37,542 nt of DNA, from the NCBI GenBank assembly GCA_019750035.1, contig JAIEOZ010000074.1:1-37542 (forward strand). The letters are read 5' to 3'. Both the position numbers and the translations under genes were made by a program. Below the pieces are notes generated by a model. It worked only from the letters and a program-made list of their open reading frames with translations. It had not been told where the DNA came from and searched no databases. Positions 1 through 37,542 of this stretch are shown in pieces (positions within the stretch are counted from its first letter, which is position 1; each line of letters begins with the position of its first letter). The DNA is from Alphaproteobacteria bacterium. Its GTDB lineage: Bacteria > Pseudomonadota > Alphaproteobacteria > UBA9655.

Positions 1-19
1 GCTGCGAGAAATTCGCAGC
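1..19 (-). terminator. Hairpin just downstream of the tRNA 3' end
   Basis: A perfect 7-bp stem (GCTGCGA at 1-7 with TCGCAGC at 13-19) encloses a 5-nt loop. It lies 11 bases past the CCA end of the tRNA fragment on the minus strand, where a tRNA terminator would sit. There is no clear T-run inside the window, and the stem may continue beyond base 1. It probably belongs to the chromosomal flank of the insertion. Confidence 0.4.
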
Positions 20-26
20 CTTAAAA

Positions 27-77
27 ATTTGGTGGGCCTCCCGTGAGTCGAACACGGTACCAACGGATTATGAGTCC
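27..77 (-). repeat. Left attachment site: tRNA 3'-end fragment, CAU anticodon (51-bp direct repeat, copy 1)
   Basis: On the minus strand this reads as the 3' part of a tRNA: an anticodon loop CTCATAA, a T-arm (CCGTG, TTCGACT, CACGG), the 3' acceptor strand GAGGCCC, a discriminator A and an encoded CCA ending at base 30. The sequence matches 27013-27063 at all 51 positions. Similarity to a tRNA continues to about base 80 (AGCGG closes the anticodon stem), then stops. No D-arm or 5' acceptor strand follows, so this is a fragment and not a working gene. The anticodon fits elongator Met or Ile2; the arm sequences favour Met, but this was not tested. Tyrosine integrases commonly use tRNA 3' ends and regenerate them on insertion, which explains the duplication. 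Confidence 0.88.
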
Positions 78-86
78 GCTTAAATT

Positions 87-119
87 GACAATTATTGTCG
101 TTGATCAATGTTGATTAAA
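87..119. promoter_or_regulatory. Palindrome and left-end arm motif of element 1
   Basis: GACAAT-T-ATTGTC at 87-99 is a perfect 6-bp inverted repeat. The next motif, TTGATCAATGTTGATTAAA (101-119), recurs with two mismatches at 26697-26715, near the other end of the element. A motif shared by both ends of an integrated element is what arm-type integrase or excisionase binding sites look like. Protein binding is inferred. Confidence 0.45.
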
Positions 120-205
120 TCCTGTAAACCTTTAAAAAACAATAACTTAACGTGAAAAATATAAATTATTGCGTTGATGGCAATTGATCGATATACTCCA
201 AAATG

Positions 206-246
206 GGTTACATGGCGGTTACATGGCGGTTACATGGGTTACATGA
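206..246 (+). repeat. Four GGTTACATG direct repeats upstream of integrase 1
   Basis: GGTTACATGG occurs at 206-215, 217-226 and 228-237, and GGTTACATGA at 237-246, with periods of 11, 11 and 9 bp. Two related copies (26921-26930 with one variant half, and 26932-26941 exact), also 11 bp apart, lie near the right end of the element. Spacing of about one helical turn and presence at both ends suggest arm-type integrase sites, which would also allow integrase to repress its own promoter. The array explains the apparent in-frame extension of the integrase ORF upstream of base 260. Confidence 0.65.
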
Positions 247-259
247 GCGGGCACAAGCA

Positions 260-1600
260 ATGGCAAAATTAAATTTCACTGCGGGACGCGTAGCGGACTT
301 CAAATGCGAGGCGGGCAAAGCGCAATCCTTTCTTTGGGACACAACTGCCCCCGGTTTAGGGCTGCGCATTACATCAAACGGAGCCAAGGCATACATCTTC
401 CAGTCAAAGCTCAACACGCAAGCCATTCGAATAACGATAGGTTCACCGTCTGTTTGGAATATCGATAAAGCACGCGCCGAAGCAAGGCGTCTAAAAGTGC
501 TCATCGATGGTGGAAAAGACCCGCGCCAAGTCAAGGCGGACGGCCTCGAAGCAGCACAGGTCGCCCGCAAGGTCAAAAAAGCGGCAGAAGCAGCAGCTGC
601 TGCTTTGGTCGAAAAACATACGACGACCTTTCAACAAGTTTGGGACGTTTACCTCGAAGAGCGAAAGCCTCATTGGGGTGAACGACACTACCAAGACCAT
701 GTAAAAAAAATAGCCGCTGGAGGCATCCCCGCACTGCGCGGTACACGTGGTCGCGGTGTGACAATCGCGGGCCCCCTGCACTACTTTGCTTCGATGCCAA
801 TTAGCAGCATTGATTCTGAAACGGTAGAAAAATGGGCTAAGGTGGAAGGCAAAGTTCGTCCGACGTCTGCTCGCCTCGCATGGCGCATGTTGAAGGTGTT
901 TTTCCAATGGTGCTCCGAGAGCAAAAAATACCGTGACCTGATGCAACCTCAGAACCCCGGCAAAACTAAAAAGAGCGGCGAGTCCCTAGGCAAAGCAAAA
1001 TCAAAACGCGATAACCTTGAACTTGCCCAGTTGCCCGGTTGGTTCGAAGCAGTACAAAAATTGCCAAACCCAACTGTTAGCGCTTATCTGCAAACCCTAC
1101 TTTTATCCGGCGCACGCCCCGGCGAGATCTTAGCGATGAAATGGGAAGACATAAATTGGCGATGGGGGTCAATTATTATTCGCGACAAGATAGACGGCGA
1201 ACGCACCATTCCTTTGACGCCATTTGTTTCTCATTTGCTTGCCAAGCTACCAAAGCGCAATGAGTTCGTTTTCTCAAGCTTTCAAGAGAGAGCAGACACT
1301 ATCGGCAAACCCCATTTAGCGCACAAACAAGCGTGCGACGCTGCCGGGTTACAAGGCTTGACGCTGCATGGTTTGCGCAGATCATTCGCTAGTCTGGCCG
1401 AACAAACCGAAGCGCCGGGTGGTGTGGCTGCGCAGATTCAAGGCCACAAACCACAAAGCGCAAGAGAGAAAAGCTATATCGTGCGGCCGATGGATTTTTT
1501 ACGCAAATGGCACATCAACATCGAAGCGTGGATACTTGAGCAGGCACATATTGATTTTTCACCGAAGCCAGCGGGTTTGTCTATAGTGCAAAGAAATTAA
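260..1600 (+). CDS. int: Tyrosine recombinase/integrase of element 1 (DUF4102-type N-terminus)
   Basis: This 446-aa protein should integrate and excise element 1 at the tRNA 3' end. The N-terminal arm-binding DUF4102-like domain covers roughly residues 1-90, a core-binding domain about 110-230, and the catalytic domain about 245-420. Numbered from the chosen start, the catalytic residues are Arg286 (GARPGE), His370 and Arg373 (HGLR), His396 and the nucleophile Tyr406. I chose ATG 260 because residues MAKLNFTAGR match the usual family N-terminus. The ORF remains open upstream to 203 only because it runs through the GGTTACATG repeats. The Shine-Dalgarno is weak. The gene sits directly inside the tRNA fragment and points into the element, the classic island layout. 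Confidence 0.93.
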   Translation: MAKLNFTAGRVADFKCEAGKAQSFLWDTTAPGLGLRITSNGAKAYIFQSKLNTQAIRITIGSPSVWNIDKARAEARRLKVLIDGGKDPRQVKADGLEAAQVARKVKKAAEAAAAALVEKHTTTFQQVWDVYLEERKPHWGERHYQDHVKKIAAGGIPALRGTRGRGVTIAGPLHYFASMPISSIDSETVEKWAKVEGKVRPTSARLAWRMLKVFFQWCSESKKYRDLMQPQNPGKTKKSGESLGKAKSKRDNLELAQLPGWFEAVQKLPNPTVSAYLQTLLLSGARPGEILAMKWEDINWRWGSIIIRDKIDGERTIPLTPFVSHLLAKLPKRNEFVFSSFQERADTIGKPHLAHKQACDAAGLQGLTLHGLRRSFASLAEQTEAPGGVAAQIQGHKPQSAREKSYIVRPMDFLRKWHINIEAWILEQAHIDFSPKPAGLSIVQRN

Positions 1601-2851
1601 TTGAAAATGGCGCGTCGAACTTTAGGTTGCACACGCGGCTGAGCAACAAATCGACAATAAAGAAATATCTAAAAAGCCATTTTTCAAAAACCCAATATGG
1701 TTCTCCCGTTCATTTACTATGCCGTTTACTATGATCCATTTACTATGCTGAGCAGCCCTCCAACACTAGTAATCAACGTCATTCAACCCGGTTCGCCTGT
1801 GGTTTCGAAAATGAAATTACTAATTTCTTTTGCTCCGTTCGCCAAACCAAATTAAAAACATTAATGTGCGCGAGTAATACGTTGCACAAAAGACTGGTGC
1901 CTCACGGCGCATTGAACAGGTATTCTTGAAACCTTCGCATCAACGAAGCTGTAATCGTTCTAGTTCAAATTAGGGTAGACACAACGGTTTGAGCAAATGA
2001 GCGTTGTTGGCGTACGAATGGGTTCCGAGTTCTACTAAACCCCAAAAAATGACTTTCGCGCTGCGCACTAATCTCGTAATCATCAAATCTAAAGTTAGTT
2101 TGTTCAATTCAACTCAAGAACCAATAACGCGCTCTTAACATGAAAAGTGATGAAACTCCATCAGGGCAACTAGTATTCCTATTAGATTTTAGTGAATAAA
2201 TACAAAGTTGAGGTACTTGTTGACAAAAACTAGTGTGTTCCGAATTTCAAAACTCGCGCAGACCTCACTGTTTGAATTATCGCGCAGCCGTGGCATGTCA
2301 CACCAAGTACTTGAAGTTGAATCCAATTTGTTGCACCCATTTTTTAGATACGCAGTAAAAAGCTCGTCGCAAAGAGTTTAAACAAAATGCATGGCGTACG
2401 GCATCCATCAAGTCGGAAAAAAGCGTCCGACTATTGGATTTTGCATTTACTCTGCGGTTTGCGTCTATGACACGCTCTCACGATTAGTGTCTGGCTTTTC
2501 TCGTGAACGTCAAACGTTGTATGAACGGGACAATTTTACTATCGAAAACGGATAATTCATCGAATTCAGTAGACAACGGCGCTCTCCGTGCGTAACGTCC
2601 ATCGCGCACAGAAGTTCCCATAGTTGGCGCGATTAAGCAGTTTTGACAAGTTAGAAATGAGTTCCAAAGAATCCTGTTCACCGACCGTGGACTCTGAAAG
2701 TCTCTTCTATATGTTTCGTCCAATATTTTGATGCGGTTTAATTTGGAAAGCCATAATGTGAAATAGTCGCAAATAAACTTTTTCACTTGTTAGCCAGTCG
2801 AGCCGTCAAGTTGATCAGAGCTTTTTTCATCCACTTTAGAGTTAGAACTTT
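1601..2851. other. Gene-poor stretch of about 1.25 kb
   Basis: I see no convincing gene here. The one longer ORF (minus strand, 2484-2786, GTG start) lacks a ribosome site and any recognisable domain. Visible structure consists of the TTTACTATG triple repeat (1711-1747) and a perfect 7-bp hairpin, AGTCGGA at 2411-2417 with TCCGACT at 2426-2432, which is followed by a weakly T-rich sequence. Stops are frequent in all frames. It may be decayed cargo or non-coding element DNA. Confidence 0.5.
1711..1747 (+). repeat. Three direct copies of TTTACTATG
   Basis: TTTACTATG occurs at 1713-1721, 1725-1733 and 1739-1747. Copies 1 and 3 share the longer form CATTTACTATG. Periods are 12 and 14 bp. The layout (short motif, near-helical spacing, next to the integrase gene) resembles the GGTTACATG array upstream of the same gene, but the motif differs. 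A protein-binding array is likely; the binding protein is unknown. Confidence 0.45.
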
Positions 2852-3310
2852 ATGTCCATTACCGAGGTATTCGTAGCTGTCGCCACTATCTCTGCTGCAA
2901 TCTTTTCCGGAGCGCTCCTATGGATGATTCGCAAACCTAAAATACCCAAGTGGCTAGATGTTGCCGCGTCAATTATGTTGCTTGTTTTTGCCGCTCTATG
3001 CCTTGGTATGCTCCAAACAATCTACAACGACCTTCCAGGCTATACCGTCAAACAGAAAGACCTCAAAGCCCAATATCAAATTGCCCTTTACTTGGTTCCA
3101 TTCTTTACGGCTGGCCTCGCCACCAACATCCTCGCTCATGTCATTCTTGCTGATCGTGATTACACTGGTACCATCACGTTTTATGACGCGGCGATTAAAT
3201 CTCTACAGGCTATCTGTTTTGTCGCTCTCGCCCTTACAATCTTTGGACTTATGGGATACGTCGCCTACAAAAAATTGAACCCCACCAAAAATGTGGGGAA
3301 GTCCAAATAG
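2852..3310 (+). CDS. Small four-helix membrane protein, unknown function
   Basis: This 152-aa protein has four clear hydrophobic segments at about residues 3-25, 37-57, 77-98 and 115-137, joined by short charged loops. Tail residues 138-152 are lysine-rich. There is no signal peptide, catalytic motif or domain that I recognise. The ATG has only a weak upstream purine stretch. It is followed 95 nt later by a 54-aa single-helix protein, and then by a 35-aa/198-aa coupled pair, all on the same strand. Compact all-membrane proteins of this size sometimes act as effectors in defence loci, and the restriction operon starts a little further on, but that role is only a guess from context. Confidence 0.72.
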   Translation: MSITEVFVAVATISAAIFSGALLWMIRKPKIPKWLDVAASIMLLVFAALCLGMLQTIYNDLPGYTVKQKDLKAQYQIALYLVPFFTAGLATNILAHVILADRDYTGTITFYDAAIKSLQAICFVALALTIFGLMGYVAYKKLNPTKNVGKSK

Positions 3311-3405
3311 GACCTAGTGGATAGCCCGCAAGCGGCGCATGCATGGTCCCTACTCGCTATGTGCTCATGCGGCCACTGCCTTTACTTTAGGCAGCAACTG
3401 AAACT

Positions 3406-3570
3406 ATGGATCAATCAACTGTCGATTTACTTCGAAACAACCAAATATCCCGGAAATCACTATCGGTTGCTGCGACCATCTTCTTGGGAGCCATCGGAAG
3501 TGGCTTGTGGGAACTTGCTCTAAAAGAGATATACGAAAATACAGCCTATCGTCACAAATTACAATTGTAG
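3406..3570 (+). CDS. 54-aa single-span membrane protein
   Basis: A short ORF runs from ATG 3406 to TAG 3568-3570. A charged N-terminus (about residues 1-18) precedes one hydrophobic segment, about 19-40, containing FLGAIGSGLWELALK. A basic tail, residues 41-54, follows. The glycine-rich helix ending in GSGLWE resembles membrane segments I associate with other small hypothetical proteins, but I cannot name a family. The start lacks a strong ribosome site, so translation could depend on the upstream membrane-protein gene. A longer ORF in another frame over the same bases (3317-3523) has no protein-like features and was rejected in favour of this one. Confidence 0.5.
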   Translation: MDQSTVDLLRNNQISRKSLSVAATIFLGAIGSGLWELALKEIYENTAYRHKLQL

Positions 3571-3620
3571 TTTTGAAATTGCACTTTTGAATTCCGACGA
3601 CAGGAGGTCTGTGAATTATT

Positions 3621-3728
3621 ATGTTTAATCTACCAACCGCGACTAAATCGGCGATAAGAATTTCTCCATTCTTTTATTTTTCGATGATGGCGGCCCCGCC
3701 ATCCCAACGTGAGGTTAAATACGTATGA
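3621..3728 (+). CDS. 35-aa leader-like ORF coupled to the next gene
   Basis: ATG 3621 starts a 35-codon ORF whose TGA (3726-3728) overlaps the ATG of the next gene as ATGA. A strong AGGAGG lies at 3602-3607, though 13 nt upstream of this ATG. An alternative GTG at 3611 meets a stop after four codons. The peptide is hydrophobic in the middle (SPFFYFSMMAAPP) and ends with charged residues. The ribosome site plus the stop-start overlap suggest translational coupling or a leader peptide. No known family. Confidence 0.35.
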   Translation: MFNLPTATKSAIRISPFFYFSMMAAPPSQREVKYV

Positions 3729-4321
3729 ACCGCGAATTGATTTCATGGATGCAAATAAGAGCAGCGAAAGGCGCTGCTGGCCCTTCAACGATCAGGGGAA
3801 TGGCTCCGGCCGGAACCGCGGACTTAATCAAACAATATTTGCTCAATATCGACATCAAGCGCATCAGGGCGCGTACTGAATCCAATTTTTTAAAGAAACT
3901 TGAAATAATTACGGATGAGCTTCTGGAGATTCTTCCTCAAGGTTCGCAGCATTGGGGCATGGCGAGAAAGTGTGTGAATATATTTTTGCGCAACTGCCTG
4001 TACAACAAATACTTGTGCAGTCACTACAAATTAGAGCTTACAGAAGAGTGGTTAGAAATCCCATTAGATAGTCATGTTGGAAAAGGACTTATTGCAAATT
4101 CCGAGAGAGGCTCTTTGCCTAAATGGGAAAAAGTAATTTCGCTTACTCGCGAACAAAGCGACCAATATCAAAAAGCTGCTCGCGAGCTGGCAGAAAAGAA
4201 ACACGTTTGCCGAGTTCATCTAGATAATTTGTTATATCAAGGAGAACATGTCGCAAAAAAGAAATCCAAAGTTTTACCTCGTGCTCCTCGTTCCATAAAT
4301 AAAAAAAGAGGTAGCGCTTAG
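3725..4321 (+). CDS. 198-aa conserved-looking protein, unknown function
   Basis: The protein is soluble and mixed alpha-helical, with no signal peptide or membrane segment. The N-terminal motif RAAKGAAGPSTIRGM (about residues 12-26), a central WGMARKCVNIFLRNCLYNKY stretch (about 77-96) and the C-terminal RVHLDNLLY look conserved; I have a general impression of similar hypothetical proteins in islands but cannot assign a function. The last 25 residues are very basic (KKKSK, RSINKKR), which would suit nucleic-acid binding. GAGG 10 nt upstream of ATG 3725 supports the start. The gene overlaps the preceding 35-aa ORF by 4 bp and is the last rightward gene before the leftward restriction operon. 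Confidence 0.72.
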   Translation: MNRELISWMQIRAAKGAAGPSTIRGMAPAGTADLIKQYLLNIDIKRIRARTESNFLKKLEIITDELLEILPQGSQHWGMARKCVNIFLRNCLYNKYLCSHYKLELTEEWLEIPLDSHVGKGLIANSERGSLPKWEKVISLTREQSDQYQKAARELAEKKHVCRVHLDNLLYQGEHVAKKKSKVLPRAPRSINKKRGSA

Positions 4322-4567
4322 TTTTGAGATGAAACTGACAAGTTCAAAGCGGCAAACCTTCGCAGCATATAGATACGATATCGGCGGGCTTGGTCGATTG
4401 GTGGCAAAATACTGAAACGGTAAAGATATCGATGGACATGCCAACGAGTTCATCATTGTATTTGCTCATACCTGATTTGACACTTACCAGTTTTTGTAGG
4501 GTGTCTGTCAGATTAGATTTGAGTCAGGTTTTTTCAGCCCAAATCACTTTCCCAGTCAAGCATAGTT
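4322..4567. other. Convergent intergenic region, no gene recognised
   Basis: These 246 bases separate the rightward 198-aa gene from the end of the leftward restriction operon. Several frames stay open for 15-25 codons before a stop, which could indicate a decayed gene. No frame gives a family I recognise, and no clear bidirectional terminator is visible. Confidence 0.35.
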
Positions 4568-5155
4568 TCAGTGGGCGTTTTGCCGTACCACCGAAGAAAA
4601 TGCCTCCGCAGCGCTAAATCCCTCCATAATCAGCTCAACAATAGCATCTTTATGCAGACGAACTTCGGACGATAGTGTTGCTTTATTCTCCTTGTAATAC
4701 TCAGCCATCACTTTCAAGGCTTCTGGTTCTTTTACCTTCTTGCGTGGCTTGATCTCTTGCTCTGTTGATTTCAAAAAGCCGTCAAAATCTGTTGTCACGT
4801 CGCTCCAGTCGAATTCAAATACCTTTTCCCGCGTCTTCTTTGGATCAAAGTGATTAGTAAATCCGGTGCCACACTCCCCTGAGGCCTTGCCAATGACTAA
4901 TGAAGTCAAGTCAGGCAATTCACGTTCATCTGTAAATAATCGCACCACGTCGAGGCGTCGCCCGGCGGATACCGCGATGGCCTTTTGAACGACAGGACGG
5001 TCTAAATATTCCTGCTTGGCTCGCTCTACCAGCTCGCCATAGGTTAAACAGTTTTTATGTTTGGCTAGGTCAATTAAGATCGCATAGTAGACTGAGGCCA
5101 GCTGTAAATCGATCAGAGTGATGTTGGCGTATTGACTGCCTAAAGGTGTAGTCAT
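4568..5155 (-). CDS. 195-aa protein at the end of the type I restriction operon, unknown function
   Basis: This cytoplasmic protein is the last gene of the leftward hsdM-yhcG-hsdS-hsdR cluster, 136 nt after hsdR. The N-terminal half looks like a small helical, winged-helix-like domain (YAILIDLAKH, TYGELVERAK, about residues 24-50). Next come AVSAGRRLDVVRLF and LPDLTSLVIGKASGECGTGF (about 61-100), which look conserved. The C-terminal part is charged and rich in Lys/Glu. I recall hypothetical proteins with this pattern near type I restriction genes but know no assigned function. It could bind DNA or modulate the nuclease; that is inference from position alone. Confidence 0.75.
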   Translation of the reverse strand: MTTPLGSQYANITLIDLQLASVYYAILIDLAKHKNCLTYGELVERAKQEYLDRPVVQKAIAVSAGRRLDVVRLFTDERELPDLTSLVIGKASGECGTGFTNHFDPKKTREKVFEFDWSDVTTDFDGFLKSTEQEIKPRKKVKEPEALKVMAEYYKENKATLSSEVRLHKDAIVELIMEGFSAAEAFSSVVRQNAH

Positions 5156-5291
5156 AAATTTGAATGGGTTAAATTAGTTATTACATTGGTTGGCCGACAA
5201 ATTCGCCGAGGGTTTGCTTGGCACTATTGCTGAAAATGCGCTAATTCAATAACACGTTCTCCCGGAGTAACTGCCATCTTCTGCGCCTGCT

Positions 5292-8200
5292 TCAATGCCC
5301 CGGCGTACCAGTCAAAATATCAAAAATCACCTTAGAAAACATCTTCGCTTTACTAGGGTCAGACAAGAGCTGCATCATTTGATTTTTATGCGCTTCGCCG
5401 CTGTCCATCACGGCGTCATCTACAGCTTTAGGGAAGTCGCCTAGCATTGCCTGCTCTGGACTATTGCTCAGTAACTGGCGCATGACCAGTTCGTTCTCGC
5501 GCACTTTGTCGCTGATGGTGTTGGCGTAGTTCACCATATCCGCTTCGGTGAGTTGGTCGGTAATGAATAGTTCGTTTAAGCGGTACACGATCTGCGATAA
5601 GAACTCGACTTTCTTGTCTTTGGCTTTGGCCGTCCCTACTGCATCACCCGGCTCTAGCTTGTATTCATCTGACTCTTGCATCATCAAATGTTGCTGGCGG
5701 ATTTTGGATACGCGGTAGTGGCTTAACACGATGCTCGATAAATCGACGTCATCTTCATCCATGATAGTTTCGCGCAGCATGGGGCGCAGGTTGCGTGCAT
5801 ACAGGCTGAGCTTTTCTAGTTCTTTATCGTCGTAGTCAACAATCTGCGACATGAAGTCATAGAAGCGCACGAAAGTACCCAAATCTTTTTTGAAAATTTC
5901 TAGCGCGTCTTTTTCTTTTTTGCACTCTTTGAAGCTGTTCTCCGCGTTAGCAATTAATACCGCATCGGCGGTTTTTTTGGTGCGCTCGAATATATCTCTG
6001 GCTTGCTTATAGGCTTCTACCGCGTTCTTGTAGCGCTTCTGCCAGCGTTCTACGGCGGGTTTGCAGATATTCGCAATGGCCGCATTGCTCTTACTCTTCA
6101 CAAAGAAGGCGTCGCAGAATTGCTCGACTTCTGTCCACGAAAAGATACCGGCAGCACGCAGCTTATCGTTCAAGTCAAAAATCAAATCCGGGTCAGACAC
6201 GTCGGCGAGTTCTGCCGTTTGGAAGTAAGGCTGAAAGGCAGCGAGGATTTCTGCTGGTTCGTTGAAGAAATCCAAAATAAAAGTGCCAGTCTCAGCCTTG
6301 CTTGGGTAAACGCGGTTTAGTCGAGACAGGGTTTGCACACATTCCACCCCGCCCAACTTTTTATCCACATACATGGCGCATAGCTTGGGTTGATCAAAAC
6401 CGGTCTGAAATTTATTCGCCACGATCATTACTTGGTAGTCATCGGTGTCAAAGGCTTTGCGCATGTCGCGCCCTTTTAACATCGGGTTCATGTTCATCTC
6501 GGTGTATTTATTGCCTAGCACCGCTTCAGAGTTTGGATCTTTGTCGGTAAATTCCACTTCACCCGAAAACGCCACCATCGCATGAATTTTTTGATAGCCT
6601 TGTACGGTGATGTACTTATCGAAAGCCAGCTTATAGCGCACCGCTTCTTTGCGCGAGCTGGTTACGACCATCGCCTTGGCCTGGCCATTCAGCAAACCCA
6701 TCACATGGGTTTTAAAATGCTCGACGATGACTTGCACCTTTTGGCTGATGTTGTAGTCGTGAAGGCGCACCCACTGGTTCAGCTTGACCTTGGCACGCTT
6801 GCTCTCGACTTCTTGGTCAGCATTTTTCATCTTCATCGCCAAGTTATAGGCGACTTTGTAGTTGGTGTAGTTCTTCAGCACATCGAGAATAAAGCCCTCT
6901 TCTATCGCTTGGCGCATGCTGTACACATGGAAGGCGGCGGGTTTATTGGTCTTCGAAGGGGCTTCTAAGGGGCTTGGCAAGCGGCCAAAGAGTTCTAAAG
7001 TCTTGGTCTTAGGTGTGGCGGTAAAGGCGAGATAACTCAGGTTTTTAGAGGCGCGGCGCGAGGCGACTGCGGCATCCAGAATATCGTCGGTGGTCAATTC
7101 GGCTTCATCATCACCCGCGCCTTCCACCATCAGCACTTCTTTCAGTTGCCGGGCGGTAGAACCAGTTTGCGAAGAATGCGCCTCATCGGCAATCACGACG
7201 TAGTTACGCTCTTTGAGGCTGACGCTGTTTTCTATCGCACGCAACACAAACGGAAAGGTTTGTATGGTGACGATAATAATCGGCTGCGAGTTTTCTAAAG
7301 CCTTGGCCAGTTTTTCTGATTTAGAGCCATCGCCTTCCTGATTGTTTATCCGCCCCACCACGCCATCGATCTGCTCAAACTGCGCGATGGTGTCTTGCAA
7401 TTGCGCGTCTAACACGGTGCGGTCAGTTACCACAATCACTGAATGAAATTGTTTATTGCCCTTCGCATCATACAAAGACGAAAGCTGATGCGCCGCCCAA
7501 GCGATAGAATTCGATTTACCCGAACCTGCGCTGTGCTGTATCAAATACTTATGCCCCGGCCCTTCCGCACGCGCCGCCGTCAGCAATTTATTCACCACAT
7601 CCCATTGGTGATAACGCGGGAAGATCAGGCTTTCTTTTTTGTATTTGCGCCCTTCCCAGTCTTCTTTTTCTTCTATTTGTAAATGCACGTACCGAGCCAA
7701 AATCGTTAGCAGGTTTTTCGGCAATAAGACTTCATTCCACAAATAATCGGTCGCGTATTGCGTCACTACTTCTGGTACATCATTACCCGCGCCGCCCTCT
7801 GCCGTGCCCTTATTAAACGGTAAAAAGTAAGTCTCATCCCCTTCTAACCGTGTTGCCATATACACCTCGTACTGGCTCACGGCAAAATGCACCAACGCAC
7901 CGCGCTTAAAGCTGAGTAAGGGTTCTGGCTTCTTGGCGACAGGGTCAACCGGCAAGCGCGTGGTGCGATACTGCTTCATCGCGTTATGCACCGCTTGTTT
8001 AAATTCTGATTTCAGCTCCAGCGTGGCAACCGGTATGCCATTCACAAATAACACCAAATCAATGCGCCATGCCTTGGCTTGCGTGCCAGTCTCGGCCAAG
8101 TGCGCTTCAGATGCCCAAGGGCTATACACCAGCTCAGGCACCACACGCAGGCGGTTTTGTTGGTAACGCACCAAAGTATCGGGATTCAAGTCATGCTCAG

Positions 8201-8543
8201 GCGCAAACTGGCACAGCGAGAAGCGCGTACCGCGATCGCGCAGCTCGTGGCGCAATACGCCCAATGTGCCAAAAGTACGCATCTCTTTATTCGCCGCATT
8301 CGGGTCGGCTTTATTCAGTTGCGTGGCGACCCGTTCCAAAAACTTTTGTTCAGGGTCATGCGGATAAAGCGCACAAAACTTTTGCCATTGCTCGTCTTGC
8401 GTATCTTTGACAAAACCCAGCACATCTTCCGGATATAGAGCCAGCTCACGATTGTAGTGTTCGGCTTTGCCGAGCAGCCAGCCATTCGCCAGCAGTTGCG
8501 CGATCATATCGTTTTGAAAGGTGAGTTCGTTGGCTTTGCTCAT
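5292..8543 (-). CDS. hsdR: Type I restriction endonuclease subunit R (HsdR)
   Basis: At 1083 aa this has the normal length for the ATP-dependent translocase/nuclease subunit of type I restriction complexes, which cleaves unmethylated foreign DNA after motor-driven translocation. The PD-(D/E)xK nuclease core is Asp162 with Glu176-x-Lys178 (in ATLELKSEF). Superfamily 2 motor motifs follow: Walker A GSGKS (340-344), DEAH (453-456), and TATP (508-511). The C-terminal region, from about 800, is helical and charged and should contact the methylase core. The start ATG 8543 fits MSKANELTF, the usual N-terminus. The gene lies 44 nt after hsdS in the same operon. No frameshift or missing motif is visible, so restriction is probably active. 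Confidence 0.96.
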   Translation of the reverse strand: MSKANELTFQNDMIAQLLANGWLLGKAEHYNRELALYPEDVLGFVKDTQDEQWQKFCALYPHDPEQKFLERVATQLNKADPNAANKEMRTFGTLGVLRHELRDRGTRFSLCQFAPEHDLNPDTLVRYQQNRLRVVPELVYSPWASEAHLAETGTQAKAWRIDLVLFVNGIPVATLELKSEFKQAVHNAMKQYRTTRLPVDPVAKKPEPLLSFKRGALVHFAVSQYEVYMATRLEGDETYFLPFNKGTAEGGAGNDVPEVVTQYATDYLWNEVLLPKNLLTILARYVHLQIEEKEDWEGRKYKKESLIFPRYHQWDVVNKLLTAARAEGPGHKYLIQHSAGSGKSNSIAWAAHQLSSLYDAKGNKQFHSVIVVTDRTVLDAQLQDTIAQFEQIDGVVGRINNQEGDGSKSEKLAKALENSQPIIIVTIQTFPFVLRAIENSVSLKERNYVVIADEAHSSQTGSTARQLKEVLMVEGAGDDEAELTTDDILDAAVASRRASKNLSYLAFTATPKTKTLELFGRLPSPLEAPSKTNKPAAFHVYSMRQAIEEGFILDVLKNYTNYKVAYNLAMKMKNADQEVESKRAKVKLNQWVRLHDYNISQKVQVIVEHFKTHVMGLLNGQAKAMVVTSSRKEAVRYKLAFDKYITVQGYQKIHAMVAFSGEVEFTDKDPNSEAVLGNKYTEMNMNPMLKGRDMRKAFDTDDYQVMIVANKFQTGFDQPKLCAMYVDKKLGGVECVQTLSRLNRVYPSKAETGTFILDFFNEPAEILAAFQPYFQTAELADVSDPDLIFDLNDKLRAAGIFSWTEVEQFCDAFFVKSKSNAAIANICKPAVERWQKRYKNAVEAYKQARDIFERTKKTADAVLIANAENSFKECKKEKDALEIFKKDLGTFVRFYDFMSQIVDYDDKELEKLSLYARNLRPMLRETIMDEDDVDLSSIVLSHYRVSKIRQQHLMMQESDEYKLEPGDAVGTAKAKDKKVEFLSQIVYRLNELFITDQLTEADMVNYANTISDKVRENELVMRQLLSNSPEQAMLGDFPKAVDDAVMDSGEAHKNQMMQLLSDPSKAKMFSKVIFDILTGTPGH

Positions 8544-8587
8544 AGAGTTGTTCTTCTTTTGCGTTGGTTTAACTGCGTAATTAGGCT

Positions 8588-9913
8588 TTACGCGGCTGCA
8601 ACTTCAATTTCAGGAACCAGTGTTGGTTGCCAGTCTCGCACGTCGATTTTTCCGGTGACGGAAGCGGAGATTAGGGCTGTGCGGCGTTCTTGAATGAATT
8701 CAATCGCAGATAAAGCCCGCTCCAATAAAATATCTAATTTTTTCAGGCTTTTGTCTAAAAATTCCACGATCTGATACTGTTCTTCAATATAAGGAATGGT
8801 CACTTTGAACTTGCCGACAATATCTGCGTTTAGATTCATTTGACTAGTTTCGTTTCCGCCATCTCTAATTGCGTGATAAGCGGCCATGAAGTAGTACCGC
8901 AAATACTGATTAAAAAATCTCTCACTTGCGTAAATAGCGGCACACGCTTGATTGTATGTTGCAGGAACTCCCAATATTGCTACGCGACCTCGTGTCACAC
9001 CTTGACCGTACATCGCCATAAGGAGAGTTCCTGGTGGCGATATTTTCACTGACGAATTTGATATCGCTAGTTCCGTAATGTATTCCTCTGTTTCAAATAT
9101 TTCGTCATATCGCACTTCTCCAGTTTTTATCCATGGAATATTCCCGTTCCAATATTCTGAATTTGTTCGATCAGGCGTCGCTCCCGTAGAAATTTGAGCA
9201 TGGTATCCAATCGATGAAACCGACCAATGCGCAGGCACTTCGCCTAACCACTCCACACCTGATTCGCGCATGGGGGCGTTGGGGTTGAGGCCTTTGGTGA
9301 CAGCATGACTAATCACTGTCTGCCGCTTTTCTTTGAGCAGCTTGATCAACTCTTGCTGCTTCGCTATCAGCGTATCGATCTTGGCGGTTTCGTGGTCGAG
9401 GAAGTTGGCGATTTTTTCTTGCTCGGCGACGGGAGGACAGAAAACAAGCACATTCCCAACTTGTTCGGCGCTAACAGCTTCAAAGGTACTCCCTGTAGAC
9501 ACCGAATCTAATTCACCTTTGATTACAATTACCAGCCACCAGAGAAAATTCCGGTCCAATTTTTCTCGGTTCAGAATTGAACATAAACCACGACCAATAC
9601 CATACCTTTGGTCTGCAATATTTAACGCACCAACAGGTGCTCTAACCGAAAATAGCAATTCACCTGGATTTGCAATTTTTCGAGGAACTACACAATATTG
9701 TTTCGGTGCAGGGTTCTTTGCACCAAACTCAGCATTACCTTGCAAAAATGGCATACCAACGCCGTCTTGATTACAGTCCTCGGAATTTGGCGATTGCCCC
9801 ATGTTAATTGAAGCTTCAAATTTAAGTCGCGACTCATTCCAGTGCTTTGGAATATTTCCAAACCAAATTGCTTCAGAATCCTTATATTCCGCATAAGCCC
9901 TATACCGACTCAT
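8588..9913 (-). CDS. hsdS: Type I restriction specificity subunit S (HsdS)
   Basis: The 441-aa subunit sets the bipartite recognition sequence for both methylation and cleavage. It has the standard layout: target-recognition domain 1 (about residues 15-150), a conserved helical spacer (about 155-205, EQEKIANFLDHETAKIDTLI), domain 2 (about 220-370), and a second helical spacer (about 375-425, EEQYQIVEFLDKSLKKLDIL). Both spacers end in related motifs (RRTALIS and KRQTVIS), the internal repeat that lets one S bind two M subunits. The recognition domains look more AT-rich than the flanking genes, as expected if they are exchanged horizontally. ATG 9913 overlaps the stop of the YhcG gene by 4 bp. 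Confidence 0.95.
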   Translation of the reverse strand: MSRYRAYAEYKDSEAIWFGNIPKHWNESRLKFEASINMGQSPNSEDCNQDGVGMPFLQGNAEFGAKNPAPKQYCVVPRKIANPGELLFSVRAPVGALNIADQRYGIGRGLCSILNREKLDRNFLWWLVIVIKGELDSVSTGSTFEAVSAEQVGNVLVFCPPVAEQEKIANFLDHETAKIDTLIAKQQELIKLLKEKRQTVISHAVTKGLNPNAPMRESGVEWLGEVPAHWSVSSIGYHAQISTGATPDRTNSEYWNGNIPWIKTGEVRYDEIFETEEYITELAISNSSVKISPPGTLLMAMYGQGVTRGRVAILGVPATYNQACAAIYASERFFNQYLRYYFMAAYHAIRDGGNETSQMNLNADIVGKFKVTIPYIEEQYQIVEFLDKSLKKLDILLERALSAIEFIQERRTALISASVTGKIDVRDWQPTLVPEIEVAAA

Positions 9914-10929
9914 ATCCCCTCCCCCTGCGCAATATTCAGCAGATAAAACTCATGCAATTTCGCTTGCAGCAGTTTTTTATCGGGCAACTGGGTTTGGTAT
10001 TCGGCGATCATGGCGGGTGATAGGCTGCGGCTGAGCGCGTATTCGACCACTTCATCATCTTTGCTGGCGCACAGCAGCACGCCGATGGCGGGGTTTTCGT
10101 GGGCTTTGCGGTGGTCGCGGTCTAGGGCTTCGAGGTAGAAGTTGAGTTTGCCCAAGTGTTCTGGCTGAAATTTATCGACCTTGAGTTCTATCGCCACCAG
10201 TGCATTTAAGCCACGGTGAAAAAACAGCAGGTCGAGCGCGAAGTCTTGCTTGCCGACTTGCAAGGGGAATTCACTGCCGACAAAACAAAAGTCGCGGCCT
10301 AGTTCGAGCAAAAAATGCTTGAGTTTGCCCAGCAAACCCTGATGCAAATCGGCTTCGCTGTGCTCTTGCGGCAGATTTAAAAAGTCAACAACATAGCTGT
10401 CTTTGAAGACATTCAGGGCGTCTGGGTGCATTTGTGTCAGCACTGCTGACACTTTCGCAGGGTTAAGTATGACGCGCTCAAATAGCGCGGTAGTAAATTG
10501 CCGTTCCAGCTCACGGCTAGACCATTTTTCTTGCACCGCCATTCTTAGATAAAACTCACGCTCTTCTGCTCGCTTGCTACGGCTGAGTATGGTGAGGTTG
10601 TGCGTCCAAGGCAATTGTCTCAGCAGTGCCGAGACAATTTGGTCATCTTGATAAGTTTCGTAAAACTGACGCATACGGAACAGATTGCGGCGAGTGAATC
10701 CTTGCAAATTTGGCTGGGTAATTGCCAAATGTTGAGCTAAGGCATCCACCACGCCATCGCCCCATTCTGCTGCCTTGATCTTATTACTGATGTACGCGCC
10801 AACTTGCCAATACAACTCAATTAAGGTGGTGTTGACGGCTTGGTAGGCATGTTGCCGCGCTGCCGCGATCAGGTGGACGACTTCAGAAAAATCGGGCTGA
10901 TCTGTTTTCATGACGTGCGTTTTGCTCAT
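9910..10929 (-). CDS. YhcG/DUF1016 family PDDEXK nuclease embedded in the hsd operon
   Basis: This 339-aa protein has a DUF1016 N-terminal helical domain (about residues 10-150, with YWQVGAYI and [13 protein letters not shown]) and a C-terminal PDDEXK nuclease-like domain (about 170-330). The candidate catalytic set is Asp233 (FALDLLFF) with Glu248-x-Lys250 (VAIELK), so the nuclease core looks intact. Its gene overlaps hsdM and hsdS by 4 bp on both sides (ATGA), so it is translated with them. YhcG-type proteins are often found near type I systems. Whether it adds a separate nuclease or is accessory to the complex is unknown. Confidence 0.9.
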
Positions 10930-13259
10930 GAATGCACCTCTTGCAGCAGCTTCATGATTTCTGCGCTGACGGCATCGAGATCGGCATCAATCTCAGCTAG
11001 ATCACGCGGTGGCTGGTATTGGTAGAAATGGCGATTAAACGGAATTTCGTAACCGACGATGCCGATTTGCTGGTCTTTATCGTCCTTCTTACTCGCGTCT
11101 ATCCACGCGTCTGGCACGTGCGGCTGTACTTCTTTTTTGAAGTAGGCTTCGTTGATGGCGTTGACGGTTTGGCTTGGGTCTAGCGCGACGTTTTCGGCAT
11201 CACGCAGGTCTCCGTCGGCTTTGTATTCGATGGTTTTGCCATTCACGTCAAACAAGCCGTAAATCGGATCAGCTTTTGCTTTGTGGATTTTTTTGATGAC
11301 TTTTTGAGCGTCTGGGTTCTTCCAACTGACTGCCGCTTCGATGGCTTTTTTGTCTTTGGCGTCTAGGTCGACGCCTTGCTTCTTTGCTGCATGCGTAAGC
11401 GCGTCGTCAAAGGCGTTCATGTCATCAAACTGGGCACTGCCTATGGCCGCTTGTATTTGGCGTGCTTTGCGCAGAATGGCGAGCTGATTGCGCCACGTGT
11501 CGCGGTCTAGCAAGTCTTTGATTTGCTTTTCTTTGAGGTCGGCAAAGTGCAGCTTAATGTAACGGCGTATCGCGTCTTGATGGCTGCTAAGGTCGCCATA
11601 GTGGGTGCAGGTTTCCGCATCTGTCCATGTCGCGCCATCAATTGCGCTGTATTCAGCGTATGCCCATTGCATCACCGCATTGAGTGCGCCGGATTCAAAA
11701 CGCAGGCTGGTAATGCGCTCGTCGGAAAATTGATAAGACATGCGCAGCGGTCGTTCTATGGTGATGCGGCGGTAGCCAAATTCATGCGTTTTAAAGATTT
11801 TGGCGGCGAAAGTTTTGGCGGCTTCCGTCTTCGGGTTTGCTGACTGACGGCCACGGTTGCTTTTTTGTTCGGCGGGTTTGTCCAGCTCACGCGCATCAAC
11901 TACTTCAAAATTACCGAAGCATTTGGTGATGGTGGCGATGTCGCTTTCATCCATGACATTGCGCTTACTGCCCAGCGATTTGCGCATCTTGCCGCACAGG
12001 TTCACGCCATTAATGAGTTGCACCAGCCCTTTGCGTGCCTTGGCTTTTTTGTTCGATAGCACCCACACATAAGTCGAGATGCCGGTGTTGTAAAACATGT
12101 CGGTAGGCAGCGCGACGATGGCTTCTAGCAAATCGGCTTCCAGAATATAACGGCGGATTTCAGACTCACCTGAACCAGCACCACCCGTGAACAAGGGCGA
12201 GCCATTGAGAATAATGCCAATACGGCCACCGCCTTCGCTTGCATCGCGCAGCTTTTTGATGAGGTGTAACAGGAACAGCAGCGAGCCATCAGAAACCCGT
12301 GGCAAACCCGCGCCAAAGCGACCGTCAAAGCCCTTGTGGTTATGTTCGTCAATAATCTCTTGTTCAATCTTTTTCCAATCAACGCCAAACGGTGGATTGG
12401 ACAGCATGTAATCAAACTTATGGGCATAGAGCTGATCATTTGAGAGCGTATTGCCGAGCTTGATGTTACTGACATCCTGCCCTTTAATCAGCATGTCCGC
12501 TTTACAAATAGCGTAACTCTCTGGGTTTAGTTCTTGGCCATAGGCACGCATGACGGCTTCGGGGTTGAGTTCATGCACGTATTCCATGCCCGACGACAAG
12601 AAGCCACCAGTGCCAGCCGTAGGATCGTAAATGGTACGGATAATGCCGGGCTTGGTGAGCGCGTCATCATCTTCCATAAACACCAGCGAGGTCGTCAGGC
12701 GCACGATGTCGCGTGGGGTGAAATGTTCACCCGCCGTGTCGTTCGAGCTTTCAGCAAAGCGGCGTATCAGCTCTTCAAACACCAGCCCCATGTCGTGATT
12801 CGAAACTGCCTTGGGACTAAGATCAATCGTGCGCACTTTTTGCACGACTTTGTAGAGTAAATTGGCGTCATTGAGCTGGCCAATGAATTCAGCAAAATTA
12901 AAGTATTCAAAAATTTCCCGAGCATCTTTGGAGAAACTTTGAATATAGCTTTCCAAGTTAGCCTTAATGCCTGCTTCGCCCAGCTTGGACAAATCCATCT
13001 TTGAGGTATTGAAGAACGACAAGCCACCAGTGGCACGCAAGATCATTTTCTCTTGCGCCTCTTCCGGCAGATTCATCGCCTGTATTTTTTGCTGCTCGGC
13101 CAATACCGCTTCTTTACTGGCCTCCAGCACGCACTCCAAACGGCGCAATAAGCAAAACGGCAGAATGATGCGGCCATATTGGCTCTGCCTGAAATCACCA
13201 CGCAAAAGATCGGCAATCGCCCAGGAATCGGAGGCGAGGTTGTTGGGTGTTTGGGTCAT
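10926..13259 (-). CDS. hsdM: Type I restriction methyltransferase subunit M (HsdM)
   Basis: This is the first gene of the restriction operon and makes the adenine-N6 methyltransferase that marks host DNA. The HsdM N-terminal domain (about 8-150) precedes AGEHFTPR (176-183), the SAM-binding motif I DPTAGTGG (212-219) and the catalytic SNPPF (287-291). At 777 aa it is longer than classic HsdM (about 500-550). The extra C-terminal 250-300 residues are helical and charged, and probably serve subunit assembly. The stop overlaps the YhcG start by 4 bp. Its own promoter probably lies in the 220-nt gap 13260-13479. I see no clear ribosome site before ATG 13259. Confidence 0.95.
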
Positions 13260-13479
13260 GGATTAGTCTTATTTAAATCGAATGCGGTGAATAAAGCTTG
13301 GCAGAGATGCGTTTGCAGCGGGGTTTGCTTCATGCGACCGGCAAACCCAGCATCATTGCCAATTTATGATGAAGAAGATATTACCTTATGGGCAACATAA
13401 TGCCTATAGGAATGTACGCGAGTACGCAGTTAGATCTAGCATTTTTTGGACAAGATTCTGGCATGTAGAGGAAAGTAAC

Positions 13480-14400
13480 TTAGTCGCTTGTCGCAAAAAG
13501 ATCGGTCATGGTGGGCATATCTTCAGGAAACAGGGGCAAAGTCTCACTGCCTTTTTTCTTCGGTCGCTTCAGTTTGGTATGCGTCGTTAGACCTAATATA
13601 GTTTCAATTTGACCAGCCGCCCGCATGATTTGATACAGGTCAAGCTGTTCGGTAGAGGTGTCTTGCTTTACGTAACTTGCGAGGTAGCTTTGAGACTTAC
13701 ATTCAACTCCATTGCGAGCACAAACGATAAAAGCAGTAGACTCCGCCTCTAGTTCTTGCTGCGCATGGGTTTGCGTAGGTCGTTGCGGAATGCTCAGGTA
13801 AACATCACGTCCAAGGTGTCCTAAGAACAGGTGAGCCAGCTCATGAGCTAGCGTGGAGAATTGCACATTTGCATCATGATTTTTGTTCACATTCATGCTA
13901 TAGCTAGACGATTCGGTGGATTTGGTGGAACGCTTCACCAATGCAATAGAGCCGGCTTTGCAGTCGCCAGCATCTAACTTCATCCAAGCGATGTTCTTTT
14001 TGGCGAGCAATAGCTCAAATCGCGCAAGTGCCATTTGATCAATGACACCTGTTGCTGCGAATGCTGTCACCCCCTCGGGGATGGGTTCGCCTTCGGTATC
14101 CATTAGGTCATAAACGAGTGCGACAGGGCCAAATGGCCAAAGTATCAGAAGTGGTCTTGCGTCAACTTTTATCGTCCGACCGAACGACTCAAACCATTCG
14201 CTGGCCGAAGCCGCGTGATTCAAACCGGGTTTTTGAATCTGCAAGAGTAAGGCGTTGAAGGGGGCGAAGTTACGTAAGCGTACTGCAAAATCAAGCAGAT
14301 TTTTGTAATCAGCGCCCTTGCGGTAGAGGCGAGAATCCTCAAGCAACTTATCCAGCATAGATCGGGCAACTTCGATCTCTATTGAAACGGGTACGTTCAC
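13480..14400 (-). CDS. ImmA/IrrE-type metallopeptidase with ArdC-like N-terminus
   Basis: The 306-aa protein carries a zinc-peptidase motif HELAH at 186-190, and a likely third ligand in QELEAES at about 215-221. The region before it (residues 35-100, with FNALLLQIQKPG, WFESFGRTI and the segment RPLLILWPFGP) resembles the N-terminal single-stranded-DNA-binding part of ArdC anti-restriction proteins. ImmA/IrrE peptidases cleave repressors in mobile elements; ArdC proteins protect incoming DNA from restriction. Both roles would fit beside a restriction operon, and the sequence alone does not decide. The start is GTG 14400, preceded by AGGGGAA. The C-terminus (about 275-306) is low in structure. 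It is transcribed leftward, 220 nt before hsdM. Confidence 0.8.
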   Translation of the reverse strand: MNVPVSIEIEVARSMLDKLLEDSRLYRKGADYKNLLDFAVRLRNFAPFNALLLQIQKPGLNHAASASEWFESFGRTIKVDARPLLILWPFGPVALVYDLMDTEGEPIPEGVTAFAATGVIDQMALARFELLLAKKNIAWMKLDAGDCKAGSIALVKRSTKSTESSSYSMNVNKNHDANVQFSTLAHELAHLFLGHLGRDVYLSIPQRPTQTHAQQELEAESTAFIVCARNGVECKSQSYLASYVKQDTSTEQLDLYQIMRAAGQIETILGLTTHTKLKRPKKKGSETLPLFPEDMPTMTDLFATSD

Positions 14401-14532
14401 GTGTTCCCCTATTATTTTAATTCGATTGTTAGTGAAACCGATTAATGCGCATCAAAAAATTGATCACTATTACGCAAGCAATCTTGCAGATATCTATAAG
14501 ACTACAGCTTTGACAGGTGAAGCAAAGTAGCT

Positions 14533-15360
14533 TTACAACTGTTCTATAAACTGAAAAATTCTAGTCGTCCCTTCCATCGCTCCGCATGGAATAGCAACAT
14601 CACCGCGCCTGTCAACCTTTGATTCAGTCGGATTAATACGTATCAACGGGCAATTGATTTCCTCGCCGTGTCTGCGCACTGTCGGAATGGCAGTTCCTGC
14701 ACCGAGTTCAATTACTACTGGCCGATTAAGTTTTTTCAGCCATGCGTCAAGTCTGGCTGTCTGCATGTTCGTACGCATTTCGTCCCAGCGCCAATCCCCA
14801 AACATCAGAATATTCGGGCGAGACATGCCACCACAGACGGGACAAACGGGGAATTCGGATAACAGCTTGCAATTAACCGTATCAATTTCCGGTATAAAAT
14901 CTTTGGCGCTCCAGACCACTTCGCCACAACGATCAGAACATTGCAAGTGATGGATCGAGCCGTGGCATTCCACTACGTGGCCAGCACCAAAACCTGCCTT
15001 CTGAAACTGCGCATCCACATTGCTGGTAAAAACAAACGCGCCATGAGTCATCCGACCCGCTAATTCTAGTAAGGTATTAAAACCCGCATGTGGTATCGTT
15101 TCTCGGTACAGTTGCAGCCGATGTCCATAAAACCCCCATGCCACATGCGGCATCGACGCAAAGGCTTGCGGGTTTGCGATTTCAGCGAATTCCATGCCCA
15201 GTTTTCCAAGTGCCGGATACGCCTTCCAAAAACCATTGTCTCCACGAAAATCAGGCAAACCGGAATCAATCCCCATACCCGCACCCGCTGTTATCAGCAA
15301 ACCGTCGGCCTGTGAAATGAGTACCGCTGCTTCGAAACATGCTTGATCAATTGTCGTCAT
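14533..15360 (-). CDS. Sir2-family NAD-dependent deacylase/ADP-ribosyltransferase
   Basis: A 275-aa stand-alone sirtuin core. The NAD-binding GAGMGIDSGLPDFRG spans 26-40, TSNVD (112-116) replaces the usual TQNID, and the catalytic His is 133 in CHGS. Zinc ligands look complete: Cys141, Cys145, Cys173 and Cys176. The C-terminal NAD motif is ELGAGTAIPTVR at about 218-229. Sirtuins remove acyl groups from lysines using NAD; some bacterial Sir2 domains instead degrade NAD in phage defence. Having the zinc site and a small single domain, this looks more like a deacylase. It lies between the metallopeptidase gene and the MerR/vWA operon, on the same strand, with gaps that suggest its own promoter. 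Confidence 0.92.
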   Translation of the reverse strand: MTTIDQACFEAAVLISQADGLLITAGAGMGIDSGLPDFRGDNGFWKAYPALGKLGMEFAEIANPQAFASMPHVAWGFYGHRLQLYRETIPHAGFNTLLELAGRMTHGAFVFTSNVDAQFQKAGFGAGHVVECHGSIHHLQCSDRCGEVVWSAKDFIPEIDTVNCKLLSEFPVCPVCGGMSRPNILMFGDWRWDEMRTNMQTARLDAWLKKLNRPVVIELGAGTAIPTVRRHGEEINCPLIRINPTESKVDRRGDVAIPCGAMEGTTRIFQFIEQL

Positions 15361-15588
15361 TTAAATTCGAGATTCTTTTATGTAGGCATTTTCGACGCTA
15401 GCGTAACAAGTTTTTCATCCGCTCAATACATTCGGCCATCCTTCTTCAGCCTTGTGGACTATTGTCCCCGGCCGCTTCGGGCGTAAGCACAGAGGATGCT
15501 GTTTTTGCAGACGTTCCGATTTGAATGTGCGCGTCGTTCGCAAGGCCTCCACTTCCAAGTCAGTTAATTTGGCCTAGCAGAATTTTTT

Positions 15589-15768
15589 TCAAAAAGGTCG
15601 TGTCCGAACCCCATCGTCACACTGGTATTTAGTTGAGTCATTAATTTGCTTACAGTGAGAAGCTTTTACTTCAATTTTCCACTCCCTCAATTGATCGTAG
15701 TTGTAAACGGTATATGAAAAATAAACCAAAGACGCCATTAAAATCGAAATCAGTAATGCTTTTTTCAT
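15589..15768 (-). CDS. 59-aa membrane-anchored or exported small protein with two cysteines
   Basis: Starting with ATG 15768, this ORF overlaps the stop of the preceding gene (TGA 15767-15765) as ATGA, which strongly suggests translational coupling. The N-terminus is two lysines followed by a hydrophobic helix to about residue 20 (MKKALLISILMASLVYFSYT), either a signal peptide or an N-terminal anchor. The remaining 38 residues are polar with Cys39 and Cys50, positioned for a disulfide outside the cytoplasm. It is 59 aa long and resembles nothing that I can name. It is the last gene of the MerR/VIT-vWA operon. Confidence 0.6.
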   Translation of the reverse strand: MKKALLISILMASLVYFSYTVYNYDQLREWKIEVKASHCKQINDSTKYQCDDGVRTRPF

Positions 15769-16253
15769 GAGTCTGCCTTTCTTCGCTTAAACGCTAACCG
15801 CGCCAGTGCGATTACTGCTCCAGCGATTAGAAATCCGACGCATAGCCCCTCAGTACCAGATAATGTACCAAACGACGCTCTGGCTATTGCCCACTGCGCC
15901 TGCGGCAAACCCATGTTAACGTGATACATGCCATCCAAAAACACATGCGAAAAGCTGCCGAATATGCAGGAACCAGCCAACACACTTTTTGATATAAGTG
16001 CCTGCTTATATCTTGTTGGCCTGCATTGCTCCCAACCTCGCCAGACACCATAAGTGATCGCTGCAATCAACGACGCACCCGGCATATTATGCGTAATGAT
16101 ATGCAGATCACTTGCAGAGTTGGTGAGCATTTTGTAGCCCGGCTCCACATCCATAAGTATCTGCGACAAAGCAAACCCAGCAAAGCTGACATGCTTAGGT
16201 GCTACAGCCTTGGCAAGCGTACCAAGGCCAAAATGGAAAGGAGTGAATGGCAT
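15765..16253 (-). CDS. Small membrane-bound metal-dependent hydrolase-like protein (YdjM-like)
   Basis: The 162-aa protein starts with MPFTPFHFGLG, typical of YdjM/DUF457-type membrane hydrolases. Conserved-looking metal-ligand candidates are His7, Asp35 and Glu37 (MDVEP), His51 and His55, then His103, Asp107 and His111 (SHVFLDGMYH). About three hydrophobic segments are present (roughly 53-70, 88-106 and 125-145), so it should sit in the inner membrane. Family substrates are poorly defined; phospholipid or lipid-linked substrates have been suggested for relatives. The gene ends in a 4-bp overlap with the 59-aa ORF and starts about 200 nt after the SGNH gene, on the same strand. Confidence 0.7.
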   Translation of the reverse strand: MPFTPFHFGLGTLAKAVAPKHVSFAGFALSQILMDVEPGYKMLTNSASDLHIITHNMPGASLIAAITYGVWRGWEQCRPTRYKQALISKSVLAGSCIFGSFSHVFLDGMYHVNMGLPQAQWAIARASFGTLSGTEGLCVGFLIAGAVIALARLAFKRRKADS

Positions 16254-16455
16254 GAAAAATTCGCTTTCGGAAACATGCTACAGGTTAAGGAGCTTAAAAA
16301 TACACCATCGCTATGCAGCTATATTTCAAAGACCTCTGAATAAGTTACTGCGCGACCAAATCTATAATATTCTGATGTGATGCGCACCAAGTCTTCGTAA
16401 GATTGCGCATCTCGATGCAAACCTCGACCGCTCGTTACATTTAATCAGCGAGTCC

Positions 16456-17076
16456 TTAAAATTCCATCCCCATTGAATTCAACCACTCAGCTATTGCAAG
16501 CGCAATTTTTCTGCCACCCACCTCTGAAGGTTCAATAGGTGAAAGTGCTGAATAATCATTTCGCTCAGTGCAAACTAGCCGTAAATCAATCACAGGCACT
16601 TTGGCAGCAAACGCCTCGCGCACAATAGTGTCGTTAAAAATGGCTAGTGCGGTTTGTGATTCAACGGAGAGATCCGGTATTGCGTCATATATCGTGCAGA
16701 TTGCTAACGGAAGTTCCGCGCTTAATACCTGCCATAGCATAGTTCGATACCTGCGCTGAAAATCTCTGCGAATTTGGGAGAGTTGCAACAATCCTTCCCC
16801 AACCGTATCGACTCGGTCAGAAAAAATACCTAGTGCATTCAGTGCATCGTTTCCACCTATGCTCACAACCAAATGAGTCGCATCGAGAGGAATTTTCGCT
16901 ATTTGGTTTTCCACGTTCGCCACCACATCGCCGTCATGCGCAATGAGCGTTGCCTTCCAAGACGCTGGCAGAGTGTGGCGCATATGATCGATTACGGCCA
17001 ATTCGCCCGGTACATAGATTGCGTTGTCAAAAATTGAATCGCCCAACAAAACCAGATGTGATTTTGTTTTAGTCAT
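16456..17076 (-). CDS. SGNH/GDSL-family hydrolase, atypical C-terminal catalytic block
   Basis: This 206-aa cytoplasmic protein shows the SGNH core: the nucleophile motif LLGDSIFDN (GDS at 12-14), a Gly region near 41-49 and GGND at 74-77. In the last block the usual DxxH is not seen. Instead Asp174 is followed by SPIEPSEVGG (about 179-188), where Glu182 stands near the expected His position. Similar PIEPS endings occur in some members of the family that I recall, so this may be a subgroup and not a dead enzyme. Esterase or lipase activity is the family expectation. ATG 17076 has GGGGGAG at good spacing; the gene overlaps the 177-aa gene by 8 bp. Confidence 0.85.
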   Translation of the reverse strand: MTKTKSHLVLLGDSIFDNAIYVPGELAVIDHMRHTLPASWKATLIAHDGDVVANVENQIAKIPLDATHLVVSIGGNDALNALGIFSDRVDTVGEGLLQLSQIRRDFQRRYRTMLWQVLSAELPLAICTIYDAIPDLSVESQTALAIFNDTIVREAFAAKVPVIDLRLVCTERNDYSALSPIEPSEVGGRKIALAIAEWLNSMGMEF

Positions 17077-17602
17077 CACACTCCCCCGTAAAAATCTCTT
17101 TAAATTGCTCAGGCTTTAATTGTGGACACAATTCTGGTAATCGCTCAAAAAAGGCATTTACTTGTTCGTCCGGAAGATGCACCGTTACGTTGTAGAACTG
17201 AAAAAACTCATCGAGTTCCCAATATCCATCGCAATGATCTAAAAATTCTTTGAGTGCATCGGTGATGAATACATCATCAAAATGTTCTCTGAGTCCATCA
17301 AACGCTTTCTCTTTCAAATCATTTCGGCCAGTGGTGCTCGGTGGAAGCATGTACAAACCTAGGTCTGCTTTAAAATGACGCATCGCCCCTGTAGTTACCA
17401 TGCGAACCAATCTGTATCTACCAGAGTCCAGCTTCTCTCCTTCAAAGATATCACCATGGAGTATTCTAAAATCCGTGGAAAATTCCAACGAACGCTGGCA
17501 AAAGAAAAGATTCTCCTCTAAGGGCGTGACGAGCAATGTTTCCGTCGTACCCTCGGCGTTGACGATAACGATCTCAACTTGATTATGTTCACTTTGATTC
17601 AT
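17069..17602 (-). CDS. 177-aa acidic soluble protein, unknown function
   Basis: No signal peptide, membrane segment or known motif. The N-terminal 60 residues look beta-rich (VEIVIVNAEGTTETLLVTPL), and the rest is mostly helical and acidic, ending ECDD. Overlap with the SGNH hydrolase gene (8 bp from its likely ATG) indicates co-translation and possibly a physical partnership. It follows the frameshifted Cys/His-rich ORF in the operon by about 40 nt. I cannot assign a function. Confidence 0.75.
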   Translation of the reverse strand: MNQSEHNQVEIVIVNAEGTTETLLVTPLEENLFFCQRSLEFSTDFRILHGDIFEGEKLDSGRYRLVRMVTTGAMRHFKADLGLYMLPPSTTGRNDLKEKAFDGLREHFDDVFITDALKEFLDHCDGYWELDEFFQFYNVTVHLPDEQVNAFFERLPELCPQLKPEQFKEIFTGECDD

Positions 17603-17642
17603 GGTTTTTTTGTCTCCATCCTTGCTTCAATCGCATTTTTGT

Positions 17643-17857
17643 TTACCAACAATGAACCAAACAATGCGGATGGTCTGGATCTAAGGTTAAAATATCTTGA
17701 ACCGCATGACCGTGGATGGGACAACTGAATCGCTCACGATGTGCACCAACCACTCTACGCATCTCATCCAGAAAATTATTGATCGCATTGATCATCTGAG
17801 CACGGTCAAACGCAATTCAAAACGATTGAGCGGCTTACCCTTCTCCACTTGTGTCAT
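17643..17857 (-). pseudogene. Frameshifted Cys/His-rich small protein gene
   Basis: ATG 17857 overlaps the VIT-vWA stop as ATGA and opens a 21-codon ORF (MTQVEKGKPLNRFELRL...) ending at TGA 17792-17794. Reading then continues in the next frame to TAA 17643-17645, with FDRAQMINAINNFLDEMRR and a zinc-like pattern CPIHGH followed by HPHCLVHC. One missing base near CGTTTGACC would join the two parts into a protein of about 71 aa. Alternatively, an internal ATG overlapping the first stop (ATGA again) could start a separate 50-aa Cys/His peptide. A recent mutation, a sequencing error and a programmed frameshift all remain possible. Confidence 0.55.
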
Positions 17858-20292
17858 GCCTGCTCTTCCAAAATAAAATCCGGCCAAAATAATGCCTGCA
17901 TTCCCACCATGGCATCTGTAATATCCGCCACAGTTGCAACGTCGACACTTGAATCGATCAACGCGTTTGGTGAGGCGATGAATATCTCTCGCAGTCGGAA
18001 TATCATTTCTTTAAAACTAAATGTCCTTCTAATCTGCGACATGAGGTTGTGACAAACCTCGCTCTGTGATATCACATATAGAAAGCTGGCAACCAACATG
18101 GACTCTGTCCTTACAACGGCTTGACTGTTTCCGACGATCAGTTCTAGCCAATCGAGGACGTCATCACTTACACCATTCTCTCGAAGTTCTGCATAAGTCG
18201 TTGGCCAATCAGTTTTTGGTATCAGTTTTAGCCACGCAGATAACCCTAATGGAGTCAAAACCATTCGATCATTGTGCTTCGCCCAAAAATATTTATTGTT
18301 CTGGTCGACCAAAGCAGCAACTAGCTCGCGATTTGAAAAAATCTGCGGATGACTAACGACGATTGGTTTGTGATCGCCGTCATCAATTCTCAAGAACTTA
18401 GGCATATAAAAAGTACATTCACCAACTCCTTTCAATGCTCGCACTTGATCTGAAGGCGACTCTCGTCGCCACACAGCAGGCCTAGAAAGGCCACCAGAAC
18501 TATTCGACGAGCTTTCCTTTCGCATGAAGCGCATGTCGCTCGTACCACCCCATCCCGCAGGAGCCATATGCTTGACCTGATGAAGCTCGGGCATATCGGT
18601 GGCCTTGTCCGCCTCATCACGCTCATGCACTAAAAGAAAATTCGTACACTCCGACACCAATTTATAAGAAACCGCCAATTGCTGCGCGATTACCTTATCT
18701 GGCGCATTGTTCAGTGTATTGATTTGATTGTTAGCAGCCACTCTGGAGAGCGTCTCGTCAGCGCTGGAATTTGAATCAAGTAAAACAGTGCTTATTTCTT
18801 CTTGCTCAACATTGCCCACGCGCTGCCCAAAAAGTCGCAATACGCCTTCTGGTTGCGTTGGCAACAAGGTAAATACATTGACTGTATCGCTATCGAACAC
18901 GTTGACATCGAGGCTTGAAACCCAAATAGGTGCGCATGCTTCTGGCCACACTAACGAGATCGACTCCAATCGCGGCGAGCGCAATCTTGTAAACATTCTC
19001 AGGATAGCTGGTTCGACCGCTTCACCCGGCGCAACAAAATCACACGCCCCGCCGGTAGCTTGTGCTAGCCGACGTAAGTGGCTCTCTGCCGGACTAGTAC
19101 CAATGCCCACAATAAAGATTCGATGACCAGATGCTTTAGCCGACGCCATTACATTATCGACGCTGTCAATTTCTCCGTCGGTAATCATCAACACATCGCC
19201 ACAAGATTTACCAGACAGTGTGAACGTCGAAAATAAAGCGGCCTCCATTTCTGTTCCGCCTAGCGTCGCATCCAGATTGTTTATCCAGCGCCATGCAGCG
19301 AGCTTACTGTTAGCGGTTGCCTTCCACATCGCACGAGAGCGATGCTCTACAGTACTGCCAAAACTGGACAATGAATAACGATCTCCCTCGCCCAGTTGAG
19401 TAACTATCGCCTGCAATGCACGACGTGCAGAAGCAATACTGACACCAGCCATAGACCCAGAACAATCAACCAGCAAATTAACATCAATACTTAGTAACTC
19501 ATCTTGCGCGATTCGAGGGCAAAAACTAGCCATCACGATATGGTGACTTGCGTTTAACTTATCTCGTCCACTAACAGCAATAGAGTTTTGCTGCAATTGA
19601 TCGAGTACAAGCACAAAATCTCTATCAAGAGCACCGAGCCGTGCCAACGATAGTGTCACTACATCGTTCTTGGTGACGAGCGCGATGGGATGCGTTGGTG
19701 ACGCCACCCGTGCACTTGCCAACGCACCGTGGAGTCGCAATTCAATGTCAAACGGATATTCAGCAAAAACATCATTCTGTGGTCGCAAATATGCAGGAAT
19801 TTTACTTTGCGCAGCATTTTGATCAGGCCCAACTTCATAATGTGGCGCGATTACCGTTGGTATCAGCAGGCGCAATCCGCGCTGCTCAAATTGCAGTGTT
19901 TGCGCATACTGAAAATGGATCACGCAATGCTCTTTGGGGGCAATATTGCCAAGACTTAGGCTATAACTATGATCACTATTTTTCTCTAACATGATGGCCG
20001 TATCGCCATCCGACAACGCTTCTTCATATAGCGCTTCAGCCTGCTTTTTCTCTACCACTGCACCTTTGAGTTTTTGATCACCCAGTGTCACTTCAACATT
20101 GAGCAAGACAGCTCCCCAAGGCAAAGGAAAGGTATAGACAATCTCCGCATGGCAATCGTAGGTATTAAAAAATCGTTGCGTCACGTGCATATCAAGCATG
20201 AGGCCGCAAACATCTCCGCTGACTTCCATTCCTTCTAAAGCCATCTGCTTACCACTAATCGTTTTTAAACTGGCATGCACAAGCTTGCTCAT
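17854..20292 (-). CDS. VIT and von Willebrand factor A domain protein
   Basis: An 812-aa protein. The VIT (inter-alpha-trypsin) domain covers about residues 10-135 (MHVTQRFFNTYDCHAEIVYTF region), and the vWA domain about 265-440. The metal-ion-dependent adhesion site is complete: DCSGS (about 276-280), Thr in GGTE (about 347) and TDGE (about 371). The C-terminal 350 residues are less conserved and have no domain that I know. There is no signal peptide, so it probably acts in the cytoplasm as a metal-dependent protein-binding scaffold. I prefer ATG 20292 to 20298 because AAAGGAA then has normal spacing. It is 56 nt after merR, so co-transcribed, and overlaps the next ORF by 4 bp. Confidence 0.9.
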   Translation of the reverse strand: MSKLVHASLKTISGKQMALEGMEVSGDVCGLMLDMHVTQRFFNTYDCHAEIVYTFPLPWGAVLLNVEVTLGDQKLKGAVVEKKQAEALYEEALSDGDTAIMLEKNSDHSYSLSLGNIAPKEHCVIHFQYAQTLQFEQRGLRLLIPTVIAPHYEVGPDQNAAQSKIPAYLRPQNDVFAEYPFDIELRLHGALASARVASPTHPIALVTKNDVVTLSLARLGALDRDFVLVLDQLQQNSIAVSGRDKLNASHHIVMASFCPRIAQDELLSIDVNLLVDCSGSMAGVSIASARRALQAIVTQLGEGDRYSLSSFGSTVEHRSRAMWKATANSKLAAWRWINNLDATLGGTEMEAALFSTFTLSGKSCGDVLMITDGEIDSVDNVMASAKASGHRIFIVGIGTSPAESHLRRLAQATGGACDFVAPGEAVEPAILRMFTRLRSPRLESISLVWPEACAPIWVSSLDVNVFDSDTVNVFTLLPTQPEGVLRLFGQRVGNVEQEEISTVLLDSNSSADETLSRVAANNQINTLNNAPDKVIAQQLAVSYKLVSECTNFLLVHERDEADKATDMPELHQVKHMAPAGWGGTSDMRFMRKESSSNSSGGLSRPAVWRRESPSDQVRALKGVGECTFYMPKFLRIDDGDHKPIVVSHPQIFSNRELVAALVDQNNKYFWAKHNDRMVLTPLGLSAWLKLIPKTDWPTTYAELRENGVSDDVLDWLELIVGNSQAVVRTESMLVASFLYVISQSEVCHNLMSQIRRTFSFKEMIFRLREIFIASPNALIDSSVDVATVADITDAMVGMQALFWPDFILEEQA

Positions 20293-20348
20293 CGTCATTT
20301 CCTTTTATTATTTATTGTGTGATTTCTGTTTGGCTACAAAAACACATG

Positions 20349-20798
20349 CTATTTTTTATTGCTACGCGCATCAGCTTCATTGGTCTGGCTAATATCTGTA
20401 TACGCTTGCATCACTTGTCGCACAAACTGGCGCACCTGCTCTGGTGACAATCCGGCTCGGTTTGGTTCGATGACAATCTCGATACCATCTACGACGGTTA
20501 AATGACTGCACACTTCAATACTGCCCGGTGCACGCACGCGAAGCGGAACAGGGGCGCTCTCACCTTGCAGAAGTTCTCGGATGCGCTCCAGCGAGACACC
20601 CGCGTTCGTCCATTTCTTGATGAGGAGAATTTGCTCAAGATGGCGCGAGCCGTATTTTGCTGCACGCGTCTCGCCTTCGGGTTTGCTCACTAGGCCAATC
20701 TGAACGTAATAACGCACAGTACGAATTGGCATATCCGCTAAAACGCAGAGATCAGCCAATGCATATTCCGTCGCAGTAATTGATGTGGTTTTATTCAT
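20349..20798 (-). CDS. MerR-family transcriptional regulator
   Basis: The 149-aa protein has an N-terminal winged-HTH of MerR type (about residues 12-78), seen in LADLCVLADMPIRTVRYYVQ and in the segment with GSRHLEQILLIKKW. The C-terminal part lacks the cysteine metal ligands of metal-sensing members and is a short helical region. It heads the leftward operon with the VIT-vWA gene. ATG 20798 is preferred to the upstream TTG at 20804; neither has a clear ribosome site. A promoter with consensus -35 lies directly upstream and includes a direct repeat, so autoregulation and control of both this operon and the divergent 360-aa gene are plausible. Confidence 0.88.
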   Translation of the reverse strand: MNKTTSITATEYALADLCVLADMPIRTVRYYVQIGLVSKPEGETRAAKYGSRHLEQILLIKKWTNAGVSLERIRELLQGESAPVPLRVRAPGSIEVCSHLTVVDGIEIVIEPNRAGLSPEQVRQFVRQVMQAYTDISQTNEADARSNKK

Positions 20799-20805
20799 AC
20801 ACAAA

Positions 20806-20854
20806 ATTAAAACACTTTTACTGTATTAAAACAAGTGGCAAAATGTATTGTCAA
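20806..20854 (-). promoter_or_regulatory. Promoter of the MerR/VIT-vWA operon with direct-repeat operator candidate
   Basis: On the minus strand, TTGACA (20849-20854) is followed after 18 bp by TTTAAT (20825-20830), leading into merR. The 18-bp spacer is within the longer range typical of MerR-controlled promoters. ATTAAAACA occurs twice (plus strand, 20806-20814 and 20825-20833; period 19 bp), the second copy covering the -10 box. No strong dyad is seen within the spacer itself, so the operator assignment is tentative. Confidence 0.6.
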
Positions 20855-20966
20855 TTCTTTAAATTCAAATCGCGCCAGACATGTAAAGAAATTTAATCAA
20901 TAATAATCACGATCAGACGATCCACTCCTCATAAGACTAGGAACCCGGCTTTCCGCCTAAAAGCAA

Positions 20967-22049
20967 ATGCACTCAATAAAATCCCTGCTATCAGAAGAAA
21001 AGCGTGCGCTGTTGCACGCTCCAGACCGCCTGAATATTGGTCGTTATCGCTCTCTAGGCTCAAAAAGAGAAGATCACGAATTTATTGTGGCGTTAGACGC
21101 GCAACCGTTATCAACGCTCTTTGATGCGGCAAGCGATGGAAGCCGCCTTTATGAGTTGATGACTATCACGCGCCCTGCTGACGTGCTGCACTACCTTCAT
21201 CTAACGATGCTCGATGTCAGCGAGGAAGTGTTGAGCAGTGTGAAAGGTGCTATTAAATTCAAAACCAGATTTAAAGAGATCTCCTTCGAAAACGGCATTT
21301 CCTTTACGGAGTTCGATAGTTGTTTTTACTTAAGAGGCGACGACACCGAACCGTATGAAGAGAACTGGGTAACACATCGCACGGGTAGCTATTGGCATAA
21401 AAAAATGCATGCACTCCTCTCACTCACGAAAGAAATACAGCAACGCGTTCGTCAGATTAATGATTTCCTGATCCAACATGAAATTAAATTAATTGACCTG
21501 GGTTTGCATCATCGAGACGCACTTACCCATATCGACCGATTGCCATTATCGGTGAACAAAGCGTATTCACAGACAAAATTGCCATCGCCACTATTTGAAA
21601 TGATTGCGCAATTAATCAAAAGAGATGATGTCAAGTCAGTGTCTTGCCCCTTTACCGACTATCCGCTATGGCGATTACTGGTTGAAGAACAGATTCGCCG
21701 TACACAAGCGAGCGGACTACCACCTAAGGAAGCTTTTTATCTCAGTAGCTGTGATGGAGGCCAAATGAATCTAACGGGTGCCGACAGCAGGCGATATCCA
21801 AATGAACCGCAAGATTGGGGCGGCACAGTGCATGTACCGTATGAAGGCGCAACGGGTGGCGACTTATTCATTGAACCAGATTGGCATCGATTTCCGTGGG
21901 CGTTAGAGGGCGAAGGCGGGAAATTTTCACGCGTTAGCGCTAGCAAACCCTGTCGCTTTTTACTGTCTGAAAAAAATTACACCAACCTAGAATGTGCAAG
22001 TCGCACACAAATTGGCGACTGGATACTTTATACGGACGAAAAAATGTAA
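20967..22049 (+). CDS. 360-aa protein divergent from the MerR operon, unknown function
   Basis: A soluble protein without signal peptide or membrane helices. The middle (about residues 130-230) is helical, and the C-terminal third is rich in Trp, Gly and Asp (DWGGTVHVPYEGATGGDLFI, then EPDWHRFPWAL), resembling a beta-rich domain. No catalytic motif that I recognise. The start at 20967 lacks an evident ribosome site but is the first ATG. It faces away from merR across a 168-bp shared intergenic region, so it may belong to the same regulon. Base composition resembles that of the vWA operon. Confidence 0.75.
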   Translation: MHSIKSLLSEEKRALLHAPDRLNIGRYRSLGSKREDHEFIVALDAQPLSTLFDAASDGSRLYELMTITRPADVLHYLHLTMLDVSEEVLSSVKGAIKFKTRFKEISFENGISFTEFDSCFYLRGDDTEPYEENWVTHRTGSYWHKKMHALLSLTKEIQQRVRQINDFLIQHEIKLIDLGLHHRDALTHIDRLPLSVNKAYSQTKLPSPLFEMIAQLIKRDDVKSVSCPFTDYPLWRLLVEEQIRRTQASGLPPKEAFYLSSCDGGQMNLTGADSRRYPNEPQDWGGTVHVPYEGATGGDLFIEPDWHRFPWALEGEGGKFSRVSASKPCRFLLSEKNYTNLECASRTQIGDWILYTDEKM

Positions 22050-22212
22050 GTGAAACTACATTGAATTTACGAAGGAAACTGGCTTAAAAAACAGCAAATG
22101 CAAAGCATCATTCTCAGGACGTATGCAAGTACACCGCAAAAGCCGCTGGCGTAGCGCCTACTATTCTACCTAAGCTGGACGCTATATCGGATACGAGGAA
22201 AAAGATGGTCAG

Positions 22213-22452
22213 TCAAGTTTTAAGGCGCAGTTTTCCGTCTTCGCCAAGAATTACATCACCAGAAATATCAAGCCCCATATCAACCTGATATCTTGGCGCG
22301 TGTCTAGACATTGCAAGACGTTCAGGCAATGCAGTGCGAAGTGAATGTTCCAACCGACCTTTTATCCAGCATGCAGGATCAGATACCGCTGTCGGGTCGC
22401 CGAATCGTTTATCTGCTTCCCAATTCAAGGTATTTCGCCGTCCGTTTTTCAT
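22213..22452 (-). CDS. 79-aa hypothetical protein
   Basis: This leftward ORF has a plausible ribosome site (AAGAG, 9 nt before ATG 22452), a basic N-terminus (MKNGRRNTLNWEADKRFGDP) and an acidic, glycine-rich end. No family recognised. It stands alone between the rightward 360-aa gene and the replication module. It may be a small regulator, or not expressed. Confidence 0.4.
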   Translation of the reverse strand: MKNGRRNTLNWEADKRFGDPTAVSDPACWIKGRLEHSLRTALPERLAMSRHAPRYQVDMGLDISGDVILGEDGKLRLKT

Positions 22453-22914
22453 CGCGACACTCTTAAATTAATAGACCAAATTATATTTAAACAGGTTTTG
22501 GCTATTTATTGCCTGATTTTTTTCACCCGCGCAGCATGGGTGCGCGACATTTATGGATTTGCGTACTTAAAAAGGCGAAGTGAATAAAGCTTTGGGATGA
22601 TATGGCTTTATCATCAAATGCATCCGGTGAGCAATCTCAGTTTGCTGTATCGCCCCAAAGTTCCGGTGAGGCGGTCACAATTCCATCTGACCAAAGCGCC
22701 TTCAGTATACTCTCGGGCGACTACGGTATGAACGTAAGTTTTTTATCAGTTCGTAAAACACAACACGCGCAAACGCCTCCCTTTTTTTATCGTCAAAACT
22801 CATGCCGTTACGTTGACTAAAAAAATTTTATCAACTAATGTGATGAGGCTCTGTGGTTAATTGCCGTTGGTCGTTCCGGACGTTAGTGGGCGGGGGTTAT
22901 CAGGCATGTCTACG
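22453..22914. other. Intergenic stretch without a convincing gene
   Basis: An ORF on the plus strand (22602-22820, 72 codons) starts after GGGATGAT, but it has a Ser-rich, low-complexity product and no domain; I do not call it. No terminator, repeat or RNA gene was recognised in these 460 bases. Confidence 0.35.
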
Positions 22915-23061
22915 TCACTGCGCGTTTTCTGCAGAGCCTTTGTTATTAACACTCTCGCCGTTTTGGATTAGATTTGCGCTCTTCGCATGCTCTGATTTAC
23001 CGCCCCTTAGATTCGAACTTCCATCAACATCATAAATTCTGGCGCGGCAACTCCACATCAT
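22915..23061 (-). CDS. 48-aa hypothetical ORF after the helicase gene
   Basis: ATGATG at 23061 opens a 48-codon ORF directly after the helicase stop (8-nt gap) on the same strand. The product begins MMWSCRARIYDVDGSSNLRG and continues polar, with many Asn, Lys, Ser and Gly and almost no hydrophobic residues. There is no good ribosome site. Composition is unlike a folded domain. Position after the helicase is the main argument in its favour. Confidence 0.33.
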   Translation of the reverse strand: MMWSCRARIYDVDGSSNLRGGKSEHAKSANLIQNGESVNNKGSAENAQ

Positions 23062-23068
23062 TTGTCAT

Positions 23069-23953
23069 TCATTTGTTGAGTGAGTACCGCATCGGATTGG
23101 CACCATCTTTTTCCAAATACTGCATCGATGGCATATGAAACCAAAAGCCAAGTATGCCTTCCCATTCGCCGTTGCGCTGTTTGTCACATTTGAGCATGGC
23201 AGTAGGCTTTTCGGTACGTTCAGCCTTTTTATTCCGCCAGACGATAAACACGTTATCAACCATGTCGGTAATTGCACCCGCGCCTTTAGCATCGAACTTA
23301 CCGGGTATTTGGTCTTCGTTTTCGCCTTTACGAACGTGGTGAACGAGATGCACGTGCACTTGCCGCGATTGAGCGAATGCACATAATTCGTTGACAAAAT
23401 CTTTTTGTGCGTCGTAATCGGCTTCGCCCCTTACACATTTCATCAAGCTATCAATTACGAATTGTGTGATGCCAAATTTTTCCTGTGCATAACGCATAAC
23501 AGCCACCACTTTTTGCCATTGAATAGCGCCGTTGTGATCGTAAATCCATAGTCGTCCGTCAGTCCATTTGTGAAAAGTTGTAAGAAACTCCTTACTCGGA
23601 TCGTCGTCTGCGTAGGATTGTCGGCACATACGCTGCATCTGGCGCACTGGTAACATTTCAAAAGATAGCACCAATACGCGTTCATGTTGGAGCATCAAAT
23701 CAAGTGTGACCTGTGACAGCATCATCGACTTACCGTGACCATTAATTCCAGCCCATAGAGAAACCTCTCCTTTACGAAACGCTATTTTGCCTCCTGCCTT
23801 TTCCCACAAAGGCCGTGGCGGCAATGTGGCATCTTTTGGTAAGAAAAATGCATCGATTGTTTCTTGTAGAAATTCCGACGCAGAGCGAACCTTATGGACT
23901 TCTGGCTCGACTTGATACGCATTAAAATCAATGTTGTCGCATATTAGTTGCAT
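23069..23953 (-). CDS. DnaB/RepA-like replicative helicase (RecA-fold ATPase)
   Basis: The 294-aa protein is a single RecA-type ATPase domain as in phage and plasmid replicative helicases. Walker A is GINGHGKS (69-76), and Walker B is QFVIDSL (164-170). HLVHHVRKG (about 202-210) and GAGAITDMVDNVF (about 214-226) match the DnaB/Twinkle H4 and arginine-finger regions. No primase or TOPRIM domain is attached, so priming must come from elsewhere. It is the last helicase-module gene in the leftward replication operon and abuts the 134-aa gene directly (stop-to-start distance 0). Function: unwinding at the element's own origin, by family. Confidence 0.85.
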   Translation of the reverse strand: MQLICDNIDFNAYQVEPEVHKVRSASEFLQETIDAFFLPKDATLPPRPLWEKAGGKIAFRKGEVSLWAGINGHGKSMMLSQVTLDLMLQHERVLVLSFEMLPVRQMQRMCRQSYADDDPSKEFLTTFHKWTDGRLWIYDHNGAIQWQKVVAVMRYAQEKFGITQFVIDSLMKCVRGEADYDAQKDFVNELCAFAQSRQVHVHLVHHVRKGENEDQIPGKFDAKGAGAITDMVDNVFIVWRNKKAERTEKPTAMLKCDKQRNGEWEGILGFWFHMPSMQYLEKDGANPMRYSLNK

Positions 23954-24358
23954 TTACTTGCCTCGGATAAATTGTTCTTCTTGAAAGGGCAACCAACGCG
24001 TTGCGTCAACTTTCAAATCCCATTCGGCACGCGGCCGCTGAATACTCTCAACTGTCGGTAACACATAGATGTCATACCCTTTTTCGCCAGCGCAATCCCA
24101 TAAGTACATTTTGGATGGCAAGGCTTTAGCGCAATCAAAAATATGCTTGGCGAGATAGGTGTCCGGCGACGCAAAGAAACAGACTGCGAGGCCTCTAATC
24201 CAGTCCCAGACATAAGGAAGTTGGCGATCTGCGATCACTACCGGGTTTATTTCGTCTGGCAGTCGCCCCATCATCGAAACAATGATCATGTCTGCTGGGC
24301 GTTTACCTTGTTGCCTAGCCTTAAGGATTGGCATAGAGCCGAATGGCATTACTCCCAT
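23954..24358 (-). CDS. 134-aa protein of the replication module, unknown function
   Basis: I chose ATG 24358 because AAGG lies 6 nt upstream; starting further upstream (to 24451) would overlap the previous gene by about 100 bp, and ATG 24349 has its ribosome site too close. The product is soluble with a hydrophobic central core (LPYVWDWIRGLAVCFFA, about residues 46-62) and a KALPSKMYLWDC segment. No motif that I can name. The tight packing between the replisome-organiser and helicase genes suggests a replication or element-maintenance role. Confidence 0.7.
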   Translation of the reverse strand: MGVMPFGSMPILKARQQGKRPADMIIVSMMGRLPDEINPVVIADRQLPYVWDWIRGLAVCFFASPDTYLAKHIFDCAKALPSKMYLWDCAGEKGYDIYVLPTVESIQRPRAEWDLKVDATRWLPFQEEQFIRGK

Positions 24359-25053
24359 GTTTCGCCTTTCTCCGCGCAGCCAATCTCTCCCACATATTGG
24401 GCAAATTTGGTCGCATTGAATAAGGTGGCTGGGCGCAAATAAGTTGCCCACTTTGGATCTTCCCCCCAGCTACCTACCTTGGCATCGATAACAGCAAAAC
24501 ATTCGTCGACCGTCGCGCCATCGTTTAACCTTGCGGCTATCAACGTTAAATTCGCAGGCACAGGTCGATAATTGCGCTCCGCTTTATCGTTCAAATAATT
24601 AAGGATGGCATGGGCATCCTTATTATCCATAGTTGAAGATGAAGAAGAAGATGAAGGGGTTGGACTTTGGTTAACTGGGGTGGTTCGAATTTGCTTAAGC
24701 AAAGTTGGATTCCCGCCCAATTTTCCGACTTGCCTTCGGATTTGGCAAAGTTTTTCATCTTCGACCATACGCTTGCTAAAGATCGCCGAGTCGTGATCTC
24801 TTCGTCTTGCCGCACCGAGGGTTAGAAGCGTGCACAAAGTGGTATTAAGGGTGACTAGATCTAATCCTAGCAAACGAGCCAAGAGATGGTCTGACATTGG
24901 AACACCGTTCATCACAAGCACGCCACGTTCATTTGATTCATGCATCAAGCACAAAATCTCGAACCAAACACCACGTTCAAAATAGTCAAGCGAACGGATG
25001 GCCAAATCTTTACGCCAATCCCCTGGATAAAACTGAAACGCTGGCATCTTCAT
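24349..25053 (-). CDS. Phage-like replisome organiser with Phg_2220-type C-terminus
   Basis: The 234-aa protein has an N-terminal DUF1376-like winged-helix region (about residues 3-95, MPAFQFYPGDW, then DYFERGVWFEILCLMHE). A Ser/Pro linker (about 118-142, containing a run of serines) joins it to the C-terminal domain of phage DnaD-like initiators (about 145-225, ILNYLNDKAERNYRPVPANL and the segment WATYLRPATLFNATKF). Such proteins help load the helicase at a phage or plasmid origin, matching the helicase two genes downstream. ATG 25053 with GGGGTG 5 nt upstream is preferred to GTG 25068. It starts 2 nt after the stop of the 112-aa gene. Confidence 0.85.
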   Translation of the reverse strand: MKMPAFQFYPGDWRKDLAIRSLDYFERGVWFEILCLMHESNERGVLVMNGVPMSDHLLARLLGLDLVTLNTTLCTLLTLGAARRRDHDSAIFSKRMVEDEKLCQIRRQVGKLGGNPTLLKQIRTTPVNQSPTPSSSSSSSTMDNKDAHAILNYLNDKAERNYRPVPANLTLIAARLNDGATVDECFAVIDAKVGSWGEDPKWATYLRPATLFNATKFAQYVGEIGCAEKGETWE

Positions 25054-25055
25054 AA

Positions 25056-25394
25056 TTACACCCCGCACAATTTTGCAATGCCGCGCATGGCAAGTTCAAA
25101 CTGCGCAGGCGTTGCATTTGGGTTTTCGTATGACCATTGCCTTTTAAGCTGCTCATAATGGATATGGTCGACGCGAGGGGCAACCACACTATCGCGAACG
25201 AACGTAGTTGCATCGACGGTCGCGGCAACACCTTTTTCACTAAGATGGTGCAAACATGAATTGCTCGTGTGTCCAACAACCGATTCATTCCCGCCGTTAG
25301 AATTTCTTTGAAAGGCAAGTTTATTGATTTGGGTAGAAAGCGCTCTACCCGACACTGACTGACCTGCCGTTAGGAATGGAGTTAAGCTGCTCAT
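25056..25394 (-). CDS. 112-aa protein in the replication operon, unknown function
   Basis: ATG 25394 has a consensus GGAGGT 6 nt upstream and begins 1 nt after the stop of the excisionase-like gene. The N-terminal half is Ser/Asn-rich and polar; the C-terminal third (DHIHYEQLKRQWSYENPNAT, then FELAMRGIAKLCGV) is helical and looks like a small folded unit. No known motif. Gene order places it between the putative excisionase and the replisome organiser. Confidence 0.68.
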   Translation of the reverse strand: MSSLTPFLTAGQSVSGRALSTQINKLAFQRNSNGGNESVVGHTSNSCLHHLSEKGVAATVDATTFVRDSVVAPRVDHIHYEQLKRQWSYENPNATPAQFELAMRGIAKLCGV

Positions 25395-25395
25395 A

Positions 25396-25620
25396 CTAAG
25401 CACCTCCATTCAAGAGCGCAGCAATAGCAGCGACTGGCCACAAAAGTTTATTCCCAGCTTTAATCGGCCGCACACCTAAGTAGTGACCTGTTTGAGAATA
25501 ACCTTTTCGAATCGTTTGACTTAGGCGGTTGGTTGCTCGGGCAAATTCGAACGTCTGAATATGGTCGCGTCCGGCAGAGATTTCAGCAAGAACGGGGTTG
25601 ATATTGACTTTAGAAGCCAT
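25396..25620 (-). CDS. Excisionase-like or regulatory winged-helix DNA-binding protein
   Basis: A 74-aa basic protein. The central part (TFEFARATNRLSQTIRKGYS, about residues 22-41) looks like a helix-turn-helix, and the end (LGVRPIKAGNKLLWPVAAIA) like the strand-strand-helix wing of small MerR/Xis-like proteins. It is the first gene of the replication operon, just downstream of the CTCGGGAATAAA repeat cluster. Excisionase, Cox-like switch or copy-control repressor are possible. ATG 25620 follows GAGGA at good spacing. Confidence 0.6.
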   Translation of the reverse strand: MASKVNINPVLAEISAGRDHIQTFEFARATNRLSQTIRKGYSQTGHYLGVRPIKAGNKLLWPVAAIAALLNGGA

Positions 25621-25704
25621 GGCGTTGTTCCTCAATAAGAGGTCTGTACCAATGGGATAGATTCACATTGAAGTACAAGACAACACGCAATTTATGCCTG
25701 AAGA

Positions 25705-25762
25705 ATTCCCGAATGTTAAACTCGGGAATAAAGGAAACTTACGGGAATCTCTCGGGAATAAA
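25705..25762. promoter_or_regulatory. Cluster of CGGGAAT repeats: operator or iteron array
   Basis: ATTCCCGA (25705-25712) and TCGGGAAT (25722-25729) form a perfect 8-bp inverted repeat. CTCGGGAATAAA occurs at 25721-25732 and again at 25751-25762, exactly 30 bp apart. ACGGGAAT (25741-25748) is a further partial copy. The cluster lies between the 275-aa gene and the replication operon. Its position suits an operator for the excisionase-like protein, or an iteron-type origin for the helicase module. Confidence 0.6.
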
Positions 25763-26590
25763 TCAGGGAATCAACCCCTCCTTACGAAAGCTGCTTAGTA
25801 TGTTTTGAATGGTTTTTACTTTGACGCTTAGTGTTGAATCGAGTCTTTTAAGTATGCGAAGCACCTTATGTCCATCAGCCGTGCCGTGATGAAGACTTTC
25901 GATATTGCCCCAATTTTCGATAATTGACCGCTTAGCACCACGAAATTTGTTATCGTCAATTGCCTGCTTCCGTTTTAATTCCATACTCTTATGACTGATA
26001 TGTTCAAGAGGTAAACTTGCAGCCTGTTGTGGGGTTTCATTCTTAAGACTATCAGTGATGCCTTCGTCAGAAGTGTCGTTTGTTAACCAACCTGAACTGG
26101 TGACCTCCTCATTAAGTGTCTCGTTTAGATTCGTGACAATTTTTGATTCAAATGTCAAAGGTGAGAGTGGATTATCAGAAAAAATATACACCGTACCCTC
26201 TTCCATTATCCGGGCATGAATGTGACGTCCCGAAAACTCAAACGAAAAGCCAAATGGCTCACCCCATTTATTCAACATCGGCAAAAATGTGAATGAAACT
26301 AATGCTTCGGCAGCGTTAGGGTTCTCACTACGCAGAAAACTTGCGCTTGCTTGAGCGCGAGAAATGATTTGCGCCATTGTTCCGCGCACTCCATCGATGT
26401 CCGTTATCTCGAGATTGCCACTGCGAGCTGCCTCCACAAGCATTTTTAAGTAGCGTACAAGTGCTCTCTTAAAAACCGATTCAATAAATCCCCTGCTTGT
26501 GTTTGCGTCAGCATACGCCATACTTACTGCAACATTGTGTAGCAATATGCGCTCGCCAAGTGTCGGGACTTTAGAAACTTTAAATCGCAT
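25763..26590 (-). CDS. 275-aa protein at the right end of element 1, unknown function
   Basis: A soluble, mainly helical protein. Residues 1-125 look like one domain (VPTLGERILLHNVAVSMAYA and the segment with GFSFEFSGRHIHARIM), a Thr/Ser/Asn-rich linker covers about 150-200, and a basic C-terminal domain covers about 205-275 (KRKQ, RGAKRSI, RILKRL). No family recognised. It is separated from the replication operon by the CGGGAAT cluster, which overlaps its end. Perhaps an element regulator or initiator; not supported beyond position. Confidence 0.68.
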   Translation of the reverse strand: MRFKVSKVPTLGERILLHNVAVSMAYADANTSRGFIESVFKRALVRYLKMLVEAARSGNLEITDIDGVRGTMAQIISRAQASASFLRSENPNAAEALVSFTFLPMLNKWGEPFGFSFEFSGRHIHARIMEEGTVYIFSDNPLSPLTFESKIVTNLNETLNEEVTSSGWLTNDTSDEGITDSLKNETPQQAASLPLEHISHKSMELKRKQAIDDNKFRGAKRSIIENWGNIESLHHGTADGHKVLRILKRLDSTLSVKVKTIQNILSSFRKEGLIP

Positions 26591-26920
26591 AAATTTGCCC
26601 TTAAAAAGGTTTCATATAAAAAAATTCTGACATGTTCCAGTTTCATGTATCTATTACTTCATGATAAAACGGCTTTTTAGAAAACTTGAAATTTAATTGA
26701 TTCATGTTGATTAAAGCTCATTTAAGAGTTGGCATTGGCTTCCGAGGACAAGCGAAGCCAAAAACGAATGTACCGATTTTTTTTGAAAAGTTTAAACAAC
26801 TTAAATCGATGAAAAGCACAGTCGCCTAACTTTTATCAATTGGGATGAAGCGACATCTCACGCGAATATTTACTGAAGTGAATTTGAATTTTTCCATAAC
26901 GCCGATGATTTAATGGATCG

Positions 26921-26941
26921 GGTTACACAGGGGTTACATGG
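26921..26941 (+). repeat. Right-end copies of the GGTTACATG repeat
   Basis: GGTTACACAG (26921-26930) and GGTTACATGG (26932-26941), 11 bp apart, match the array upstream of integrase 1 (206-246) in both sequence and period. They lie about 70 bp from the second tRNA fragment. Probable arm-type integrase binding sites of the right end. Confidence 0.6.
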
Positions 26942-26965
26942 AAATAAATTTGCGTTAAAAAAATA

Positions 26966-26997
26966 AAAGGGCTACAAGCCGAAGCGTGCAACCCTTT
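26966..26997 (-). terminator. Terminator with UUCG loop next to the tRNA fragment
   Basis: On the minus strand a long imperfect stem (AAAGGG...CACGC with GCTTG...CCCTTT; 14 positions, three mismatches) closes on a TTCG loop and is followed by TATTTTTTT. It begins 19 bases after the CCA end of the second tRNA fragment. UUCG loops with a T-run are typical of strong intrinsic terminators. In the circular or single-element state, it would terminate the tRNA transcript in place of the chromosomal hairpin at 1-19. Confidence 0.65.
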
Positions 26998-27012
26998 GAT
27001 TTAATTACATAT

Positions 27013-27063
27013 ATTTGGTGGGCCTCCCGTGAGTCGAACACGGTACCAACGGATTATGAGTCC
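27013..27063 (-). repeat. Internal attachment site: tRNA 3'-end fragment (51-bp direct repeat, copy 2)
   Basis: Identical to 27-77 over 51 bp. On the minus strand it runs from the anticodon stem through the T-arm and acceptor strand to the encoded CCA at 27016. The bases just beyond (TCTA at 27064-27067) no longer match the tRNA: the anticodon stem keeps the G-T end pair but has an A-G mismatch. This copy is both the right end of element 1 and the left end of element 2. Confidence 0.88.
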
Positions 27064-27178
27064 TCTAGTTTGACGTTTTCAACCCTAGCAAAATCAACGG
27101 GTTAGACCGTAAGTCCTTGATTTCATTCAAATTGTTAGTATTGCTAGGTATCACTTGGTACTGTTCAGTAGTCTTGTG

Positions 27179-27207
27179 TTGTAGCCTATTTTGTAGCCTT
27201 GTAGCCT
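27179..27207 (+). repeat. Three TTGTAGCCT direct repeats upstream of integrase 2
   Basis: TTGTAGCCT occurs at 27179-27187, 27191-27199 and 27199-27207, 70 bp before the second integrase. The arrangement parallels the GGTTACATG array of element 1 with a different motif, as expected if each integrase has its own arm-site specificity. Confidence 0.6.
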
Positions 27208-27276
27208 GAAATACGCTAAAGTAGAAGTTCTTACACAAAAACTTTTTTTGAACTCAACCTACAAGGCACATGCATT

Positions 27277-28674
27277 ATGACAGAACAGGTTAAAACTCGC
27301 ATCCCATTCAACAAGCTGAACTTGGATGCAATCCCCTTCTCTACAGACGGTAAGCAAGTAACTTACTACGATACCAACAAGACCAACCTTTCACTTCGTG
27401 TTGGTGCAAGTAGCAAAACCTTCATTGTCTATACAAGACCTAAACACGGAAATCCTGTTCGTATTACTTTGGGCAAATACGGTGAAATCACCATCAAGCA
27501 AGCTTCTGATTTGGCTTCAAAAGAACTTGCAAAGTTAGCTGATGGGTTCAATCCTGTTGAAGAAAAAAAGAAAATTAAAATTGAAAAAGAAGTGGCAAAA
27601 GCTACTTCTGAACAAACATTTAAGTGGATGATGGACACTTATAAAGCTGAACAAATCATTGCTCATAAAGGTGGTTCAGAAAGCACACTTCACAACATTG
27701 CTACAACAATGGATTACTTTGACACTAGAAAAGTCATGACTCTCAAGTTAAATGAAGAAGATAAAACTTGGTCTAATGATATGGAAGTTCATCTTGAATC
27801 TTGGCATGATTTATCTTTTCGCTCAATTACAAGACAACAAGTGATTGACCGTTTTAATGTATTAGAAAAAGCAAGACCAACAAGAAATAAAAAGGTACTT
27901 GCTCCAATCACTAGAACACACCAAATGTCTTTCAAGTTTGCAAGTTCAGCATTTAATTATGTTATCCAAAGAGATGAACTTGATGTTAAAGAAGACTTAA
28001 GAAATCCATTTGACATTCTTTCAAATAGAAAGAAATGGAAGAAAGCAAATGCAAGAACTAATTTTGTAGACTTCAATCGTTCTGAGTTTGGCACTTGGTG
28101 GAAAGCTGTTGAAGAATATGATTTTCATAATTACCTTGTTTCAGATTACATTCTTTTCTCTTTACTTCAAGCAGGAAGAAGTATTGATGTTGCTCCTTTA
28201 AAATGGAAGGATGTTGATATGGAACTTGAAAGAATTACTTATTTTGATACAAAGAATGGTGAAGAATACATTTTTCCAATAACAAAAAAAGTAAAAGAAA
28301 TTCTGAATCGTCGCCTGAAATATAATAAAGATACAATTCATGTCTTTGATTATTCAGGAAGCAAATTAGGTCATGTTCCTCAAGATTGCCAACATCACTT
28401 TAAAGTCATTGGACAAAAATCAGGTAAATTGATTTCACATCATGATATAAGAAGGACTTGGGGAACAGCAGCAATGTCATTAGATATGAATGAAAGAATG
28501 GCTGATTACTGCCTTAAACATACAATCAATGATGTGAATAGACATTACTTTATGAGAAATGAACCAAAAATTCTTAAAGCAATGCAATCCATAGAAAACT
28601 TTTTTGAAGGAAAAATTGTTCAATCTCTTAAAGATGAAGATGAACAAGAATATCAAAGGGAGATTGCAGAATGA
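27277..28674 (+). CDS. int: Tyrosine recombinase/integrase of element 2
   Basis: 465 aa. A DUF4102-like N-terminal arm-binding domain (about residues 15-95, NLSLRVGASSKTFIVYTR) precedes a core-binding region (about 105-250) and the catalytic domain (about 255-430). Catalytic residues: Arg301 (QAGRSID), His389 and Arg392 (HHDIRR), His415 (LKHT) and Tyr424. The glutamate usual in the Arg I motif is not present (DVAPLKW instead), a mild departure. It is distant from integrase 1 though it targets the same tRNA end. AT-rich codon use matches element 2. The stop overlaps the start of the HTH gene as ATGA (28671-28674), so integrase and HTH protein are co-translated. Confidence 0.92.
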   Translation: MTEQVKTRIPFNKLNLDAIPFSTDGKQVTYYDTNKTNLSLRVGASSKTFIVYTRPKHGNPVRITLGKYGEITIKQASDLASKELAKLADGFNPVEEKKKIKIEKEVAKATSEQTFKWMMDTYKAEQIIAHKGGSESTLHNIATTMDYFDTRKVMTLKLNEEDKTWSNDMEVHLESWHDLSFRSITRQQVIDRFNVLEKARPTRNKKVLAPITRTHQMSFKFASSAFNYVIQRDELDVKEDLRNPFDILSNRKKWKKANARTNFVDFNRSEFGTWWKAVEEYDFHNYLVSDYILFSLLQAGRSIDVAPLKWKDVDMELERITYFDTKNGEEYIFPITKKVKEILNRRLKYNKDTIHVFDYSGSKLGHVPQDCQHHFKVIGQKSGKLISHHDIRRTWGTAAMSLDMNERMADYCLKHTINDVNRHYFMRNEPKILKAMQSIENFFEGKIVQSLKDEDEQEYQREIAE

Positions 28675-28919
28675 CTAAAAATAATAATATAAAACAAGCA
28701 TATAGCACTTTAGATAGTGAAGAATATATTGATACTGAAACTTTGTCTGATTGGATTAAAGAACCAGTTTCTAGACTTGCAAAATGGCGGCTTGAAGGTG
28801 TTGGTCCTATTTATACAAAAAAACCAAAGCATGTAATTTATAAAGTTGGTGATGTAAGAGATTGGCTTAAATCAAAAACAGTTCAATCTACTACTCAAGC
28901 AGATAAAAAAGGACTATGA
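28671..28919 (+). CDS. Small HTH protein, excisionase-like (copy 1 of duplicated domain)
   Basis: An 82-aa protein resembling a small MerR-like/AlpA-type DNA-binding domain: DTETLSDWIKEPVSRLAKWR (about residues 21-40) suits the helix-turn-helix and KHVIYKVGDVRDWL the wing. Residues 10-79 align without gaps to residues 43-112 of the next protein, with 47 of 70 identical. Its start overlaps the integrase stop by 4 bp, the usual place for an excisionase or directionality factor. Confidence 0.7.
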   Translation: MTKNNNIKQAYSTLDSEEYIDTETLSDWIKEPVSRLAKWRLEGVGPIYTKKPKHVIYKVGDVRDWLKSKTVQSTTQADKKGL

Positions 28920-28920
28920 A

Positions 28921-29745
28921 ATGACACCATCAGAAGTTCTCTATAAATTAAAAAGTCTTCCTGCTAATTCACCAATAACAGCAGAACACATTATTTCAAT
29001 ACTTGGAGCTTTGCAAGCACCTCAAGTAATTAGTAATCAAGAAGGTGCATATAGCACTTGGGATAAAGAAAAACAAATTAATACTGAAACACTTTCTGAA
29101 TGGATTGGTGAAAGCCCAAACAGATTGAAGCAGTGGCGATATGATGGATATGGTCCAAAGTTTCTTAAAAAAGAAAAACATGTTGCTTACAAAGTAGGTG
29201 ATGTAAGAGATTGGATTGCTTCAAGAACAGTTCAATCAACTACTCAGGCAGATAAATTGTCCTTTGTTTCTGCTTTTGATAATTGTTTTGTTGAACCAAT
29301 TATTTATCATGACGAACAGCCCTACTCTCTTTTTGAGAGTATTGAATTATTGTCTAATGATTCTGAAACAAACATTACAGGATTTGAACTTTTCATTACC
29401 AATGAAAAAATCACTACCTCTTACATGAATTCTAATTTCAATGAATTAGAAAATGTGATTGATATTAATCATAAACAAACCTACTTCATAAATGGAATTG
29501 AACAGCAAGGAACACTTGCCCATGTTGTAGCAAAATTTCCTTCTGATAATATTGGTGAATGGCTTCCAAGTCTTTTGAACAAAGGATTGAATTTTTCAGT
29601 TGCAGATAACAATGAAATTCAGGCTTTAGAATTCGCTGATGATAATCTTAAAAATTATTTAGGTAAAAGAGATTTAATGCTAAAGCTATCTAGCAAACTT
29701 CCCATGAAGAACACCAAGGGTAAAACTGAAAAACAGCAGTTCTAG
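28921..29745 (+). CDS. 274-aa protein with a duplicated HTH domain and unknown C-terminus
   Basis: Residues 1-38 form a short helical lead. Residues 43-112 are a second copy of the HTH domain of the preceding gene (about 67% identical, including the conserved segment YKVGDVRDW and TVQSTTQADK). Residues 115-274 form an acidic, Asn/Glu-rich domain that I do not recognise, with no signal peptide or membrane segment. The gene starts 1 nt after the previous stop with AAAGGAC upstream. A gene duplication followed by gain or loss of the C-terminal domain explains the pair. A regulator that competes for the same DNA site as the small protein is plausible. Confidence 0.72.
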   Translation: MTPSEVLYKLKSLPANSPITAEHIISILGALQAPQVISNQEGAYSTWDKEKQINTETLSEWIGESPNRLKQWRYDGYGPKFLKKEKHVAYKVGDVRDWIASRTVQSTTQADKLSFVSAFDNCFVEPIIYHDEQPYSLFESIELLSNDSETNITGFELFITNEKITTSYMNSNFNELENVIDINHKQTYFINGIEQQGTLAHVVAKFPSDNIGEWLPSLLNKGLNFSVADNNEIQALEFADDNLKNYLGKRDLMLKLSSKLPMKNTKGKTEKQQF

Positions 29746-29762
29746 AACAAATGGAATAGAAC

Positions 29763-30287
29763 ATGGATATGATTCAAATTGAACTTAAAAATCTTCACAA
29801 GAAATTGTATGAAGGTATTTTGAAAGAAGGTGAATTCTATTTTACTAAAGACCAGCTTCTTGATGCTTTTTCATATTCCTCTGATAAAGAGATTTACAAA
29901 AAAGCCATTCGTAATATTCTTGCTTTCAACAAGGATATGAACAAAAAGAAACTTGAAATCTTGAAGGTTGGATTTGTTCGCCTTGACCCTTCACAAGTGA
30001 GTGAAGAACTGAAAGAGCTGACTGCAAGCAATAGAAGGTTTGAACGGGTGCAACTCATGATGAATGGCATTCTTAAAAAACCTGAAGAACAAGAAAGTGA
30101 AATTTATTTAGGTTTTACATATACTGTGCAATCCAAGAAACACATGAATCAACCTCTGTATGTAGTTGAACAGTTTGCCTTGGATTACCCTCTTCTTGCA
30201 GTAGTAAGTTATACGGCTGAATTATGGAACATGGCTTACGAACGAATACCATTGCAAGACATAAATCTAGTTGCACTAGGAAATTAA
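29763..30287 (+). CDS. 174-aa protein, unknown function, last gene of the integrase operon
   Basis: Soluble and highly charged; helical N-terminal half (IELKNLHKKLYEGILKEGEF) with many lysines, then a beta-rich part (EIYLGFTYTVQSKKHMNQPL). ATG 29763 is preceded by GGAATAGAAC; an alternative ATG lies two codons later. It ends just before a strong terminator (30291-30312), so integrase, two HTH proteins and this gene form one rightward unit. No known family. Confidence 0.65.
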   Translation: MDMIQIELKNLHKKLYEGILKEGEFYFTKDQLLDAFSYSSDKEIYKKAIRNILAFNKDMNKKKLEILKVGFVRLDPSQVSEELKELTASNRRFERVQLMMNGILKKPEEQESEIYLGFTYTVQSKKHMNQPLYVVEQFALDYPLLAVVSYTAELWNMAYERIPLQDINLVALGN

Positions 30288-30290
30288 AAC

Positions 30291-30312
30291 AAAGGCTCCA
30301 GATGGAGCCTTT
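30291..30312. terminator. Bidirectional terminator between convergent genes
   Basis: A perfect 9-bp stem, AAAGGCTCC (30291-30299) with GGAGCCTTT (30304-30312), has the 4-nt loop AGAT. It closes the rightward integrase unit and the leftward GNAT gene; T-rich tracts lie on both sides (ATTATTTC, and TTTTAATTT on the minus strand). Confidence 0.8.
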
Positions 30313-30313
30313 A

Positions 30314-30931
30314 TTATTTCGTGAGTTCAAATCCTTTTGGTTTAAATAACTTCACACCTGATTCAGTTAAATCTGAACTCACTACAAGTTTATTACTGAA
30401 GGCATTTTGTGCAGCACTTACCAACTTAGAAGCATATCCTTTATTTCTATGTTCTTCATCAGTGTAAGCAGTAGTTATCATGTTCTCTTTCAATCCAAAT
30501 TTTTCATTCTTTAGTGTCACCACAATTGAAGAAACAATTTTTTCTTTTTCTATAAAAAGGAAACGGTGAGAATTTTCACCTTTTGCAACCATAATTTTAT
30601 TTGAAAGATATGGTTTTTCTTTTCCATACATTTTTATTGAATCAGGTGTTCCAGGTATGGATAACATGAATTTTCCCATTTCTTCATTAAAATGAGATTG
30701 AACATTTACAGGTTCAAGTGTATTTAATTTTCTTTCATCATAGGACTTAAAACATTCTTTTAAATATTTGTTTCTTTGGTCAAGAAAAAATTCTTTTGCT
30801 TCGCTTGAACCTGCCTTGTTGTAATCGTCTGTATATCTATTATATGAATCAACTTCAGCATTAGACAACTTATCATTAATAATTGCCCATTTGTAGCCGT
30901 GTGGTATTTGTTCTTGTTTTTCGTATTTCAT
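30314..30931 (-). CDS. GNAT-family N-acetyltransferase
   Basis: 205 aa. The acetyl-CoA-binding motif A is HRNKGYASKLV (RNKGYA at 162-167), preceded by the beta4 strand MITTAYTDEE and followed by SGVKLFKPKGF, the standard GNAT end. Residues 1-100 are an extra helical region, charged and without a known motif. Substrate unknown. AAGGA lies upstream of ATG 30931. It is convergent with the integrase unit and separated from the autotransporter by a terminator. Confidence 0.82.
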   Translation of the reverse strand: MKYEKQEQIPHGYKWAIINDKLSNAEVDSYNRYTDDYNKAGSSEAKEFFLDQRNKYLKECFKSYDERKLNTLEPVNVQSHFNEEMGKFMLSIPGTPDSIKMYGKEKPYLSNKIMVAKGENSHRFLFIEKEKIVSSIVVTLKNEKFGLKENMITTAYTDEEHRNKGYASKLVSAAQNAFSNKLVVSSDLTESGVKLFKPKGFELTK

Positions 30932-30991
30932 ACTTATTCCTTATTTTTATTATTCTTAAATTGTGCTCCAAAGGAAAATAAAGTCAATGAC

Positions 30992-31022
30992 ATAAAAAAA
31001 GACCTCACGAGGAAGTCTTTTT
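30992..31022 (-). terminator. Terminator after the autotransporter gene
   Basis: On the minus strand AAAAAAGAC and GTCTTTTTT pair, with an inner CCT/AGG step and a small bulge, followed by a T-run. It lies 15 nt after the autotransporter stop. Confidence 0.65.
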
Positions 31023-31036
31023 TATTTCTTATTATT

Positions 31037-32305
31037 TTAAAATCCCCAACTAGCACTTGCTGAAGCTCCAATTGGCATGTTACTTGATTTAGATAATTTA
31101 ACACTGATTGTTGAGTTACCTTGTCTTACTGCTAAACCCATTGCAATAGCTGATTTTCCACCTACTGTTGCCATGCCTATTCCAATCTGTCTATCAAGAA
31201 ATGGATTGAAATTAATGTTTGAAGCCATTGCTAAAGCTGCTGCTGAATAAGCATAAGACTTCATATCTCCTTCAAGTCCATTCACTCTATTTTCAAGGCT
31301 ATCAACTCTGTTATTCAATTGACTGATAGATTTAGTATTGTTGTTAGTCTGAGTGTAAATAGCTTGTTCAAATTCAACTATCTTATTTTGATTTTCATAC
31401 AATGTAGAAATTTGTTCAGTGTGATTAGTAGTCACTGTTTTTAAAGTATTTATATCAGTAGTGTTACTGACTATTTCCTTTTGCATGACAACTTGATTAG
31501 ATTGAATGGTTGTAATCTGTTCTGTATGTGTTGCAGTCGTATTCTTAAGAACACCAATATCTGAAGTATTTCCATTAATCTGATTTTGCATTACTACTTG
31601 ATTTGTTTGAATACTTGAAATTTGCTGAGTATGATTATCAGTAGTAGTTTTCAGACTACTTATATCAGTAGTGTTGTTATCAGTTTGAACTTGGATGCTA
31701 TTGACCTGGTTGCTCAAGGTTTGTTGTGAAATCTGAAGACTACCAACTTGACTATTTAATGTTGAAATTTGTCCTGTATGTGTATCTATTTGAGATTGAA
31801 CACCTGATAAATCGGTTGTTCCACCTGAAGAACCTAGCATTGATTGCACTTGACCTAAACTAACTGCATCACTTGATTGTGAAGCTAATCCAATGCCTGT
31901 AAGTGTTAAACCTCCTGCATTGATTTGATTATTATTTGTACATCCTATGTAATCACTTGTTTGTCTACCAAAAGCAATACAGTTTTGAAATCCATTGTTT
32001 GAAAGTCCTAAACCAAATATGAAGCTATATGTGTTTGGAAGAGTGTCATAAATAGTGTTTACATTTCCTAAAATAAAACCTCTTCCTGCTCCATCTATAG
32101 TGTTTGCAGTTCCAATTGAAACTGAATTGATTGAATTAACCGTACTGTTTGGACCTACTGCAATTGCTCCATAAGCTGTTACTTGAGAAGTATTACTAGA
32201 ATCCACTACAACACTGTTTGGTGGATTTGATTGTGCATAAGATTGATTAGTAAAGATAGATAATACTGCTAATGTAATCATTCCTTTCTTAAGTTGTTTG
32301 TTCAT
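31037..32305 (-). CDS. Short trimeric autotransporter adhesin (YadA-like)
   Basis: At 422 aa this is a small member of the type V secretion family, expected to form an outer-membrane trimer displaying a coiled coil. A signal peptide spans about residues 1-24 (ending QSYAQ). A YadA-type head follows (40-150, GAIAVGPNST, SVSIGTANTI), then the neck-like DAVSLGQVQSM (137-147). A coiled-coil stalk (about 160-345) contains three 35-residue repeats, and the membrane anchor (about 345-422) ends in Phe (WGF), as outer-membrane proteins do. The gene has its own promoter and terminator. Its place beside a transporter locus may be chance. Confidence 0.88.
   Translation of the reverse strand: MNKQLKKGMITLAVLSIFTNQSYAQSNPPNSVVVDSSNTSQVTAYGAIAVGPNSTVNSINSVSIGTANTIDGAGRGFILGNVNTIYDTLPNTYSFIFGLGLSNNGFQNCIAFGRQTSDYIGCTNNNQINAGGLTLTGIGLASQSSDAVSLGQVQSMLGSSGGTTDLSGVQSQIDTHTGQISTLNSQVGSLQISQQTLSNQVNSIQVQTDNNTTDISSLKTTTDNHTQQISSIQTNQVVMQNQINGNTSDIGVLKNTTATHTEQITTIQSNQVVMQKEIVSNTTDINTLKTVTTNHTEQISTLYENQNKIVEFEQAIYTQTNNNTKSISQLNNRVDSLENRVNGLEGDMKSYAYSAAALAMASNINFNPFLDRQIGIGMATVGGKSAIAMGLAVRQGNSTISVKLSKSSNMPIGASASASWGF
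31361..31675 (-). repeat. Three 105-bp coding repeats (35-aa coiled-coil units)
   Basis: Residues 211-245, 246-280 and 281 to about 315 of the autotransporter are repeats with the pattern NT(T/S)DI...LK, then HT(E/Q)QI and NQVVMQ. A period of 35 residues equals five heptads, so units can be added or lost without breaking the coiled-coil register. The third copy is divergent after NHTEQIS. Confidence 0.75.
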
Positions 32306-32330
32306 ATTTTATCCTTATAGTTGTTCTTTT

Positions 32331-32370
32331 ATTATATAAAAATAAATACTTTAATCAATAGACACAATAG
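32331..32370 (-). promoter_or_regulatory. Autotransporter promoter with CTATTGTGT motif
   Basis: On the minus strand CTATTGTGT (32362-32370) lies 57 nt before the autotransporter start. TTGATT (32353-32358) and TATAAT (32331-32336), 16 bp apart, provide a good promoter immediately downstream. The CTATTGTGT motif is shared with the promoters at 33366-33396 and 35590-35620. Confidence 0.55.
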
Positions 32371-32372
32371 AA

Positions 32373-32395
32373 AAAAGCCTGATAAACAGGCTTTT
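32373..32395 (-). terminator. Terminator after the first binding-protein gene
   Basis: AAAAGCCTG (32373-32381) and CAGGCTTTT (32387-32395) form a perfect 9-bp stem, followed on the minus strand by more T residues. It lies 14 nt after the stop of the binding-protein gene. Confidence 0.8.
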
Positions 32396-32408
32396 ATTGT
32401 TTTCTAAA

Positions 32409-33335
32409 TTACCATGCAGTTATTTTACAAATATCAGTTCTAATTTTTGAACACTCTCTTTTGTAATTTTCCATGATGTGTGAAGGTTGAACACCTGGAA
32501 GCCACTTGTTCCATAATTTATCAAAACTGCCATCTTTGAATGAAGTTGCAATTACCCCATCAACGATTTCTGTAATTCTTGAATCTTTTTTAGACATAAT
32601 TCCATAAGGTTCAACACTCATTCTGTCTTTTAAAATTTTATAGATTTCTGGATTTTTAGATTTATTAATCAAGCCAACAATCAATACTTCATCATTCACA
32701 AAGAAATCAGCTTTTTTGTCTGCCAACATATCAAAACTTTGTTTGTGGTCATCACCAAAAACAACTTTTGTTTTGTAGTTATCTTTTGACTTCATTAAAG
32801 TAACAGCAACACCTTTAAAATAATCTTCTACTACTTTTTGTGTAGTAGTTCCTTTTGTATAAACAAGAATACCACTTGAAAAATCTTCCAATGAGTTTAA
32901 TTTGTTTGTTTTTAATCCAACTGAAACAACAGAAGATACAAAGTATGGGACTGAGAAATTAACATCCTTTTGTCTTCCTTCGTTGTTTGTGGTTGAACCA
33001 CACTCTAAATCAACCTTTCCTTCTTTGACTGCTGGAATTCTAGTTTTTGAATCAACTTCAAAATATTCAACCTTTAAATCTGGAACTGTTTTTTTAAGTT
33101 CTTGAACAGTTTTTAAACATAAATCAACTGCCATTCCTTCATAATTTTTTTCACCTGTATCTGATTTGATAAGTGAAGACATTGGTGCTGATGTTTTTCT
33201 AACTCCAAGAACAATTTTTTTATCTTTCATTATTTTGCTTAAAGTTGGGTCTGTGTTCCAATTAATTTCAGAAGCTGAAGCAAATTGAACTACACCTAAT
33301 GTCATTACAGCTAAAACGATATTTTTTAATTTCAT
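32409..33335 (-). CDS. Periplasmic polar amino-acid binding protein (GltI-like)
   Basis: 308 aa with a cleavable signal peptide (about residues 1-21, ending FASA). The mature protein has the family-3 solute-binding fold: KKIVLGVRKTSAPMS, GMAVDLCLKTV, then DLECGSTTNNEGRQKDVNFS (substrate-contact strand) and the GVRKTSAPM and TKGTTT segments. GltI/PEB1-type proteins bind aspartate or glutamate, which fits the GVRK and CGSTTNN motifs, but specificity was not proven. It delivers substrate to the permease/ATPase genes on the right. It has its own promoter (33366-33396) and terminator. Confidence 0.88.
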   Translation of the reverse strand: MKLKNIVLAVMTLGVVQFASASEINWNTDPTLSKIMKDKKIVLGVRKTSAPMSSLIKSDTGEKNYEGMAVDLCLKTVQELKKTVPDLKVEYFEVDSKTRIPAVKEGKVDLECGSTTNNEGRQKDVNFSVPYFVSSVVSVGLKTNKLNSLEDFSSGILVYTKGTTTQKVVEDYFKGVAVTLMKSKDNYKTKVVFGDDHKQSFDMLADKKADFFVNDEVLIVGLINKSKNPEIYKILKDRMSVEPYGIMSKKDSRITEIVDGVIATSFKDGSFDKLWNKWLPGVQPSHIMENYKRECSKIRTDICKITAW

Positions 33336-33365
33336 ATAATCTCCTTAATTTTTGTATATATCTAA

Positions 33366-33396
33366 AGTTTATGAAAATAAAAACAAAACACAATAG
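33366..33396 (-). promoter_or_regulatory. Binding-protein gene promoter with CTATTGTGT motif
   Basis: CTATTGTGT (33388-33396) contains a -35-like TTGTGT. TAAACT (33366-33371) follows after exactly 16 bp. AAGGAG precedes the ATG at 33335. Motif and spacing match the permease promoter at 35590-35620. Confidence 0.6.
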
Positions 33397-33404
33397 AGAA
33401 GATA

Positions 33405-33433
33405 AAAAAAAGCTCCTTAATGGAGCTTTTTTT
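33405..33433 (-). terminator. Terminator of the permease-ATPase operon
   Basis: AAAAAAAGCTCC (33405-33416) pairs with GGAGCTTTTTTT (33422-33433) around a TTAAT loop. It overlaps the stop codon of the 111-aa gene (33432-33434) and ends the leftward operon just before the next promoter. Confidence 0.82.
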
Positions 33434-33767
33434 ATATGTGTGGAAAATAACTTCGTAAAATATTCTTTTCCATTTTTTCACTCTTCCAATGATTAAATGT
33501 TTCAGTGATTGCATGTGATATTTTTTCTCTTTTATTTTCTTCAAGATTCAGACTATTAAATTGACTTTCTTCAACTGTGAAATTTACACATCTTCCTGTT
33601 GATTTTTTTATTTTGGAATTAATAATTGATTTTTTTGAATTCAATCCATATTTGTAAAACAAACAGAATTCAAGGGCAACTTTAGTCTTTACACTAAAAG
33701 CTTCACTCATTTCAAATAATATTTTTTTTTCTTCTTCTGAACAAAAGTAAGTCATACATTTATACAT
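33432..33767 (-). CDS. 111-aa protein overlapping the ABC ATPase gene, unknown function
   Basis: ATG 33767 overlaps the ATPase stop (ATGTATAA; 8 bp) and is preceded by AGGAGAAATC, so it is translated with the transporter. The product is a basic, soluble protein with a helical N-terminus (FCSEEEKKILFEMSEAFSVK) and a Lys/Asn-rich middle; four cysteines are scattered. No membrane segment. It could be a small regulator or adaptor of the transporter, but I know no such family in this position. Confidence 0.62.
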   Translation of the reverse strand: MYKCMTYFCSEEEKKILFEMSEAFSVKTKVALEFCLFYKYGLNSKKSIINSKIKKSTGRCVNFTVEESQFNSLNLEENKREKISHAITETFNHWKSEKMEKNILRSYFPHI

Positions 33768-34503
33768 GATTTCTCCTTATGTACTTTGTGCTGTTTAAAT
33801 ATTCAGCTTTTTCTTCTGTACCTTCTTTATTAAAAAAATCTTCTGTTTGCAAGTCCTCAATTATTTGTCCTGCACTCATAAAAATACATCTTGAAGAATT
33901 AGCTCTTGCATACTCAACATCATGACTTACCATAATAATAGTCACACCTTCATTTCTGATTGACTCAATCAATGAAGAAAACTTGTTCTTGTTGGTTGCA
34001 TCCAGGGCTGACAATGGTTCATCAAGAAGAAGTATTTGTGGTTGCATAGTCATGGTTCTAGCAATTGCTACACGCTGTTTTTGACCCCCTGAAAGCTGTT
34101 TAGGCAACTTGTGCATGTGTTCAGACATACCTACTCTATCTAATATGTGTGTAGCAAACTCTATGGCTTCAGCTTTGGATTTTTTCAACACCTTTATTTG
34201 TGCAATGGTGCAGTTCTCTAAGGCTGTAAGGTGTCCAAAAAGTGCATGGTCTTGAAACACCAAACCAACTTGTTTGCAATAGTCCTGCTGTGAATAGCTG
34301 AAGTTGTTAGCTCCATTCACAACAATGATTCCTTCGTCTTCTTTCTCAATTCCTGCAATGGTTCTTATTAGTGTTGTCTTTCCTGCTCCTGAAAATCCAA
34401 GTAAAGAAATTTCTTCACCTTTCTGAATTTCCAAATGAGGAATATCAAGAATTAATTTTCCGTCATAGAATTTCTTTAATTTGTTTATTTCTAATATTTT
34501 CAT
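33760..34503 (-). CDS. Polar amino-acid ABC transporter ATP-binding protein (GlnQ/GltL-like)
   Basis: 247 aa, normal for the family. Walker A is GFSGAGKTT (about residues 34-42), the Q-loop is VGLVFQDHALF, the signature is LSGGQKQRVAIAR, Walker B is ILLLDEPLSALD, and the switch histidine is in MVSHD. ATG 34503 with AAAGGA at good spacing is chosen; the ORF is open further upstream only because it overlaps the 135-aa gene in another frame. It hydrolyses ATP for the permeases encoded upstream. The stop-to-start distance to the previous gene is 1 nt. Confidence 0.93.
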   Translation of the reverse strand: MKILEINKLKKFYDGKLILDIPHLEIQKGEEISLLGFSGAGKTTLIRTIAGIEKEDEGIIVVNGANNFSYSQQDYCKQVGLVFQDHALFGHLTALENCTIAQIKVLKKSKAEAIEFATHILDRVGMSEHMHKLPKQLSGGQKQRVAIARTMTMQPQILLLDEPLSALDATNKNKFSSLIESIRNEGVTIIMVSHDVEYARANSSRCIFMSAGQIIEDLQTEDFFNKEGTEEKAEYLNSTKYIRRNHV

Positions 34504-34504
34504 A

Positions 34505-34912
34505 TTACATTCCTTTATAAATTTGATAGTGGGTAAATAGTTTTGTAAAGACATTGCCAAGTTCAATAAAAGTGAAATAGACAATTCTTAAGCATACATT
34601 TGTGAAAACATTCAATAAATGTTGGTCGCCAAATGTGAAGTAATAAATGCACATGGCAATGAAAGATAAAATTACTAAATTTAATTCTTCATATCTTTTA
34701 GATTTTTCATTGCTGAACTTTTCAACATAGTTGTTTCTCTCTTCCTGCTTCATTGTTCTAATTGTTTGAAATAAGTCATTAATAAACAATCCAATCAACT
34801 TGTAAGACTTGTAAAAAACAAACAATGTGCAAACCATTGGAAGTAAAAATATCCATTTTTTGTTTTGTAGTAATTCTTTAAAATTAATATCTTTTTCTTG
34901 TTCTTTTTTCAT
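34505..34912 (-). CDS. 135-aa membrane protein inside the ABC operon, unknown function
   Basis: Two clear hydrophobic segments (about residues 20-44 and 78-96) and perhaps a third (about 103-122) flank a charged central region (52-75, with EERNNYVEKFSNEKSKRYEE). It has no permease EAA motif, so it is not a channel-forming subunit. Both junctions to neighbours are TAATATG, so it is translated in tight coupling with permease and ATPase. Its presence in this operon is unusual. Confidence 0.68.
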   Translation of the reverse strand: MKKEQEKDINFKELLQNKKWIFLLPMVCTLFVFYKSYKLIGLFINDLFQTIRTMKQEERNNYVEKFSNEKSKRYEELNLVILSFIAMCIYYFTFGDQHLLNVFTNVCLRIVYFTFIELGNVFTKLFTHYQIYKGM

Positions 34913-34913
34913 A

Positions 34914-35564
34914 TTATTTTTCTCTTGATAATCTGTTTAATCCAAATGTGATAGCAACAAAAACAATAGCAGTCACTACCATTGCATGAATAGTTAAACC
35001 TGAAGCTTCACCTGCATGGTAAGTAGCATTGAAAAAATCATTCATATTCAACACATAGACAAGAGAAGTATCTTGAACTAATGTAGTCAATTGAGTAATG
35101 ATTGATTTTTTGGAATTTTTTAAAGCTTGAGGAAGAACCACTAGAAGAAATGACTGTGTTTTTGTCATTCCAAGGGTTGCAGCAGCTTCTACCTGGTTGG
35201 AAGGAACGGCATTAATGCCTGTTCTAATGATTTCAGCAAAGTATGCTGACTCAAAAAGACTGAAGCCTACAACTGCAATAATGAATGTCACATCACCATA
35301 AATTCCAAATTTTCTAAGTAAGTTTGGAAGTATCAAATAGAAGGCTAACAATACAAACAACAATGGTAGTTGTCTGAAAAATCCGATATACCATCTAGAA
35401 AGTAAATTTAATGTTTTACTTCCTGAAACCCTGAATGCTGCCAAAACAGAACCAAAAAGAATTCCTAAAGTGAAAGCTATTAAAACTAATTTTGAAGTTA
35501 AGAACAAACTCTTAACAATGACATTAAAGTTTATACTTATAAAATTAATCAATTCATTGAACAT
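34914..35564 (-). CDS. Polar amino-acid ABC transporter permease (first)
   Basis: 216 aa with about five membrane helices. The EAA loop that docks the ATPase is EAAATLGMTKTQSFLLVVLP (about residues 135-154), and FFRQLPLLFVLLAFYLILP is the conserved HisMQ-type N-terminal signature. ATG 35564 is preferred to 35600 because AAGGA then has proper spacing and the N-terminal extension lacks family similarity. The first gene of the leftward operon, it follows the promoter at 35590-35620. Confidence 0.9.
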   Translation of the reverse strand: MFNELINFISINFNVIVKSLFLTSKLVLIAFTLGILFGSVLAAFRVSGSKTLNLLSRWYIGFFRQLPLLFVLLAFYLILPNLLRKFGIYGDVTFIIAVVGFSLFESAYFAEIIRTGINAVPSNQVEAAATLGMTKTQSFLLVVLPQALKNSKKSIITQLTTLVQDTSLVYVLNMNDFFNATYHAGEASGLTIHAMVVTAIVFVAITFGLNRLSREK

Positions 35565-35589
35565 ACCTATTCCTTGTTTATATAATTTA

Positions 35590-35620
35590 AGTATATACAA
35601 AAATTAAATAAACACAATAG
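35590..35620 (-). promoter_or_regulatory. Permease-operon promoter with CTATTGTGT motif
   Basis: CTATTGTGT (35612-35620) contains TTGTGT as -35; TATACT (35590-35595) follows 16 bp later. The start at 35564 is 25 nt downstream. The same motif and spacing occur before the binding-protein gene. Confidence 0.62.
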
Positions 35621-35704
35621 AAGAAGAAATGATTAATTACTTTATTCTTTAAATTCGATATCTTTTGATTAGTCTTAAAATGCCACAACTAACAATTTAG
35701 ACGC

Positions 35705-35732
35705 TTGACAAGGATAGTGCCTGCGTTATAGT
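35705..35732 (+). promoter_or_regulatory. Strong sigma70 promoter of the isolated membrane gene
   Basis: TTGACA (35705-35710), a 16-bp spacer and TATAGT (35727-35732) give a near-consensus promoter. It reads rightward into the 109-aa gene, starting 37 nt later, opposite to the ABC genes around it. Confidence 0.75.
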
Positions 35733-35769
35733 ACCTGTACAACTCACATTTTGAGATAGGAGAATTAAT

Positions 35770-36099
35770 ATGAGAGATGCAGATAAATTTATGATGGGTA
35801 CTGGTGTTGCTGCCGTTGGTGCAGTCGGTGCTACTACTCTATTGACCAAGAAGGACGGATTTGCAGGATTCGTTTCTTTGTTGCTGTGGGCAATCGTTAC
35901 ACCAATTTATGATGTGTGTGTCCTCGATGCATACTTCAAGGGAATGGGTAGCTTCATGACTATTGCAAGCATTGTTGGTGCTGTTATTGTGAATGGTGTG
36001 TTCTTCTATTTGGCTACAAGATACACATTCAAGCTGATTAAATTCTTCAAGAACCTTGTTGTAGGAACTGCCAATTTGTTCAAACAAACAGCAAATTAA
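35770..36099 (+). CDS. 109-aa membrane protein, moron-like single-gene cassette
   Basis: Three hydrophobic segments (about residues 8-26, 30-50 and 60-82) and a basic amphipathic tail (TRYTFKLIKFFKNLVVG). No known family. ATAGGAG is 8 nt upstream of ATG 35770. The gene has its own consensus promoter and terminator and is transcribed against the ABC genes on both sides. Its codon use appears less AT-biased than theirs (more GGT, GTT, AAG, ATC). All this suggests a separately acquired gene. A role in superinfection exclusion or envelope change is possible, as for phage morons, but unproven. Confidence 0.75.
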   Translation: MRDADKFMMGTGVAAVGAVGATTLLTKKDGFAGFVSLLLWAIVTPIYDVCVLDAYFKGMGSFMTIASIVGAVIVNGVFFYLATRYTFKLIKFFKNLVVGTANLFKQTAN

Positions 36100-36120
36100 A
36101 ACTCCCCTATCTCAAACATT

Positions 36121-36143
36121 AAAGCCCCTTTCGGGGCTTTTTT
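36121..36143 (+). terminator. Terminator of the 109-aa gene
   Basis: AAAGCCCC (36121-36128), TTTC loop, GGGGCTTT (36133-36140), then TTT. Perfect 8-bp GC-rich stem with a T-run on the plus strand, 21 nt after the stop. It also lies just past the end of the convergent second permease gene. Confidence 0.85.
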
Positions 36144-36147
36144 CATT

Positions 36148-36828
36148 TCAGACAAACACTTTCTTCTCTATCTTAATCATTAGTTTTTCAAGAATAAAAT
36201 TGATTACTAAATAAACTAATCCTGCAATAATCAAAGGTTCATATACAACATTTGCAAACTCATTGACTTTCTTTGACACTGCAAACAATTCAATCAGTCC
36301 AATACTTCCTGCTACTGTGGAATTTTTAACTGTGCTCATGAATTCACTTATTAAAGCAGGAAACACATTTTTTAAAGCCTGTGGTATCAAAATAAGTCCG
36401 TATGTTTCAACGGTACTTAATCCTAAAGTTTTACCTGCTTCTTTCTGATTGGTTGGAAGTGCTGTAATAGCTCCATACACATGTTCTGATACTCTACAAC
36501 CCATATACACACTCAACACACCAATAGAACACACCAAAATTGATGTAAGTGGTTCTACATCAGCAGACAAGACCAATGGAATAACTGCAAAGTAAGCTAG
36601 GAACATTTGGTTTAATAATGGTATCCCCCTGAAGACAGACACAAAAATTGAAACTGCTTTTCCATTAGGTAAGCTTCTTACTACAGCCAAAAACACACCT
36701 AACACCATTGCTATTACAAAGGATGTGATAGATACACCTAAAGTAAATCCTATTCCACTGCAAAGCCAATCAAGATAAGTTTGTGGTTCTCCTGTTGAAA
36801 CTTTATCAAATATAAATCCTAAATTCAT
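36148..36828 (-). CDS. Polar amino-acid ABC transporter permease (second)
   Basis: 226 aa, about five membrane helices, EAA loop EAGKTLGLSTVETYGLILIP (about residues 130-149) and the HisMQ-type stretch VFRGIPLLNQMFLAYFAVIP. Two different permeases are normal for glutamate/aspartate transporters (GltJ and GltK). It is separated from the other permease gene by the inserted rightward 109-aa gene. AAGGA lies ahead of ATG 36828. No promoter of its own is evident in the 58-nt gap to the second binding-protein gene. Confidence 0.9.
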   Translation of the reverse strand: MNLGFIFDKVSTGEPQTYLDWLCSGIGFTLGVSITSFVIAMVLGVFLAVVRSLPNGKAVSIFVSVFRGIPLLNQMFLAYFAVIPLVLSADVEPLTSILVCSIGVLSVYMGCRVSEHVYGAITALPTNQKEAGKTLGLSTVETYGLILIPQALKNVFPALISEFMSTVKNSTVAGSIGLIELFAVSKKVNEFANVVYEPLIIAGLVYLVINFILEKLMIKIEKKVFV

Positions 36829-36864
36829 TTTATTTTCCTTATTCTTCTAGTTGTTATTATTAAA

Positions 36865-36884
36865 AAAGGGGCTTTTGCCCCTTT
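36865..36884 (-). terminator. Terminator after the second binding-protein gene
   Basis: AAAGGGGC (36865-36872) and GCCCCTTT (36877-36884) form a perfect 8-bp stem with a TTTT/AAAA loop. On the minus strand it is followed by TTT. It begins 3 nt after the stop, and partial read-through could set permease levels below those of the binding protein. Confidence 0.82.
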
Positions 36885-36886
36885 CT

Positions 36887-37542
36887 TTATTTTGTGTAGT
36901 ATTCAGCAATTTCTTTTTTCATTTCACTTGGCATTGGATTACCAAAGTGTTTTACATGGAAAGTGTTTAATGTTCCATCATTTAACATTTTTCTTACTTC
37001 TTCTTTAAAGAAATCAGAAAGCTCTTTATCTTTAGCAGGTAACAAGATTGCTAATAAATCTTTTTCTTTGAATTTAGCACCATCAATTAAAGTGTAATTT
37101 TGTTTATCTGCTTGCTTATTAATTTCACCAATTAATAAAGAACGATTAGTAACAATAACATCAACTCTCTTTTGTTTTAACAACATGAATGCTGCATCGT
37201 AATTTAAAGCTGATTGTAAATTTGTAGTTGTTACTTCAATTCCATTTTTAGCAAAGAATTCTCTAATTAATGGCTCTCCTGAAAAACCTGCTGTAATAGC
37301 TATTCTTTTTGTTTTCAAATCTTCTAAAGATTTTACTGTTGTTCCATTTAAACCTGCTGCAATAATACTGTCAGAATACATTACAGCGAAATCAGCTATC
37401 TTTGCTTGTTCTGGTTTAACTGAAGTTCCTGCACATTCAATATCAATATTTCCTGCATCAAGCATAGAAAAACGATTGCTTGAAGTTACATCTGAATATT
37501 TAATATTCAATTTTGTTTTGTATTTATTTTCGTATTTTTGTG
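36887..37542 (-). CDS. Second polar amino-acid binding protein, N-terminus cut by window edge
   Basis: The reading frame runs from the stop at 36887 to the window end; the start and signal peptide are outside. The visible 218 residues contain the family-3 solute-binding core: NRFSMLDAGNIDIECAG, a KIADFAVMYSD strand, then AITAGFSGEPLI and the C-terminal lobe. It is homologous in layout to the binding protein at 32409-33335 but clearly divergent. Two binding proteins sharing one transporter would broaden substrate range. The start codon of the ORF at 37510 is internal and is not used. Confidence 0.85.
   Translation of the reverse strand, partial: QKYENKYKTKLNIKYSDVTSSNRFSMLDAGNIDIECAGTSVKPEQAKIADFAVMYSDSIIAAGLNGTTVKSLEDLKTKRIAITAGFSGEPLIREFFAKNGIEVTTTNLQSALNYDAAFMLLKQKRVDVIVTNRSLLIGEINKQADKQNYTLIDGAKFKEKDLLAILLPAKDKELSDFFKEEVRKMLNDGTLNTFHVKHFGNPMPSEMKKEIAEYYTK

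What the first reader, a model, noticed from the sequence alone, without database searches (positions are those of the whole stretch)
15589..22049. MerR/VIT-vWA operon with SGNH hydrolase, YdjM-like protein and a divergent unknown: candidate new system
A MerR regulator with its own promoter heads a leftward run: VIT-vWA scaffold, Cys/His-rich small protein, 177-aa unknown, SGNH hydrolase, YdjM-like membrane hydrolase and a Cys-containing exported or anchored peptide. Several junctions overlap (ATGA or 8 bp). A 360-aa unknown is divergent from the same regulatory region. A metal-dependent protein-binding scaffold, two hydrolase-like enzymes and a membrane component under one regulator look like a membrane or lipid-directed stress or defence pathway. 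I know of no described system with this composition. The 200-nt gap before the YdjM-like gene is the weakest link.
Basis: inference. Interest (0 to 1): 0.65.

Follow-up and report, generated by a model that had tools for sequence, protein, structure and literature searches.

The report
Mobile MerR regulator–VIT-vWA gene pair
A MerR-type switch protein and a VIT-vWA protein (a relative of the vault-associated protein PARP4) form a conserved, self-regulated gene pair that turns up on bacterial islands, plasmids and a viral contig; the enzymes next to it in this window are unrelated neighbours, so the larger eight-gene system that was proposed is not real, and what the pair does is still unknown.

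Summary
The ORFs are real, but the proposed eight-gene system is not supported. What is conserved is a two-gene module: a 149-aa MerR regulator followed by a cytosolic VIT-vWA protein with an intact MIDAS motif. I found the same pair at nine other loci: two genomes of the window's class, four of another class, plasmids of Massilia and Aquabacterium, and one IMG/VR contig. The genes overlap at most junctions.

The merR promoter carries a conserved, previously unannotated operator, ACAGT-N3-rNTGT, between the -35 and -10 boxes. It ranks first in every locus by leave-one-out, and scores 27.9 against 4.3 for the next-best position in a locus kept out of the model. About 30 other VIT-vWA loci lack this MerR.

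None of the other loci carries the SGNH, 177-aa, YdjM-like, 59-aa or 360-aa genes. The SGNH has solitary relatives on rhizobial plasmids. The 177-aa and 360-aa proteins have no relatives in anything searched.

Window 1-27066 is a GC 47% island inserted at a tRNA(CAU) gene in a GC 31% host, with a type I restriction system.

Most likely mechanism (inferred): MerR auto-controls VIT-vWA, which feeds back on MerR, as DnaK does on HspR. Function in stress or phage defence is open.

The parts
20804..20839 (-). merR promoter-operator: -35 TTGTTT (20834-20829), 13-bp imperfect dyad ACAGT-AAA-AGTGT (20824-20812), -10 TTTAAT (20811-20806), 17-bp spacer; predicted start of transcription close to the ATG (near leaderless)
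   Evidence: motif shared by 9 loci, IC 19.4 bits against 14.4-15.5 in 12 shuffles; leave-one-out rank 1 in all nine loci and top hit in held-out L079, 27.9 against 4.3; spacing
20349..20798 (-). MerR-family regulator, 149 aa: MerR HTH plus short C-terminal part with conserved SH / GxE motif, no conserved cysteines
   Evidence: Pfam MerR_1 4.9e-15; ortholog alignment A2, 45-49% identity; nine-sequence alignment; Cys count
17854..20298 (-). VIT-vWA protein, 814 aa, cytosolic (no signal peptide or TM), MIDAS D278-C-S280-G-S282 / T349 / D374 intact, conserved tail after vWA
   Evidence: Pfam VIT 1.9e-24, VWA_3 3.9e-16; alignment A1; closest solved structure PARP4, 7e-54; hydropathy
17643..17795 (-). 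50-aa Cys/His ORF (and a 20-aa ORF before it), doubtful gene
   Evidence: no family hits; negative coding score and no clear RBS
17069..17602 (-). 177-aa orphan protein, overlapping the SGNH gene; passenger
   Evidence: no relatives in 385 genomes, plasmids or viral contigs; single-sequence model poor, pLDDT 49
16456..17079 (-). SGNH/GDSL hydrolase, 207 aa (GDS and GGND blocks present); passenger with stand-alone relatives
   Evidence: Lipase_GDSL_2 4e-07; about 50% identical solitary genes on rhizobial plasmids
15765..16253 (-). 162-aa membrane protein, weakly YdjM/DUF4184-like; unrelated passenger, 202 nt after the SGNH gene
   Evidence: YdjM 17.3 bits, below cut-off 29; no plasmid relatives
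15589..15768 (-). 59-aa single-TM peptide overlapping the 162-aa gene by 4 bp; passenger
   Evidence: hydropathy
20967..22049 (+). 360-aa divergent orphan; not part of the module
   Evidence: coding score positive; no relatives; no MerR operator in front of it
27..80 (-). direct repeat = 3' part of tRNA(CAU) gene, left attachment site of the island
   Evidence: 54-nt repeat with 27013-27066, 98% identical; fits tRNA anticodon, T-arm and CCA sequence by eye
27013..27066 (-). second copy of the tRNA 3' end, right attachment site; GC drops from about 0.47 to 0.31 here
203..1600 (+). tyrosine integrase of the island
   Evidence: Phage_integrase 4.4e-13

Best explanation
The functional unit is a two-gene, autoregulated module (MerR regulator + cytosolic VIT-vWA protein), carried as cargo on a tRNA-integrated island. 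SHOWN: the pair is conserved and its genes usually touch or overlap; the VIT-vWA subfamily is discrete; the MerR goes with that subfamily and not with other VIT-vWA proteins; a MerR-type dyad is conserved between -35 and -10 of the merR promoter; and the SGNH, 177-aa, YdjM-like, 59-aa and 360-aa genes are absent from the other loci, i.e. local passengers. INFERRED (about 0.35 for this detail): a MerR dimer sits on the dyad and keeps the near-17-bp-spacer promoter low. VIT-vWA binds a protein ligand through its Mg2+/Ca2+ MIDAS site. The amount or ligand state of VIT-vWA feeds back on MerR through MerR's short SH/GxE C-terminal part, as DnaK does on the MerR-family repressor HspR. Stress or invasion titrates VIT-vWA, the promoter opens and more of the pair is made.
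For: Pair found at G049, G112, Massilia plasmid, Aquabacterium plasmid, G611, G831, G922, G856 and IMG/VR contig L079. Bimodal scores: 464-1225 bits with MerR at nine of the ten loci in the first table (all but G803) and at L079 (806 bits), against 190-278 bits without it; the one exception in the low group is a weak MerR at Nonomuraea. Overlapping or touching junctions in 7 of 9. MerR and VIT-vWA identities co-vary, Mantel r 0.90, and 0.54 (p 0.016) without one member of each of the two closest pairs. Operator evidence. Accessory genes absent from the other loci. Weak HspR match of MerR, 30 bits against a cut-off of 105.
Against: No expression or binding data. Promoter spacing varies (16-19 bp by best score), so repression versus activation is not settled. 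In the window the MerR/VIT-vWA gap is 50 nt rather than an overlap. The window operator scores only slightly above the best chance site (15.4 against 14.4). One member (G803) has VIT-vWA without this MerR. Feedback by VIT-vWA on MerR is inference only.
Confidence: 0.72

Rival explanations
1. The merR-VIT-vWA pair is an anti-phage or conflict module: VIT-vWA recognises or assembles on an invader protein, and MerR raises its dose on infection.
For: Mobile settings: tRNA island with type I restriction, plasmids with type IV-like restriction, type I methyltransferase and AbiEii-like genes, a viral contig, and a TmtA/sacsin-like gene 127 nt downstream in G112.
Against: Other members sit among housekeeping genes (G049 TypA-like; G611 nitrite reductase and amino-acid transport). 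There is no PADLOC model for VIT-vWA. No enrichment test against background was made, and there is no nuclease or toxin in the pair.
Confidence: 0.25
2. The pair is a chemical- or envelope-stress response: MerR senses a small ligand or metal directly and induces VIT-vWA, without feedback by the latter.
For: MerR proteins mostly sense small molecules or metals (general knowledge). In related genomes the VIT-vWA gene lies with PP2C and Clp-like AAA genes or with YceG_bac and AIM24 genes, types known from Ter-like stress clusters (the Ter link is from memory).
Against: No conserved cysteine or typical metal-binding tail in this MerR; the C-terminal part is short. The VIT-vWA protein is not an enzyme or pump that would remove a ligand.
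Confidence: 0.3
3. One reading: MerR, VIT-vWA, Cys/His peptide, 177-aa, SGNH, YdjM-like, 59-aa and the divergent 360-aa protein form one new membrane- or lipid-directed system.
For: Same strand and short gaps from 20798 to 16456; 8-11 bp overlap of 177-aa and SGNH.
Against: None of the other loci carries any of these partners; SGNH relatives are solitary; 202-nt gap before the YdjM-like gene; no operator in front of the 360-aa gene.
Confidence: 0.05
4. The 177-aa + SGNH pair is a separate cargo cassette that merely reads through from the merR-VIT-vWA promoter (compatible with the best explanation).
For: The two genes overlap; no own operator; 252-nt gap after VIT-vWA.
Against: No second occurrence of the pair was found, so its unity is not shown.
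Confidence: 0.5

Closest known systems
Marine proteobacterial sortase target protein (TIGR03788, VIT-vWA)
   Same: VIT + vWA order; profile match 1.8e-71
   Different: Scores 241 bits, far below the cut-off 551.65. The window protein has no hydrophobic segment, so it is not a sorted surface protein. Low-scoring VIT-vWA relatives lack the MerR.
PARP4 / inter-alpha-trypsin inhibitor heavy chains (solved VIT-vWA structures)
   Same: Whole VIT-vWA-beta region aligns with PARP4 (7e-54); MIDAS kept
   Different: No ADP-ribosyltransferase or BRCT part; bacterial; tied to a MerR regulator.
HspR-DnaK feedback of MerR-family repressors
   Same: MerR-family regulator of its own operon; weak sequence match to HspR
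   Different: Far below the HspR cut-off; the partner is VIT-vWA, not a chaperone ATPase; feedback not shown.
CueR/MerR metal regulators
   Same: MerR HTH; dyad between -35 and -10
   Different: No conserved Cys metal site; spacer mostly about 17-18 bp rather than 19-20; C-terminal part unlike.
MoxR-vWA ternary conflict systems (PMC7159879)
   Same: vWA protein in putative conflict loci
   Different: No MoxR ATPase in the pair; that paper contains neither VIT nor MerR.
MADS defence system (mad1 regulator)
   Same: Weak HTH match, 18.5 bits
   Different: No other MADS component was matched among the finding's proteins.

Membership tests
MerR family | N-terminal winged HTH of MerR type | tested here: met
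   Pfam MerR_1 55.8 bits over cut-off 21.6
MerR family | dyad operator between -35 and -10 of the controlled promoter | tested here: met
   conserved dyad in ten loci by sequence; binding itself not tested
MerR metal sensors (CueR/MerR/ZntR) | conserved Cys/His metal site in the C-terminal part | tested here: not met
   no invariant Cys; two members have none
HspR-type repressors | NCBIfam HspR equivalog score | tested here: not met
   30.2 bits, cut-off 105
HspR-type feedback | partner protein acts as co-repressor of its own operon | not testable with these tools
   needs reporter and binding assays
VIT-vWA proteins | VIT domain followed by vWA with MIDAS DxSxS..T..D | tested here: met
TIGR03788 sortase-target VIT-vWA | equivalog score and secreted, cell-wall-sorted form | tested here: not met
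   241 bits against cut-off 551.65; no TM or signal
MoxR-vWA systems | MoxR-type AAA ATPase encoded with the vWA protein | tested here: not met
   none in the window operon or common to the other loci
   no hit in the other loci
Anti-phage defence system | protects against phage | not testable with these tools
   only setting (islands, restriction genes nearby) known; no PADLOC model

The most novel reading that the evidence does not exclude
An undescribed mobile regulatory pair in which a bacterial PARP4-like VIT-vWA protein serves as both the effector and the sensor partner of a dedicated MerR regulator with its own operator class, forming a cytosolic stress or invader switch.
Probability: 0.35. 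Interest if true: 0.68.

Novelty: new variant of a known kind. Interest (0 to 1): 0.42.

Why it matters
Bacterial VIT-vWA proteins are widespread and related to eukaryotic vault PARP4 and to inter-alpha-trypsin inhibitor heavy chains, but their bacterial job is largely unknown. A two-gene module with a predicted operator gives a compact, testable handle: one promoter, one binding site, one effector. It also moves the question away from the unrelated neighbouring enzymes.

Tried and rejected
Single-sequence structure prediction of the 177-aa and 360-aa orphans gave poor models (pLDDT 49 and 32), so no fold search was run. A phage-record search for VIT-vWA and viral-contig searches for VIT-vWA, the 360-aa and the 177-aa proteins were empty. 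Several literature searches for a VIT/MerR pair, or for the bacterial VIT-vWA family, found no description; only open-licence papers are held. A possible role of the weak mad1/MADS match was rejected as generic HTH similarity. The idea that the MerR operator also serves the divergent 360-aa gene was not supported: no second site was found by matrix scan. The 50-aa Cys/His ORF as a real zinc peptide was rejected for lack of coding signal and relatives.
Full report
Observation. Pfam gives MerR_1 (4.9e-15) for 20349-20798, VIT (1.9e-24) plus VWA_3 (3.9e-16) for 17854-20298, Lipase_GDSL_2 (4e-07, slightly under cut-off) for 16456-17079, and only sub-threshold YdjM/DUF4184 matches for 15765-16253. 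Nothing meaningful is found for the 177-aa, 50-aa and 360-aa proteins. PADLOC, NCBIfam and PHROGs add only generic MerR matches and a below-cut-off TIGR03788 match for VIT-vWA. The 177-aa, SGNH and 360-aa ORFs have coding-like codon use compared with their own alternative frames; the 50-aa ORF does not.

Setting. Window 1-27066 is an inserted element. A 54-nt direct repeat at 27-80 and 27013-27066 reads as the 3' part of a tRNA with anticodon CAU. An integrase lies next to the left copy, and GC falls from about 0.47 to about 0.31 at the right copy. A second integrase (27277-28674) begins right after the right copy, so a second element of the host's own composition seems to be in tandem. Cargo of the first element: a type I restriction system with a YhcG/DUF1016 nuclease gene, an IrrE-like peptidase, a Sir2 protein, the finding, and phage-like replication genes. 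The same 18.4 kb is present at 99.9% identity in MAG contig JAIETO010000138.1. The 14 same-genus genomes and 2 same-family genomes searched lack the VIT-vWA gene.

The conserved unit. A protein search in the class found relatives at 39% and 37% identity in G049 and G112, and plasmids of Massilia sp. H6 and Aquabacterium olei gave 37-38%. In all four the gene directly upstream is a MerR of the same kind, 45-49% identical to the window's. A profile of these five VIT-vWA proteins then found G611, G803, G831, G922 and G856 in another class, and a profile of the MerR found an IMG/VR contig (L079) with VIT-vWA directly after the MerR. Scores are bimodal: loci at 464 bits and above carry the MerR except G803, while about 30 loci at 190-278 bits do not; the exception among these is a weak MerR (37.6 bits) next to the Nonomuraea VIT-vWA. 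For G112 the automatic nearness test missed the MerR because the open frame of VIT-vWA runs across it; it is there. The reverse also holds on plasmids: the only two good matches to this MerR (49.6% and 44.9%) are the two next to VIT-vWA. MerR/VIT-vWA genes touch or overlap in 7 of 9 loci. Pairwise identities of the two proteins co-vary (Mantel r 0.90, driven partly by close pairs; 0.54, p 0.016 after removing one of each close pair).

Operator. The 150 bp upstream of merR in nine loci share a motif with an imperfect dyad ACAGT-N3-rNTGT just before the -10 box, and a -35-like TTG about 17-18 bp upstream of that box. Information content is 19.4 bits without the redundant G049 copy, against 14.4-15.5 in 12 dinucleotide-shuffled sets. 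A leave-one-out matrix ranks the true site first in all nine loci, and in L079, which was not used to build it, the site scores 27.9 against 4.3 for the next position, which is nearly the same site read on the other strand. In the window the margin is small (15.4 against 14.4). There is no second site in front of the divergent 360-aa gene or the downstream genes. In most loci the -10 lies so close to the start codon that the merR transcript is probably nearly leaderless.

The partners are passengers. tblastn of the SGNH, 177-aa, 162-aa, 59-aa, 50-aa and 360-aa proteins against the other MerR/VIT-vWA loci gives nothing at E<=0.01, while VIT-vWA matches in every one. SGNH relatives of about 45-50% identity stand alone among unrelated genes on rhizobial and azospirillar plasmids. 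The 360-aa and 177-aa proteins are orphans in 190 and 385 genomes, in plasmids and in viral contigs; the 360-aa protein is also absent from phage records.

How it probably works. The VIT-vWA protein is soluble by hydropathy, keeps the MIDAS residues, and its closest solved relative is PARP4 over the whole VIT-vWA-beta region. The MerR has no conserved cysteine, so a classical metal sensor is unlikely; its short C-terminal part carries conserved SH and GxE motifs. The simplest model is autoregulation by MerR with feedback from VIT-vWA or its ligand, by analogy with HspR-DnaK; that step is inference (about 0.35). Whether the trigger is stress or invasion is open. Settings include restriction and other defence-type genes in four of the loci (window; others) and PP2C/Clp-like/YceG/AIM24 neighbours in related genomes, but also housekeeping neighbours, and no background comparison was made.

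Novelty. No paper in the held library describes the pair; subscription papers are not held, so this is weak evidence. I rate it a new variant of a known kind: the domain families are known, but the coupling to a dedicated MerR and operator appears undescribed.

Noticed in passing
window 14668-14905: All 15 differences between the window and the otherwise identical 18.4-kb MAG contig JAIETO010000138.1 fall within 238 bp of the Sir2-like gene (8 amino-acid changes), a sign of local recombination, strain variation or chimeric assembly.
   Followed up: partly
window 27013-28674: A second integrase directly follows the right attachment site and has host-like low GC, so two elements seem to sit in tandem at the same tRNA(CAU) gene.
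   Followed up: partly
window 9910-10929: A YhcG/DUF1016 PDDEXK nuclease gene lies between hsdM and hsdS of the type I restriction system.
   Followed up: no
L014:11216-14389: In G112 a sacsin/NOV_C protein similar to PADLOC TmtA models follows the VIT-vWA gene by 127 nt on the same strand.
   Followed up: partly
L071:8321-13801, L072:3491-10766: In genomes of one family the VIT-vWA gene lies with PP2C and Clp-like AAA genes, or with YceG_bac and AIM24 genes, reminiscent of Ter-like stress clusters; G803 has VIT-vWA without the MerR.
   Followed up: partly
L023:5078-8358: Nonomuraea (Actinomycetota) has a weak MerR match (37.6 bits) directly upstream of its VIT-vWA gene, so the coupling may be older than Proteobacteria.
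   Followed up: no
window 20798-20811 and other merR starts: The -10 box lies only a few bases before the merR start codon in most loci, suggesting a leaderless merR transcript.
   Followed up: partly
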